Shown here: positions 1 to 42,498 of the stretch, one piece after another
Layout of the letters: each line of letters opens with the position of its first letter
Position numbering within the stretch: position 1 is the stretch's first letter
Origin: a virus
Reading direction: 5' to 3' (one strand)
Length of the DNA stretch: 42,498 nucleotides
Virus record (IMG/VR): IMGVR_UViG_3300037670_000028
Coordinates: 1 to 42,498 of that record
Translations under genes and position numbers: made by a program
The notes under the pieces: generated by a model
The model's input: the letters and a program-made list of their open reading frames with translations, nothing else
Databases searched by the model: none
What the model was told of the DNA's origin: nothing

Positions 1-1023
1 TCATTTTTTACGCTCATTGAAACCGTCAACAGCCGGTACAACATCCGCTTTTCTGTCGTAACGGGCCGTTTGTGATGCGCTCTTGTGGCCACTAATGCGT
101 TGCTTCTCATGCAGCTCACCATCTAAATCCGAAATGCCCTTTGCCTTGATGTCGTGAAATGTGAAATCGAGCGGTAGACCTGTTTTTAGACGGGCTTCGC
201 TGCGCGCTTTTGACCACGTCGTGTTAAAGCCATTACGGGTGTACTTGCTACCATCCGGCTTATGAATGACGTACTGGCTCGCCATGCCTTTCTTGATTGG
301 CAGGCGCTTTGCTAGCGCCATAATCGCTCGAAGTCGTGGTGACCAGGCTTTCACCTGCTCCTTTCCTGTTTTGCCCTGCTTAATGAATAACCCTTCATCG
401 AGAATGTTTGACTTGCGGAGCGTTAACACGTCAGATTGTCGCGCACAGCAAAGGTAGGCGAGCTCCATAGCGATTTTTACAGCAGGCGGCGCACACTGGA
501 AAACCGCATCGTATTCAACATCGGTGATGTACTTGTTGCGTGGCGTCTCCTTGAACTGACGAACCCCTTTACACGGATTGCGCTTAACTAGACCGCGCTC
601 ATACGCCCAGCGGTACACCCGGCTAAAGAATGATTTTTCACGGTTCGCTTGCACGCGACTGCGCAGACCTCGTTTATCCATGTACAGTCGAATGTGCTGC
701 GGTTCAACGCGGTCTGGGTCCATCTTGCCAAACACATCAAGAATAAACTTAGAGTGCTTGTAATAGTCCTTTCGTGTGGCCACGGCCAGTTCGCAGAAGT
801 CAGCACTACGCAGAAACTGCTCAACGAGCCATTGCACGGTTTGCTTGTTGCTGGAAATCTCAACTGCATCCTCCCAAGCGCGCCACACTTCCGATATGGC
901 AGCGTCAGCCTTGCACAGCGTAACCGTCTGGTTGTCACGTGGCTTCCAAACATACGCGTACTTAGTCTTGTATACGCGAACGGGGAGTTTTTCCCCGCTC
1001 CGCTCCTTGCGCTTTCCTACCAT
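1..1023 (-). CDS. int: Tyrosine-family phage integrase
   Basis: A 340-residue site-specific recombinase that would integrate and excise the phage at att sites. The C-terminal catalytic domain shows Arg195 in the motif CCARQSDVL, Lys218 (QGKTGKE), His290 in FHDIKAKG, His313 in ISGHKS and the nucleophile Tyr322 in TARYDRK. The second arginine of the usual HxxR box is a lysine here (Lys293). The N-terminal part (about 60-160) looks like a SAM-like core-binding domain. An upstream in-frame ATG at 1218 is rejected: the start at 1023 lies one base beyond the stop of the preceding DUF4224 gene, the tight spacing seen throughout this operon. The stop codon is the first base triplet of the window, so the att site, if adjacent, lies outside. 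Confidence 0.93.
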   Translation of the reverse strand: MVGKRKERSGEKLPVRVYKTKYAYVWKPRDNQTVTLCKADAAISEVWRAWEDAVEISSNKQTVQWLVEQFLRSADFCELAVATRKDYYKHSKFILDVFGKMDPDRVEPQHIRLYMDKRGLRSRVQANREKSFFSRVYRWAYERGLVKRNPCKGVRQFKETPRNKYITDVEYDAVFQCAPPAVKIAMELAYLCCARQSDVLTLRKSNILDEGLFIKQGKTGKEQVKAWSPRLRAIMALAKRLPIKKGMASQYVIHKPDGSKYTRNGFNTTWSKARSEARLKTGLPLDFTFHDIKAKGISDLDGELHEKQRISGHKSASQTARYDRKADVVPAVDGFNERKK

Positions 1024-1024
1024 T

Positions 1025-1258
1025 TTACAAATCCAGTCGACTAAAATCAGGCTCGTTAGAGCCGCTATTTGTTGTCTGGGCACCAATCGGGTGATTGATG
1101 TGGTACCAGGTGCAACGCGGGCGGCCATCTTTTCGTTGGATAAAGAAGACGCCGTGCTGACGCAGCGCCTTGCACTGCGCACTTGGGTGAGAATAGCCGG
1201 TAATCTCTTCAATTTCATCGTCGTTAAGTAGACGGTTCATGTCTTCAGCTGCGCTCAT
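1025..1258 (-). CDS. DUF4224 small protein next to integrase
   Basis: A 77-residue protein. The segment LNDDEIEEITGYSHPSAQC followed by ALRQHGVFF and RCTWYHINHP matches the DUF4224 family of short phage proteins that sit immediately upstream of integrases. They resemble small DNA-binding or excisionase-like proteins, but their role is not firmly established. The start at 1258 is chosen because a GTGAGGA ribosome-binding sequence precedes it. The reading frame stays open for 92 further codons upstream, but that part is antisense to ssb and is not believed. Its stop is separated from the integrase ATG by one base, suggesting translational coupling and a possible role in recombination direction (inference). 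Confidence 0.8.
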   Translation of the reverse strand: MSAAEDMNRLLNDDEIEEITGYSHPSAQCKALRQHGVFFIQRKDGRPRCTWYHINHPIGAQTTNSGSNEPDFSRLDL

Positions 1259-1274
1259 GACCAAATCCTCACTA

Positions 1275-1844
1275 TTAAATACAGTACAACAACGCCCGGT
1301 ATTGCTTACCAATTGGCGCAAAAGGTATGTCGTCGTCAAAATCAGGCGGCGGATTAGAAGCCTGCTGCACAGGCGCGGCAGCTCGCTGCTGACTCTGGTT
1401 TGGCATTCTGGTACCAAGACCACTTTGTTGAGGCTGCTGCTGATTACTGCCATAGGTCTGCGACGGATAACCGGATTGGCTATTGCTTTGCGGTTGACCA
1501 CCTTGCTGGCGCCCGTCAAGCATTTGCAAATCATTCACTACAATCTCGGTGGTATAGCGCTCAACACCATCTTGACCTTGCCATTTACGCGTTTGCAGGC
1601 GGCCTTCGATATACACCTTTGAACCCTTCTTCAGGTATTCGCCGGCAATTTCAGCTAAACGACGATAAGCCACGCAGCGGTGCCACTCAGTCAGTTCCTT
1701 TGGCTCGCCAGTGGCTTTGTCTTTCCATGCCTCCGTTGTGGCCACACTGATATTTGCGATTGGTGTATTGCTTTGCGTATAACGCACCTCGGGGTCAGCG
1801 CCCAGCGCGCCAATAATTAGTACCTTGTTCACGCCTCTACTCAT
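1275..1844 (-). CDS. ssb: Single-stranded DNA-binding protein
   Basis: A 189-residue SSB. The N-terminal OB fold (about residues 1-110) begins [23 protein letters not shown] and contains the typical [28 protein letters not shown] stretch in two adjacent pieces. A Gln/Ser/Pro-rich linker follows. The partner-binding acidic motif DFDDDIPF is present but is not terminal: 14 more residues ([14 protein letters not shown]) follow it. SSB coats single strands during phage replication and RecT-mediated annealing. Its ATG overlaps the stop of the upstream zinc-ribbon gene (ATGA). The family call is secure; the effect of the C-terminal extension on partner binding is unknown. Confidence 0.96.
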
Positions 1845-2053
1845 AACAAACCTCGTTTCTTTAGCTTTTCCCAGTTATCGCGGCAATCTGCATTGCACCA
1901 ACGCTGACCAGGCTTATCAATTTTTCGCTCGCATGACAGGCAATAACCTGTCGCTACAGCATCCATTCGCTTCGCCGCTTGGCGCACCTTGCTGATTTGC
2001 AGTTCATCAAAGTGCGCTTGCGTTGCGTTTGCATCATCAACGTTATCACTCAT
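1841..2053 (-). CDS. Small zinc-ribbon-like protein
   Basis: A 70-residue protein with a C-terminal four-cysteine motif, GYCLSCERK followed by [11 protein letters not shown], arranged CxxC-x(11)-CxxxC, which should bind one zinc ion. The N-terminal half is probably helical. The start at 2053 overlaps the stop of the upstream gene by a few bases and its stop overlaps the ssb ATG, so it belongs to the coupled operon. No specific function is recognised. Comparable small Zn-finger proteins near ssb in phages are usually left as hypothetical nucleic-acid-binding proteins. Confidence 0.72.
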
Positions 2054-2705
2054 TCGATGCCGCCTTTCGCTCGAACCCAAAGGCTTTAAGGCGCGTTTCG
2101 ATGATCGTCTCAGCCTCCTTACCAAGCGTGAAAACAATCAGCAAATCATCGATAGTCATTTGCTTCAGTTCGGCGCTGCTGTCCTTCATTGGAATTTTAA
2201 TAAATTCACGCTCTTGGCTAGCAGAAATCTTGCCAGCGTAATAATCTCCTGGCTTGAGTTGAACTACGGCGGAAGGTTCACGCTTTGCCGCTTCTTGTTC
2301 ACGTTTTGGCTCAATCGGTTCAGCTCGTTTACCGGTTTCTTGGTAAGGCGCTTTGGGTGAGAACGGTTTGCGCCACTGATGGTCAGCTGCAGGGCGGTGC
2401 GCCTTGGGTGAAGCTTTGATTGTTGTGGGCTCATCATCGATATCATCGGCTTCAGGCTCATCGTCTTGCGCATCAACCTCATCAAAGAAGCTCTGGCCTT
2501 TCTGCACAGCCTCAACACCTGCAGGTGTAATCATGTACTGGCCGTTACCTTTTTGAGTGACGTAGCCATCGTCAATCAGTTCAATGGCTAACGCCTTCCA
2601 ATCAGCAAATACCATCACCGGATAGGTATCGCTAAGCGTATCGATAACTGGACGCAAACCACACGGCCCCAGCCCTTCAAGTGACGTTAAAAAGTCGAGT
2701 TTCAT
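2046..2705 (-). CDS. Hypothetical early protein, winged-helix-like N-terminus
   Basis: A 219-residue protein I do not recognise. Residues about 20-75 (LAIELIDDGYVTQKGNGQYM, then ITPAGVEAVQKG) read like a winged-helix module. A charged, proline-containing linker of about 80 residues follows, with acidic DDEPEADDIDDEP then basic segments. The C-terminal domain contains QLKPGDYYAGKISASQEREF and may be a small beta fold. The start at 2705 (MKLDFLTSL) is preferred to an ATG six codons upstream because it forms the ATGA overlap with the preceding gene. Position in the recombination operon suggests a DNA-related accessory role, which is inference only. Confidence 0.7.
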   Translation of the reverse strand: MKLDFLTSLEGLGPCGLRPVIDTLSDTYPVMVFADWKALAIELIDDGYVTQKGNGQYMITPAGVEAVQKGQSFFDEVDAQDDEPEADDIDDEPTTIKASPKAHRPAADHQWRKPFSPKAPYQETGKRAEPIEPKREQEAAKREPSAVVQLKPGDYYAGKISASQEREFIKIPMKDSSAELKQMTIDDLLIVFTLGKEAETIIETRLKAFGFERKAASNE

Positions 2706-3046
2706 TGTGCACCTCCAAGCCATTGCTTTAAGCCTTGCTTTGAGGCCGGCAACAGCGCGTTGTCAGTATTCATTTCAGGCAGCTTGCGATTTAGCATCTG
2801 GCGCTGCTCAAAATCAGCCACACGTCTTTCAATGTATGGAGCCAAGTAGTCATCTGGCTTTTCGATAAGCAGCTTAGCGATGCCAAAAGCGACCTCTGAC
2901 ACTGTTTTGTCACGCATGCGGCGAGCGCAGCGGCGAATAGCAGCAGGGCGACTTACGCCATATGCACGAGCCATGCGGTCGGCAAGCATCAGGTTCGTTA
3001 GCCAGCGATAGTTATCAACGTCTTGTGGGGATAGTGTTTCGCTCAT
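2702..3046 (-). CDS. Hypothetical early protein with HTH-like segment
   Basis: A 114-residue protein of unknown function. The central part contains LADRMARAYGVSRPAAIRRC, followed by more Arg-rich residues. This could be a helix-turn-helix, with basic residues suggesting nucleic-acid contact. The rest is predicted helical from its composition. It overlaps both neighbours by four bases (ATGA), so it is translated as part of the leftward early operon. Confidence 0.7.
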   Translation of the reverse strand: MSETLSPQDVDNYRWLTNLMLADRMARAYGVSRPAAIRRCARRMRDKTVSEVAFGIAKLLIEKPDDYLAPYIERRVADFEQRQMLNRKLPEMNTDNALLPASKQGLKQWLGGAQ

Positions 3047-3303
3047 AAGCCACCACCTTTCACCTTGGTTAAGGCTTCGCTGACGCGACTAAAAGCTTTT
3101 TCAGCATCTGTTTTGCAATCACCTCGACGAAAGCAGTTTCGTGTATTGGTGAGCGTATAAAGCTTGCCGTAAGCATACTCGAGCGCATCGGTCAGAATCT
3201 CCACCTGAGCACGCAGGCCGCTTTCACCCCAAACGGCTTGTTGAACTATCTCAGGGCATTGGTCGATCGCTTTGTTTAATTCGCTTCGCTTATGGGTAGC
3301 CAT
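3043..3303 (-). CDS. Hypothetical early protein
   Basis: An 86-residue, mostly helical protein with two cysteines (RNCFRRGDCKTD) in the middle. The segment LRAQVEILTDALEYAYGKLY looks like an amphipathic helix or short coiled coil. No family is recognised. Its start overlaps the stop of the upstream gene in a TAATG arrangement, which supports this start and translational coupling. Confidence 0.68.
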   Translation of the reverse strand: MATHKRSELNKAIDQCPEIVQQAVWGESGLRAQVEILTDALEYAYGKLYTLTNTRNCFRRGDCKTDAEKAFSRVSEALTKVKGGGL

Positions 3304-3644
3304 TACTCACCCCGCCTGATTGATTGGCGGAACTCAATTCTCTGTATCTCTTGCGCTATATCTCGCACTTTAGATTCAGCCTTAAATTCCGCATCAAAAA
3401 GTTTAACCGCATCGACTTTTATGGCTTTTAATGCTTTCTTTTCGATATCCGCCAGCTTTTCAAGCTCTGCTAACCCTTCTTTATCTATGGGTTTTTCCAT
3501 TAGCTTTGAAGCGGCTTGTCTTGCATCAATAATGTCGCTTCCTGCCGTCATGTAGGCGCTAACTTTTCCCTTGATCCGTTTTTCTGCAGACTTTGCTTTT
3601 TTTAGCTCGTTTTTCAAAGCATCCAAGATAATTTGCTCACTCAT
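3303..3644 (-). CDS. Hypothetical coiled-coil early protein
   Basis: A 113-residue protein dominated by Lys/Glu/Ala-rich helices (LKNELKKAKSAEKRIKGKV; LAELEKLADIEKKALKAIKV), so probably a coiled coil. The ATG at 3644 forms a TGATG overlap with the stop of the upstream gene and is preceded by a GGTGGTGAG stretch. A GTG one codon earlier is the alternative. Function unknown. Confidence 0.68.
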   Translation of the reverse strand: MSEQIILDALKNELKKAKSAEKRIKGKVSAYMTAGSDIIDARQAASKLMEKPIDKEGLAELEKLADIEKKALKAIKVDAVKLFDAEFKAESKVRDIAQEIQRIEFRQSIRRGE

Positions 3645-4204
3645 CACTCACCACCCTTAACGCCGTAGGTGCGTTGGGCGTATTCAGGCGCTTTTGAATC
3701 TGCTTTGTGAAGCGCCATGTCTTCACACTCTGATTGACTATCAAAGTCGTAGCGGCGACAGTCAGTGAAGCCGTCGTAATATCCGTCGGCATAAGCTTTC
3801 CGCGCCACTTCTGCATCGTGTTCAGATAGAGATTGGGCGGGAGGCCGCATTATAACCGACCTTGATTTTCCAGCGTTTTCATTCCATTCGCTATTAAGGT
3901 GACAACTATTCAGTGTTATGAACATTTGCTTTACGTTCTCCACATGCGACGCCAGTTCGTCGCGCTCTCGCTTAACCTGCTCATACATTTCTGCAAAATC
4001 ACAAGCAGTATCCATAGCAGGGCTAGCTAAGTCGCCACGCTTAGTCTGAATGTCTAACTTTTGCTCCAACTCATCACAGCGGGCTTGGAGTTGTTTAAGT
4101 GCCTTATGTGCGTTACTAGCTAACTCTGCAACTTGTAACTGGTCGGTTACAATGCAGTGCGTTTCAAAATTCGCTAACTCTTCAATCAATTCTTTCGTGT
4201 TCAT
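3644..4204 (-). CDS. Hypothetical phage protein, Ea22-like modular type
   Basis: A 186-residue protein with an N-terminal helical part (LASNAHKALKQLQARCDELE) and a coiled-coil centre. The C-terminal segment, SLSEHDAEVARKAYADGYYD followed by GFTDC, resembles terminal modules found on variable early phage proteins. The upstream gene (4204-4764) carries a related linker (NLAENDAEVVSKF), indicating shared modules. The start at 4204 overlaps the preceding stop; a GTG one codon earlier is possible. The function is not known. Confidence 0.66.
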   Translation of the reverse strand: MNTKELIEELANFETHCIVTDQLQVAELASNAHKALKQLQARCDELEQKLDIQTKRGDLASPAMDTACDFAEMYEQVKRERDELASHVENVKQMFITLNSCHLNSEWNENAGKSRSVIMRPPAQSLSEHDAEVARKAYADGYYDGFTDCRRYDFDSQSECEDMALHKADSKAPEYAQRTYGVKGGE

Positions 4205-4764
4205 CACTCACCACCCTTAAGCAGGTGTTCACCCGCCTTAGTAATTGCCGAACGGATTTGCCCAAGCTTGCGTGATGCCTCAACCGCTCCCAACTCAACA
4301 AGCCCGCATACGAATTTTGAAACCACTTCCGCATCGTTCTCTGCTAGGTTTTGCTGTGGGGTTTCTGATAGTGCCGCTTCGGTATCTTTCGACCATTCAT
4401 TGATTTGCTCGGCTATTAAATGGTGGTTTCGGCCACCTGATGCCAGCAAAAACTCTTCGACTTCCTCTGATTGTTCAAAAGCAATAGTGAGTAAATCGCG
4501 CAACCGCTCAACCGTTGCTGCTAGATGGTCGCGCGACAACGCTATCGAGCGCACTTGTAATTCCAAGTCTGCGATGCGTTGTTGTGATAGCTCAAGACCA
4601 TGTTCTAGGCTAGCGATATTGTAGCGATCACACTCTGACTGCTGCTGCGAGTTTCTATTGTTGCTTTCTTGAATACAAACACTGCATGGGTATTCCTCGT
4701 GAACGTGCGGGTGTACCTCACAGTGACCTCTTCTTAATGGTTCTCCGTAAATGTCATAACTCAT
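4204..4764 (-). CDS. Hypothetical modular early protein (duplicated C-terminus)
   Basis: A 186-residue protein. The N-terminus has a Cys/His-rich patch (HCEVHPHVHEEYPCSVC) that could bind zinc. The middle is a coiled coil (ELSQQRIADLELQVRSIALS). The last roughly 25 residues, beginning VEASRKLGQIRSAITKAGEH, are identical for 23 positions to the end of the next upstream gene (4761-5159). The gene overlaps its neighbours by ATGA-type junctions. Function unknown; the shared tail suggests interaction modules swapped between small early proteins. Confidence 0.66.
   Translation of the reverse strand: MSYDIYGEPLRRGHCEVHPHVHEEYPCSVCIQESNNRNSQQQSECDRYNIASLEHGLELSQQRIADLELQVRSIALSRDHLAATVERLRDLLTIAFEQSEEVEEFLLASGGRNHHLIAEQINEWSKDTEAALSETPQQNLAENDAEVVSKFVCGLVELGAVEASRKLGQIRSAITKAGEHLLKGGE
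4207..4284. repeat. Direct repeat, copy 1 (C-terminal module)
   Basis: A 78-bp segment matching 4767-4844 with 8 mismatches. Both copies encode the C-terminal tail of adjacent early genes. The shared tail is almost unchanged at protein level, so most DNA differences are synonymous. Confidence 0.85.
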
Positions 4765-5159
4765 TTCTCACCAACCTTAAGCAGGTGCTCGCCTGCCTTT
4801 GTAATTGCTGAACGGATTTGGCCAAGCTTGCGTGATGCTTCAACGCGCTGGCGCTTCAACTCTCGAATGCGAACACAGCCTGGGCAGACGTTGCCGCCGG
4901 CTAGCTCTTCATCCCAAACATCATCAAAGCTCACCTGGACATCAAAAGGTTGCTCTGCATTCATGTCAGAGACCAAGCGGTACACAAATTCAATGCAGTT
5001 TTCTCTGCTGCTCGGAATGAAAAACGGCTCCCGTTCACCTTTAACTAAACGCGTTGGCACTTGACGCTCACAGTCAATTTGGCCAGCTTCCTTTTTGGTC
5101 TCACGCTTAACGCGAGACCACCGGGCATGCTCCATAGCTAAACGTTTTAAATCAGCCAT
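4761..5159 (-). CDS. Hypothetical early protein with shared C-terminal module
   Basis: A 132-residue protein (start MADLKRLAM). It contains a CPGC motif (GGNVCPGCVRIRELKRQR) and ends in the same VEASRKLGQIRSAITKAGEH tail as the downstream gene. The start at 5159 is chosen over one seven codons upstream because a 58-residue gene, 5152-5328, ends just inside it. The function is not recognised. The tail duplication suggests recent shuffling of this part of the operon. Confidence 0.62.
   Translation of the reverse strand: MADLKRLAMEHARWSRVKRETKKEAGQIDCERQVPTRLVKGEREPFFIPSSRENCIEFVYRLVSDMNAEQPFDVQVSFDDVWDEELAGGNVCPGCVRIRELKRQRVEASRKLGQIRSAITKAGEHLLKVGEK
4767..4844. repeat. Direct repeat, copy 2 (C-terminal module)
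   Basis: Partner of the repeat at 4207-4284. The two copies lie 560 bp apart in the same orientation, so homologous recombination between them would delete one gene in frame. Confidence 0.85.
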
Positions 5160-5328
5160 GCTGCCCATCCTTAACCGCATTGGTGATGTATGACTTGCCC
5201 ATGAAGCGGTGAATCGTCACCGTGAAATTCATATCGCGCGCCACTGTTTTGCGACCAAACAGCTTGGCCATAAAGATTGTGAATCGGCCGGCTGTCATCG
5301 TGTTGTGCCATTCTTTGAATAAACGCAT
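5152..5328 (-). CDS. Small hypothetical early protein (58 aa)
   Basis: A short gene encoding 58 residues, starting MRLFKEWHNTMTAGRFTIFM. It is basic, with hydrophobic stretches. Support comes from context: its ATG overlaps the stop of the upstream gene (TAATG at 5326-5330) and its TGA overlaps the start of the downstream gene by eight bases. It fills what would otherwise be a 168-base hole in a fully overlapping operon. The longer frame over the same bases (5171-5392) is judged a shadow. Function unknown. Confidence 0.6.
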   Translation of the reverse strand: MRLFKEWHNTMTAGRFTIFMAKLFGRKTVARDMNFTVTIHRFMGKSYITNAVKDGQHG

Positions 5329-5762
5329 TACGCAGACTCCTCAACTTTCTTAAGCAAGTCATCAACGTCTGGCAGCAACACAAACTCAGCATCGAATTGA
5401 TCGTCGTAATAGCGTGTTACTAGGTCCTCATCAAAAACCATGCGGATACCTTCGGCCATGTAGTTCTTGCCCAGTCGGTCGAACTCTTGCTTGTCGTAGT
5501 AATCGCGGGCAATCTTCATCATGCCCTCGAAGGTATCCCACGCAGCGATTTGACCATTCTTGTGCCAACCTGCCACGCCTGTGCTTTCAGTGCTAAGGGC
5601 GATTAAATCACCACAAAGAAGGCGAAGGGTTGCGCTTAACTTAGAGCGGCTTGCCTGCAGCGCCTGCACCTGGTCGCGCAGTTCAGCGGCTTCTGTTTTC
5701 CAAGCCTCAAGCGCTTCCTCGGTGCTACGAAGCTTGTCTTTTAATTCGGTGATGTATGTCAT
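5328..5762 (-). CDS. Hypothetical coiled-coil early protein
   Basis: A 144-residue protein. Residues 1-50 (ELKDKLRSTEEALEAWKTEA, continuing with LRDQVQALQ) form a clear coiled coil. The C-terminal half is acidic (YYDDQFDAEFVLLPDVDDLL). It overlaps its upstream neighbour by ATGA and its downstream neighbour by TAATG. The function is not recognised. Confidence 0.7.
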   Translation of the reverse strand: MTYITELKDKLRSTEEALEAWKTEAAELRDQVQALQASRSKLSATLRLLCGDLIALSTESTGVAGWHKNGQIAAWDTFEGMMKIARDYYDKQEFDRLGKNYMAEGIRMVFDEDLVTRYYDDQFDAEFVLLPDVDDLLKKVEESA

Positions 5763-6367
5763 TGGACCGTCTCCTTGAGTTGTCCGCGACCGTCAAATAG
5801 GAACTGGCAGCGCTCTCGGTTTGGTTTTGGGATAACCACCACAGCGTCAAGCGCGGGCTTGTGCTTCAGCAGCAGTCGAACGCCACCAAGATGGATGCGC
5901 ATCATGTTGAGCGCACTAGATAGATTCTGCAGCTCTGATTTGGGCGCAATGCGGTAATCAAGGACCTTTTCAATAGCGCTATTGATTAGGTTGAAATCCT
6001 CAAGCAAGGCATCGTGGGCGGTTTTCATGCGGTTGATGATTTTCGCCTGGCGTACAACTGCCGCGCCGCGGTCGCGTTTGCTACGACTAAGCTCGACCAC
6101 CTTGTTGTGCACGTCCTCTTGCGAGTAAGTTCTGGTAAAAGCCAGTTTGCGCAGCTCTGCCAGTACAATATTCACATCAACCAAGTCAACGCGCTCAACG
6201 CCTTTGGCGGTAACAGCGTCAATACTGACGCCGCTGCGCTCAAATGCTGATTGGACAAGTAGAGTGGCCATCATCACCAAGCTTGCACGCTCGTGAAAAC
6301 GTTCCATTTCCATCTGTTGAATCCGGCGGTTTGCATCATTCAAAAGGTCATTCATTGAAGTTGCCAT
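5759..6367 (-). CDS. Hypothetical early protein
   Basis: A 202-residue, largely helical protein of unknown role. It contains a basic central region (VELSRSKRDRGAAVVRQAK) and ends with FLFDGRGQLKETVQ. The ATG at 6367 is preceded by AGGAG at good spacing. It lies directly after the YqaJ-type nuclease gene, so a link to recombination is possible but unproven. Confidence 0.68.
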   Translation of the reverse strand: MATSMNDLLNDANRRIQQMEMERFHERASLVMMATLLVQSAFERSGVSIDAVTAKGVERVDLVDVNIVLAELRKLAFTRTYSQEDVHNKVVELSRSKRDRGAAVVRQAKIINRMKTAHDALLEDFNLINSAIEKVLDYRIAPKSELQNLSSALNMMRIHLGGVRLLLKHKPALDAVVVIPKPNRERCQFLFDGRGQLKETVQ

Positions 6368-6378
6368 GATGCGCGCTC

Positions 6379-8139
6379 CTATGCCCGAAACTCGAATTGC
6401 TTACGGCGGTACTGCGCCTGCAGAACGGCATCGTCGATTTCATCGATATCGCCGGCATGCTTGGCATGCTGAATCTCTTTGCCAACCGCCAAGAGGTCTT
6501 CTTTTGACTGCGCTTCAAAGATGCGGTCGCCCATCGCTAAGGCGGTTTTGCCAATACGGCCACCACCATTCTTAAGCCCGCGAATGCTGTCAGCGGTTTC
6601 GCAAATGATGATGCTGGCCATAGCTCTATCGCAGTTAAATGCATTAACCACAGCCTGAATAACCAGCTCCTTGGGTGGCTTCACACCCTCAAATGCTTTA
6701 ACCGGTTCAGCTGGCGCCTTAATTGCTTCAGGTTCAACCTCTGGCGCTTCAGGCTCTGGCTCTGGCTCAGCAGGGCGTTTTACTTCAGCATCAACCTTGG
6801 CTTTCGCTTCGGCTTCTTGCTCCTGCTGGCGCTGCTTAATCTCAAGCTGCTGGGCTTTGTAATCCGTGATGCGCTCTTTCACGGTTGCACGGAAATCGTC
6901 AGCACGCTTTAGCACGAGCTGCTTAACGTCATTGAATAGAATGCGGTGCTCTTCGCCCACCAGCTCAGCGTAAGTTAGAAGGTTTTCGGTGATCACCTCA
7001 GCGCGCTCAGTTACATCAATTTTGGCTTCAGCCAGGGCGTCGTCAACGGCGGATTTCAAGCTATCTACCGTCTTCTTACCCTTCATGGCCGCACCAAAGT
7101 CTGGCAAAACGCTATCAAGCGTGATGTAAGCATCACCAAGGGTTTCTTTGTTTACGCGCTCGACATGTGCTTTGAGCGCATCGGTCGCATCAACACGCAA
7201 TTGCGCGCGAATCTCGTCTTTACGAGATTTAACCAACTTATCCAAAGTGAGACGCTTATCGCGTAGCTGGTCTTTTAGGTGGTCAATGGTTTTGAATAGC
7301 TCGTCAATGCTCTGTGTTTGTGCCAGGGCATGCTTCTTGGCCTGCTCAAGTTCATCCTCAGCGCGCTTACAGAACTTCACCATGACTTCTGCGTCAGCAA
7401 AGTCCTTGTCGGTCTGCAGTTCAGTGTTGATGTTCTCAATGAAGTGCATAGCGGTTTGCTTGAACGTAGCAAGGTTGGTTTCTTTCACCTGGCCCTCAAC
7501 TTTAATCAGTAGTGCCGGCAAATCTTCTGGCGACTCGCCAACAACCGGTTCAGCCTTAGCCGGTGGCTCAAACGTGCTTAGGTCATCACGGAACTGCTGC
7601 CAACCTTTCACTAACTTGCCGCGGCGGCCACGAACGGGGGTGTACCACATGTGCACCATGTTGTCTTTGGTGCCATCAGACACTACGAAAATAGCCTTTT
7701 CTGCTTTGGACACCATCAGTTGATGTTCAAGCTGCCAGTAGTATTCAGGGTCTAGCTTTTCATCGCGCACGCTTTGCGCAAGGCTCTCGTTCCACATTTT
7801 GTGCTCAAACACGATGTCGCCCATCATGGTTAAGCCGTCAAACGACGCTAGGTATTCACCGCACTCGCTTACCGCAACGGTGGGGTATAGCTCTTCGCCA
7901 ATGATTTCCTCGACGATTGGACGCGCTAGAGCTTCCATTTCGTGGCCTTTGTCGAACAAGAACTTCTGCACGTAGTCGCTGATTTCCTTTTCGGTACCCA
8001 GCGCTTTCATTTCAAGCAGCTCGTTGCGTTTCATCTTGCTTGATGCGGCCATCATCACGGGCGCTTCAGATGCCGTGAAGTGCTTAGCGCGCGCCGCATG
8101 CCATTCTGGTGTGCCTTGTTGTAGTTTTAAAATACGCAT
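6379..8139 (-). CDS. YqaJ/lambda-Exo-type recombination nuclease, long form
   Basis: A 586-residue protein. Residues 1-210 are a YqaJ (PD-(D/E)xK, lambda exonuclease superfamily) domain: TPEWHAARAKHFTASEAP, KGHEMEALAR (Glu69), Asp101 in LASFDGL, the catalytic E112-x-K114 in FEHKM, and the YYWQLEHQLMVS helix. Such enzymes resect double-stranded ends 5' to 3' to load the paired annealing protein, here the RecT encoded four bases upstream. Unlike lambda Exo (226 residues), this one carries a long coiled coil (about 240-460), a Pro/Glu linker (PAEPEPEPEAPEVEPEAI) and an extra C-terminal domain ending RRKQFEFRA. The start at 8139 has a GAGGAATAAG ribosome-binding site. The nuclease call is firm; the role of the extension is unknown. 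Confidence 0.9.
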   Translation of the reverse strand: MRILKLQQGTPEWHAARAKHFTASEAPVMMAASSKMKRNELLEMKALGTEKEISDYVQKFLFDKGHEMEALARPIVEEIIGEELYPTVAVSECGEYLASFDGLTMMGDIVFEHKMWNESLAQSVRDEKLDPEYYWQLEHQLMVSKAEKAIFVVSDGTKDNMVHMWYTPVRGRRGKLVKGWQQFRDDLSTFEPPAKAEPVVGESPEDLPALLIKVEGQVKETNLATFKQTAMHFIENINTELQTDKDFADAEVMVKFCKRAEDELEQAKKHALAQTQSIDELFKTIDHLKDQLRDKRLTLDKLVKSRKDEIRAQLRVDATDALKAHVERVNKETLGDAYITLDSVLPDFGAAMKGKKTVDSLKSAVDDALAEAKIDVTERAEVITENLLTYAELVGEEHRILFNDVKQLVLKRADDFRATVKERITDYKAQQLEIKQRQQEQEAEAKAKVDAEVKRPAEPEPEPEAPEVEPEAIKAPAEPVKAFEGVKPPKELVIQAVVNAFNCDRAMASIIICETADSIRGLKNGGGRIGKTALAMGDRIFEAQSKEDLLAVGKEIQHAKHAGDIDEIDDAVLQAQYRRKQFEFRA

Positions 8140-8143
8140 GGTC

Positions 8144-9055
8144 TTATTCCTCGTCCGCTGATTGGTATTCGCCATCGATGGGCGCTTGCTGCTCAATGGC
8201 GAGCAGGGTGTCAATCTGGCCATTGGTCAGTTGATACTTAGCGCTAACCATATCGATGACCTCTTGGGCGCTACGCTGACCGCTATGAATCATCTTGGTC
8301 CACTTCGGCAGGAACTCTTTGAATTTATCCTGTGGATAGGGCTCAAGCTCTGGCACGCGTTCAGCAGCGCCGCTTGCGCGAGGGTTCAATTCTTTCTCTG
8401 GCAAATCATCTAGCTCATCGGCCGTATACACACCCAAAATCACATCAGGAGCGTACAGGCGAGCCCAACGCTTCACAGCAAGGTAAGCAAGTTGCTGTTT
8501 CGGGTCAGACGCCCATAGTGTGGAGTTGCGAACCTGCGCTTGGCTCAGAAGTAATTCGAGCACGCGCGGCTCACTTTCGTGTTTAAGGGTTGCCCAAACG
8601 CGAACACCAAGGCCTTTTTCGTCTGCCGGAGTCCAGTTTGGCGCCTGATACTGATTGCCTTTTTGTGAGGTCTTGGTTACAAAGTTGCCAATCACGCGGG
8701 TCCAGTCACCAAACCATTCGTAGTGAAACGAGTCTTTCGTCTTGGTTGATGAGCACACGACCGCGTTCACCAGCTGTGCTTCGTAGCCTAGAGTGCCATT
8801 CACAGGGTAGGTTTTCTGCGCTACAGCGAACGGGTTCATGCGCCACTGCGCAGCTTGCATGATGACGGCCATACAGTCAGCAGGGTTGCCTTGCAGGTGG
8901 ACGGGTACCGTGACACGGCCATTAGCCATCATTTCAGCTAAGCGACCCATTTGCTCCATGGCTTGATAGTCCAGGACAAGGTCAGTGGTGTTTGAAAATT
9001 GATTTGCTGGCGCTTGGTACTGCTCAGCAACTTGATTTTGATTTTGGTTGCTCAT
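8144..9055 (-). CDS. recT: RecT-family single-strand annealing protein
   Basis: A 303-residue protein with the RecT-family core from about residue 30 to 220: LAEMMANGRVTVPVHLQGNP, ADCMAVIMQAAQWRMNPFAV, the GTLGYEAQLVNAVV segment and LAYLAVKRWARLYAPDVILG. It pairs complementary single strands produced by the adjacent YqaJ-type nuclease, forming a Red-like recombination module. The C-terminal 80 residues are acidic and probably mediate partner contacts. The stop lies four bases before the nuclease ATG, and the start region overlaps the neighbouring gene by ATGA geometry. The family assignment is strong. Confidence 0.92.
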   Translation of the reverse strand: MSNQNQNQVAEQYQAPANQFSNTTDLVLDYQAMEQMGRLAEMMANGRVTVPVHLQGNPADCMAVIMQAAQWRMNPFAVAQKTYPVNGTLGYEAQLVNAVVCSSTKTKDSFHYEWFGDWTRVIGNFVTKTSQKGNQYQAPNWTPADEKGLGVRVWATLKHESEPRVLELLLSQAQVRNSTLWASDPKQQLAYLAVKRWARLYAPDVILGVYTADELDDLPEKELNPRASGAAERVPELEPYPQDKFKEFLPKWTKMIHSGQRSAQEVIDMVSAKYQLTNGQIDTLLAIEQQAPIDGEYQSADEE

Positions 9056-9339
9056 GCAACACCTCCAGTGGTTTCAAATGCGCTTGATGCCGGCATAATT
9101 TCTTGCATCGTGGTAATGACGCCGCGTAGGCGCTGCAGAATGAACTTGTCGTTCAGGTCGAATTTGCGCGTGAGTAACACCGCATCATCTTCATCAACAA
9201 CAAGTTCGAGATGGTCGCCAGTCACGTTCATGTGGCCGCTAAACTGACGGCAACGCATGAGTGCGGCATGATGGGTTGTGACCTGGTCAATCAGATCGTT
9301 CAGATTTAGTTCGTACAACGCTTGAGAAGCCTGAGTCAT
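9052..9339 (-). CDS. Hypothetical protein, first gene of the leftward early operon
   Basis: A 95-residue protein starting MTQASQALYELNLNDLIDQV. It is promoter-proximal in the recombination operon and ends in an ATGA overlap with recT. The start at 9339 is preferred because AGGGAG lies upstream and the longer frame would run into the hairpin-rich leader. No family is recognised; its position before recT is consistent with a small recombination or host-takeover accessory protein (inference). Confidence 0.68.
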   Translation of the reverse strand: MTQASQALYELNLNDLIDQVTTHHAALMRCRQFSGHMNVTGDHLELVVDEDDAVLLTRKFDLNDKFILQRLRGVITTMQEIMPASSAFETTGGVA

Positions 9340-9617
9340 TTGGCTATACTCCCTGTTGGTTGAAGGGTGATTGCTCACCCGGTTTGCCCGAGCCCAGTTG
9401 GATTGCCGTCCACTGGGCTTTTTCATTTCTGCGAATCACACTCCGCATTGCCAAGCGCTCTCAGTTCGTGTGGACTTCGGACGGGGGATTAGAGGTCCGA
9501 ACCAAGAACGCTTGAAAATGCGCCGCCTCCCGGCGGTGTCAGCTTCATTACAAAGCCAGTTGCATTTCGCTCCCTCCCTTCGCTGCTTAAAGGCGATGAA
9601 GTTGCCTTGCGTTATCT
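9340..9617 (-). other. Structured leader of the leftward early transcript
   Basis: About 270 bases lie between the leftward promoter and the first gene, with no convincing gene. Four inverted repeats are visible: 9365-9380 (GGGTGA/TCACCC), 9391-9419 (AGCCCAGT/ACTGGGCT), 9476-9501 (TTCGGAC/GTCCGAA) and 9521-9535 (CGCCG/CGGCG). The 9391-9419 stem is followed by five T on the plus strand, so it could end rightward transcripts. In the leftward direction no T-run follows. The leader may carry an antitermination or other regulatory RNA structure. Confidence 0.5.
9391..9423 (+). terminator. Terminator-like hairpin in plus orientation
   Basis: The stem AGCCCAGT (9391-9398) pairs with ACTGGGCT (9412-9419), followed by TTTTT. 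It has the shape of an intrinsic terminator for plus-strand transcription, yet no plus-strand gene precedes it. It may block antisense transcription into the leader or act as a leader stem for the opposite strand. Confidence 0.4.
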
Positions 9618-9646
9618 AAGTTAGGAAAACAGAACCTTTTTGTCAA
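9618..9646 (-). promoter_or_regulatory. Putative leftward early promoter (PL)
   Basis: On the minus strand, a perfect -35 TTGACA (9641-9646) is separated by 17 bases from a TAACTT -10 (9618-9623). It is placed to drive the leftward operon. The GTTCTGTTTT element lies in the spacer, consistent with repressor control. Confidence 0.6.
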
Positions 9647-9669
9647 TAATAAAATTCGTAAAACAGAAC
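9626..9669. promoter_or_regulatory. Paired operator-like repeats at PL
   Basis: The sequence AAAACAGAAC occurs at 9626-9635 and 9660-9669, 34 bases apart in the same orientation. One copy lies between the -35 and -10 and one upstream of the -35. The CAGAAC/GTTCTG core is shared with the palindrome in the cI-cro interval, so these are likely CI or Cro sites. Confidence 0.5.
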
Positions 9670-9715
9670 ATTTATTTTCTGGCTTTGTTTTTGTGCTTGG
9701 TTAGGGCATGATTAA

Positions 9716-9737
9716 AACGCCGATATTTAAAGGCGTT
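9716..9737. promoter_or_regulatory. Inverted repeat before the lipoprotein gene
   Basis: AACGCC (9716-9721) and GGCGTT (9732-9737) flank an AT-rich centre just before the ribosome-binding site. This could be an operator or a 5' UTR hairpin. No convincing -35/-10 pair was found. Confidence 0.35.
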
Positions 9738-9750
9738 AAAGGGAGATTTG

Positions 9751-10269
9751 ATGATGAGATTGGTAGCAATTATTTTTTTAGCTTTGGCCGTATCTGGGTG
9801 TGCCAGCACTTCGGGCTTGGCAGCCAAAGAAACAACCAGCGGCTATTCGGGTAAACGATTTGTGGAGATCAGCCCTCATGGTGTTGACTGTTCTGGCATG
9901 ATTTGCCCAATGCTTGGAGCCCAGTGGGATGAGAGCGCACCAAGCCAAGCCGTTTTATTGGTTGGTCTCGCCAATACCTACGAGGGAATAATGGGCGCGA
10001 AATTTATGATTGACGGGGAAGAGTTCGCGGCTGGACCCAAAGTGTCAATGACTGATTTTGAAAGCCTGGGTAGCTACAAAAGCTCAACGGCTGGGTTTCG
10101 AGTTCCTCTCTCGCTGATCAGGAGTATAATCGAAGCTGAGACTGCCTGGTTAAGACTCTCAACGCCAACTGGCTACATTGAAGAACGCATTATCGATAAG
10201 TCTGGTGACTCTAAGGCGTTTCATGCCCTGAGTCGGTTTATAGATAAAATTGATCGTGTTGATGGTTAA
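9751..10269 (+). CDS. Predicted lipoprotein (moron gene)
   Basis: A 172-residue secreted lipoprotein. The N-terminus MMRLVAIIFLALAVSGCAST is a signal peptide ending in the lipobox VSGC, with lipidated Cys at residue 17 followed by Ala and Ser, which favours the outer membrane. The remaining domain is not recognised; it includes ISPHGVDCSGMICPMLGAQW with two cysteines. It is a single plus-strand gene between minus-strand blocks, with its own ribosome-binding site (GGGAG) and a terminator, typical of a lysogenic-conversion gene. ATG at 9754 or TTG at 9748 are alternative starts. A role in cell-surface change or superinfection exclusion is possible but not shown. Confidence 0.78.
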   Translation: MMRLVAIIFLALAVSGCASTSGLAAKETTSGYSGKRFVEISPHGVDCSGMICPMLGAQWDESAPSQAVLLVGLANTYEGIMGAKFMIDGEEFAAGPKVSMTDFESLGSYKSSTAGFRVPLSLIRSIIEAETAWLRLSTPTGYIEERIIDKSGDSKAFHALSRFIDKIDRVDG

Positions 10270-10271
10270 AT

Positions 10272-10293
10272 AAAGCCCGCAGAAGCGGGCTTT
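10272..10293. terminator. Bidirectional intrinsic terminator
   Basis: AAAGCCCGC (10272-10280), loop AGAA, GCGGGCTTT (10285-10293), then TTCTT on the plus strand and a T-rich TTTATTT on the minus strand. It lies between convergent genes ending at 10269 (+) and 10297 (-) and fits both. Confidence 0.85.
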
Positions 10294-10296
10294 TTC

Positions 10297-10638
10297 TTAT
10301 AGCGATGAGCTAGTAAGGTGCCAACTCCGGTTTGCCCTTGAGTATTCAATAAGCATGCTGTAGTTGGTGCGAACCTTGACACCAAAGGCGTTGTTAGCGT
10401 CAACATAGCCGCGTATGTGGAACTCACATTCATCCATAATCGTGATGTAGACGTCCTTATCACCGGTGTGAGGGAAGTCGGCACTAGATGGCGATTTAAG
10501 TTTTCTTTTTACGAATTCCTGCCCAGCAAAGTACGCCCCGAACTTGTCTGTGCAAGGGTCTCTAGGTGGGCTATCTTCTTTAAAAAATGTAAAAAATACA
10601 AACAGCGCTAGAAATATTAAGCCGAATACTTGAGCCAT
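10297..10638 (-). CDS. Small membrane-anchored or secreted protein of unknown function
   Basis: A 113-residue protein. The N-terminus MAQVFGLIFLALFVFFTFFK is one strongly hydrophobic segment, probably an uncleaved signal anchor. The rest carries two cysteines (DPCTDKF; DECEFHIRGYV) and a C-terminal beta-rich part, ANNAFGVKVRTNYSMLIEYS. The ATG at 10638 follows GGAGG at short spacing. The longer upstream frame overlaps another small gene and is not used. It sits in the accessory region; function unknown, possibly envelope-related lysogenic conversion. Confidence 0.68.
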   Translation of the reverse strand: MAQVFGLIFLALFVFFTFFKEDSPPRDPCTDKFGAYFAGQEFVKRKLKSPSSADFPHTGDKDVYITIMDECEFHIRGYVDANNAFGVKVRTNYSMLIEYSRANRSWHLTSSSL

Positions 10639-10703
10639 AAAGCCTCCATAGCTGTTTTGCCAACAAGCGACAAGGCAATTGCGATTGGTAATAGTGCTTT
10701 CAC
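10617..10703 (-). CDS. Possible 28-residue hydrophobic peptide
   Basis: A GTG-started frame encodes MKALLPIAIALSLVGKTAME plus eight residues, a likely single membrane helix. A GGAG sequence lies a few bases upstream of the start. It overlaps the start of the membrane protein gene downstream by 22 bases, suggesting coupling. It is very short, and the call rests on the ribosome-binding site, the hydrophobic profile and the position only. Confidence 0.4.
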   Translation of the reverse strand: MKALLPIAIALSLVGKTAMEALWLKYSA

Positions 10704-10777
10704 TGGTACTCTCCATGTTTTATGACGATGAAATCGTAAATTAACATGAATGCAACTGCCATGTCGCTATTCAGACA

Positions 10778-10963
10778 TTACATAAAATTCCACTCCGGCT
10801 GGCGCGCGCTGATGGTGACTTCACCTGCAGCTGAAGCAACGTGCTGGCGCAGTTCGTCACCAGTGGATGCGTTAAGCTGCAGCTGATGATTTACCGTTAC
10901 CAATTCACCGCTTTTGGTTAACACCTGGTAACTCACATACACCGCGCAAATATCATTATTCAT
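10778..10963 (-). CDS. Small hypothetical protein
   Basis: A 61-residue protein starting MNNDICAVYVSYQVLTKSGE. Alternating hydrophobic residues suggest a small beta-rich fold. The ATG at 10963 has a TGAGGAA ribosome-binding site at good spacing, which favours it over an in-frame ATG 21 codons upstream. Function not recognised; it lies in the accessory region between the lipoprotein block and the toxin-antitoxin-like cassette. Confidence 0.6.
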   Translation of the reverse strand: MNNDICAVYVSYQVLTKSGELVTVNHQLQLNASTGDELRQHVASAAGEVTISARQPEWNFM

Positions 10964-11234
10964 TTTCCAGTTCCTCATTTGGTTGATGAAGACCGGAACC
11001 CATGGGCTCGTACCTAAGGTGGCCATTTCCTCAGGTTGGTCGGCTTATTGACCAGTCAAGTTGGAGTGTATATTGCCACGTTTGGATATTTGCGCTACTG
11101 AATGGCAAAGGTTTGAATTTAATAGATTTTATGGCTAAACGGTAGATAAAAAGACGGGTTTAATAGAAATGGAGCGCCAGCTGCAGTGGCTAGCGATTGG
11201 GTAGGGCGGTGAAAGTGGTCACCAAAAGGAGAGG
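10964..11234. other. Intergenic stretch without a convincing gene
   Basis: About 270 bases with no supported coding frame. It contains a 12-bp palindrome, TTGACCAGTCAA, near 11049-11060, and AT-rich sequence further right. It could hold the promoter of the minus-strand gene 10778-10963; no strong promoter could be fixed. Confidence 0.4.
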
Positions 11235-11261
11235 GCGCATATCACAAATTGCGATATGCGC
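11235..11261 (-). terminator. Hairpin terminator after the TAC-like cassette
   Basis: GCGCATATC (11235-11243) pairs with GATATGCGC (11253-11261), a perfect 9-bp stem. On the minus strand it follows the stop of the secB-like gene by eight bases and is followed by a pyrimidine-rich CCTCTCCTTTT. It is a plausible end of the hicA-hicB-secB-like transcript, though the T-run is weak. Confidence 0.55.
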
Positions 11262-11268
11262 TACTGGT

Positions 11269-11766
11269 TTACATGCTGAAGTTATATGGTAGTTTCATCC
11301 CAGCGAGTGGTGTGGTGGTTAATATCGTTTTAAATGCGTTGGTCGCTGACATGATGGCAAATGAACGAAACTTTTTGTCGTTCTTTTTGACTAGCGCAGA
11401 AACTGCTTCTGGGCTGACTTCTTTATTAGGATCGTTAAGGCCGTACACATGGTCGAATAACACTGACGCAGTGAAAATCGGAATTAGGCCGTCATCACGC
11501 TCACATTCTTCAGAAGCCAATTCGTCAGGCTCACATTCAATAAGGCCAGTTACTGAAGCCTCCCAGCTAACCATAAAAATAGGCTCATCACCACCATCAA
11601 ATCGGGAAACTTCGCGTAAACCAAGGCTTAAATCTAAAGTTATCTCACCGTTCTTCTGGCGGCTCATTTTCTCTCGTTCAAAATCAAAGTTCAGCTTACG
11701 AGTGTACATGTATGTATGTACTAAATCTGATGCCTTTAATGAATTGCTTCGCGCTGCTTTTTCCAT
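11269..11766 (-). CDS. SecB-like chaperone of a toxin-antitoxin-chaperone cassette
   Basis: A 165-residue protein. Its architecture follows SecB: an N-terminal strand region (LKASDLVHTYMYTRKLNFDF), a beta-rich core with alternating residues (EITLDLSLGLREVSRFDGGD; PIFMVSWEASVTGLIEC), and a C-terminal helix and loop (FRSFAIMSATNAFKTILTTT followed by PLAGMKLPYNF). The last part parallels the E. coli SecB ending with its ECITSMVSRGTFP and LAPVNF segments. E. coli SecB has 155 residues. In known TAC systems a SecB-like chaperone folds and protects the antitoxin. The gene directly follows hicB, overlapping it by 31 bases, and has its own GGAAG ribosome-binding site. The assignment is by pattern, not alignment, so it is moderately sure; context strengthens it. 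Confidence 0.72.
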   Translation of the reverse strand: MEKAARSNSLKASDLVHTYMYTRKLNFDFEREKMSRQKNGEITLDLSLGLREVSRFDGGDEPIFMVSWEASVTGLIECEPDELASEECERDDGLIPIFTASVLFDHVYGLNDPNKEVSPEAVSALVKKNDKKFRSFAIMSATNAFKTILTTTPLAGMKLPYNFSM

Positions 11767-12221
11767 ACCAAATCTTCCTTCTTGCCAGCCACAGACGATG
11801 GCTCAATTACCTTAACAGGAACGGTTCGACGAATTGATTCGCCTGGGGTGTGATGAACATGAATACTCACATTCTTCTCATGAATACCATCATGTTCTGC
11901 ATAATCTTCGCATGCCTGCTTTATCCATTCGTTAATCGCAACGCCTTTGGCTTGAGACTTGATGGCTACTTTTCGGTGTAATTCCTGACCCAGCCGTACA
12001 TTCAAGGTACCAGAAAATGATTTATCTGGGGATTTACCGACTTTTGCGCAGAAATTTAAATAGTCATCAACTGCAGAGTGAAAGCTCTCCTCTAGTTCTG
12101 ACGGGGTTTCTCCAAAATAAACAATTTTATCTTTTACATACAGCACATGACCGGCTAAGCATCCATCTTCCAAGGATACTTCAGCGGTGCCAAAATAACC
12201 TTTGTACTCCATTAGCGCCAT
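11736..12221 (-). CDS. hicB: HicB-family antitoxin with C-terminal extension
   Basis: A 161-residue antitoxin. Residues 1-60 form the HicB partial RNase-H-like fold (MEYKGYFGTAEVSLEDGCLA, YFGETPSELEESFHSAVDDY). Residues about 75-110 match the ribbon-helix-helix end (FSGTLNVRLGQELHRKVAIK, then GVAINEWIKQACEDYA). About 50 further residues follow and end EDLVWKKQREAIH. That tail is longer than in ordinary HicB and is where TAC antitoxins carry the chaperone-addiction (ChAD) segment. The protein would neutralise HicA and repress its own promoter. The start at 12221, two bases after the hicA stop, has AAAGGAG upstream. The HicB call is strong; the ChAD reading is inference. Confidence 0.85.
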   Translation of the reverse strand: MALMEYKGYFGTAEVSLEDGCLAGHVLYVKDKIVYFGETPSELEESFHSAVDDYLNFCAKVGKSPDKSFSGTLNVRLGQELHRKVAIKSQAKGVAINEWIKQACEDYAEHDGIHEKNVSIHVHHTPGESIRRTVPVKVIEPSSVAGKKEDLVWKKQREAIH

Positions 12222-12222
12222 T

Positions 12223-12483
12223 TCATGACTCCTTTGTTTTATATATACCGTGCTCTTCAATTGTGTCCACGACTTGATTTATAAAATACGTTTTACAGTC
12301 GTCACTAGGGTGGGGCTCTGCGCATATGATAATCGCGCCAGTTTCTTCGTGGTAAGCCTTTGGGTGATTTCCTCCGTTATCAATCACAAAGCCTAGTGAA
12401 CACAATGCAGCGACCAGATCCGAATATTTCATCGTCCTTGGTCGCTGCATTAGTTTTTCAATTCTTTTCGTTTTTCGTGACAT
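12223..12483 (-). CDS. hicA: HicA-family toxin (mRNA interferase)
   Basis: An 86-residue protein with the small double-stranded-RNA-binding-like HicA fold: MKYSDLVAALCSLGFVIDNG, then GNHPKAYHEETG with the expected catalytic-histidine position, AIIICAEPHPSDD and a final helix VVDTIEEHGI. HicA toxins cleave mRNA and tmRNA independently of the ribosome. It is the first gene of the cassette and its stop lies two bases before hicB. The upstream ATG at 12513 is less likely because it would overlap the operator-like palindrome. The family call is good; activity is inferred. Confidence 0.83.
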   Translation of the reverse strand: MSRKTKRIEKLMQRPRTMKYSDLVAALCSLGFVIDNGGNHPKAYHEETGAIIICAEPHPSDDCKTYFINQVVDTIEEHGIYKTKES

Positions 12484-12512
12484 TAGTATGTGCCATCCTT
12501 GATGCTCGTGCA

Positions 12513-12525
12513 ACTAAATTTTAGT
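12513..12525. promoter_or_regulatory. Palindromic operator candidate for the hicAB cassette
   Basis: ACTAAATTTTAGT is a perfect inverted repeat (6+1+6) located 30 bases before the hicA start. On the minus strand it covers a TAAAAT -10-like hexamer, so binding there would block transcription. HicB ribbon-helix-helix domains bind such short palindromes; this is a good autoregulatory site candidate. Confidence 0.5.
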
Positions 12526-12533
12526 ACCACATG

Positions 12534-13145
12534 TTATAACTCACCAATCCGCAGTACGACGCGGCCAACCACTTCAATGGCATCCTGCTTGTTTGGGGGT
12601 AGGGTTTCATCAGGAACTGCAGCGGTGTTATCGGAGCGCAGCAGTAGTCCGTTGATACGCTTGAATAAACGCTTGATGATGAGTGCATCGGCATATCGCA
12701 CGATGTAAACCTTGCCATCTTTCACTTCACGGTCGTGCATATCGACCACCAGAACGTCACCCTCGCGAATGCTTGGCGACATCGAATCATCCGGGGTAGA
12801 CATCCAATACAGCGATTCTAGATCGAGGTTTTGGGATTCGAGCATTTCTTTTTGGAATGGCTTGTCAGGCCCTCCGGTCATTAAGCTTGGAATTGGGTAA
12901 GAGTCAGATAGGTGTATTGAATCAGGATCAAGTGGCACCAGTTCGCCGCCATCTAAAAGCCAGCTAGGAGTAACTTTCAGCGCATCTGCAAGCGCCAGTA
13001 AATTCTTGCCTTTGGGCACAGTGTAACCGTTGAGCCAACCATGAACGGTGCTTTTGGATGCACCAGTTGCTCTGACCAAGTCAACCTGCTTCAACTTCAG
13101 GTCTTTTATTCTGAGTTTTATTCTATCGCTTATCATAGAAGTCAT
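12534..13145 (-). CDS. cI: CI-type repressor with S24 peptidase domain
   Basis: A 203-residue repressor. Residues about 5-65 are a helix-turn-helix (KQVDLVRATGASKSTVHGWL, PKGKNLLALADALKVTPSWL). Residues about 110-200 are an S24/LexA-like domain with catalytic Ser121 (STPDDSMSPSIREGD) and Lys158 (ALIIKRLFKR). It keeps the lytic promoters silent and would self-cleave after RecA activation. No Ala-Gly or Cys-Gly cleavage pair is visible in the linker, so the cleavage site is unclear. The start at 13145 is chosen; ATG at 13136 is also possible. It is divergent from the cro-like gene across an operator-bearing interval. Confidence 0.9.
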   Translation of the reverse strand: MTSMISDRIKLRIKDLKLKQVDLVRATGASKSTVHGWLNGYTVPKGKNLLALADALKVTPSWLLDGGELVPLDPDSIHLSDSYPIPSLMTGGPDKPFQKEMLESQNLDLESLYWMSTPDDSMSPSIREGDVLVVDMHDREVKDGKVYIVRYADALIIKRLFKRINGLLLRSDNTAAVPDETLPPNKQDAIEVVGRVVLRIGEL

Positions 13146-13152
13146 CTTATCC

Positions 13153-13165
13153 GAACCTCTGGTTC
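13153..13165. promoter_or_regulatory. Operator-like palindrome near the cI start
   Basis: GAACCTCTGGTTC is an inverted repeat (5+3+5) just upstream of the cI start. The right arm runs into GTTCTG, the half-site also seen in the other operators. Confidence 0.5.
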
Positions 13166-13187
13166 TGAAACTCAATCATTTTGATCC

Positions 13188-13216
13188 TTGACCAACTCAA
13201 ATTATGCGTATAGAGT
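13188..13216 (+). promoter_or_regulatory. Putative rightward early promoter (PR)
   Basis: TTGACC (13188-13193), a 17-base spacer and TAGAGT (13211-13216) precede the cro-like gene. The palindromic operator at 13214-13231 overlaps the -10 end and the start site, as expected for repression by CI. Confidence 0.6.
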
Positions 13217-13231
13217 TCTGTTATCAGAACT
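13214..13231. promoter_or_regulatory. Operator palindrome in the cI-cro interval
   Basis: AGTTCTGTTATCAGAACT is a perfect inverted repeat with 7-base arms and a 4-base centre. The GTTCTG half-site recurs at the leftward promoter (9626-9669), indicating a common repressor at both early promoters. Confidence 0.7.
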
Positions 13232-13247
13232 TTTGAGCGAGGCAAAA

Positions 13248-13463
13248 ATGACCAAAACAGAAGCTATTGAGTTTTTGGGCTCACAAGCAGCGTTAGGCCG
13301 TCTATTGGATCGCGCCAAATCTACCGTATCGGATTGGCCTGAAAGGCTGCCCCGCGGTGTGCAATTTGAGCTCCACGTAAAGACAGGCGGCAAACTGTCA
13401 GTGGATGCGGAGTTTATTAACCAACCCTTCGACCAAAGGATAGAGACTAATGCGGCAGCCTGA
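13248..13463 (+). CDS. cro: Cro-like HTH regulator
   Basis: A 71-residue protein starting MTKTEAIEFLGSQAALGRLL. Its helix-turn-helix (SQAALGRLLDRAKSTVSDWP) resembles Cro/YdaS-type phage regulators that recognise the same operators as CI and turn down early transcription. It is divergent from cI and follows the rightward promoter. The start at 13248 has GCGAGG at good spacing. The frame is open 20 codons further up, but that part runs through the promoter and operator. The role is inferred from position and the HTH. Confidence 0.78.
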   Translation: MTKTEAIEFLGSQAALGRLLDRAKSTVSDWPERLPRGVQFELHVKTGGKLSVDAEFINQPFDQRIETNAAA

Positions 13464-14046
13464 AACGTCAGTGTTTGTACAGAAAATAAGCAGACCACAA
13501 GTTATCCGTAATTATGTGACCAAGGCGCTCAATCGGCGCGGTATGTTATTTAAGGTCTACGTTGAGCGTGCTATCACGCATTACACACAAACTGTTCCTG
13601 AAGAGCTGCGGGAGCTTAAGCCGTTTGATACGGACACCATCAACGGCCTTGTAGCAGCTGAAAAGCGCATATCACGCCTTGTTCACACACCCATCAGCGA
13701 TAAACCCCAATCGATACCTAGCGAGCTTGAAGAAGCACTGGTCGAGGCCTTGCCTGAGCCAGAGCGTTCAGAAGCTCGTGCGGTCCTTTGTGAGCGATAT
13801 GGCGTTATTCCGGTGCATCATTCCGAGCTTGGCCAGAATAAAGAAATGGCTGACCTGGGCTCATTCATTCGCGAAAGCGGGGAGGCGATTCACCAGTTAA
13901 GCAAAGTGCTCACGCAAACGGGCATCGAGAACATGCCGGTGAAAGATGTGATGCTGGCGCGCAAAGAGTTGATGGACGTTGTTGAAGCGGCCATGTGCAT
14001 CAAGCGCCAGATTGATGGTGTGTTGAGCGCGGGCACGGAAAGTTAG
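13450..14046 (+). CDS. Hypothetical early protein after cro
   Basis: A 198-residue, mostly helical protein that I do not recognise. The N-terminal 45 residues are basic (QKISRPQVIRNYVTKALNRR). The middle is acidic (SELEEALVEALPEPERSEAR) and the C-terminus again helical (DVMLARKELMDVVEAAMCIK). It overlaps the cro stop by 14 bases and ends two bases before the O-like gene. This is the position of cII-type regulators in lambdoid phages, but no cII-like helix-turn-helix is evident. Confidence 0.65.
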   Translation: MRQPETSVFVQKISRPQVIRNYVTKALNRRGMLFKVYVERAITHYTQTVPEELRELKPFDTDTINGLVAAEKRISRLVHTPISDKPQSIPSELEEALVEALPEPERSEARAVLCERYGVIPVHHSELGQNKEMADLGSFIRESGEAIHQLSKVLTQTGIENMPVKDVMLARKELMDVVEAAMCIKRQIDGVLSAGTES

Positions 14047-14048
14047 CT

Positions 14049-14891
14049 ATGAGCCCATCAGAAATTGACGCTGTTCTTATCAGCGAGGTTAGCGCTGTTG
14101 AGTCTCGTTTGTATATGTATCTGCGGCGGCATATGGATTACAGAACCGGCGTTGTCGGCCACCCGAGACGGATTAGTTACCAGTCCATCAGGGAGCATCT
14201 AGAGTATCTTCCTGAGCGCGGCTCGACCGTGAAGCCATTTTCGCCGAGTAATCAGCAGATAAACCGGCTGCTGCGAAAGCTTGAGAGCAGAGGCTTTATT
14301 GAGCGCCTTCATGATGGCAGCCAGCTCAAGGAAGCGATGCTTTTTCGCATGCTTCTGGCGGTGACAGATTTAAACCGTCCAAATGAGGAGCGACAAAGGA
14401 GCGACACGAGAGCACCGACACGACAAAGCCCAATAAATACGGGCGCTGAATCGGTCATGAGCGACAAAGGAGCGACACGAGAGGAGCGACACACCTCCGT
14501 TACTTCCGATATAAAAACAAGAGAGAGAACGCGCGCGAGCGATTCTGCGCAGCTTTTTGCAGGCAGAGACCTCACCATCACCGAGCCAATGAAGGCAATT
14601 TTTTTCAGAAAGTTTGGTGTTGACCCAAACCGACTCGAAAACGAGTTCACATCGTTTCAGCTTCACAAATCCAATAAATCAACCATGCGGTCATTACGAG
14701 ACTGGCAAGACGAATGGCAGCGCTGGATAGCTAGAAGCAAAATCATGAACCCATCAACCACTGCTGGACCATCAGGAGGGCAAACCTATGCACAGCGAAA
14801 ACGAAACAGCACGTCAGAAATCCTTGACCTCAGCCGCAAGTATGCAGAGCAGGCAGCAGCAGGACGACGGCCTGACGATGATGATGACTGA
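14049..14891 (+). CDS. Replication initiator, lambda O / DnaT-like
   Basis: A 280-residue protein. The N-terminal region (about 10-105) is a winged helix with LRRHMDYRTGVVGHPRRISY and INRLLRKLESRGFIERL, as in O-type initiators that bind origin iterons. A low-complexity polar linker (about 110-165) is encoded by the DNA repeats described separately. The C-terminal region has a DnaT-like single-strand-binding motif (MKAIFFRKFGVDPNRLENEF, then SLRDWQDEWQRWIARSK). It would open the phage origin and bring in the helicase through the P-like product of the next gene. The DnaT-like C-terminus is clear; calling it O-like rests also on gene order. Confidence 0.8.
   Translation: MSPSEIDAVLISEVSAVESRLYMYLRRHMDYRTGVVGHPRRISYQSIREHLEYLPERGSTVKPFSPSNQQINRLLRKLESRGFIERLHDGSQLKEAMLFRMLLAVTDLNRPNEERQRSDTRAPTRQSPINTGAESVMSDKGATREERHTSVTSDIKTRERTRASDSAQLFAGRDLTITEPMKAIFFRKFGVDPNRLENEFTSFQLHKSNKSTMRSLRDWQDEWQRWIARSKIMNPSTTAGPSGGQTYAQRKRNSTSEILDLSRKYAEQAAAGRRPDDDDD
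14388..14491. promoter_or_regulatory. Putative phage replication origin (iterons in the O-like gene)
   Basis: Five perfect copies of GAGCGACA lie at 14388, 14399, 14459, 14470 and 14484, with a degenerate copy at 14413. A 25-bp block (14388-14412) recurs exactly at 14459-14483. The two blocks are 71 bases apart, so they are read in different frames and encode different peptides. The conservation is therefore at DNA level, as for the iterons of lambda ori, which also sit inside O. Confidence 0.7.
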
Positions 14892-15579
14892 AGTAGTGCC
14901 GGTAATGACGCTTTACTGCCCTGACTTCGCCAATCGCTTCAATGGGCAGAACATCGAAGATGTCATGTGTGAATACATGGCCCAGATACGCCGTAACGGA
15001 CTACGCAAGTCTGACGTTCGTAAGGGCGTTGAGCGACTCAAAACGCGAAAAGACAAATGGACCCCGAATCCAACTGAGTTTGTAGAGCTGTGCAAGCCAA
15101 CCATTGAAGAGCTTGGTATTCCTAATTTGGAGACGGCCACGCACGAAGTTCGTGAAGCACGGACCACATGGCGACACAGCAAAACGCCATTTCCATTCAG
15201 CCACGATGTGTGCCGCTTCATTGACCAGCGTGTGGGCTACGACCTTTACCAAACCTCTGAGCGCGAATGGCGCCAGCGCGTCAGTCGTGAGTATCACTAT
15301 CTGGTCAAGCAAGCCATTGCAGGGCAGTTGCCAAGCTTTCGTAATGCACTGCCGCACAAGTCAGAGCCGGAAGACAATCGCCCCATGTACGAGCGCCTGG
15401 GCTACAAAACCTTATCGCGTGAAGAGTCTCGCGCCGTGATTGATTCAGTGCTGAAACGCAAACGAACAGATAACACCGACAGGGGCCGCGTGGACACGTC
15501 GCGGCTAGGCCCCGGGATTGCAGGTAGCAGCAACGCTAGCACTTCGGCGGAGCAAATGACCGGGAGTAAGCCTGAGTAA
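14788..15579 (+). CDS. Replication protein P-like helicase loader
   Basis: A 263-residue protein placed as lambda P, which delivers the host DnaB helicase to the O-bound origin. Recognisable segments are PDFANRFNGQNIEDVMCEYM, VRKGVERLKTRKDKWTPNPT (with the family's WxPxPxEF pattern) and EFVELCKPTIEELGIP. The start at 14788 overlaps the O-like gene by 104 bases, but a near-perfect AGGAGGG lies seven bases upstream, which decides it. The C-terminal tail is polar and probably disordered. The assignment combines motif and gene order. Confidence 0.78.
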   Translation: MHSENETARQKSLTSAASMQSRQQQDDGLTMMMTEVVPVMTLYCPDFANRFNGQNIEDVMCEYMAQIRRNGLRKSDVRKGVERLKTRKDKWTPNPTEFVELCKPTIEELGIPNLETATHEVREARTTWRHSKTPFPFSHDVCRFIDQRVGYDLYQTSEREWRQRVSREYHYLVKQAIAGQLPSFRNALPHKSEPEDNRPMYERLGYKTLSREESRAVIDSVLKRKRTDNTDRGRVDTSRLGPGIAGSSNASTSAEQMTGSKPE

Positions 15580-15615
15580 CGTGTAAGCGCACATAGTGTC
15601 ATGTTTGTGGCAGTA

Positions 15616-15645
15616 GCCCTCGCTGTCAAAGCGCGAAATGAGGGC
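15616..15645 (+). promoter_or_regulatory. Hairpin upstream of csrA
   Basis: GCCCTC (15616-15621) pairs with GAGGGC (15640-15645), and an inner CGCT/AGCG stem adds to it. There is no T-run, so it is more likely a leader structure or a weak attenuation signal than a terminator. Confidence 0.4.
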
Positions 15646-15659
15646 AAATAACTATAACA

Positions 15660-15666
15660 ACAAGGA
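15660..15666 (+). promoter_or_regulatory. CsrA-type binding motif at the csrA ribosome-binding site
   Basis: ACAAGGA matches the core of the CsrA RNA consensus and overlaps the AAGGAG ribosome-binding sequence of the phage csrA. CsrA binding there would repress its own translation, as known for host csrA. Confidence 0.5.
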
Positions 15667-15674
15667 GCTTCACC

Positions 15675-15860
15675 ATGCTGCATCTAACCAGAACACCAGG
15701 GCAGAGCATCAGCATTGGCAACGATATCGTGATCACCGTATTGGCCATCAAAGGCGACCAGGTACGACTTGGAATTACCGCACCAAAAGAAACGGGTGTC
15801 TTTCGCGAAGAGATTTACCTGCGCATGCAAAGCGAAAGCGAGGTAGAGCACGTTGATTAA
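15675..15860 (+). CDS. csrA: Phage-encoded CsrA/RsmA translational regulator
   Basis: A 61-residue CsrA homologue: [20 protein letters not shown], then [20 protein letters not shown] and the [12 protein letters not shown] helix. CsrA dimers bind GGA motifs in mRNA leaders and block or stabilise translation; in hosts they govern carbon storage, motility and biofilm. The key Leu4, the GxQVRxGI strand and the REEIYxR segment carrying the RNA-contacting arginine are all present. The ATG follows AAGGAG. It lies between the replication genes and rusA, so it is expressed early and may redirect host mRNAs or time phage translation. The family call is very firm; the phage role is inference. Confidence 0.95.
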
Positions 15861-16221
15861 CATCACGCTACCGTTTCCACCAAGCACGAATACCTACTAT
15901 CGCAATGTTCGTGTGGGCAGTAAGCAGTTCACTAAAATCAGTGAGCGCGGCCGTAAATACAAAACGGAATGCTTCTGGCTGCTAAAACAGCAAAAAGCCT
16001 GTAAGCGACTCAGTCACAGCTTACGAGTCACAATCACGCTATTCCCACCAGACGCCAAGCGGCGTGATTTGGATAACTTCAACAAGGCGTTATTGGATGT
16101 AATGACCCATGCCGGCGTCTACCTAGACGATTCCCAAATAGACCACTTAACGATAGTTCGCGCCCAGGTGCAAAAGCCAGGTTGCGTGAAGGTTGAGATT
16201 GAACCACTTGAGGAGCAGTAG
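15853..16221 (+). CDS. rusA: RusA-type Holliday junction resolvase
   Basis: A 122-residue endonuclease. It has the RusA N-terminus ([20 protein letters not shown]), then the metal-binding core [16 protein letters not shown] with Asp72 and Asp74, and GVYLDDSQI with Asp92/Asp93. It resolves branched recombination or replication intermediates before packaging. It starts with TTG at 15853 and overlaps the csrA stop by eight bases, with GAGGT upstream; there is no closer ATG that keeps the family N-terminus. Length equals E. coli RusA (120). Confidence 0.92.
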
Positions 16222-16223
16222 CG

Positions 16224-16583
16224 ATGGGTTACATCACAAATAGCGTATGGGAGCAGGAGCTTATTGAGCTTGTTGGTGAAGATGGCTTGCTGGCGCTTGA
16301 GGAGCGATGGGGCGGCACCTACTTAACGGTCCACGTTGATGCGCACACGCAACCAGAGCTGATTAACGCGATTGGCGATAAGCCGGCTGAGCAGCTGAGT
16401 GCGGTTTACGGTGGCTTCTCAATCTACATACCTACGAAGCTCAAGCGCATACGCCGTAACATCCAAATTCAGCGTGATGGAAAAAACACGGGTGTTACAC
16501 TCGAGGAGCTCGCCGCAAAATACCGTCTAACCACTAGGCGAATCAAAGATATTTTGCGCGAGGAGCATAACTACAATGCCTGA
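16224..16583 (+). CDS. Mor/C-family transcription activator
   Basis: A 119-residue protein. The signature of the Mor family is visible: a central strand motif YGGFSIYIPTKLKRIRRNIQ followed by the C-terminal helix-turn-helix VTLEELAAKYRLTTRRIKDI. In phage Mu, Mor activates the middle promoter and C activates late genes. Here the gene lies just before the lysis and head genes, so it is a good candidate for the late activator. A 16-bp repeat found twice more in the window lies inside this gene at 16479. It overlaps the next gene by eight bases. Confidence 0.8.
   Translation: MGYITNSVWEQELIELVGEDGLLALEERWGGTYLTVHVDAHTQPELINAIGDKPAEQLSAVYGGFSIYIPTKLKRIRRNIQIQRDGKNTGVTLEELAAKYRLTTRRIKDILREEHNYNA
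16479..16494. repeat. Dispersed 16-bp repeat, copy 1
   Basis: GGAAAAAACACGGGTG inside the Mor-like gene. Identical copies lie at 22757 and 31438, both in noncoding gaps between structural genes. Confidence 0.8.
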
Positions 16584-17259
16584 TTTTCAAGCCGTGGCAG
16601 ATATCGCCACACAGTATGGATGGCCAACGGCCTTAGGATTTGTTCTGGCCGTTGTGAGCCACCAGGTGCTGGGGCGAGTGATTGACCGTTTCCTGCCGCC
16701 GCGCGATGGCGTTGAGAACACCGAAATGCATTTCATTAAGTCGGAGCGGCCATTAACTGACCACCGGCTGTTCAGCGTCTCAAGCTACTGGCTTAACCTT
16801 GGTATTGACCAGATGCCATTCCCTAGTCGCTACCCAGTACGCACGCAGATGTACCGCGACATGCTCAAGATATTAGTGCGAACGCTGAGCGGCGAGCTAG
16901 AGGCCCACCTAAAGGACCTTAGTGCCAAATCATCAAATGCTGAATGGCAGCGCCATGCCACCCTGGTGCTGTCTATGGCCGTCACCGAGTACGAGAAAAG
17001 ATTCAAAGAGCAGGGCATTCCTGACATCGTCATTGAAAGGTTCCGTGACTGGAATCGCGCCAGTTTGAGCTACATCACGCACACCATTGCTACTTTGCAA
17101 GACTCCGAGATAGCGGACTCAAATTCAAAAAAGACAAGCTTCCTACTTAGCGCTGTGCTTGCGGCCATGAAAACCGCATTCATTGACGCTGAGCGCACCC
17201 TTATCGGCCTCAATGGCCAGCTAACCGGTAAGCATTATCGGGGGAAGGAGATTGAATAG
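16576..17259 (+). CDS. Membrane-anchored protein in the lysis cluster
   Basis: A 227-residue protein. The N-terminal segment GWPTALGFVLAVVSHQVLGR is a likely single transmembrane helix; the rest is soluble, helical and charged. It overlaps the Mor-like gene by eight bases, and the endolysin GTG overlaps its TAG stop. The location suggests a lysis or cell-envelope role, for example a holin regulator, but no family is recognised, and a separate three-TM holin follows the endolysin. Confidence 0.6.
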   Translation: MPDFQAVADIATQYGWPTALGFVLAVVSHQVLGRVIDRFLPPRDGVENTEMHFIKSERPLTDHRLFSVSSYWLNLGIDQMPFPSRYPVRTQMYRDMLKILVRTLSGELEAHLKDLSAKSSNAEWQRHATLVLSMAVTEYEKRFKEQGIPDIVIERFRDWNRASLSYITHTIATLQDSEIADSNSKKTSFLLSAVLAAMKTAFIDAERTLIGLNGQLTGKHYRGKEIE

Positions 17260-17798
17260 TGACGTACAGCAACAGCTTCAAGCGTGCGCTGCAGTTCGTA
17301 GCGCACTGGGAGGGTGGCGAGGTTGACCACCCCAACGACCCGGGTGGGCATACTAACCTGGGCGTGACGCAACTAACCCTGAATAGCGCACGGCGCAAGT
17401 TTCCAAAAGCCGACTTACCTGAAAGCGTGAGCGACCTTGAGCCCAAGCACGTTGAGTTCATCTTCTACCACATGTTCTGGCTACCCATTAAGTGCGACCA
17501 GATGACTGACAGTATTGCTCTGATGGTTTTCGATGGCTGTGTCAACCAAGGGCTTGGCGCGATGGGTAAACACCTGCAGCGTGCTGTGGGTGCATACGTT
17601 GACGGTATTGTTGGTAGCAAGACGATTGCCGCCCTGGTGGCGTATCAGCAGCGCTATGGGTGTGAGCGTACTATTCAAGCGATTGCAGCAGAGCGCGCGC
17701 TTGGTTATGCCGGCACCGGCGGCCTATTGATGCATTTTGGCCGCGGTTGGTACCGCCGCCTGTTTTCTTGTTATAGCACCGCGTTAAGCGATGAGTGA
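17259..17798 (+). CDS. Endolysin, glycoside hydrolase family 108 type
   Basis: A 179-residue muramidase. The N-terminal GH108 domain has the catalytic glutamate in HWEGGEVDHPNDPGGHTNLG and VTQLTLNSAR. A C-terminal peptidoglycan-binding-3-like part includes VDGIVGSKTIAALVAYQQR. It cleaves the cell wall at lysis. There is no signal peptide, so it depends on the holin encoded next. It starts with GTG, overlapping the TAG of the previous gene, behind a strong GGGGGAAGGAG. The family call is firm. Confidence 0.92.
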   Translation: MTYSNSFKRALQFVAHWEGGEVDHPNDPGGHTNLGVTQLTLNSARRKFPKADLPESVSDLEPKHVEFIFYHMFWLPIKCDQMTDSIALMVFDGCVNQGLGAMGKHLQRAVGAYVDGIVGSKTIAALVAYQQRYGCERTIQAIAAERALGYAGTGGLLMHFGRGWYRRLFSCYSTALSDE

Positions 17799-17806
17799 GG
17801 TGACGT

Positions 17807-18379
17807 ATGAGCTGGGAAAAAGTTAAAGATGCAATCGGTGGTGCTGCACCTGTTATTGGCTCGCTTCTTGGTGGTCCTGCCGGTGGTGCGGTTGGCGGTT
17901 TAGTTGCAAGCTGGCTTGGCGTGGAAGATAAAGCCGAAGCAGTCATGCGCAAGCTGCAAACGGACCCGGAAGCGCTGGCGCGTATTCAGGAAATTGAAGT
18001 GCAGGAGCGTATACAGTTACGACAACTGCAGTTCGAGCAAGCGCGACTGGCTATTACCGACAAGCAACACCAGCACGAACAGCAGCAAGAAACCATTCGT
18101 AGTGGCGACAACGCAGAAGATGAGTATGTGCGCCGCACTCGCCCGAAAATCGCTCGCCATTCATTCGTTGCTGGCGCTGCGTATGTGCTTGTGTTCGAGC
18201 TTATCGCTGCATTCACCAGTGCGGACGGCGCTGATATGGCGCTTGCCGGTGCGATATTCTCACCTGCGCTAGCCTACATGGGTTTTCGCACGCTTGACGC
18301 ATTTAGTAAGCACAAAGGCCCTAAGATGGGCGGCGGTACCGTGAAAGGCATGGTTGATAAGGTTCGTGGACATGGCTAA
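17807..18379 (+). CDS. Holin of the 3TM family
   Basis: A 190-residue protein matching the three-transmembrane holin family known from gene-transfer-agent release. A Gly/Ala-rich hydrophobic N-terminus (IGGAAPVIGSLLGGPAGGAV and continuing) is one segment. A charged coiled-coil middle (about 65-105) follows, and two hydrophobic segments come near the C-terminus (AYVLVFELIAAF; ADMALAGAIFSPALAYMGF). It would form the membrane lesion that releases the GH108 endolysin encoded just upstream. Its stop overlaps the terminase small-subunit start. Confidence 0.85.
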   Translation: MSWEKVKDAIGGAAPVIGSLLGGPAGGAVGGLVASWLGVEDKAEAVMRKLQTDPEALARIQEIEVQERIQLRQLQFEQARLAITDKQHQHEQQQETIRSGDNAEDEYVRRTRPKIARHSFVAGAAYVLVFELIAAFTSADGADMALAGAIFSPALAYMGFRTLDAFSKHKGPKMGGGTVKGMVDKVRGHG

Positions 18380-18953
18380 ACCACGCCGCACACCTGACCA
18401 GGTTATCAAAGACCAGGCGATTGTTGCTGAGATGTACCTGAAAGGCTTCACGATGGCGGCCATTGCGACCGCCTTAGAAGCCGAAAATGGCATCAAATAC
18501 AGCGTCAATATGGTCAACTACGACCTGCGCGAGATACGCAAGCGCTGGCGTTCTTCTGCTGTACGTGACTTTGACGCGCATCGTGAAGAGCAGCTGGCGC
18601 GGCTGGACCTGCTTGAGGCGAAAGCCTGGCGTGAGTTTGAACGCTCGTGCGAGGACTACCATAAGCGCTTTGAACAGGGCGAAGAGGTCACTGAGGTAGC
18701 AATCAATGATGATGGCGAGCCGATTGAAGCTAAGGCCAAGTTCGTTCGCACGGAGACTGGCGGCCAGACAGGCGACCCGCGCTACATGAACGTCATCCTG
18801 AACATCGTCGAACGCCGCTGTAAATTGCTTGGCCTTGATGCACCAACCAAAGTGGCACCAACCAACCCTGAAGGCGATAAGCCTTACCAGTCCATGTCTG
18901 AAAGTGAGATGGATAACCGAATCGCAGAGCTTCTACAAAAACTGGAAAAATGA
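18372..18953 (+). CDS. terS: Terminase small subunit (probable)
   Basis: A 193-residue protein with an N-terminal helix-turn-helix (KDQAIVAEMYLKGFTMAAIA) suited to recognising the phage packaging site, and a helical central domain with paired cysteine (SCEDYHKRF). A C-terminal tail, ESEMDNRIAELLQKLEK, probably contacts the large subunit. The start at 18372 (MAKPRRTPDQ) is preferred to one six codons upstream that overlaps the holin more. The ATGA junction with the large terminase supports the role; the family itself is too diverse to be sure. Confidence 0.78.
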   Translation: MAKPRRTPDQVIKDQAIVAEMYLKGFTMAAIATALEAENGIKYSVNMVNYDLREIRKRWRSSAVRDFDAHREEQLARLDLLEAKAWREFERSCEDYHKRFEQGEEVTEVAINDDGEPIEAKAKFVRTETGGQTGDPRYMNVILNIVERRCKLLGLDAPTKVAPTNPEGDKPYQSMSESEMDNRIAELLQKLEK

Positions 18954-20536
18954 CATTGCAGGCAAAGCGTGAGCTCTTGGAGCTGCTCGAACAGAAGTTG
19001 AGGGAGAGGGCGCGCAATGATTTAAATGCCTTTGCTCGCTACATCGACGTGCCTGGCGTTCCCGTCAATGAAGATGATGAGGATTGCGAAGAGTTCTACC
19101 CTGATTCGGTGACACCTGCGGAGCACCATGAGCTAATCAATGACGCCATGATGAAGCTTGAGCGCGGTGAAGAGCGCAGGGTTTTGGTGATGATGCCACC
19201 AGGCTCTGCTAAATCCACTTACGGCACCGTAGTCTTCCCGCCCTGGTTCATGGGGCGAAATCCAAATAAAAACGTGATCAGCACAAGCTACGGCTCAACC
19301 CTGTCGATGAAGTTCTCACGCAAGGTTCGCTCGATAGCTAAATCTGAGAAATACAGCGAAGTTTTTAGCACGAATATCGTTGCTGATAACCGTGCGCTTG
19401 ACTTCTGGTCACTAGAAAACGGCTCAGCATATATGTCTGGCGGTATTCTTTCGGGTATTACTGGGAACCGCGCTGACTTACTGGTGATTGACGACCCGGT
19501 GAAAGGCCGCGAAGACGCAGACAGCCCTAAAATCCGCGATAAAACATGGGATGCATACAACGCTGACCTGCGTACTCGACTTAAGCCTGGTGGTCGCATT
19601 CTCATCATTCAAACGCGCTGGCATGAGGACGACTTAGCCGGTCGTATTCTGCCTGATACATGGGATGGTGAAAGCGGTCATGTTATCGCCAAGGACGGTG
19701 AGCGATGGCTTGTTATCTGTCTGCAGGCTCAATGTGAGCGCGATGACGACCCGCTAGGTCGCAAGCCTGGCGAATACCTATGGACCGACTGGTTCAGTGT
19801 GGCGCACTGGGAGCAAGAGAAGCGCTCGCAAGGCTCACGTAACTGGGAATCACTCTACCAGCAACGACCCAAGCCTGCGGAAGGCTCCATCATTAAGCGC
19901 GCTTGGCCGCAGCGCTACCGTCAGCTGCCGGAAATTTCTCGGGTGGTCTTCAGTTTAGATACGGCGTACAAACCAGAGCAACACAATGACCCGAGCGTGT
20001 TGAGCGTGTGGGGCGAGAACAATCAGCTTGGCCACTTCCTGATGCATGTGTGGCGTGACCGAGTGGAATACCCAGAGTTGAAGCGAATACTGGCGAATTA
20101 CTACATGCAGTACCGCCCACACGCTGTGCTCATTGAAGACAAGGCCTCTGGTCAGTCATTGATACAAGAATTGAGAAAGGGCGTTGAGCTGCCCGATTTG
20201 CCGAAAAAGGTGCTCATGCCGGTGGTGGCCATCGAGCCTGAGGGTAGCAAGCTCACGCGAGCCATACGCATTAGCCCGCAGTTTGAGTCGGGGCGCGTTT
20301 GGTTGCCTGAGTACGCCGATTGGTTGATTGCCTACGAGTCAGAGCTGTTTGGCTTCCCGCTAAGCACCAATGACGACCAGGTGGATAGTACTTCGCAGTA
20401 CCTCGACTGGGCGCACAACCACTCAATCGAGATTAGCAGCGCCAGTACAGGGCGCCGCGCATCCGTTGATGCAGACAATACAGGCTCAGGTGGCGAGCGC
20501 CGCCGAGGGCGAAATAGATTCGGAGGTTATACCTGA
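18950..20536 (+). CDS. terL: Terminase large subunit
   Basis: A 528-residue DNA-packaging motor and nuclease. The ATPase domain has Walker A at 83-90 (PPGSAKST) and Walker B at 177-182 (LLVIDD), with the coupling region LKPGGRILIIQTRWHEDDLA. The C-terminal RNase-H-like nuclease shows Asp337 (VFSLDTAYK), Glu396/Asp397 (VLIEDKASGQ) and Asp475-Asp479 (TNDDQVDS). It cuts concatemers and pumps DNA through the portal encoded next. Start and stop both overlap neighbouring genes (ATGA and TGATG). Very secure. Confidence 0.97.
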   Translation: MTLQAKRELLELLEQKLRERARNDLNAFARYIDVPGVPVNEDDEDCEEFYPDSVTPAEHHELINDAMMKLERGEERRVLVMMPPGSAKSTYGTVVFPPWFMGRNPNKNVISTSYGSTLSMKFSRKVRSIAKSEKYSEVFSTNIVADNRALDFWSLENGSAYMSGGILSGITGNRADLLVIDDPVKGREDADSPKIRDKTWDAYNADLRTRLKPGGRILIIQTRWHEDDLAGRILPDTWDGESGHVIAKDGERWLVICLQAQCERDDDPLGRKPGEYLWTDWFSVAHWEQEKRSQGSRNWESLYQQRPKPAEGSIIKRAWPQRYRQLPEISRVVFSLDTAYKPEQHNDPSVLSVWGENNQLGHFLMHVWRDRVEYPELKRILANYYMQYRPHAVLIEDKASGQSLIQELRKGVELPDLPKKVLMPVVAIEPEGSKLTRAIRISPQFESGRVWLPEYADWLIAYESELFGFPLSTNDDQVDSTSQYLDWAHNHSIEISSASTGRRASVDADNTGSGGERRRGRNRFGGYT

Positions 20537-22032
20537 TGCCAGACACCAAGAAGCCCATTCAAACGGAATTATCCAAAGCTGACCACGGTCGAGCGCTTGC
20601 CAGTGCGCTTATCCAGGTGATGATTGACAACCCTGACAACGTACTGCGCACCAAAGGTCATGGTCAATTCAATGTCTATAAAGAGTTGTTGCGTGATGAT
20701 CAAGTGCGAAGTGCGTTTCAGCAACGCCGAACGGCTGTTGTGCAGGCTGAAATAGACATCGTTCCGGGCGGCCAGAGCGCAGCTGACACCGCTGCAGCTG
20801 AGTACATTAAAGCCGTTCTCGATGATGTTGGTTTTGACCAGGTCACCGACAAGATGCTTTTTGCGATGCACTACGGTTACAGCGTGGCGGAGCTTATGCC
20901 GGTGTTTCGTGATGGCCTGTGGTACCTCGATTCAATCCGGGTTCGCGACCGCGGCCGCTTTCGGTTTGGCGTCAACAACGAATTATTCCTACTCAAAAAG
21001 GGCGCTGAAAAGGTTCCCATGCCGCGTGAGAAGTTCTGGGTGTTTAGCGTTGGCCAAGAGCATGACGATAACCCATACGGCGAAGGCTTGGCCCATGCGC
21101 TGTACTGGCCTGTGTTCTTCAAGCGTAACTGCATCAAGTTCTGGCTGATATACCTTGAGAAGTTTGGCATGCCTACGGTGGCAACCAAGCTGTCACAAGC
21201 GGCCATCAAGGACCCAGAGCAAAAAGCCATGGCGCTTGATGTGCTCGATGCGATTCAGGCTGACAGCGGGGTGGTTATCCCAGAAGACTTCGTGGTTGAG
21301 CTTATCGAGGCAAGCCGTACCGGTACTGTCGATTACAAGTCGCTCGAAGATGCCATGAACCGCGCTATCTCGAAAATCATCTTAAGCCAGACCATGACCA
21401 CCGACGATGGTAGCAGCTACAGCCAAGCTAAGGTGCATGGCAGCGTGAAAGCGGACGTCATCAAGTCAGATGCCGACCTTATTTGCGACAGCTTCAACCG
21501 GCAGGTGGTTGATTACCTGGTTGCGCTTAACTTCGACGGGGCAAAACCACCACGCATTTGGCGTAAAACCGAGGAAAAAGAAGACCTCAACCAAGTCGCT
21601 GAGCGTGATAAAAAGATATTTGAAATGGGCTACGAGCCCACCGAAGAGTACATAAAAGAAACCTACGGTGATGGTTGGCGCAAGCGCGATATGAGCGCAT
21701 CTAATTTGCCGTTTGGTAATCAGGTGCCGCCGATGGGTATGGAATTCGCTGAGGTTTCGCCACTGACACAGAAGCGCGTGCAGCACCGCCGCGACATGCG
21801 TGACCTGGTTGATGCCGGCGAATATCTAGCACAAGACCCAGAGAGCGCAATTGGCGGCCTTGTGCGTAAAGTGCTTGAGTTCGCCCAAAGCGCCAGCAAC
21901 GAGAAAGAGTTTATCAAGCGCCTTGATGAGCTTGCTGAGCAGGACCCTGACAATAAGGTTCTTGAGCGCATTCGTAATGCCAACGTTATGGCCCGTATGC
22001 GAGGCTACCTGAAGAACGGCGGAGCTCAATAG
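20536..22032 (+). CDS. Portal protein, Mu gp29-like (DUF935)
   Basis: A 498-residue portal protein of the Mu gp29/DUF935 family. Typical segments are LRDDQVRSAFQQRRTAVVQA, the helical core MLFAMHYGYSVAELMPVFRD, FFKRNCIKFWLIYLEKFGMP, and SKIILSQTMTTDDGSSYSQA. It forms the ring at one capsid vertex through which DNA enters and to which the tail attaches. The ATG at 20536 overlaps the terminase stop. Position between terL and a gpF-like protein matches Mu-like head gene order. Confidence 0.93.
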   Translation: MPDTKKPIQTELSKADHGRALASALIQVMIDNPDNVLRTKGHGQFNVYKELLRDDQVRSAFQQRRTAVVQAEIDIVPGGQSAADTAAAEYIKAVLDDVGFDQVTDKMLFAMHYGYSVAELMPVFRDGLWYLDSIRVRDRGRFRFGVNNELFLLKKGAEKVPMPREKFWVFSVGQEHDDNPYGEGLAHALYWPVFFKRNCIKFWLIYLEKFGMPTVATKLSQAAIKDPEQKAMALDVLDAIQADSGVVIPEDFVVELIEASRTGTVDYKSLEDAMNRAISKIILSQTMTTDDGSSYSQAKVHGSVKADVIKSDADLICDSFNRQVVDYLVALNFDGAKPPRIWRKTEEKEDLNQVAERDKKIFEMGYEPTEEYIKETYGDGWRKRDMSASNLPFGNQVPPMGMEFAEVSPLTQKRVQHRRDMRDLVDAGEYLAQDPESAIGGLVRKVLEFAQSASNEKEFIKRLDELAEQDPDNKVLERIRNANVMARMRGYLKNGGAQ

Positions 22033-22034
22033 CG

Positions 22035-22751
22035 ATGAATATCCATCACATCGTGAATTACTACGAGGCGGCAGCCCAGTTCGAGATACCACCAGAGGAA
22101 GCGCTTGCGTTTTTCCTTGAAAAGGGTCTGTCTCGTTCGTTTCGATGGGATGACATGATTGGCCAAGAACATGATATTGCGTTCACCGTGGCCAAGCTCA
22201 TGAATCAGGACTTGCTTGATTTCGTTAAGCAGGAGCTCGACCGGGTGATCGCCAATGGTGACACCTTTGCGGATTTCGCTGAGCAAATTATGCCTGCCTT
22301 GCAGCGCCGTGGTTGGTGGGGCAAGCGTGACGTCATTGATCCACTCACTGGACAAGTTATCGAGGCTCGATTAGGTAGCGCAAGTCGACTTGAAACCATC
22401 TTCAGAACCAACCTGCAGAGCGCTTACGCCAAAGGGCAGTGGGAAAACATTCAGGACACCAAAGACACGTTCCCATACCTGATGTATGACGCCGTGGATG
22501 ACTCTCGGACACGAGCGCAGCATGCCGCGTGGGATGGCATTGTTTTACCTGCTGACCACCCATTCTGGCAAACCCACTATCCGCCAAATGATTACAACTG
22601 CCGCTGTGGCGTCATTCAGCTTTCTTGGGATGACATTGCCGAGTATGGCCTGCGCATATCTGACCAGCCAGACGTTAAATGGCTCATTCACGAGACTGCT
22701 GATGGCCGTCAAATAGCGCACCCTGAAGGCGTGGGGCCAACGTTTATTTGA
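22035..22751 (+). CDS. Head morphogenesis protein, Mu gpF-like
   Basis: A 238-residue minor head protein of the Mu F family. The C-terminal signature is clear: DDSRTRAQHAAWDGIVLPAD, then HPFWQTHYPPNDYNCRCGVI. The N-terminal part is helical. Mu gpF is a minor capsid component linked to the portal and injected or head-assembly functions. It starts two bases after the portal stop. A 76-base gap with one copy of the 16-bp repeat follows. Confidence 0.92.
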   Translation: MNIHHIVNYYEAAAQFEIPPEEALAFFLEKGLSRSFRWDDMIGQEHDIAFTVAKLMNQDLLDFVKQELDRVIANGDTFADFAEQIMPALQRRGWWGKRDVIDPLTGQVIEARLGSASRLETIFRTNLQSAYAKGQWENIQDTKDTFPYLMYDAVDDSRTRAQHAAWDGIVLPADHPFWQTHYPPNDYNCRCGVIQLSWDDIAEYGLRISDQPDVKWLIHETADGRQIAHPEGVGPTFI

Positions 22752-22756
22752 TGCTT

Positions 22757-22772
22757 GGAAAAAACACGGGTG
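22757..22772. repeat. Dispersed 16-bp repeat, copy 2
   Basis: GGAAAAAACACGGGTG starts five bases after the gpF-like stop, in the gap before the protease gene, and is followed by GTGG. Same orientation as the copies at 16479 and 31438. Confidence 0.85.
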
Positions 22773-22827
22773 GTGGAGCCAAAAACACATGCGCAAAATA
22801 GCGACAATCAAAGAGGACTGACGTGAT

Positions 22828-23988
22828 ATGAAACGTATCAACATATTCAAACCGGGTAAGCACACCGACTCGCATGGCCACACATTGGACTTCAGCGAGG
22901 ACAAGCTTTCAGCTGCAGCGTCAGCCTATGACCCACAGCTGCACGAAGCACCGATTGTTATCGGCCACCCAAAAGATAATCACCCTGCGTATGGCTGGGT
23001 GGCATCCATGGAGTTCAGCGAAGGCGCGCTCGATGCTATCCCTCACCAGTTAAATACTGACTTTGAAGAAATGGTCACAAGCGGCGCATTCAAGAAAGTC
23101 AGTGCAAGCTTCTATCTCCCAGACGCACCAAACAACCCGAAGCCAGGCACGCTGTATTTGCGTCATGTTGGCTTTTTAGGTGCGCAGCCGCCTGCTATCA
23201 AGGGTTTAAAAGCCGTTGAGTTCAGCGAGGCCGAAGAGGGCGTGATTGAGTTCGAGGAGCAATGGCAGCGCGGTTGGATGTTCAAGAGCGTTGGCGATGT
23301 ATTCAAGAACCTACGTGAATTCATCATCGATAAGTTCAGCAAGGACGAAGCTGACAAAGCCATTCCGAATTACGTTATCGATGATTTAAACAGGTCAGCG
23401 GAATCGCTCATGAAGGAGCCTGAAAAGGACTCTTCTAGCAGCACTCCGGTGACTGATTTTAGCGAAACCCGCGACAAACCAGAGCCGGAGACATTCGATA
23501 TGAACGAGCTAGAAAAAGCACAGGCACAAGTGGCAGCACTTGAAGCCGAAAAAACCAAGCTTGAAAGCGATAAAGCCGCCTTGCAAACCAAGGTGACTGA
23601 GTTTGAAGAGCAAGAAAACAAGCGCAAGCATGCCGCACTTGTGTCTCGCGTAGACGCGTTAGTGGCAAGCGGTAAGGTGAAGCCGGCTGACAAAGCCCGT
23701 GTTTTAGCCTTTGCTGAGCGCCTTGGTAACCAAACCGTTGATTTCGGTGAGGGTGAAGGTGAGAAAGACCTTGATGCACAAGATGCTTACTTGAAGCAAT
23801 TCGAGGACGGCAAGGTCGTTATCAACTTTGAAGAGCAGTCTGGCGATGATAATGAGCAAAAGCCAGAGCCTGTGACCGCAAAGTCTATTTCAGTGAAAGC
23901 AGTCGAATACCAAGAGGAGCAGCGTAAGGCTGGCCGCACGGTTTCGATTACTGAAGCTGTGAACCATGTAATCAAAGAAGCGGAGTAA
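22828..23988 (+). CDS. Prohead protease/scaffold, Mu gpI-like
   Basis: A 386-residue protein that combines a maturation protease and a scaffold. The protease part (about 1-150) has PIVIGHPKDNHPAYGWVASM with the candidate catalytic His and KVSASFYLPD with the candidate Ser, as in Mu gp32. After an acidic and Ser-rich linker comes a long coiled coil (ALEAEKTKLESDKAALQTKV) and a C-terminal region ending ITEAVNHVIKEAE, typical of scaffolds. It follows the gpF-like gene after a gap. It would shape the prohead and then digest the scaffold. Confidence 0.9.
   Translation: MKRINIFKPGKHTDSHGHTLDFSEDKLSAAASAYDPQLHEAPIVIGHPKDNHPAYGWVASMEFSEGALDAIPHQLNTDFEEMVTSGAFKKVSASFYLPDAPNNPKPGTLYLRHVGFLGAQPPAIKGLKAVEFSEAEEGVIEFEEQWQRGWMFKSVGDVFKNLREFIIDKFSKDEADKAIPNYVIDDLNRSAESLMKEPEKDSSSSTPVTDFSETRDKPEPETFDMNELEKAQAQVAALEAEKTKLESDKAALQTKVTEFEEQENKRKHAALVSRVDALVASGKVKPADKARVLAFAERLGNQTVDFGEGEGEKDLDAQDAYLKQFEDGKVVINFEEQSGDDNEQKPEPVTAKSISVKAVEYQEEQRKAGRTVSITEAVNHVIKEAE
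23500..23988 (+). CDS. Possible nested scaffold (in-frame internal start)
   Basis: An in-frame ATG begins MNELEKAQAQVAALEAEKTK and would give a 162-residue protein consisting of only the coiled-coil scaffold. It is preceded by CCGGAG about ten bases upstream. Phage Mu makes a separate scaffold (Z) from within I, and lambda makes Nu3 within C. The evidence here is only position, frame and a moderate ribosome-binding sequence. Confidence 0.5.
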   Translation: MNELEKAQAQVAALEAEKTKLESDKAALQTKVTEFEEQENKRKHAALVSRVDALVASGKVKPADKARVLAFAERLGNQTVDFGEGEGEKDLDAQDAYLKQFEDGKVVINFEEQSGDDNEQKPEPVTAKSISVKAVEYQEEQRKAGRTVSITEAVNHVIKEAE

Positions 23989-23993
23989 ACGCC

Positions 23994-24353
23994 ATGAAGA
24001 ACCCAGGTTTAATCAAAACGTTTATCGCCGCCACTGTCATCCCTCCGCATCGCGTTGTTGCCTTAGCAGCAGGTGATAACGAGGTTGCATTGGCGACCGA
24101 TGTAGCGGACCCATTGTTAGGTACATCTGCCGAGCCGCGCGTAGTCGCTGCAGGCGGTCGTATCGACGTAACTTTTAACGGCATTGAAGAGGTTGAAGCA
24201 GGCGCTGCAATCGCTAAAGGTGCCAAGTTGACGGTTGATGCCCAAGGTCGCGTTGTGACCTCTGCGGCTGGTACCGACAACCTTATTGGCCGCGCGCTAA
24301 CCGCTGCCAACGCCGCTGGTGACATCATCAGCATCGAAATCGACAAAGAGTAA
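23994..24353 (+). CDS. Capsid decoration protein (DUF2190-like)
   Basis: A 119-residue protein of the DUF2190 type, rich in short beta-strands and Ala/Gly (FIAATVIPPHRVVALAAGDN, GAAIAKGAKLTVDAQGRVV, NLIGRALTAANAAGDIISIE). These proteins commonly lie between the protease and major capsid genes and stabilise the head surface. The gene begins six bases after the protease stop. Confidence 0.85.
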   Translation: MKNPGLIKTFIAATVIPPHRVVALAAGDNEVALATDVADPLLGTSAEPRVVAAGGRIDVTFNGIEEVEAGAAIAKGAKLTVDAQGRVVTSAAGTDNLIGRALTAANAAGDIISIEIDKE

Positions 24354-24364
24354 GGGGTAGCATC

Positions 24365-25285
24365 ATGCCAGCACCATTCGTAGAACAACAGCGCCTGACG
24401 GCTATCGCCTTAGGCTTTAAGAACGCGCAATTCATTGCCGACCAGGTAATGCCGCGCACCCCAGTTGGCGCAGCGAACTTTAAGTGGACAGAGTTCGACG
24501 CCAAAGACACCTTCACCATTCCAAATAGCTTAGTTGGTCGCAAATCGCGTCCGAACGAAGTGGAATTTGGTGCCACTGAGCACACCAGCTCAGTCGTTGA
24601 CTTCGGTTTAGAAGACGCTATCCCGAATAGCGATATCGAAGAAGCGAAAAACAACCCAGCGATTGACCCTGAAGGTCGCGCAACCATGAAGCTTTCTGAG
24701 CTCATCTTGCTTGGCCGTGAAAAGCGCGTTGCTGACATGGTCATGAACGTGAACAACTACAACCACTCGGAAACCCTAGCGGGCACCGACAAGTGGAACG
24801 ATACAGGCTCGAACTTGATTGAGCAAATCAGTGATGCGTTAGACACGCCACTGGTGCGCCCAAACACGTTGGTGCTAGGCCGTGCTGAAGCTACGGCAAT
24901 GCGTCGCAACGCTAGCCTAGTGAAAGCCTTCAACGGCTCAACTGGCGACACCGGCATGGTGCCTTGGGAGTTCATTCGCGAAATGTTTGAACTGCAGAGC
25001 ATCATCGTTGGCGCGGGTCGCTACAACACCGCAAACAAAGGCCAAGACATGAGCATTGCACGCTTATGGTCTGGCGGTGCAGCGCTGCTGTATATCAACC
25101 CAGTGGCTGCACTTCGTGATGACGTCACCTTTGGCTTGACTGCAGAGCATGGCGAGCGTGTTGCGGCTACTCGTGAAGACGGTGACATTGGTCTTCGCGG
25201 CGGTATCCGTGTGCGCGTTGGTGAATCGGTGAAAGAAGTGTTGATCTCAAAAGAGGCCGGCTTCTTCTTCAATGCGGTGCTGTAA
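24365..25285 (+). CDS. Major capsid protein
   Basis: A 306-residue protein assigned as the major head subunit by position after the decoration protein and by content: MPAPFVEQQRLTAIALGFKN, ELILLGREKRVADMVMN, and a central A-domain-like part LDTPLVRPNTLVLGRAEATA. It ends DIGLRGGIRVRVGESVKEVL. No large propeptide is evident, consistent with a separate scaffold. Fold presumed HK97-like. Good codon bias and a strong gap before the next gene fit high expression. Confidence 0.88.
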   Translation: MPAPFVEQQRLTAIALGFKNAQFIADQVMPRTPVGAANFKWTEFDAKDTFTIPNSLVGRKSRPNEVEFGATEHTSSVVDFGLEDAIPNSDIEEAKNNPAIDPEGRATMKLSELILLGREKRVADMVMNVNNYNHSETLAGTDKWNDTGSNLIEQISDALDTPLVRPNTLVLGRAEATAMRRNASLVKAFNGSTGDTGMVPWEFIREMFELQSIIVGAGRYNTANKGQDMSIARLWSGGAALLYINPVAALRDDVTFGLTAEHGERVAATREDGDIGLRGGIRVRVGESVKEVLISKEAGFFFNAVL

Positions 25286-25325
25286 AGCGCCGCTTCGCCT
25301 CCGCTAATAGTATAGGAGAACACTC

Positions 25326-25619
25326 ATGCCAACAGTAAACGTAACCCTCGCATTTCAGGCTCGCGTCAATGGCAAGAAGCACAACGTGACTGGCAAGCCA
25401 ATCGAAGTCGATGCGGAAATTGCTGAGCAGCTCGCTAAAGCCAATGTTCTTGCGGTTGATTCGAAATCTGATGATGACGAAAACGAAGACCCAGCGCTTA
25501 GCAAGTTGAAGAAAGGTGAGCTTATTGCGATTGCGAAGCAATTGGGCGTTGAGGTGAGCGATGAGCACACCAAGGCTAACCTGATTGAGCTTATCGAGCA
25601 GGCACGCGAGCAGAAGTAA
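25326..25619 (+). CDS. Small structural or head-region protein with SAP/HeH-like C-terminus
   Basis: A 97-residue protein. The N-terminus (VNVTLAFQARVNGKKHNVTG) is beta-like; the C-terminus (LSKLKKGELIAIAKQLGVEV, then TKANLIELIEQ) has the helix-extended-helix pattern of SAP/Rho-N-like domains that bind nucleic acid or act as adaptors. It lies between the capsid gene and the head completion genes. Function unproven. Confidence 0.75.
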   Translation: MPTVNVTLAFQARVNGKKHNVTGKPIEVDAEIAEQLAKANVLAVDSKSDDDENEDPALSKLKKGELIAIAKQLGVEVSDEHTKANLIELIEQAREQK

Positions 25620-25628
25620 GAGGTAGCG

Positions 25629-26051
25629 ATGTACGCAGCTATTGAGGATTTAGAAACGCGCTTTGGGGTTGATGAGCTTGAGCATCTTGCGCCAACCGAT
25701 AACGCCAATGAATCGTATGACAGCGTTAAGCTAACCGCTGCCCTGGGCGAAGCGAGCGCTGAAATGGACACGTTCATTGCGGTGGCGTATGCACTGCCAT
25801 TGCCGTCAACCCCTGCGTTTCTGAAAACGGTATGCTGCGACATCGCCCGTTATCGCCTCTGGGATAACAGCGCCACCGAAGAGGTGCGCAATCGCTATGT
25901 CGATGCGGTTGCATGGCTTAAGCGTTTAGCCAAAGGTGAAGCCACCCTTGGCCTTTCTCGCGCAGAAGAGGGAAGCGCGCGCGTTAGCGTTGCTGTAAAG
26001 CGCACAGCGGACGACCGTAGCTTTACACGCGAATCACTAAAGGATTTCTAA
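25629..26051 (+). CDS. Head completion/connector protein, Mu gp36-like (DUF1320)
   Basis: A 140-residue protein of the DUF1320 family. It has MYAAIEDLETRFGVDELEHL at the start, a helical centre (AEMDTFIAVAYALPLPSTPA; FLKTVCCDIARYRLW) and DAVAWLKRLAKGEATLGL. In Mu-like phages such proteins act at the head-tail connector. It follows the capsid gene and precedes the virion morphogenesis gene, the expected order. Confidence 0.87.
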   Translation: MYAAIEDLETRFGVDELEHLAPTDNANESYDSVKLTAALGEASAEMDTFIAVAYALPLPSTPAFLKTVCCDIARYRLWDNSATEEVRNRYVDAVAWLKRLAKGEATLGLSRAEEGSARVSVAVKRTADDRSFTRESLKDF

Positions 26052-26052
26052 C

Positions 26053-26583
26053 ATGGTGATGACCGTAAGCCTCAACGAGCAAGAATTTGAACGCATTCGC
26101 CGTGCGCTCGATGAGGTTGGAAGTGATCGCCGAAAAGAGTTTTTTAAGCGTGTTGGCCAAGGCTTGCGCGCTGATTACCAGATGGGCTTTCTGCGCAGTA
26201 CTGCGCCCGATGGCACCAAATGGAAGCCGGTTCAACGGGGCGGCCAGCCCTTACGTGATACTCGACGCCTACAGGAGAGCATACGCGCACGGTTTTCTCA
26301 CCTAAGAGCCGAGGTAGGAACCAATGTTAAGTATGGCCCAGCGCATCAAGACGGCGTAAATAAGTCCGTCAAAATTCGCACCCATACGCGCGTTATCAAT
26401 AAGGCTTTTGGCCGCCCGTTGCGTTTTCCTGTGGCACAGACCGTAGGGGCGCATAACCGTAAGATGAATATCGAAAAGCGCGAGTTTCTTGGTATCTACG
26501 CACCACAGGAACGCAAGATAGTGCAGATATTCGACCGCTACATGAGCAGTATTGATGGAGTTGAGCGCAGTGGACTTGCTTGA
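26053..26583 (+). CDS. Virion morphogenesis protein, Mu gpG / P2 gpS-like
   Basis: A 176-residue protein of the phage virion morphogenesis family. It contains SDRRKEFFKRVGQGLRADYQ, STAPDGTKWKPVQRGG and the loop YGPAHQDGVNKSVKIRTHTR, then REFLGIYAPQERKIVQIFD. These proteins take part in head or tail completion. AAAGGA precedes the ATG. Confidence 0.88.
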   Translation: MVMTVSLNEQEFERIRRALDEVGSDRRKEFFKRVGQGLRADYQMGFLRSTAPDGTKWKPVQRGGQPLRDTRRLQESIRARFSHLRAEVGTNVKYGPAHQDGVNKSVKIRTHTRVINKAFGRPLRFPVAQTVGAHNRKMNIEKREFLGIYAPQERKIVQIFDRYMSSIDGVERSGLA

Positions 26584-27013
26584 TGTGGTTGAACAGCGCC
26601 TAGCGGCGATAGAGGTTGACGGCAATAAGCTGTTTCGCAATATCGAACAGGCGGTTGATGCGTCCACCATATTGGACAACACCCAAGTCAAAGCTGATGG
26701 CGCGTTCGTGGTTCCCATCGATGACGGCGGGCAATCGAACGAGCGCACCACGGGGCGTTACTCACAGCTCATACGCGAGCGCTTTGGTGTGCTGATTGCG
26801 TGCCGCAGCATCAACGACCCGCTTGGCTCGAACGTGAACCGCCGTTTGGCCACCATGAAAAAGCAGGTTCGTGCAGCTTTGGCAGGGTTCGAGCCTGGCG
26901 GCAGTTACGAATCCATTCAGTTTGAGCAGGGTAGTTTATTTGAATTCCGCAAAGGCGGTGTGCTTTGGATTGAAGAGTACAGCGTCGAGTACATCTACGA
27001 GGGTGAATCATGA
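26570..27013 (+). CDS. Tail terminator, Mu gp37-like
   Basis: A 147-residue protein likely capping the tail tube before head joining. It has MDLLDVVEQRLAAIEVDGNK at the start, then a beta-sheet core (GAFVVPIDDG; FGVLIACRSINDPLGSN) and FRKGGVLWIEEYSVEYIYEG at the end. The GTG at 26570 has GGAG nine bases upstream and overlaps the previous gene by 14 bases; ATG at 26555 is an alternative. Family call by pattern and position. Confidence 0.8.
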   Translation: MDLLDVVEQRLAAIEVDGNKLFRNIEQAVDASTILDNTQVKADGAFVVPIDDGGQSNERTTGRYSQLIRERFGVLIACRSINDPLGSNVNRRLATMKKQVRAALAGFEPGGSYESIQFEQGSLFEFRKGGVLWIEEYSVEYIYEGES

Positions 27014-27192
27014 TGATTATCACAGCAAGTGAAGCGTGCCGGCGCGCTGGTATTGACTTCAAAAAAGGTGAAAACAAGTTTAAGTCGGGTGAGCTCAGCG
27101 CTGCACAGCTTGCCCAAGTTGAAGCCGATACACGCCTGAGTGTTCAGGTTGTGAGCGAACAGAAGAAAGGTGGCCAAGATGCGTCGAACTAA
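27010..27192 (+). CDS. Small FluMu N-domain-type protein
   Basis: A 60-residue protein, MMIITASEACRRAGIDFKKG, then LSAAQLAQVEADTRLSVQVV. This matches the short N-terminal domain found in small Mu-like phage proteins (FluMu type) near the tail genes. Both ends overlap neighbours by ATGA and 14-base overlaps. Role unknown. Confidence 0.72.
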   Translation: MMIITASEACRRAGIDFKKGENKFKSGELSAAQLAQVEADTRLSVQVVSEQKKGGQDASN

Positions 27193-28099
27193 GAAAAAAC
27201 TACTATTGGCCGCTATCAATAGCGGTGCTGAAGCTTACGGCATTGATTTAATCGCTGCCAATGGCCCTGGTATCGCCATTCAAACCAACGGCCTTGAAAT
27301 CACCCCACTTGAGGGCGAAGAGCTTGAGCGTGAGCTTGATGATGGCAAGAATGGCAACAAGCAGATGATGATGGTCGGCATGCACGTCAAGATGACGGGC
27401 AATGTTGAGCTAACAGGCTCTGGTACCGCAACCACGCCTGTGCCATTCGCGCCAATCATGCAGGTGGCCGGCTTTAGCGCAACGCCTGACGTGGCGGAAG
27501 TGGCTTATACCCGCTTGACCGATAACAGCGAGCCTGATGGCACGTTCTATTTTCACCAAGACGGTGCGATCCACAAGCTCACTGGTGCGCGCGGCACGAT
27601 TGGCACATCACTCAAAGTGGGTGAGATTCCACGCATGAGCTTCGAGATTACCGGCCTTTACGGCGGTGTGGTTGAAGGCGCGATTCCTGCAGCTGACTTC
27701 AGTGCCTGGCAAACGCCTGAAAAGGTCGGTCATGACAAGACCACATTCAAGCTCGATGGTGTTGAGCACAAGATGTATGAGTTCGAGCACAACGAGAACA
27801 ACGAAGTGGCCTATGACGAGAATACCGTTGAAGAGCGCATCTATCTGACTGACTGGAAGCCTGATGGCCAAGTGGTGATTGAGGCGCCGGACGTGAGCGA
27901 GTTTGACCCGTTCCCAATCGCACGCGCTAACACGCTGCTGCCGATGGAAGTCATTCACGGTACCGCTGCCGGCAAAATCTTTGAGCTATCGACCGCCAAG
28001 ATTCAGCTAGGCAAGCCAACTTACACTGACCGCGAGGGTAAAGTGTGTTACACGCTGCCGTTCCGTGTCATTCAAGACGTGGCTATGGTCAGCAAATAA
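27179..28099 (+). CDS. Major tail tube protein
   Basis: A 306-residue protein assigned as the tube subunit of a long non-contractile tail. It has repeated beta-strand-like segments and a Gly/Thr-rich pattern (MMMVGMHVKMTGNVELTGSG; TIGTSLKVGEIPRMSFEITG). It directly precedes the tail chaperone pair and tape measure. There is no sheath gene, so the tail is flexible. The ATG at 27179 has AAGGTGG at good spacing; a GTG three codons earlier is possible. Confidence 0.85.
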   Translation: MRRTKKKLLLAAINSGAEAYGIDLIAANGPGIAIQTNGLEITPLEGEELERELDDGKNGNKQMMMVGMHVKMTGNVELTGSGTATTPVPFAPIMQVAGFSATPDVAEVAYTRLTDNSEPDGTFYFHQDGAIHKLTGARGTIGTSLKVGEIPRMSFEITGLYGGVVEGAIPAADFSAWQTPEKVGHDKTTFKLDGVEHKMYEFEHNENNEVAYDENTVEERIYLTDWKPDGQVVIEAPDVSEFDPFPIARANTLLPMEVIHGTAAGKIFELSTAKIQLGKPTYTDREGKVCYTLPFRVIQDVAMVSK

Positions 28100-28111
28100 G
28101 GAGCGGTACCG

Positions 28112-28435
28112 ATGGGATTCAAGTTACAAACAGGTCCAATGACCGCCGAGGCAACTGTTAAGGTGCACCACCCAGTGGACGGCGAAACATCGTTCAAAGC
28201 TCAGTTTTTGATACTCAAGCACAGCGAGTATCAGAAGCTGATTGAGAGCAAAAAGGACGATGTTGATGTCATTCAGAAGATTGTCACCGGCTGGTCTGAA
28301 GTGCAGAACGATGACGGCAACGAAGTGCCGTTCAGCAAAGATACGCTGCGCCAATTATGTGAATACGTGTTCGTGCGCACCGCAATTATGCGCGCTTACA
28401 CCGACCTGCATGTTGGGTTCACAGCAAAAAACTAG
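28112..28435 (+). CDS. Tail assembly chaperone, short form (lambda gpG-like)
   Basis: A 107-residue chaperone, with LILKHSEYQKLIESKKDDVD, WSEVQNDDGNEVPFSKDTLR and the helix VRTAIMRAYTDLHVGF. It coats the tape measure during tail assembly. Its last codons form the slippery heptamer A AAA AAC directly before TAG, so a fraction of ribosomes would continue in the -1 frame into the next reading frame, making a longer form, as with lambda G and GT. Confidence 0.85.
   Translation: MGFKLQTGPMTAEATVKVHHPVDGETSFKAQFLILKHSEYQKLIESKKDDVDVIQKIVTGWSEVQNDDGNEVPFSKDTLRQLCEYVFVRTAIMRAYTDLHVGFTAKN
28426..28432 (+). promoter_or_regulatory. Programmed -1 ribosomal frameshift site
   Basis: AAAAAAC read as A AAA AAC, the canonical X XXY YYZ form, immediately followed by the TAG stop of the short chaperone. 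After slipping, translation resumes CTA GAA GAG GCT GCC and enters the downstream frame that contains the DUF1799-like domain. Confidence 0.8.
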
Positions 28436-28800
28436 AAGAGGCTGCCCGGTATTGGGTGCACGGGCCAGCCGAAGATAGCCAAGAGCGCCAGCAACTGGCT
28501 GATGAGATGCGCATCTTTGGGGCGAGTGATGAGGATATCGCTGCAGCCCTAAAGGGGCGCAAAGACCTCAACGAGGATTTCTTCGTTCTTGATGAGAACT
28601 GGGAAGCCCTGAAATGGTTTCTCGAAGTCAGTGACCAATTCAATTACACCCAGGGCGTTTGTGTCGGGGCGAATTTAGTAGGCGTTAAGGCTGATGCTGA
28701 AATGAGTGGCCGCCAATACACGCCAGAGCAATACGACAAGCTGCGCAAACTCATGCGCTTTGCAGTTCGCGAGCTAAACGCTCGAATGGAGAGCAAATAA
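28432..28800 (+). CDS. Tail assembly chaperone frameshift extension (lambda T-like, DUF1799)
   Basis: The -1 frame after the slip adds 122 residues, giving a 229-residue fusion starting at 28112. The extension reads LEEAARYWVHGPAEDSQERQ, then IFGASDEDIAAAL and FFVLDENWEALKWFLEVSDQ. The last motif resembles the DUF1799 ending of T-type tail chaperones. The only separate start would be the GTG at 28456, which cuts off the LEEAARYW segment and lacks a good ribosome-binding site. The extension would bind tail tube protein while the G part holds the tape measure. Confidence 0.8.
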   Translation, partial: LEEAARYWVHGPAEDSQERQQLADEMRIFGASDEDIAAALKGRKDLNEDFFVLDENWEALKWFLEVSDQFNYTQGVCVGANLVGVKADAEMSGRQYTPEQYDKLRKLMRFAVRELNARMESK

Positions 28801-28801
28801 C

Positions 28802-31432
28802 ATGGCCTTGAAGTTATCCGTCATCTTCGATGGTAAGAATCAGAAACTAAAGCAAGCGACCAAAGACAGTGAAGCGGCGCTTCAGGGGCTGCAGTCTACG
28901 GCCTTGCGCGTGACAGGCGTTATCGCAGCCGCCTACAGCACCGCTACGTCAGCACGAGCTTTGCTCGACAATCAGAAAATGGTTGACCGTTGGAATGCGC
29001 AAATGCGCGTTGCTGCCGGTGGTACTGAAGAAGCCCGCGTTAAGATGGGTGAACTGAAAACCATGGCGCGCGAAACCGGTACTGATTTGGGTGAGCTTGT
29101 AAACGGATTCACTCGTCTGGCGGTTTTAGGTCTCAATCCCACCGAAGAGACCATGCTCTCCTACATGAATACCTCCCGGGCAATGGGTAAGAGTCTAGAG
29201 CAGTTCATTGAGGCTGTTGCGGATGCGTCGGTTGCCGAATTCGAGCGCCTGAAAGAGTTTGGTATCAAAGCCCGTAACGAGGGTGAGACCATTAAATTCA
29301 CCTTCCAGGGGATAACCACCGAAGTTGAGAATAACGCTAACGCGATTCAGGACTTCCTCCGCAGTCTTGGCGAAAACCAGTTCGCCGGCACGGTTAAAGA
29401 TCAGGCCGACACCGTCGAAGCTGCAATGAACAACTTCCGAACCCAGTGGATCGAGACGCTTCAGACTATCAATGAGAGTGGTATCGGCGATGCGATGAAG
29501 GAGAGTATCAAAGCGGGCACCGAAGCGCTTGGCGGCTTTACCACATTCATTCAAGAAGAAGGTGAAACCATTGTTGATGTTGGCAAGGCGATTGCCGCGG
29601 TGTTTGCGGCGAGAATTTTGGGATCTACAGCGGCAGCCACACAAGGGTTTATAGTTCACCAAGCCGCCCAGACGCGGGTAATTGCGCGTTACGCAGCTAT
29701 GAATGGCATGACCGGGATGGCTGCAACGAGGTTAATAGCCGTTGGTAGTGCCGCGCGGGTAGCGTCAGCCGGGATGGCTATGTTAGGCGGCCCTGTTGGT
29801 GTTATTGCGCTGGTCGCATACGGCGCGTTTCGTCTAACTGAGGGTTACAAAAGCAATATCGAGGCAAGCGAGAAATGGATACAGAAAGAGCGCGAACGAC
29901 TGCAATTGCTACCTCAGCTGAGCTCAGCTCAAGAGGAGTATGAGCGATCATTTGGCCGGTCTCTTGATCAGTCTGAAAACCGTATGCGTCAGTATGAGAA
30001 CAGTGTGGATGAGTCGTTTAGAAAAATGGCCGAATCACTTAGTCACACTGAATTTCAATCGCAAATAGATAAGTCTGCTGCTGCATTAAGGCGTGCTGAA
30101 GAGCGCCTTCAGCGCTACACCGAGGCCGGCGTAACAAACCAAATGCGGATGATGCAAGCAAAGGAGGCTGTCCGCAAATACAAAGCTGAAATAGAAATCC
30201 TGCAGAATATAATGCCGAATCTAACAACTTCTGAACAGCAGGCAGCAGAAAAGTTCGGGGCATTGACCGATAAACTGGCAGAGCAAATACTCGCGCTTTC
30301 CATGAGTGAAGATGCATGGGAACGTCACCAGATAATGCAGCAGGCTGGTGCTAACTTAACTGATCAGCAAGTCGCAGCCATTGACCGCCTGATTGGGCGT
30401 ATTCGCCAGCTAAAAGCTGAAGCCAACCTTGGCGATGTCATAGACGAAATGAACCAAAGCGCTGCCATGGCAGGAATGAGCGAGGATGAGCGTGAGCGGT
30501 ACCGATACGAACAGCGGGTGGATTATCGCAATTTAGCTCCTGAGCAACGCATGCAATTTGACCAATCATGGAACAATATGCAGCAAGCCGAGGAGCGCCA
30601 GCAAGTTAACCAAGATTTTAGCAATTTGCAGGAAACCATGAGCCAAGAGGGCATGAGCCCGCTTGACAGGCTAGAGTCTGAAAAAGAACAGCGCATAGCC
30701 ATTATTGAGCGTTATGCTGAAATGGAGAGGTTAACTGAGGAGCAAACACAGGCTTTAATTACTCAGGTTCATGAGCAAGAGAAAAGAAAGCGGGAACAGC
30801 TGCAGGCCCAGCAGTTGCAGCATAACTTGGCGGCAGGTCAACAGTTGTTTAGCGGTTTAGCCGGCATGGCCAAGGCATTTTCTGGCGAGCAAAGCGGCAT
30901 ATATAAGGCTATGTTTGCGGCCAGCCAGGCTTTTGCCATCGCGCAATCCATCGTAGCTATACAGACCGGCATTGCCCAGGCAGCCTCGCTACCATTCCCC
31001 GCTAACCTTGGCGCAATGGCTACGGTTGCAGCAGAAACAGCAAGCATTGTAACTACTATCAAGGGAACAAATTACCAAGGTCAAGCTCACGATGGCATAG
31101 CCCGAGTTCCCGCAAGCCACGAAGGCACATGGATGCTGCGCAAAGATGAGATGGTTTTGAACCCAGAGCAGCGCGAAAACTTTGAATTCTTGGTGGATCA
31201 CCTCAAATCGCAGCGGCCTGGCAATAACGCCGCGGCAGGTGGTGTTGGCGGCGGTGGCTCGCCAAGAATTGAAATATTCAATGAATTCAAATTCGAGGGC
31301 GGAGCCGGCGGCAACCGCGAGGAAGTCGAGCAAGCTGTAACTGCAGCAAATGAGCGCTTTAAAGCTGAATTGATTGATGACTTCTCATCGGGCGGTCGCA
31401 TCTACCAAACGCTAAAAGCCAAAGGCGGGTAA
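28802..31432 (+). CDS. Tape measure protein
   Basis: An 876-residue tail-length ruler. The N-terminus KLSVIFDGKNQKLKQATKDS is typical of tape measures; there are extensive coiled coils (370-680) and two hydrophobic regions (about 260-345 and 690-750, for example AAQSLPFPANLGAMATVAAE-like segments). The Gln/Glu-rich centre (MNQSAAMAGMSEDERERYRY) is helical. At roughly 1.5 angstrom per residue it would set a tail of about 130 nm (inference). It starts one base after the chaperone stop. Confidence 0.93.
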   Translation: MALKLSVIFDGKNQKLKQATKDSEAALQGLQSTALRVTGVIAAAYSTATSARALLDNQKMVDRWNAQMRVAAGGTEEARVKMGELKTMARETGTDLGELVNGFTRLAVLGLNPTEETMLSYMNTSRAMGKSLEQFIEAVADASVAEFERLKEFGIKARNEGETIKFTFQGITTEVENNANAIQDFLRSLGENQFAGTVKDQADTVEAAMNNFRTQWIETLQTINESGIGDAMKESIKAGTEALGGFTTFIQEEGETIVDVGKAIAAVFAARILGSTAAATQGFIVHQAAQTRVIARYAAMNGMTGMAATRLIAVGSAARVASAGMAMLGGPVGVIALVAYGAFRLTEGYKSNIEASEKWIQKERERLQLLPQLSSAQEEYERSFGRSLDQSENRMRQYENSVDESFRKMAESLSHTEFQSQIDKSAAALRRAEERLQRYTEAGVTNQMRMMQAKEAVRKYKAEIEILQNIMPNLTTSEQQAAEKFGALTDKLAEQILALSMSEDAWERHQIMQQAGANLTDQQVAAIDRLIGRIRQLKAEANLGDVIDEMNQSAAMAGMSEDERERYRYEQRVDYRNLAPEQRMQFDQSWNNMQQAEERQQVNQDFSNLQETMSQEGMSPLDRLESEKEQRIAIIERYAEMERLTEEQTQALITQVHEQEKRKREQLQAQQLQHNLAAGQQLFSGLAGMAKAFSGEQSGIYKAMFAASQAFAIAQSIVAIQTGIAQAASLPFPANLGAMATVAAETASIVTTIKGTNYQGQAHDGIARVPASHEGTWMLRKDEMVLNPEQRENFEFLVDHLKSQRPGNNAAAGGVGGGGSPRIEIFNEFKFEGGAGGNREEVEQAVTAANERFKAELIDDFSSGGRIYQTLKAKGG

Positions 31433-31437
31433 ATATC

Positions 31438-31453
31438 GGAAAAAACACGGGTG
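31438..31453. repeat. Dispersed 16-bp repeat, copy 3, with hairpin
   Basis: GGAAAAAACACGGGTG starts five bases after the tape-measure stop. Its CACGGG (31446-31451) pairs with CCCGTG (31464-31469), forming a hairpin without T-run in the gap before the next tail gene. Copy 2 has no matching CCCGTG, so the stem is not general. Confidence 0.85.
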
Positions 31454-31507
31454 GTTGATTCTGCCCGTGCCATAGACAATCCCCATACATGATGTTGAGG
31501 GATGCCA

Positions 31508-32107
31508 ATGATTACCCAGTTTCCTGAATTGCCGGTGTCTCGCTCCGGCTTCCAAATAATGACCGCAACTGAGCTGCTCTTTTCGCCTTACAACAAGGTT
31601 GAAGAAGTATGGGAAGAGCCCGGGGATAAGTGGCGCTGCACATTAGCTTTTAACTTTCTAACCCGCGAAGAGTTTCGTGTGCTTGATGCTTACTTGGCAT
31701 CGCTGCGCGGTCATGTTGGCGTCACCATGATTCGTGACACAGCTCACGAAAACGCACTACTTAACTCATCAAGCCTTGCGTGCGACCAGGACAACGTTTA
31801 CGGCAACGCATTACCCATCAATGGCGCACCGGTTAATGCACTATTCGCTAAGGCGGGCGACCGCTTTCAAATTGGTAACCAACTCTTAAAGCTCACCGAG
31901 GATGCCACCGCGGACGCCACTGGTCGTGCCACGCTGCGCGTACAACCGGAAATCAGAAATCCTATTGATTTTGGTGAGCCTCTCATCACAACGAACCCGC
32001 GCGGCGCATTTCGCATTGATAACCCAAATAGCCTGCCAACCTGGGCGGGCAACAAGAAGATTGTGCGCGGTATTCAGCTTGAATTTATAGAGGCCTTGAA
32101 CGTATGA
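31508..32107 (+). CDS. Distal tail protein-like minor tail protein
   Basis: A 199-residue protein, MITQFPELPVSRSGFQIMTA at the start, then KWRCTLAFNFLTREEFRVLD and GQAT-type beta segments ending IVRGIQLEFIEAL. It follows the tape measure, the position of distal tail or minor tail proteins in siphophages. The ATG at 31508 is chosen because GAGGG sits six bases upstream; the ATG at 31502 would leave no spacing. Confidence 0.78.
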   Translation: MITQFPELPVSRSGFQIMTATELLFSPYNKVEEVWEEPGDKWRCTLAFNFLTREEFRVLDAYLASLRGHVGVTMIRDTAHENALLNSSSLACDQDNVYGNALPINGAPVNALFAKAGDRFQIGNQLLKLTEDATADATGRATLRVQPEIRNPIDFGEPLITTNPRGAFRIDNPNSLPTWAGNKKIVRGIQLEFIEALNV

Positions 32108-32724
32108 GATTTGAAGACCCGAGCATCAGTGAGCTAATCGAAACCACGCCAGAAAAGCGTTTACTGTTGTTTGGCGAGCTTGAATTTCCAAGCGGTTGGG
32201 TGCTTGCACACACTGGTGTTGGCGATAGAACGTACAACGGTCAAACCTATAAGGGTATTGGCGAGCTTGCGCAAATCGGGAGATTCAAAGAAAACGCCTC
32301 GCGCGGTGCGAATACGCTCGATTTAACCATGCGCATTGACGATATCACCTTGTTTGCCGATGTGGTTCACGAGGACCCAATAGGCGGCGATGCACGAATT
32401 CACCTGGTAGCACTTGACGAGGACCGTCGCATCGCCGGAGGTGCACTTCTATTTGATGGCCTCATCGCTAACGCCCACGTCATGAAAGGCAAGCCGTTCA
32501 CGGTTAATTTACGCCTGTCTGACTGGTGGGAGCGATGGAGTCAGCCGGTTCAGAACGCCAGAATGACGGATGAGGCGCAGCAATCCCTACACCCGGGCGA
32601 CAAGTTTTTTAACCAAGTCGAAATCATCGCCAAAGGCATTGATAGCGAAGTGCCTGGCAACAAAGTTGGCGGCGGTGGTAGCGGCGGTAAGCCCGGACAC
32701 CCAGATGCGAGGAAAATGAAGTAA
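32104..32724 (+). CDS. Tail hub/baseplate-type protein (DUF2163-like)
   Basis: A 206-residue protein. It has LLLFGELEFPSGWVLAHTGV, then YNGQTYKGIGELAQIGRF and LDLTMRIDDITLFADVV, resembling DUF2163/hub-type proteins that connect the tail tube to the tip. The C-terminus is Gly/Lys-rich (GGGGSGGKPGHPDARKMK), probably flexible. It overlaps the previous gene by ATGA-type geometry and the next by one base. Confidence 0.75.
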   Translation: MRFEDPSISELIETTPEKRLLLFGELEFPSGWVLAHTGVGDRTYNGQTYKGIGELAQIGRFKENASRGANTLDLTMRIDDITLFADVVHEDPIGGDARIHLVALDEDRRIAGGALLFDGLIANAHVMKGKPFTVNLRLSDWWERWSQPVQNARMTDEAQQSLHPGDKFFNQVEIIAKGIDSEVPGNKVGGGGSGGKPGHPDARKMK

Positions 32725-33128
32725 TGCGAGTACGTGACTGGTCAACACGCTTAATTAGCTTGCTGCAAGAGCGGCGTCTCATGCCGTTCGAGTGGGGTAA
32801 GCACGATTGCTGTTTATTTGCAGCAGATGCCTATATAGCGCTTTGTGATAAAGATTTGGCGAGCGAGTTTCGTGGTCGTTACAAAACTGAGCTTGGCGCT
32901 TACCGAGCTTTAAAGCGCCTTGGCTACGAAAGCGTTGATGATGTACTTAGCGCCAAGCTAGGTGAGCCCAAAGCGACCAAGCTGCCTGAGCGTGGTGACA
33001 TCCTTTTAATTGACTACGAAGGCCAGCTAACCGCAGGCGTTCATTTTAACGCTGCTTGGGTGGTCGGTGAGAACGGCCTTGTTCAAGCGCCGCCATCGTG
33101 GATTGTGAAAGCATGGAGTACTAAATAA
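32724..33128 (+). CDS. NlpC/P60-like tail peptidase (DUF6950-like)
   Basis: A 134-residue protein. The motif FEWGKHDCCLFAADAY carries the likely catalytic cysteine at the start of a helix, and RGDILLIDYEGQLTAGVHFN has the following strand and histidine. Such tail-associated cysteine peptidases cut peptidoglycan stems for DNA entry. It lies between the hub and tail-tip genes, the lambda K position. Active-site pairing is inferred from pattern. Confidence 0.78.
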   Translation: MRVRDWSTRLISLLQERRLMPFEWGKHDCCLFAADAYIALCDKDLASEFRGRYKTELGAYRALKRLGYESVDDVLSAKLGEPKATKLPERGDILLIDYEGQLTAGVHFNAAWVVGENGLVQAPPSWIVKAWSTK

Positions 33129-36100
33129 TGCCTATGGCCATAGCGGCGGTAGCCGTTGGTGTTGCAGCAGGTGTGGTGTATGGCGTAACAGTTGGCATCA
33201 TTGTCGGTATTGGCATGCTTGCACTGCAGAACGCTATTAAGCCAGAAATGCCGAGCGTTGAAGAGAACATCACCACAGCCCAAACCATGACTACGCAACC
33301 ACTGCAGCCAAGGCGTGGCGTATATGGTGAGCAGGTGGTGTCTGGTTCGCTTGTGGGCTATGGCCGCACGAAGCAGGGCGATAAAGACGTGCACGTGTGC
33401 GTGATTACACTTGCAGGCCATCACATTGAAGACGCTGAGTTATACGAAATCAATGGCAATCCACCGCACTCTGGCTGTGTCGCGCATATCTACGATGGCA
33501 CGCAAACTGTTGCATCAGTACACGCCAAATGGCACTGCGAAGGATGGACGGACGACCACGTTGGTCATGGCGTTGCCTATGCGGTTGTTTATATTCCGAT
33601 TGACCCTGACGCCATGTCTGGTGGCTTGCAGAACATCACATTCAAGGTGAAGGGCGCCAAGGTTTACGACCCACGCAAAGACACCACAGTTGGCGGTGAT
33701 GGCCCACACCGAGCTGATGACCCATTGACGTGGGAATGGAGTGACAACAGCATTCTGTGCGCGCTTGATTATGTGCGCTTCAAAGGCTTTCAAAAACTGT
33801 CACTGAACAAATTTGACTTAGCTCACATTGTCGAGCAGGCAAACATCTGTGACGAAGATGTGGAATACAAAGATGCAGACGGCGTCTCGCATTACGAGAA
33901 ACGCTTCACCGCCAACGGCACATGGATGTATGACGAAAGCCCACCGAGCGTTCTGCAGCGGCTGCTTATGTCTTGCGGCGGCAAGCCGTACCGTCGTGGC
34001 GGCAAAATCTATTTGCAGACAGCAAGCTATCATGGCTTAGCGACACTCACGCTCACTGAAAATGATGCCGCTGATATTATTAAAATCTCGCCACACCGTG
34101 AGTTGCGAGACCGCGTTAACTTAGTGCGCGCTAGCTTCGTTGACCCTAAAAAGGGGTATCAACCGACCGATGCGCCGGTGCACAAGAATGCTAATTACAT
34201 TGCATCAGACGGCATGGAGCTCGAAGATGACCTGCAGCTGAGCTTTACTAACTCAAGCACTATGGCGCAGCGCCTCATGAAGTACCACATGGAACGTAAC
34301 CGCGCCGGTATGCGCATTGAATTTCCGTGTAAGGGCAAAGGGTTGTCAGCGCTTGCGGGCAAAACAGTGCGCATCAATTTGCCAAATGAGGGTATCGATA
34401 AAGAATTTATCGTTGCTGAATGGGATTTTGACCGCCGCAAGAAGATAACCAACTTACTGCTTGAAGAAGAATCGCCACTACTTTACTCAGACAGTACGGT
34501 ACCCAATGAAGGTGATATCACACCAAACACAAACCTGCCTGACTTTAACGTGCCAGAGCCACCAGAGTCGGTTGCGTTTACGCTTGATGCGGTGAGTGTA
34601 CACCGCCAAGGCTTCGTGGAATGGTCGCACCCAGTGCCGCGTGCAGTGAGCGAGTACATCATTCGCTTAGTAAAAGATAGCGCTACTGTGGTTGAATACT
34701 CGAGCGTAGCAAGCTCAAGCGTACAGATGCGTCAAGATATCAACGGGCTTGATGCAGGGCAGTACTCCATTGAGATATACGCCAAGAACCGCTTTGAGCG
34801 TTTAAGCGCGCCAGCAACGGTATCCATCACGTTAAATCAACCGTCCGCACCGACCCAATTGTTGATCACTGCTGGCAACTGGGAAGCGACCTGCAAACCC
34901 GTGCTTGCCGGTATCGGTCTTGGCACCATGTTCGAGTTCGCTTTTGGTGATACCACTAATGTTATCGGGCGGGGCGCGTCCATATCGCAACCTGGTCTGG
35001 TACCAGAAACCCAGTACACATTTTACGCGCGCACAATCAACCCGCTTGGCCAGTCAGATTGGGTATCGCAAACGTTCACCACAACCAAGGTGCCCGAGCA
35101 AATCGACCCGCTTCTACCTGAATCGCAAATCATCCAGGACATCAATGACACACTCACCGGCATTGGTGAGCGCATTGATGAAGAAGCAGGCCGTATCAAT
35201 GACACCGAAGAAAGCATTGAAGAGCTGGTGGCGTCAACGCGCAACATAAGTTACATGCTCGATACTGAGGGCGTGGACCGCGCCGCAAGCGATATGCAGG
35301 CTATGTTGGCCATTGCGAACCAGTCAGCCGCGCGCCTCGAAATGGAGCGCCGGCAACGCAGTGGCGAACGCCTGATTGGCGCTGTGGTTGAGGTCAACCC
35401 AGAGACGGGCGAAATCACTAACCTGGCGTATAGCTACACCGATAGCGCATTTACGCAAGCGGCGTTACGGATGGACGGCATTGACGGCTCAATCAATGCG
35501 GCCATTGAGCGCATTTCAATGAATGAGGGCGCTGTTGAGAACTTATCGAGCGAACTGACGTTGCTGCCTGGTCTCATTGAAGCGCGTGCGACAGCTATTG
35601 TCGCAAGTTCAATCAGTGCGCTACAGCCTGCGCATGCGTTTAACTTTTTTGACTCGACGCAGCATTGGGAAGCAGTCACGGGCACCATTGCACCGGTGAA
35701 TAACACCATTGAACTAACTCACGGCGACATTGAGAATACGCGCCTTTTCTATGATGCGGCCGAGAACCCAGTGCTGCGCCTTGAGGTTGAGCGGCTGGCG
35801 GGTACCGGCTGGAGCGGAACCGTCATTGTCTATTTCGATGGTGGCGGCTCGCAGTCTTACCCTGGCATCATTGATGCGGTCGAAGCCGGTGAGCTAGTTG
35901 TACGCAACGTGGACTTCCGAGGTCTTGAAACCTATGCCGGCATGATTAACGGTATGCGCATTGAGCTTGGTGCATCCGCAGCGGATGAGTTCCGCGTGAA
36001 GTCGCTGACCATTGGCAAGCCCGATGCGGCCATGCAGCAACTTGAGCAAGTGGAATACCGCGTCAATGATGCATTTATCGCCATTGATGGCCTTGAAGGC

Positions 36101-38800
36101 CAAATAAACTTGCGCGTAACCTCAGAGCACTATAACAACAACACCGTGACCTTTGGCAACGTTGAGCAGACGCTTGATGCCATTGAGTCATACGCGCAAA
36201 TCAAGGCGACTTACACGACGCTGAACACTGATGGCACCATCGCTAAAGCAAATGCGGCCGCAGTATTTATCGATGGACAAACGGGCACCATCACGCAAAT
36301 CGTGCAGACGATTAACAACCGTGTCGATGATGTTGAAGGGCAAGCGCAAGCGGCTTCACAAACCGCAAACCAAGCAATGAGTGAAGTGGATGCCGCCAAT
36401 GGCCGCATTCGTAACCAGGTGATTTCGACCACGCAAAATGCTATCGCTGATGCTGAAAACGCGGTTGCAGCAGTGCTTGAGGCTTATCAGGGCTTCTTAC
36501 AAGGTCAAGAGCTTGCCAATACCCGCATCAGCCTGGCATCCGCTCGCCGCGACCTGCAAGCGCAAAGTACTGAGCTGTCAGCCTTTGCCAATGAAACACT
36601 TGAACTGCTGGCCGTTACAGCGCAAGAAGCTGAAGCACTAGAGGCGCGGGTAGACCAAGCGTTCACTGCTATCAGTAATGCTGAAGCCGCTCTTACCCAG
36701 GCACGCATATCACTGCAATCGCAAATCTTAGGCGCCGGTACCGACGCCACACGCAAAGCAACAGCCAATGCGCTTGACCTGCTCAACGCCCGGATTGGCT
36801 ATTGTGAATTAAACGGCTCACCAACTGGCCATGAAACCCGTGAAGCCTGCGAGGATGCCGGCGGCACATGGATATCAGCGCCACTCGCTGAAGCGCTACG
36901 CAACGTGCAGGTGCAGACCGAAGACGGCAGCTATGCGCGCGTGTCACAGCTTGCCCAGGCGTTCGTTGATGATGATGGCCAACTCACTGCAATTGGCTCT
37001 ATGCTGACCGACAACGCAGGACGCATCAGCGGCATGCTGAACCGCAATACAGGCCTGCAAAGCTCGCTCGACTTCATAGCCGGCGAAACTCGTATTGGGG
37101 ACGTGGATGAGCAAGGCAACTATATCCCGCTATTCTGGCTTGATGCAGCGGCGGGTGTGTTAGCGATTAAAGCGCGCCTTGAGCTCACTGACGGCAACTC
37201 CATCACAACGCTTGATGACTTAAATAAAGCAATAGATACCAATCTAATTCGACCAACGTCACACTGGGTTCCCGGAACAAGTGGCTCACAAGGGCCATTC
37301 TCACGAAATGGCACCGATGCAGAGAACTCAATCGTATTAAAGGCAGGTCCTTTTGGTATCGATGAGCCAGTCTGGGTGACGGCAGGTGGCAACAATGACG
37401 GCGATGGCGGCTGGAACGTCAATGTTCCGATAGACCCGAACAAAACCTATCGGCACATTGTATGGATGAAGCAAGTTGGCGGCGCTGGCTACCAAACTCT
37501 GTATTTCGGCTGTTCACAAACCAACACAAAGAACCTTGACGGCACGACCAACAGCAACCCATACCATTGGAATGGTGACTTACCGTCACTTGATAAGTGG
37601 TATGTGCTGATTGGTATTGTGCACAAGCAATCCTACGCCGGTGGCTATTCTGGCATATCCGGCATATACGACCCAGCCACCGGTGAAAAAGTTGTTAGCA
37701 TCACTGAGTTCAAAAGTGGCTCAGCAACAACACAAACCCAGAGGGTATATCGCTATTACGCTACAAATATATCAAATCAAGCAGAGTTTGCTCGCCCACG
37801 CTTTGAAGTGGTTGATGGCACGGAGCTCAGTCTAAATTCCGTTATCGGTAGCTCTTCTGGTGCACCTGGTCCAGTAGGGCCTAGCGGCGCAGGTTTCTAC
37901 GGAGGCACATGGCCAGACATTAATTGGTCGCTTGGCTGGAATCGCTTTGTTGAAGTTGCTGGACGCAACCCAATCCCCGGCGATATCCTCGTGCAGACGC
38001 GCTCGGATGGCACGAGCTCAAGCGCACAAAAACGCAACGCCGCGAATAACGGTTGGGAGCCGGTGGCGCTGCAAATAAACGGCTCTATGGTTGCCACCGG
38101 AACCATTGCTGGCGATAAGCTCATTGCCGGCACATCACTCAACGCTCCGGTCATCATGTCTGGCCAAATCCAAATGGTGGGCGCAAGCCACATGAAAATA
38201 ACCACGGCCACGCCATTTGGACCGAACGACCTGATTGAGTGGTACGGACCTAAGAACACCTACACGTACAACAGCAGTACTGGCACGGTAAAATTTGACG
38301 GACTCACCAAGGCCAACGCAATCACGTACCTAAGTTCAACCGGTCAAGCCTATTTCGGTGGTTCAATCACCGCCGGCACGCTCAAGAATGCGGTGCAGTC
38401 ATCACAGCTGGGCAACACCGACGTTACTGTTGGTCCGTTTGGCTCTAACGGCGGCATCATTGAAATCAAATGCTCAGTGAGTGCGTCACGCTCGACCGGG
38501 TTGGTCTCTGGCTCGTGCCCAAGCCCAGCGCCACCAAACCCATCGGCAACACTGAAGCTTTACCGCGTCACATCAGGTGGTGAAATCCTTGTGGCCACAC
38601 AAGGCGTTTCGGGCTCTTACACCTGTATGCAAGAAGGCCCTGAAATGATTGAAAGCTGGAACTTGAGCGGCAGCTTCACTTACACCGATAACTTACAAAC
38701 AACAAGCTCTCGAACCTACCGGCTCGAAGTAACTAATAACACAACGCCATTGCTGCCTAACGGCAATCAGCGCTTATCACTTATAACTGAAGAGGCATAA
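33128..38800 (+). CDS. Tail tip/central fibre protein, lambda J-like
   Basis: A 1890-residue receptor-recognising tip protein. It starts with a hydrophobic Ala/Val/Gly segment (about 3-35), typical for J-like proteins, followed by the hub domains (VSGSLVGYGRTKQGDKDVHV; TWEWSDNSILCALDYVRFKG). Fibronectin-type segments lie around 480-660. Long helical repeats (ASQTANQAMSEVDAANGRIR) come between 690 and 1200. Short Cys motifs (YCELNGSPTGHETREACEDA), a single collagen-like GAPGPVGPSG and a C-terminal part with GSMVATGTIAGDKLIAGTSL follow. It precedes the DGR target, which may attach to its distal end. Confidence 0.9.
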   Translation: MPMAIAAVAVGVAAGVVYGVTVGIIVGIGMLALQNAIKPEMPSVEENITTAQTMTTQPLQPRRGVYGEQVVSGSLVGYGRTKQGDKDVHVCVITLAGHHIEDAELYEINGNPPHSGCVAHIYDGTQTVASVHAKWHCEGWTDDHVGHGVAYAVVYIPIDPDAMSGGLQNITFKVKGAKVYDPRKDTTVGGDGPHRADDPLTWEWSDNSILCALDYVRFKGFQKLSLNKFDLAHIVEQANICDEDVEYKDADGVSHYEKRFTANGTWMYDESPPSVLQRLLMSCGGKPYRRGGKIYLQTASYHGLATLTLTENDAADIIKISPHRELRDRVNLVRASFVDPKKGYQPTDAPVHKNANYIASDGMELEDDLQLSFTNSSTMAQRLMKYHMERNRAGMRIEFPCKGKGLSALAGKTVRINLPNEGIDKEFIVAEWDFDRRKKITNLLLEEESPLLYSDSTVPNEGDITPNTNLPDFNVPEPPESVAFTLDAVSVHRQGFVEWSHPVPRAVSEYIIRLVKDSATVVEYSSVASSSVQMRQDINGLDAGQYSIEIYAKNRFERLSAPATVSITLNQPSAPTQLLITAGNWEATCKPVLAGIGLGTMFEFAFGDTTNVIGRGASISQPGLVPETQYTFYARTINPLGQSDWVSQTFTTTKVPEQIDPLLPESQIIQDINDTLTGIGERIDEEAGRINDTEESIEELVASTRNISYMLDTEGVDRAASDMQAMLAIANQSAARLEMERRQRSGERLIGAVVEVNPETGEITNLAYSYTDSAFTQAALRMDGIDGSINAAIERISMNEGAVENLSSELTLLPGLIEARATAIVASSISALQPAHAFNFFDSTQHWEAVTGTIAPVNNTIELTHGDIENTRLFYDAAENPVLRLEVERLAGTGWSGTVIVYFDGGGSQSYPGIIDAVEAGELVVRNVDFRGLETYAGMINGMRIELGASAADEFRVKSLTIGKPDAAMQQLEQVEYRVNDAFIAIDGLEGQINLRVTSEHYNNNTVTFGNVEQTLDAIESYAQIKATYTTLNTDGTIAKANAAAVFIDGQTGTITQIVQTINNRVDDVEGQAQAASQTANQAMSEVDAANGRIRNQVISTTQNAIADAENAVAAVLEAYQGFLQGQELANTRISLASARRDLQAQSTELSAFANETLELLAVTAQEAEALEARVDQAFTAISNAEAALTQARISLQSQILGAGTDATRKATANALDLLNARIGYCELNGSPTGHETREACEDAGGTWISAPLAEALRNVQVQTEDGSYARVSQLAQAFVDDDGQLTAIGSMLTDNAGRISGMLNRNTGLQSSLDFIAGETRIGDVDEQGNYIPLFWLDAAAGVLAIKARLELTDGNSITTLDDLNKAIDTNLIRPTSHWVPGTSGSQGPFSRNGTDAENSIVLKAGPFGIDEPVWVTAGGNNDGDGGWNVNVPIDPNKTYRHIVWMKQVGGAGYQTLYFGCSQTNTKNLDGTTNSNPYHWNGDLPSLDKWYVLIGIVHKQSYAGGYSGISGIYDPATGEKVVSITEFKSGSATTQTQRVYRYYATNISNQAEFARPRFEVVDGTELSLNSVIGSSSGAPGPVGPSGAGFYGGTWPDINWSLGWNRFVEVAGRNPIPGDILVQTRSDGTSSSAQKRNAANNGWEPVALQINGSMVATGTIAGDKLIAGTSLNAPVIMSGQIQMVGASHMKITTATPFGPNDLIEWYGPKNTYTYNSSTGTVKFDGLTKANAITYLSSTGQAYFGGSITAGTLKNAVQSSQLGNTDVTVGPFGSNGGIIEIKCSVSASRSTGLVSGSCPSPAPPNPSATLKLYRVTSGGEILVATQGVSGSYTCMQEGPEMIESWNLSGSFTYTDNLQTTSSRTYRLEVTNNTTPLLPNGNQRLSLITEEA

Positions 38801-38803
38801 ACC

Positions 38804-40354
38804 ATGTACTGGACTGCAACATCCATTAACGTCACAGCCAACAATGCATTTGTTGACGTCACCACCGGCGATGACCTGTCGCTGATTCGCCCGCTTAGCC
38901 TGCTGTTCGTAGCCGGCTACTTACCCGTAGTGGTCAAGCGCGCTACCGCCACGCAAATTGAGCTCATGGAGCCATGGCCAAACGTCACCGACAATGGCCG
39001 CCGCGCTATCATCGCTAAGACCGCCGCTGAGTTTGATGCCGCCGTGGATGCACTCAATGCTGCAACCACAGCAACTAGCGAAGCGGGCGAAAGTATTGAC
39101 ACCTTCCTGCAAGGCGTGAGCGAGTTCTCAAGTCAGGCGCTCGGCAGTGCTGATGCCGCCGCATGGCGCACGAAACTCGGCCTTGGCTCTGCAGCGACAA
39201 AAGCCGTCGGTGAAGCTGACGCAAGCCTAGTCGATAACGCCCGTTTGAAAGCTGTTTTAGGTACCGATTCAACGCTCATTAAAAAAGTGGCCAGCCTTAA
39301 CGCATTAAACTTCATTCCGGACACCCTGCGCAAGCAGGTCGAACTCGCTACCCAAGGCAAAAACACCGTGCTGTACAACGCTAATGGCGACCCAAGCATC
39401 ATGTTTCCGGTGTACAAGTTCCGCTATGAAGACCTGGGCTTTGCCGGGAACCCATTCGGCACCGGTGTGGCCACTGCATTCCTGAAAGGAGGTGTTGAGA
39501 AATCTGAAATCTTTATCGGCTGCTTCCAAGGGCGCGTGCATAACGGGCAGGTCGTGTCATTACCAGGGCTCGACCCAACCACCAGTATTAACTTCGATAA
39601 TTCAAAATCGAACTGCCAAGCCAACGGTGCCGGCTGGCACTTGATGACAGAGCACGAGTGGGCAGCTATAACTCTTTGGTGCATGGCGAATGGGTACCAA
39701 CCACGCGGCAACACCAACTACGGGCGTGCACACGATGCAACGCATGAAGTAGGTCGCCGCCAAGACGGTGGCATTGCGGGTGATGCCTCTGGTGCTGCAC
39801 GCATCCTAAACGGCTCTGGCCCCGATGCATGGCGACATGACGGCTCACCATTTGGTATTGCTGACCTTGTTGGTAATGTGTGGGAGTGGACGGACTTACT
39901 CAAATCCGTGCGCGGCCAAGTCATTTGTGCACCTGATAATGACTTCGATCTCGGCGAAGCAAATTGGGTCGCACAACAGGCGTTTTTCGACTCACCAAGC
40001 ACTGGCACAAGCGGCAATTTGGGCTCGCCAACATTGGCCGATGCAGTGACGAACTACGGCGATGCAGACCCTGATACAGACGCTCACAATGCGTACAACT
40101 CAATCAATCCATGGTCAAGCATGGCGACATCTGGCAGCTATGTCAGCAATGAGTTAATGAAGCGCCTGATGATTGAGCCAGCCGGAATCAGCCCGCAAGG
40201 CTATTTCTACGTGCGTAACTATGGCGAGCGTTTCCCATTTCGTGGCGGCTATTGGACCGATGGCAGCCATGCTGGCCTCGCCGCGCGCGCTCTGACCTAT
40301 TCGCGCTCGTACTCGTACAGCTACTTCGGGTTTCGCCCCGCTTTTGTCGCTTGA
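38804..40354 (+). CDS. DGR variable protein, FGE-sulfatase / C-type lectin fold tail fibre
   Basis: A 516-residue protein whose end is diversified by the retroelement. The N-terminal 185 residues look like a tail-fibre attachment part (WTATSINVTANNAFVDVTTG, helical KTAAEFDAAVDALNAATTAT). Residues about 200-516 form a formylglycine-generating-enzyme-type C-type lectin domain (DLVGNVWEWTDLL at 354-366, ending FRGGYW to GFRPAFVA). Compared with the template, residues 483, 485, 486, 489, 496, 498, 499, 503, 504, 505, 507 and 508 are changed: the exposed ligand-binding surface. It directly follows the tail-tip gene, so it is the likely host-range determinant. GAGG precedes the ATG. Confidence 0.93.
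   Translation: MYWTATSINVTANNAFVDVTTGDDLSLIRPLSLLFVAGYLPVVVKRATATQIELMEPWPNVTDNGRRAIIAKTAAEFDAAVDALNAATTATSEAGESIDTFLQGVSEFSSQALGSADAAAWRTKLGLGSAATKAVGEADASLVDNARLKAVLGTDSTLIKKVASLNALNFIPDTLRKQVELATQGKNTVLYNANGDPSIMFPVYKFRYEDLGFAGNPFGTGVATAFLKGGVEKSEIFIGCFQGRVHNGQVVSLPGLDPTTSINFDNSKSNCQANGAGWHLMTEHEWAAITLWCMANGYQPRGNTNYGRAHDATHEVGRRQDGGIAGDASGAARILNGSGPDAWRHDGSPFGIADLVGNVWEWTDLLKSVRGQVICAPDNDFDLGEANWVAQQAFFDSPSTGTSGNLGSPTLADAVTNYGDADPDTDAHNAYNSINPWSSMATSGSYVSNELMKRLMIEPAGISPQGYFYVRNYGERFPFRGGYWTDGSHAGLAARALTYSRSYSYSYFGFRPAFVA
40227..40342 (+). repeat. DGR variable repeat (VR)
   Basis: 116 bp at the 3' end of the variable protein gene, aligned without gaps to the template repeat 592 bp downstream. 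It differs at 14 positions: 13 correspond to adenines in the template (40250, 40257, 40259, 40268, 40289, 40290, 40296, 40298, 40310, 40313, 40316, 40322, 40325) and one is G in the template and A here (40237, synonymous). Seven adenines became T, four C and two G. The last 17 bases (about 40326-40342) are identical and GC-rich, the expected initiation-of-mutagenic-homing (IMH) end. Confidence 0.96.
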
Positions 40355-40377
40355 TGTCTTGGTCTTGAATCCTGCGG

Positions 40378-40395
40378 GCTGCGCGAGAGCGCAGC
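40378..40395 (+). promoter_or_regulatory. DGR target-site hairpin
   Basis: GCTGCGC (40378-40384), loop GAGA, GCGCAGC (40389-40395). It lies 36 bases after the VR end. Bordetella phage DGRs have such a GC-rich hairpin or cruciform with a GRNA-type tetraloop downstream of IMH, which increases target use. GAGA fits that loop rule. Confidence 0.75.
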
Positions 40396-40417
40396 TTAAC
40401 GAACAATGAGGTACAAC

Positions 40418-40807
40418 GTGCAGCAACAACCCATATCGCAGCAGCAAGTGGATAAGAACCATAGCGATTTAGTCATCATTCAGAAGGTCGAAGACATGAT
40501 CGCCTATGGTTACCAGGCACTGTCGCATTTTCCGAAAGCGGAGCGTCACGTCACGAGCGCAGAAATGCGCCAATCTATGTGGCGCCTGTTGCGGTTGATG
40601 GTCATTGTAGCGAAGCGGTACCACAAGAAAACGACATTGCAGGATGTGGATGCAGAGGTTGAGTTGCTGCGCCGGCAAATACGTTTGGCGCATCAGCTCG
40701 GCTTTTTGCCACCCAAGAAGTACGAGGTGTGGAGTAGACACCTCAATGAGATTGGTCGCTTCGTTGGAAGCTGGCTGAAGAAAGTAAACGGGTTTAATAA
40801 GGGCTAA
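40418..40807 (+). CDS. avd: DGR accessory variability determinant (Avd)
   Basis: A 129-residue helical-bundle protein: VIIQKVEDMIAYGYQALSHF, SAEMRQSMWRLLRLMVIVAK, TLQDVDAEVELLRRQIRLAH and KKYEVWSRHLNEIGRFVGSW are four amphipathic helices with many basic residues. Avd binds the reverse transcriptase and the template RNA and is needed for mutagenic homing; the Bordetella form has 128 residues. The GTG at 40418 is chosen because GAGGT lies five bases upstream; an ATG at 40406 (133 residues) lacks one. It sits between target gene and template repeat, the standard order. Confidence 0.9.
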   Translation: MQQQPISQQQVDKNHSDLVIIQKVEDMIAYGYQALSHFPKAERHVTSAEMRQSMWRLLRLMVIVAKRYHKKTTLQDVDAEVELLRRQIRLAHQLGFLPPKKYEVWSRHLNEIGRFVGSWLKKVNGFNKG

Positions 40808-41099
40808 GTGCTACCTATAGCGTTTCCCGTTTCGTGGCGGCAATTGGAACAATGGCAGCAATGCTGGCCTCGCCGCGCGCAATCTGAACAATTCGCGCTC
40901 GAACACGAACAGCAACATCGGGTTTCGCCCCGCTCTTGAGGAAAGTCAGAAGCGGTATGGCCAAGGCTGTATCGACAGAACACCTTCAAAAGGGCGCTTG
41001 GTCCTCACCAGTAAACGGTGAAATATATACAGCCATGGGTAGGCTAGTAGGCGGGCTCTGACCGCTTTCCCATGGCGCACTTTAACAACAGGAATCGAA
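40808..41099 (+). ncRNA. DGR template RNA region (TR plus spacer)
   Basis: A 292-base noncoding stretch between avd and the reverse transcriptase. It comprises the template repeat and a spacer of about 160 bases with visible stems: TCACC/GGTGA (41005-41021), and a longer GCCATGGG/CCCATGGC (41032-41039 with 41069-41076) that encloses GCGG/CCGC (41051-41054 with 41062-41065). In Bordetella phage the RNA spanning the template, the spacer and the end of avd is the substrate and primer for cDNA. The same role is inferred. Confidence 0.7.
40819..40934 (+). repeat. DGR template repeat (TR)
   Basis: 116 bp matching VR. If read in the VR frame it encodes the unmutated surface with ten AAY (Asn) codons, one ACG, one AGC and one ATC. 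All ten AAY codons, the ACG and the ATC have changed in the VR; AGC has not. There are 24 adenines between 40842 and 40917, of which 13 differ in VR. Confidence 0.96.
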
Positions 41100-42143
41100 G
41101 TGAAGACATACAAAAACTTATACCAAGAAATCTATCAATTCGACCGACTCCATCAGGCCTACTTGCGTGCGCGTATCGGCAAGCGGCAGCGCCGCGAAGT
41201 GCTGCGCTTTGAGCGCGACTTAGAGGGCAACCTGATACAACTACAGAACGAGCTCATGTGGGATATGTACCAAACTGGCCCTTACCGCATTTTTCACGTG
41301 CACGAGCCCAAGAAGCGCATGGTGGCCGCGTTGCCGTTCCGTGACCGCGTATTGCAGCACTCGCTTGTTAGCGTCATTGAGCCCATCTTTGAAAAGCGCT
41401 TCATTCATCACAGCTACGCATGCAGACCAGGGCGCGGCATGCACATGGGTGCCAACCAAGCACAACAGTGGCTGCGTGAGGTAAAGCGCGAGCATGGCAA
41501 TGTCTACTGTCTGAAAGCTGATGTGGCCAAATACTTCGCAAGCATTGACCAGGGCATCTTGGTCACGCTGTTAGAGAAGAAAATCAAATGCCGGCGAACC
41601 ATGAGCCTATGCAAAGAAATCATGAGCACCTGGCACGAGGGCTTGCCCATCGGCAACCTCACCAGTCAGCTTTGGGCGAACGTCTATTTGCATGAGCTCG
41701 ATGTATTCGTTAAGGAAACACTGCAAGTGCGCCGTTATATCCGCTATATGGACGACTTCGTCATCGTGCACCACGACAAGAAGTTCCTGCAAGGCCTGCG
41801 CGTAGTTATCGAGAGCTTCTTAGCGCAAAAGCTCAAGCTACGGCTGAACAACAAAACCCAGATATTTCCCGTGGGCACCAAGAACGGGCGCGCACTGGAT
41901 TTCCTCGGCTATCGCATGTGGACTACACACCGACGCCTACGCCGTGAGTCAGTGAAGCGCATGGCCAAGCGCATGGAGCAGATGCGCAAGCAGTACGCAC
42001 GCGGGGAAATCAACCACCCTGATATTCAGCGCCGCATTGCCAGTTGGCTAGGCCACGCGCAGCACGCTGAGTCATACACCATTCGCAGACTTGTCCTAGG
42101 CAAGGCCGTATTCAAGCGCGAACACCCCGAATTAACACCGTGA
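41100..42143 (+). CDS. DGR reverse transcriptase
   Basis: A 347-residue reverse transcriptase that copies the template RNA with adenine-specific errors. Catalytic residues are Asp141 in CLKADVAKYFASID and Asp218/Asp219 in RYIRYMDDFVIV. The DGR-specific motif IGNLTSQLWANVYLHELD (184-201) replaces the QGxxxSP of group II intron enzymes. The N-terminal RPFRDRVLQHSL-like segment ALPFRDRVLQHSLVSVIEP and the thumb DFLGYRMWTTHRRLRRESV are present. It starts with GTG after AGGAATCGAA. There is no maturase or endonuclease domain, as expected for a DGR. Confidence 0.96.
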   Translation: MKTYKNLYQEIYQFDRLHQAYLRARIGKRQRREVLRFERDLEGNLIQLQNELMWDMYQTGPYRIFHVHEPKKRMVAALPFRDRVLQHSLVSVIEPIFEKRFIHHSYACRPGRGMHMGANQAQQWLREVKREHGNVYCLKADVAKYFASIDQGILVTLLEKKIKCRRTMSLCKEIMSTWHEGLPIGNLTSQLWANVYLHELDVFVKETLQVRRYIRYMDDFVIVHHDKKFLQGLRVVIESFLAQKLKLRLNNKTQIFPVGTKNGRALDFLGYRMWTTHRRLRRESVKRMAKRMEQMRKQYARGEINHPDIQRRIASWLGHAQHAESYTIRRLVLGKAVFKREHPELTP

Positions 42144-42153
42144 GGACATAACC

Positions 42154-42498
42154 ATGTTTACCTACATCTACCAAGGCAACACCTATACCAACACCGATAT
42201 CGCCTACATGCGCAACCTAGGCATGGATGACGACGCCATTGAGGCCGTACACAGCCAAAAGGAATACGAACTAGAGCGAGCCAAAGCCGGCGTTCGCAAC
42301 GAGTGCGAAAAGCGCATCACCAAGCACTGGAGCCCTGTTGGCCAAATCAATGCCGCATTGGGTATTTACAGCGCCGCAGAAGCCCAAGCCTGCGTTGATT
42401 GCATCAATGCACACCGAAGCGCATGCAATGCACTTCTTGAGCGCAGTGACTTGTTGGATGTGAATTACACCGATGATACGCATTGGCCATCAGCGTAA
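42154..42498 (+). CDS. Hypothetical protein after the DGR reverse transcriptase
   Basis: A 114-residue protein: FTYIYQGNTYTNTDIAYMRN, then LGMDDDAIEAVHSQKEYELE and ECEKRITKHWSPVGQINAAL. It contains three cysteines and an Ala-rich C-terminal helix (ACVDCINAHRSACNALLERS). It starts ten bases after the reverse transcriptase stop behind GAGGA and ends at the window edge. The position suggests either the last gene of the DGR operon or a tail-fibre-associated protein. No family is recognised. Confidence 0.7.
   Translation: MFTYIYQGNTYTNTDIAYMRNLGMDDDAIEAVHSQKEYELERAKAGVRNECEKRITKHWSPVGQINAALGIYSAAEAQACVDCINAHRSACNALLERSDLLDVNYTDDTHWPSA

Follow-up and report, generated by a model that had tools for sequence, protein, structure and literature searches.

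The diversity-generating retroelement (DGR) of the Bordetella podovirus BPP-1 (mtd-avd-TR-brt) is organised in the order target gene, variable repeat (VR), hairpin, avd, template repeat (TR) and reverse transcriptase (RT) gene. The hairpins of phage DGRs have a GRNA loop and a stem of 7–10 bp and lie 4–34 bp from VR; such stems are required for efficient homing in BPP-1 (PMC3240598). The BPP-1 system has been rebuilt in a laboratory strain of E. coli (PMC12875486). The variable protein TaqVP (PDB 5VF4), target of a Thermus aquaticus prophage DGR, has a C-type-lectin fold whose variable residues are at the putative ligand-binding site (PMC6328139). In the Pseudoalteromonas phages ACA1 and ACA2 the DGR is adjacent to the antireceptor gene and varies its product, the tail attachment part and the antireceptor being separate proteins. 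The two phages, whose target and RT are homologous to those described below, differ mainly in the VR/antireceptor and infect different Pseudoalteromonas species (PMC10612066).

The window analysed here, a virus record of 42,498 bases, carries at its right end a DGR of the BPP-1 order. Its left side codes for an integrase, a CI-like repressor with an S24 peptidase domain, SSB, RecT and a YqaJ exonuclease, while the right side holds the late operon. The latter has Mu-type head genes (portal, 2.7e-103; F, 4e-23; gp36, 8.5e-32) followed by genes coding the tail terminator, the tape measure, a DUF6950 protein and a gpJ-like tip protein. The preliminary description had placed the element in a phage with a Mu-like head and a flexible tail, on a backbone unlike that of BPP-1, and was right: the Mu-type portal, F and gp36, the tape measure and the gpJ-like tip protein define a Mu-type head joined to a lambda-like long tail. 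All DGR parts were located within a few bases of the span 38804–42143. They form a complete and real DGR (target, VR, hairpin, Avd, TR, spacer, RT), and the part list and order proposed beforehand are borne out by Pfam, PHROG, PDB and Rfam matches. The features of the region are:

33128..38800, + strand: gene of the gpJ-like tail tip/central fibre protein, 1,890 aa (phrog_31 'central tail fiber J', 1.2e-76)
38804..40354, + strand: DGR target (variable protein), 516 aa, with an N-terminal part of ~170 aa and a C-terminal TaqVP-type C-type-lectin domain
40227..40346, + strand: VR, near the 3' end of the target gene, 88% identical to TR
40326..40342, + strand: invariant 3' block of VR, resembling an IMH (initiation of mutagenic homing) sequence, TCGGGTTTCGCCCCGCT
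40379..40396, + strand: hairpin/cruciform GCTGCGC-GAGA-GCGCAGC, GC stem with a GAGA loop, 32 nt past VR
40406..40807, + strand: Avd (accessory variability determinant), 133 aa (Pfam bAvd, 9.5e-33; phrog_3206 'Avd protein of DGR', 1.5e-40)
40819..40938, + strand: TR, non-coding, directly after avd, an adenine-biased repeat of VR
40933..41076, + strand: structured RNA of the TR-RT spacer, Rfam RT-14 (RF02921)
41100..42143, + strand: DGR RT, 347 aa, GTG start (phrog_1423, 1.8e-135; motifs IGNLTSQ and YMDD)
42154..42498, + strand: ORF after the RT gene, 114 aa, with no Pfam or PHROG match

The best match of the RT among solved structures is 8ub7_A (2.6e-68), from a PDB entry in which the RT was solved jointly with a DGR Avd. 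Its residues 184–190 read IGNLTSQ, the IGxxxSQ motif noted previously, and G-N-L-T-S-Q is invariant in 19/19 aligned sequences. The Avd of the window matches the structures 4dwl (Bordetella Bbp7, 8e-6) and 8ub7_B (Avd, 1e-4). A retron, Abi or group II intron type RT lying beside a chance repeat would share the RVT_1 domain, which is common to all these RT classes. The chance of such an arrangement is negligible: group II intron RTs (5.5e-20) trail the DGR RT match by 48 orders of magnitude in E-value, Avd, the RT-14 RNA and the hairpin are all found, and the adenine-specific relation of TR to VR, detailed next, already refutes it.

VR and TR form a 120-nt direct repeat, 592 nt apart and 88% identical. 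The window has one other repeat of at least 40 nt, an unrelated one of 84 nt at 4.2–4.8 kb, and neither a repeat search nor a search for the 3' block with mismatches found a second VR or TR in it. Within the homing tract (116 nt) 13 of the 14 VR/TR mismatches are at TR adenines, which occupy 25/116 positions (hypergeometric p = 1.2e-9). The lone non-adenine mismatch, at 40237 (TR G, VR A), is close to the 5' end of the repeat. The GC-rich 17-nt 3' block TCGGGTTTCGCCCCGCT is present in the window solely at the ends of VR and TR, even with 3 mismatches allowed. The next difference beyond it (T at VR 40343, C at TR 40935) is common to all near relatives and thus marks the 3' limit of transfer. 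Template adenines fall in 14 target codons in the frame of the target itself, 10 of them AAY and 4 with a single adenine; adenine mutagenesis can reach no stop codon (0) and the diversity ceiling of VR is about 1.5e14 proteins.

The hairpin past VR has the loop, stem and distance described for phage DGRs (PMC3240598), and 18 among 25 further loci scanned have a perfectly paired stem with a GRNA-type loop of 4 nt. The spacer between TR and the RT gene matches RF02921 over its full length (positions 1–144; 55.4 bits for a gathering threshold of 48.1; E 5.6e-6), and among the relatives scanned RT-14 was found at the same place in L002, L004, L017, L029, L030 and L031. Alignment of 15 distinct sequences shows that 95.6% of pair cells are kept and that 15/32 pairs have compensatory changes, with a covariation score of 0.437, as against 0.215 in shuffled controls and no more than 0.104 in slid ones. 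The spacer structure, supported by both Rfam and covariation, is real; single-sequence folding gave an unremarkable minimum free energy (z = -1.07). A curated structured RNA is hereby tied to a DGR template transcript. On balance we favour RT-14 as the conserved scaffold in the 3' part of the DGR template RNA, counterpart of the cDNA-priming spacer of BPP-1, in a lineage of marine gammaproteobacterial phage DGRs that passes between phages with long and with contractile tails.

The target gene starts 3 nt past the stop codon of the gpJ-like gene. Its product has a Pfam FGE-sulfatase match (1.2e-6), and its carboxyl terminal part is similar to TaqVP (5vf4) by sequence (phmmer, 1e-64) and by profile (7e-117). 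The AlphaFold2 model, usable from about residue 173, also retrieves TaqVP in Foldseek (E 6e-29, TM 0.77 on the target side). The lectin fold given in the preliminary description is borne out. Variants of Mtd come next in the Foldseek list, weakly (E 0.02). Residues 1–172 are modelled with low confidence and therefore no fold is claimed for this region; a search for the N-terminal 170 aa on other carboxyl termini recovered near relatives alone.

The target is most likely a tail-tip virion protein that binds the bacterial surface, as indicated by its position after the gpJ-like gene and by its homology to annotated antireceptors. In cellular DGRs the target is often located at the surface or in the membrane (PMC8144416), and by that precedent the target of the window could be expressed from the prophage and alter the surface contacts of the lysogen. 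This is a very improbable role for a protein whose gene directly follows the tip gene in the late operon, which matches tail-protein PHROGs (in one case weakly) and whose homologs occupy the tail-fibre position of P2-like phages, where they are annotated as antireceptor.

Four near relatives have a complete DGR, with RTs 96–99% identical to that of the window: L002, L004, L029 and L030 (L003 is identical to L029 over the repeats). L029, a prophage of Idiomarina loihiensis SN11 (RT 99% identical), and L030, a prophage in a Pseudidiomarina indica MAG (RT 97%), have targets 91–93% identical to that of the window and share its RT-14 RNA and hairpin, while their VR variants differ. A wider search of the host genus, with 26 genomes, found near-identical RTs in the SN11 and Pseudidiomarina genomes only and no further complete copy of the DGR; a literature search on DGRs in Idiomarina found no paper in the library searched. 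The TRs of the window and the four near relatives have 1–5 pairwise differences and their VRs 13–22, mostly at template adenines. Each near relative's VR departs from its own TR by 8–17 changes in the tract (8 in L029, 16 in L030), 100% of them at adenines (p = 2.5e-6 to 3e-14). At index 81–83 the TR/VR sequences are TTC/TTC in the window and L002 and CGT/CGT in L029, L004 and L030; T/T is found at index 92 in L002 alone and at index 15 in L004 alone. Repetition of non-adenine TR markers in the adjacent VR is what repeated TR-to-VR copying predicts, and the sequences compared thus demonstrate information transfer from TR to VR within this lineage.

Relatives more distant from the window give a sharper contrast. 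L005 and L006 (RT identity 69%), which come from different metagenomes, have identical TRs and 0/4268 nt differences outside VR, yet 13 differing sites inside it, 13/13 at template adenines. VR differences are at template adenines in 11/11 cases between L013 and L014 (1/2584 differences elsewhere) and in 12/13 between L014 and L015 (1/3457 elsewhere), and L008/L009 have the same pattern of variable VR and constant TR. Of 28 further RT loci, 23 have a TR/VR pair with adenine bias. The variation of VR at adenines only, with TR fixed, that had been proposed as a check of the element is therefore present in relatives; the constant-TR/variable-VR result comes from their contigs and not from the window's own population.

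Loss occurs too. I. loihiensis SN11 has two related prophages, L029 with the whole DGR and L035 (also IMG/VR L027). L035 retains an intact target (518 aa), the hairpin and the 114-aa ORF that follows the RT gene. Its deletion has removed avd apart from the first codons, the TR and roughly the first 272 residues of the RT; some lysogens can thus do without the element. The deletion junction lies within GTGGA, a sequence that the window has at either end of the corresponding stretch. The 114-aa ORF is likewise retained beside the DGR in near relatives, and a search for it in phages without a DGR recovered near relatives alone. Rewriting of the L035 VR in trans by L029 was considered and rejected: the L035 VR has TTT where the L029 TR has CGT, and the two have 4 non-adenine differences in all, the fixed one outside the tract not counted. 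Non-adenine changes in the L035 VR, together with its mismatch to the L029 TR markers, give no sign of trans rewriting.

These data bear on whether the DGR of the window, once active, is now silent and its VR a frozen variant. In favour of this, L035 has lost most of its DGR machinery and has non-adenine changes in VR, and the RT of the ACA1 prophage copy is frameshifted (PMC10612066). A broken RT among related prophages, which the preliminary description had named as evidence against the element, thus does occur in L035; it is found neither in the window nor in any of the four near relatives with a complete DGR. Every reading frame and RNA feature of the window is intact, and its RT is 96–99% identical to those of near relatives that each have their own VR, making silencing a rather unlikely explanation. 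The DGR copy of this temperate phage, which is of Idiomarina type, is apparently in working order and probably active, as judged from sequence. The locus is almost certainly best explained as a complete Bordetella-type DGR of a temperate phage that varies the C-type-lectin domain of the target coded upstream.

By analogy with BPP-1 and the ACA phages, the avd-TR-RT region would be transcribed and the RT, together with Avd, would start cDNA synthesis on TR by means of the structured RT-14 spacer 3' of it. Misincorporation by the RT opposite template adenines would yield a cDNA that takes the place of VR in the 3' terminal part of the target gene and leaves TR unchanged; homing would presumably be directed by the GC-rich block, which is invariant, and by the GAGA hairpin downstream of it. 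The 14 lectin-domain codons would be varied in this way. Bound to the bacterial surface at the tail tip, the target could then let the phage follow or switch receptors, a role in tropism that is again suggested by the systems above. The natural VR variants and the sister prophage without the machinery provide a comparative set for receptor switching outside Bordetella.

The element shares with BPP-1 the order of its parts and the GRNA-loop hairpin past VR, its RT is 38.5% identical to that of BPP-1 over 94% and its Avd matches the Bordetella Bbp7 structure. It differs in its target, which is TaqVP-like in sequence and has Mtd as a weak fold match. The target belongs to the same lectin-fold family as TaqVP, from which it differs by the additional N-terminal part of ~170 residues. 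Vibrio phage vB-Vv-ZX4290 (PV485168) has the same gene order: Mu-like major head, tail terminator, tape measure, DUF6950, tail tip, target, Avd and RT. Its target covers 100% of that of the window, with 31% identity (46% for the RT), and its host is of another genus. Note that, with this layout shared, the backbone that carries the DGR in the window is not unusual. Pseudoalteromonas ACA1 (Peduoviridae) and ACA2 and Vibrio VHML have homologous targets (43–45% identity) and RTs (37–49%), but their tails are contractile and P2-type, unlike that of the window. In Vibrio injensis (L031) genes for gp25, Baseplate_J and Tail_P2_I are likewise found upstream of a homologous DGR; L006 appears to have ORFs of the same kind. 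The presence of homologous DGRs in long-tailed and in P2-type contractile phages suggests that target and DGR travel together, as one module, from one tail type to another. The amino terminus of the window target is longer than in the P2-type relatives and plausibly serves a different attachment. The general picture of DGRs is unchanged by this element, which is a clear but ordinary case of a known type.

The sister prophage in Idiomarina loihiensis SN11 (L035:5700–6300; NZ_CP074112.1) is a natural DGR-loss allele. Its avd gene, TR and most of the RT gene are deleted, with a GTGGA microhomology at the deletion junction, while the target gene and its VR are still present despite this loss. The same chromosome also holds a complete copy of the DGR. 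In the window, the TR–RT spacer (40933–41076) coincides with the Rfam family RT-14, an overlap which suggests that RT-14 is a scaffold of DGR template RNA.

Upstream of the target, the part of the gpJ-like tip gene at window positions 37219–37857 is not matched at the nucleotide level by several of the near relatives (L002, L003 and L029), although the flanks on both sides are 84–90% identical to theirs. Judged from sequence, this stretch looks like a swapped tip segment, apparently a second source of tail variation. At the left of the window, an 84-nt repeat (4201–4284 and 4761–4844, 88% identical) lies at the 3′ ends of two adjacent minus-strand genes, whose products have in common the carboxyl-terminal peptide VEASRKLGQIRSAITKAGEHLLK.

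Proteins similar to TaqVP, the Thermus aquaticus DGR variable protein, are encoded by Vibrio lentus and Klebsiella phages (records H52–H56 and Klebsiella phage records); those of Vibrio are annotated as “sulfatase-modifying factor enzyme”.

A homologous DGR and target are carried by P2-type phages with contractile tails, namely a Vibrio injensis locus (L031), a more distant metagenome contig (L006) and OR438928 (L037). The module therefore appears to cross tail architectures.
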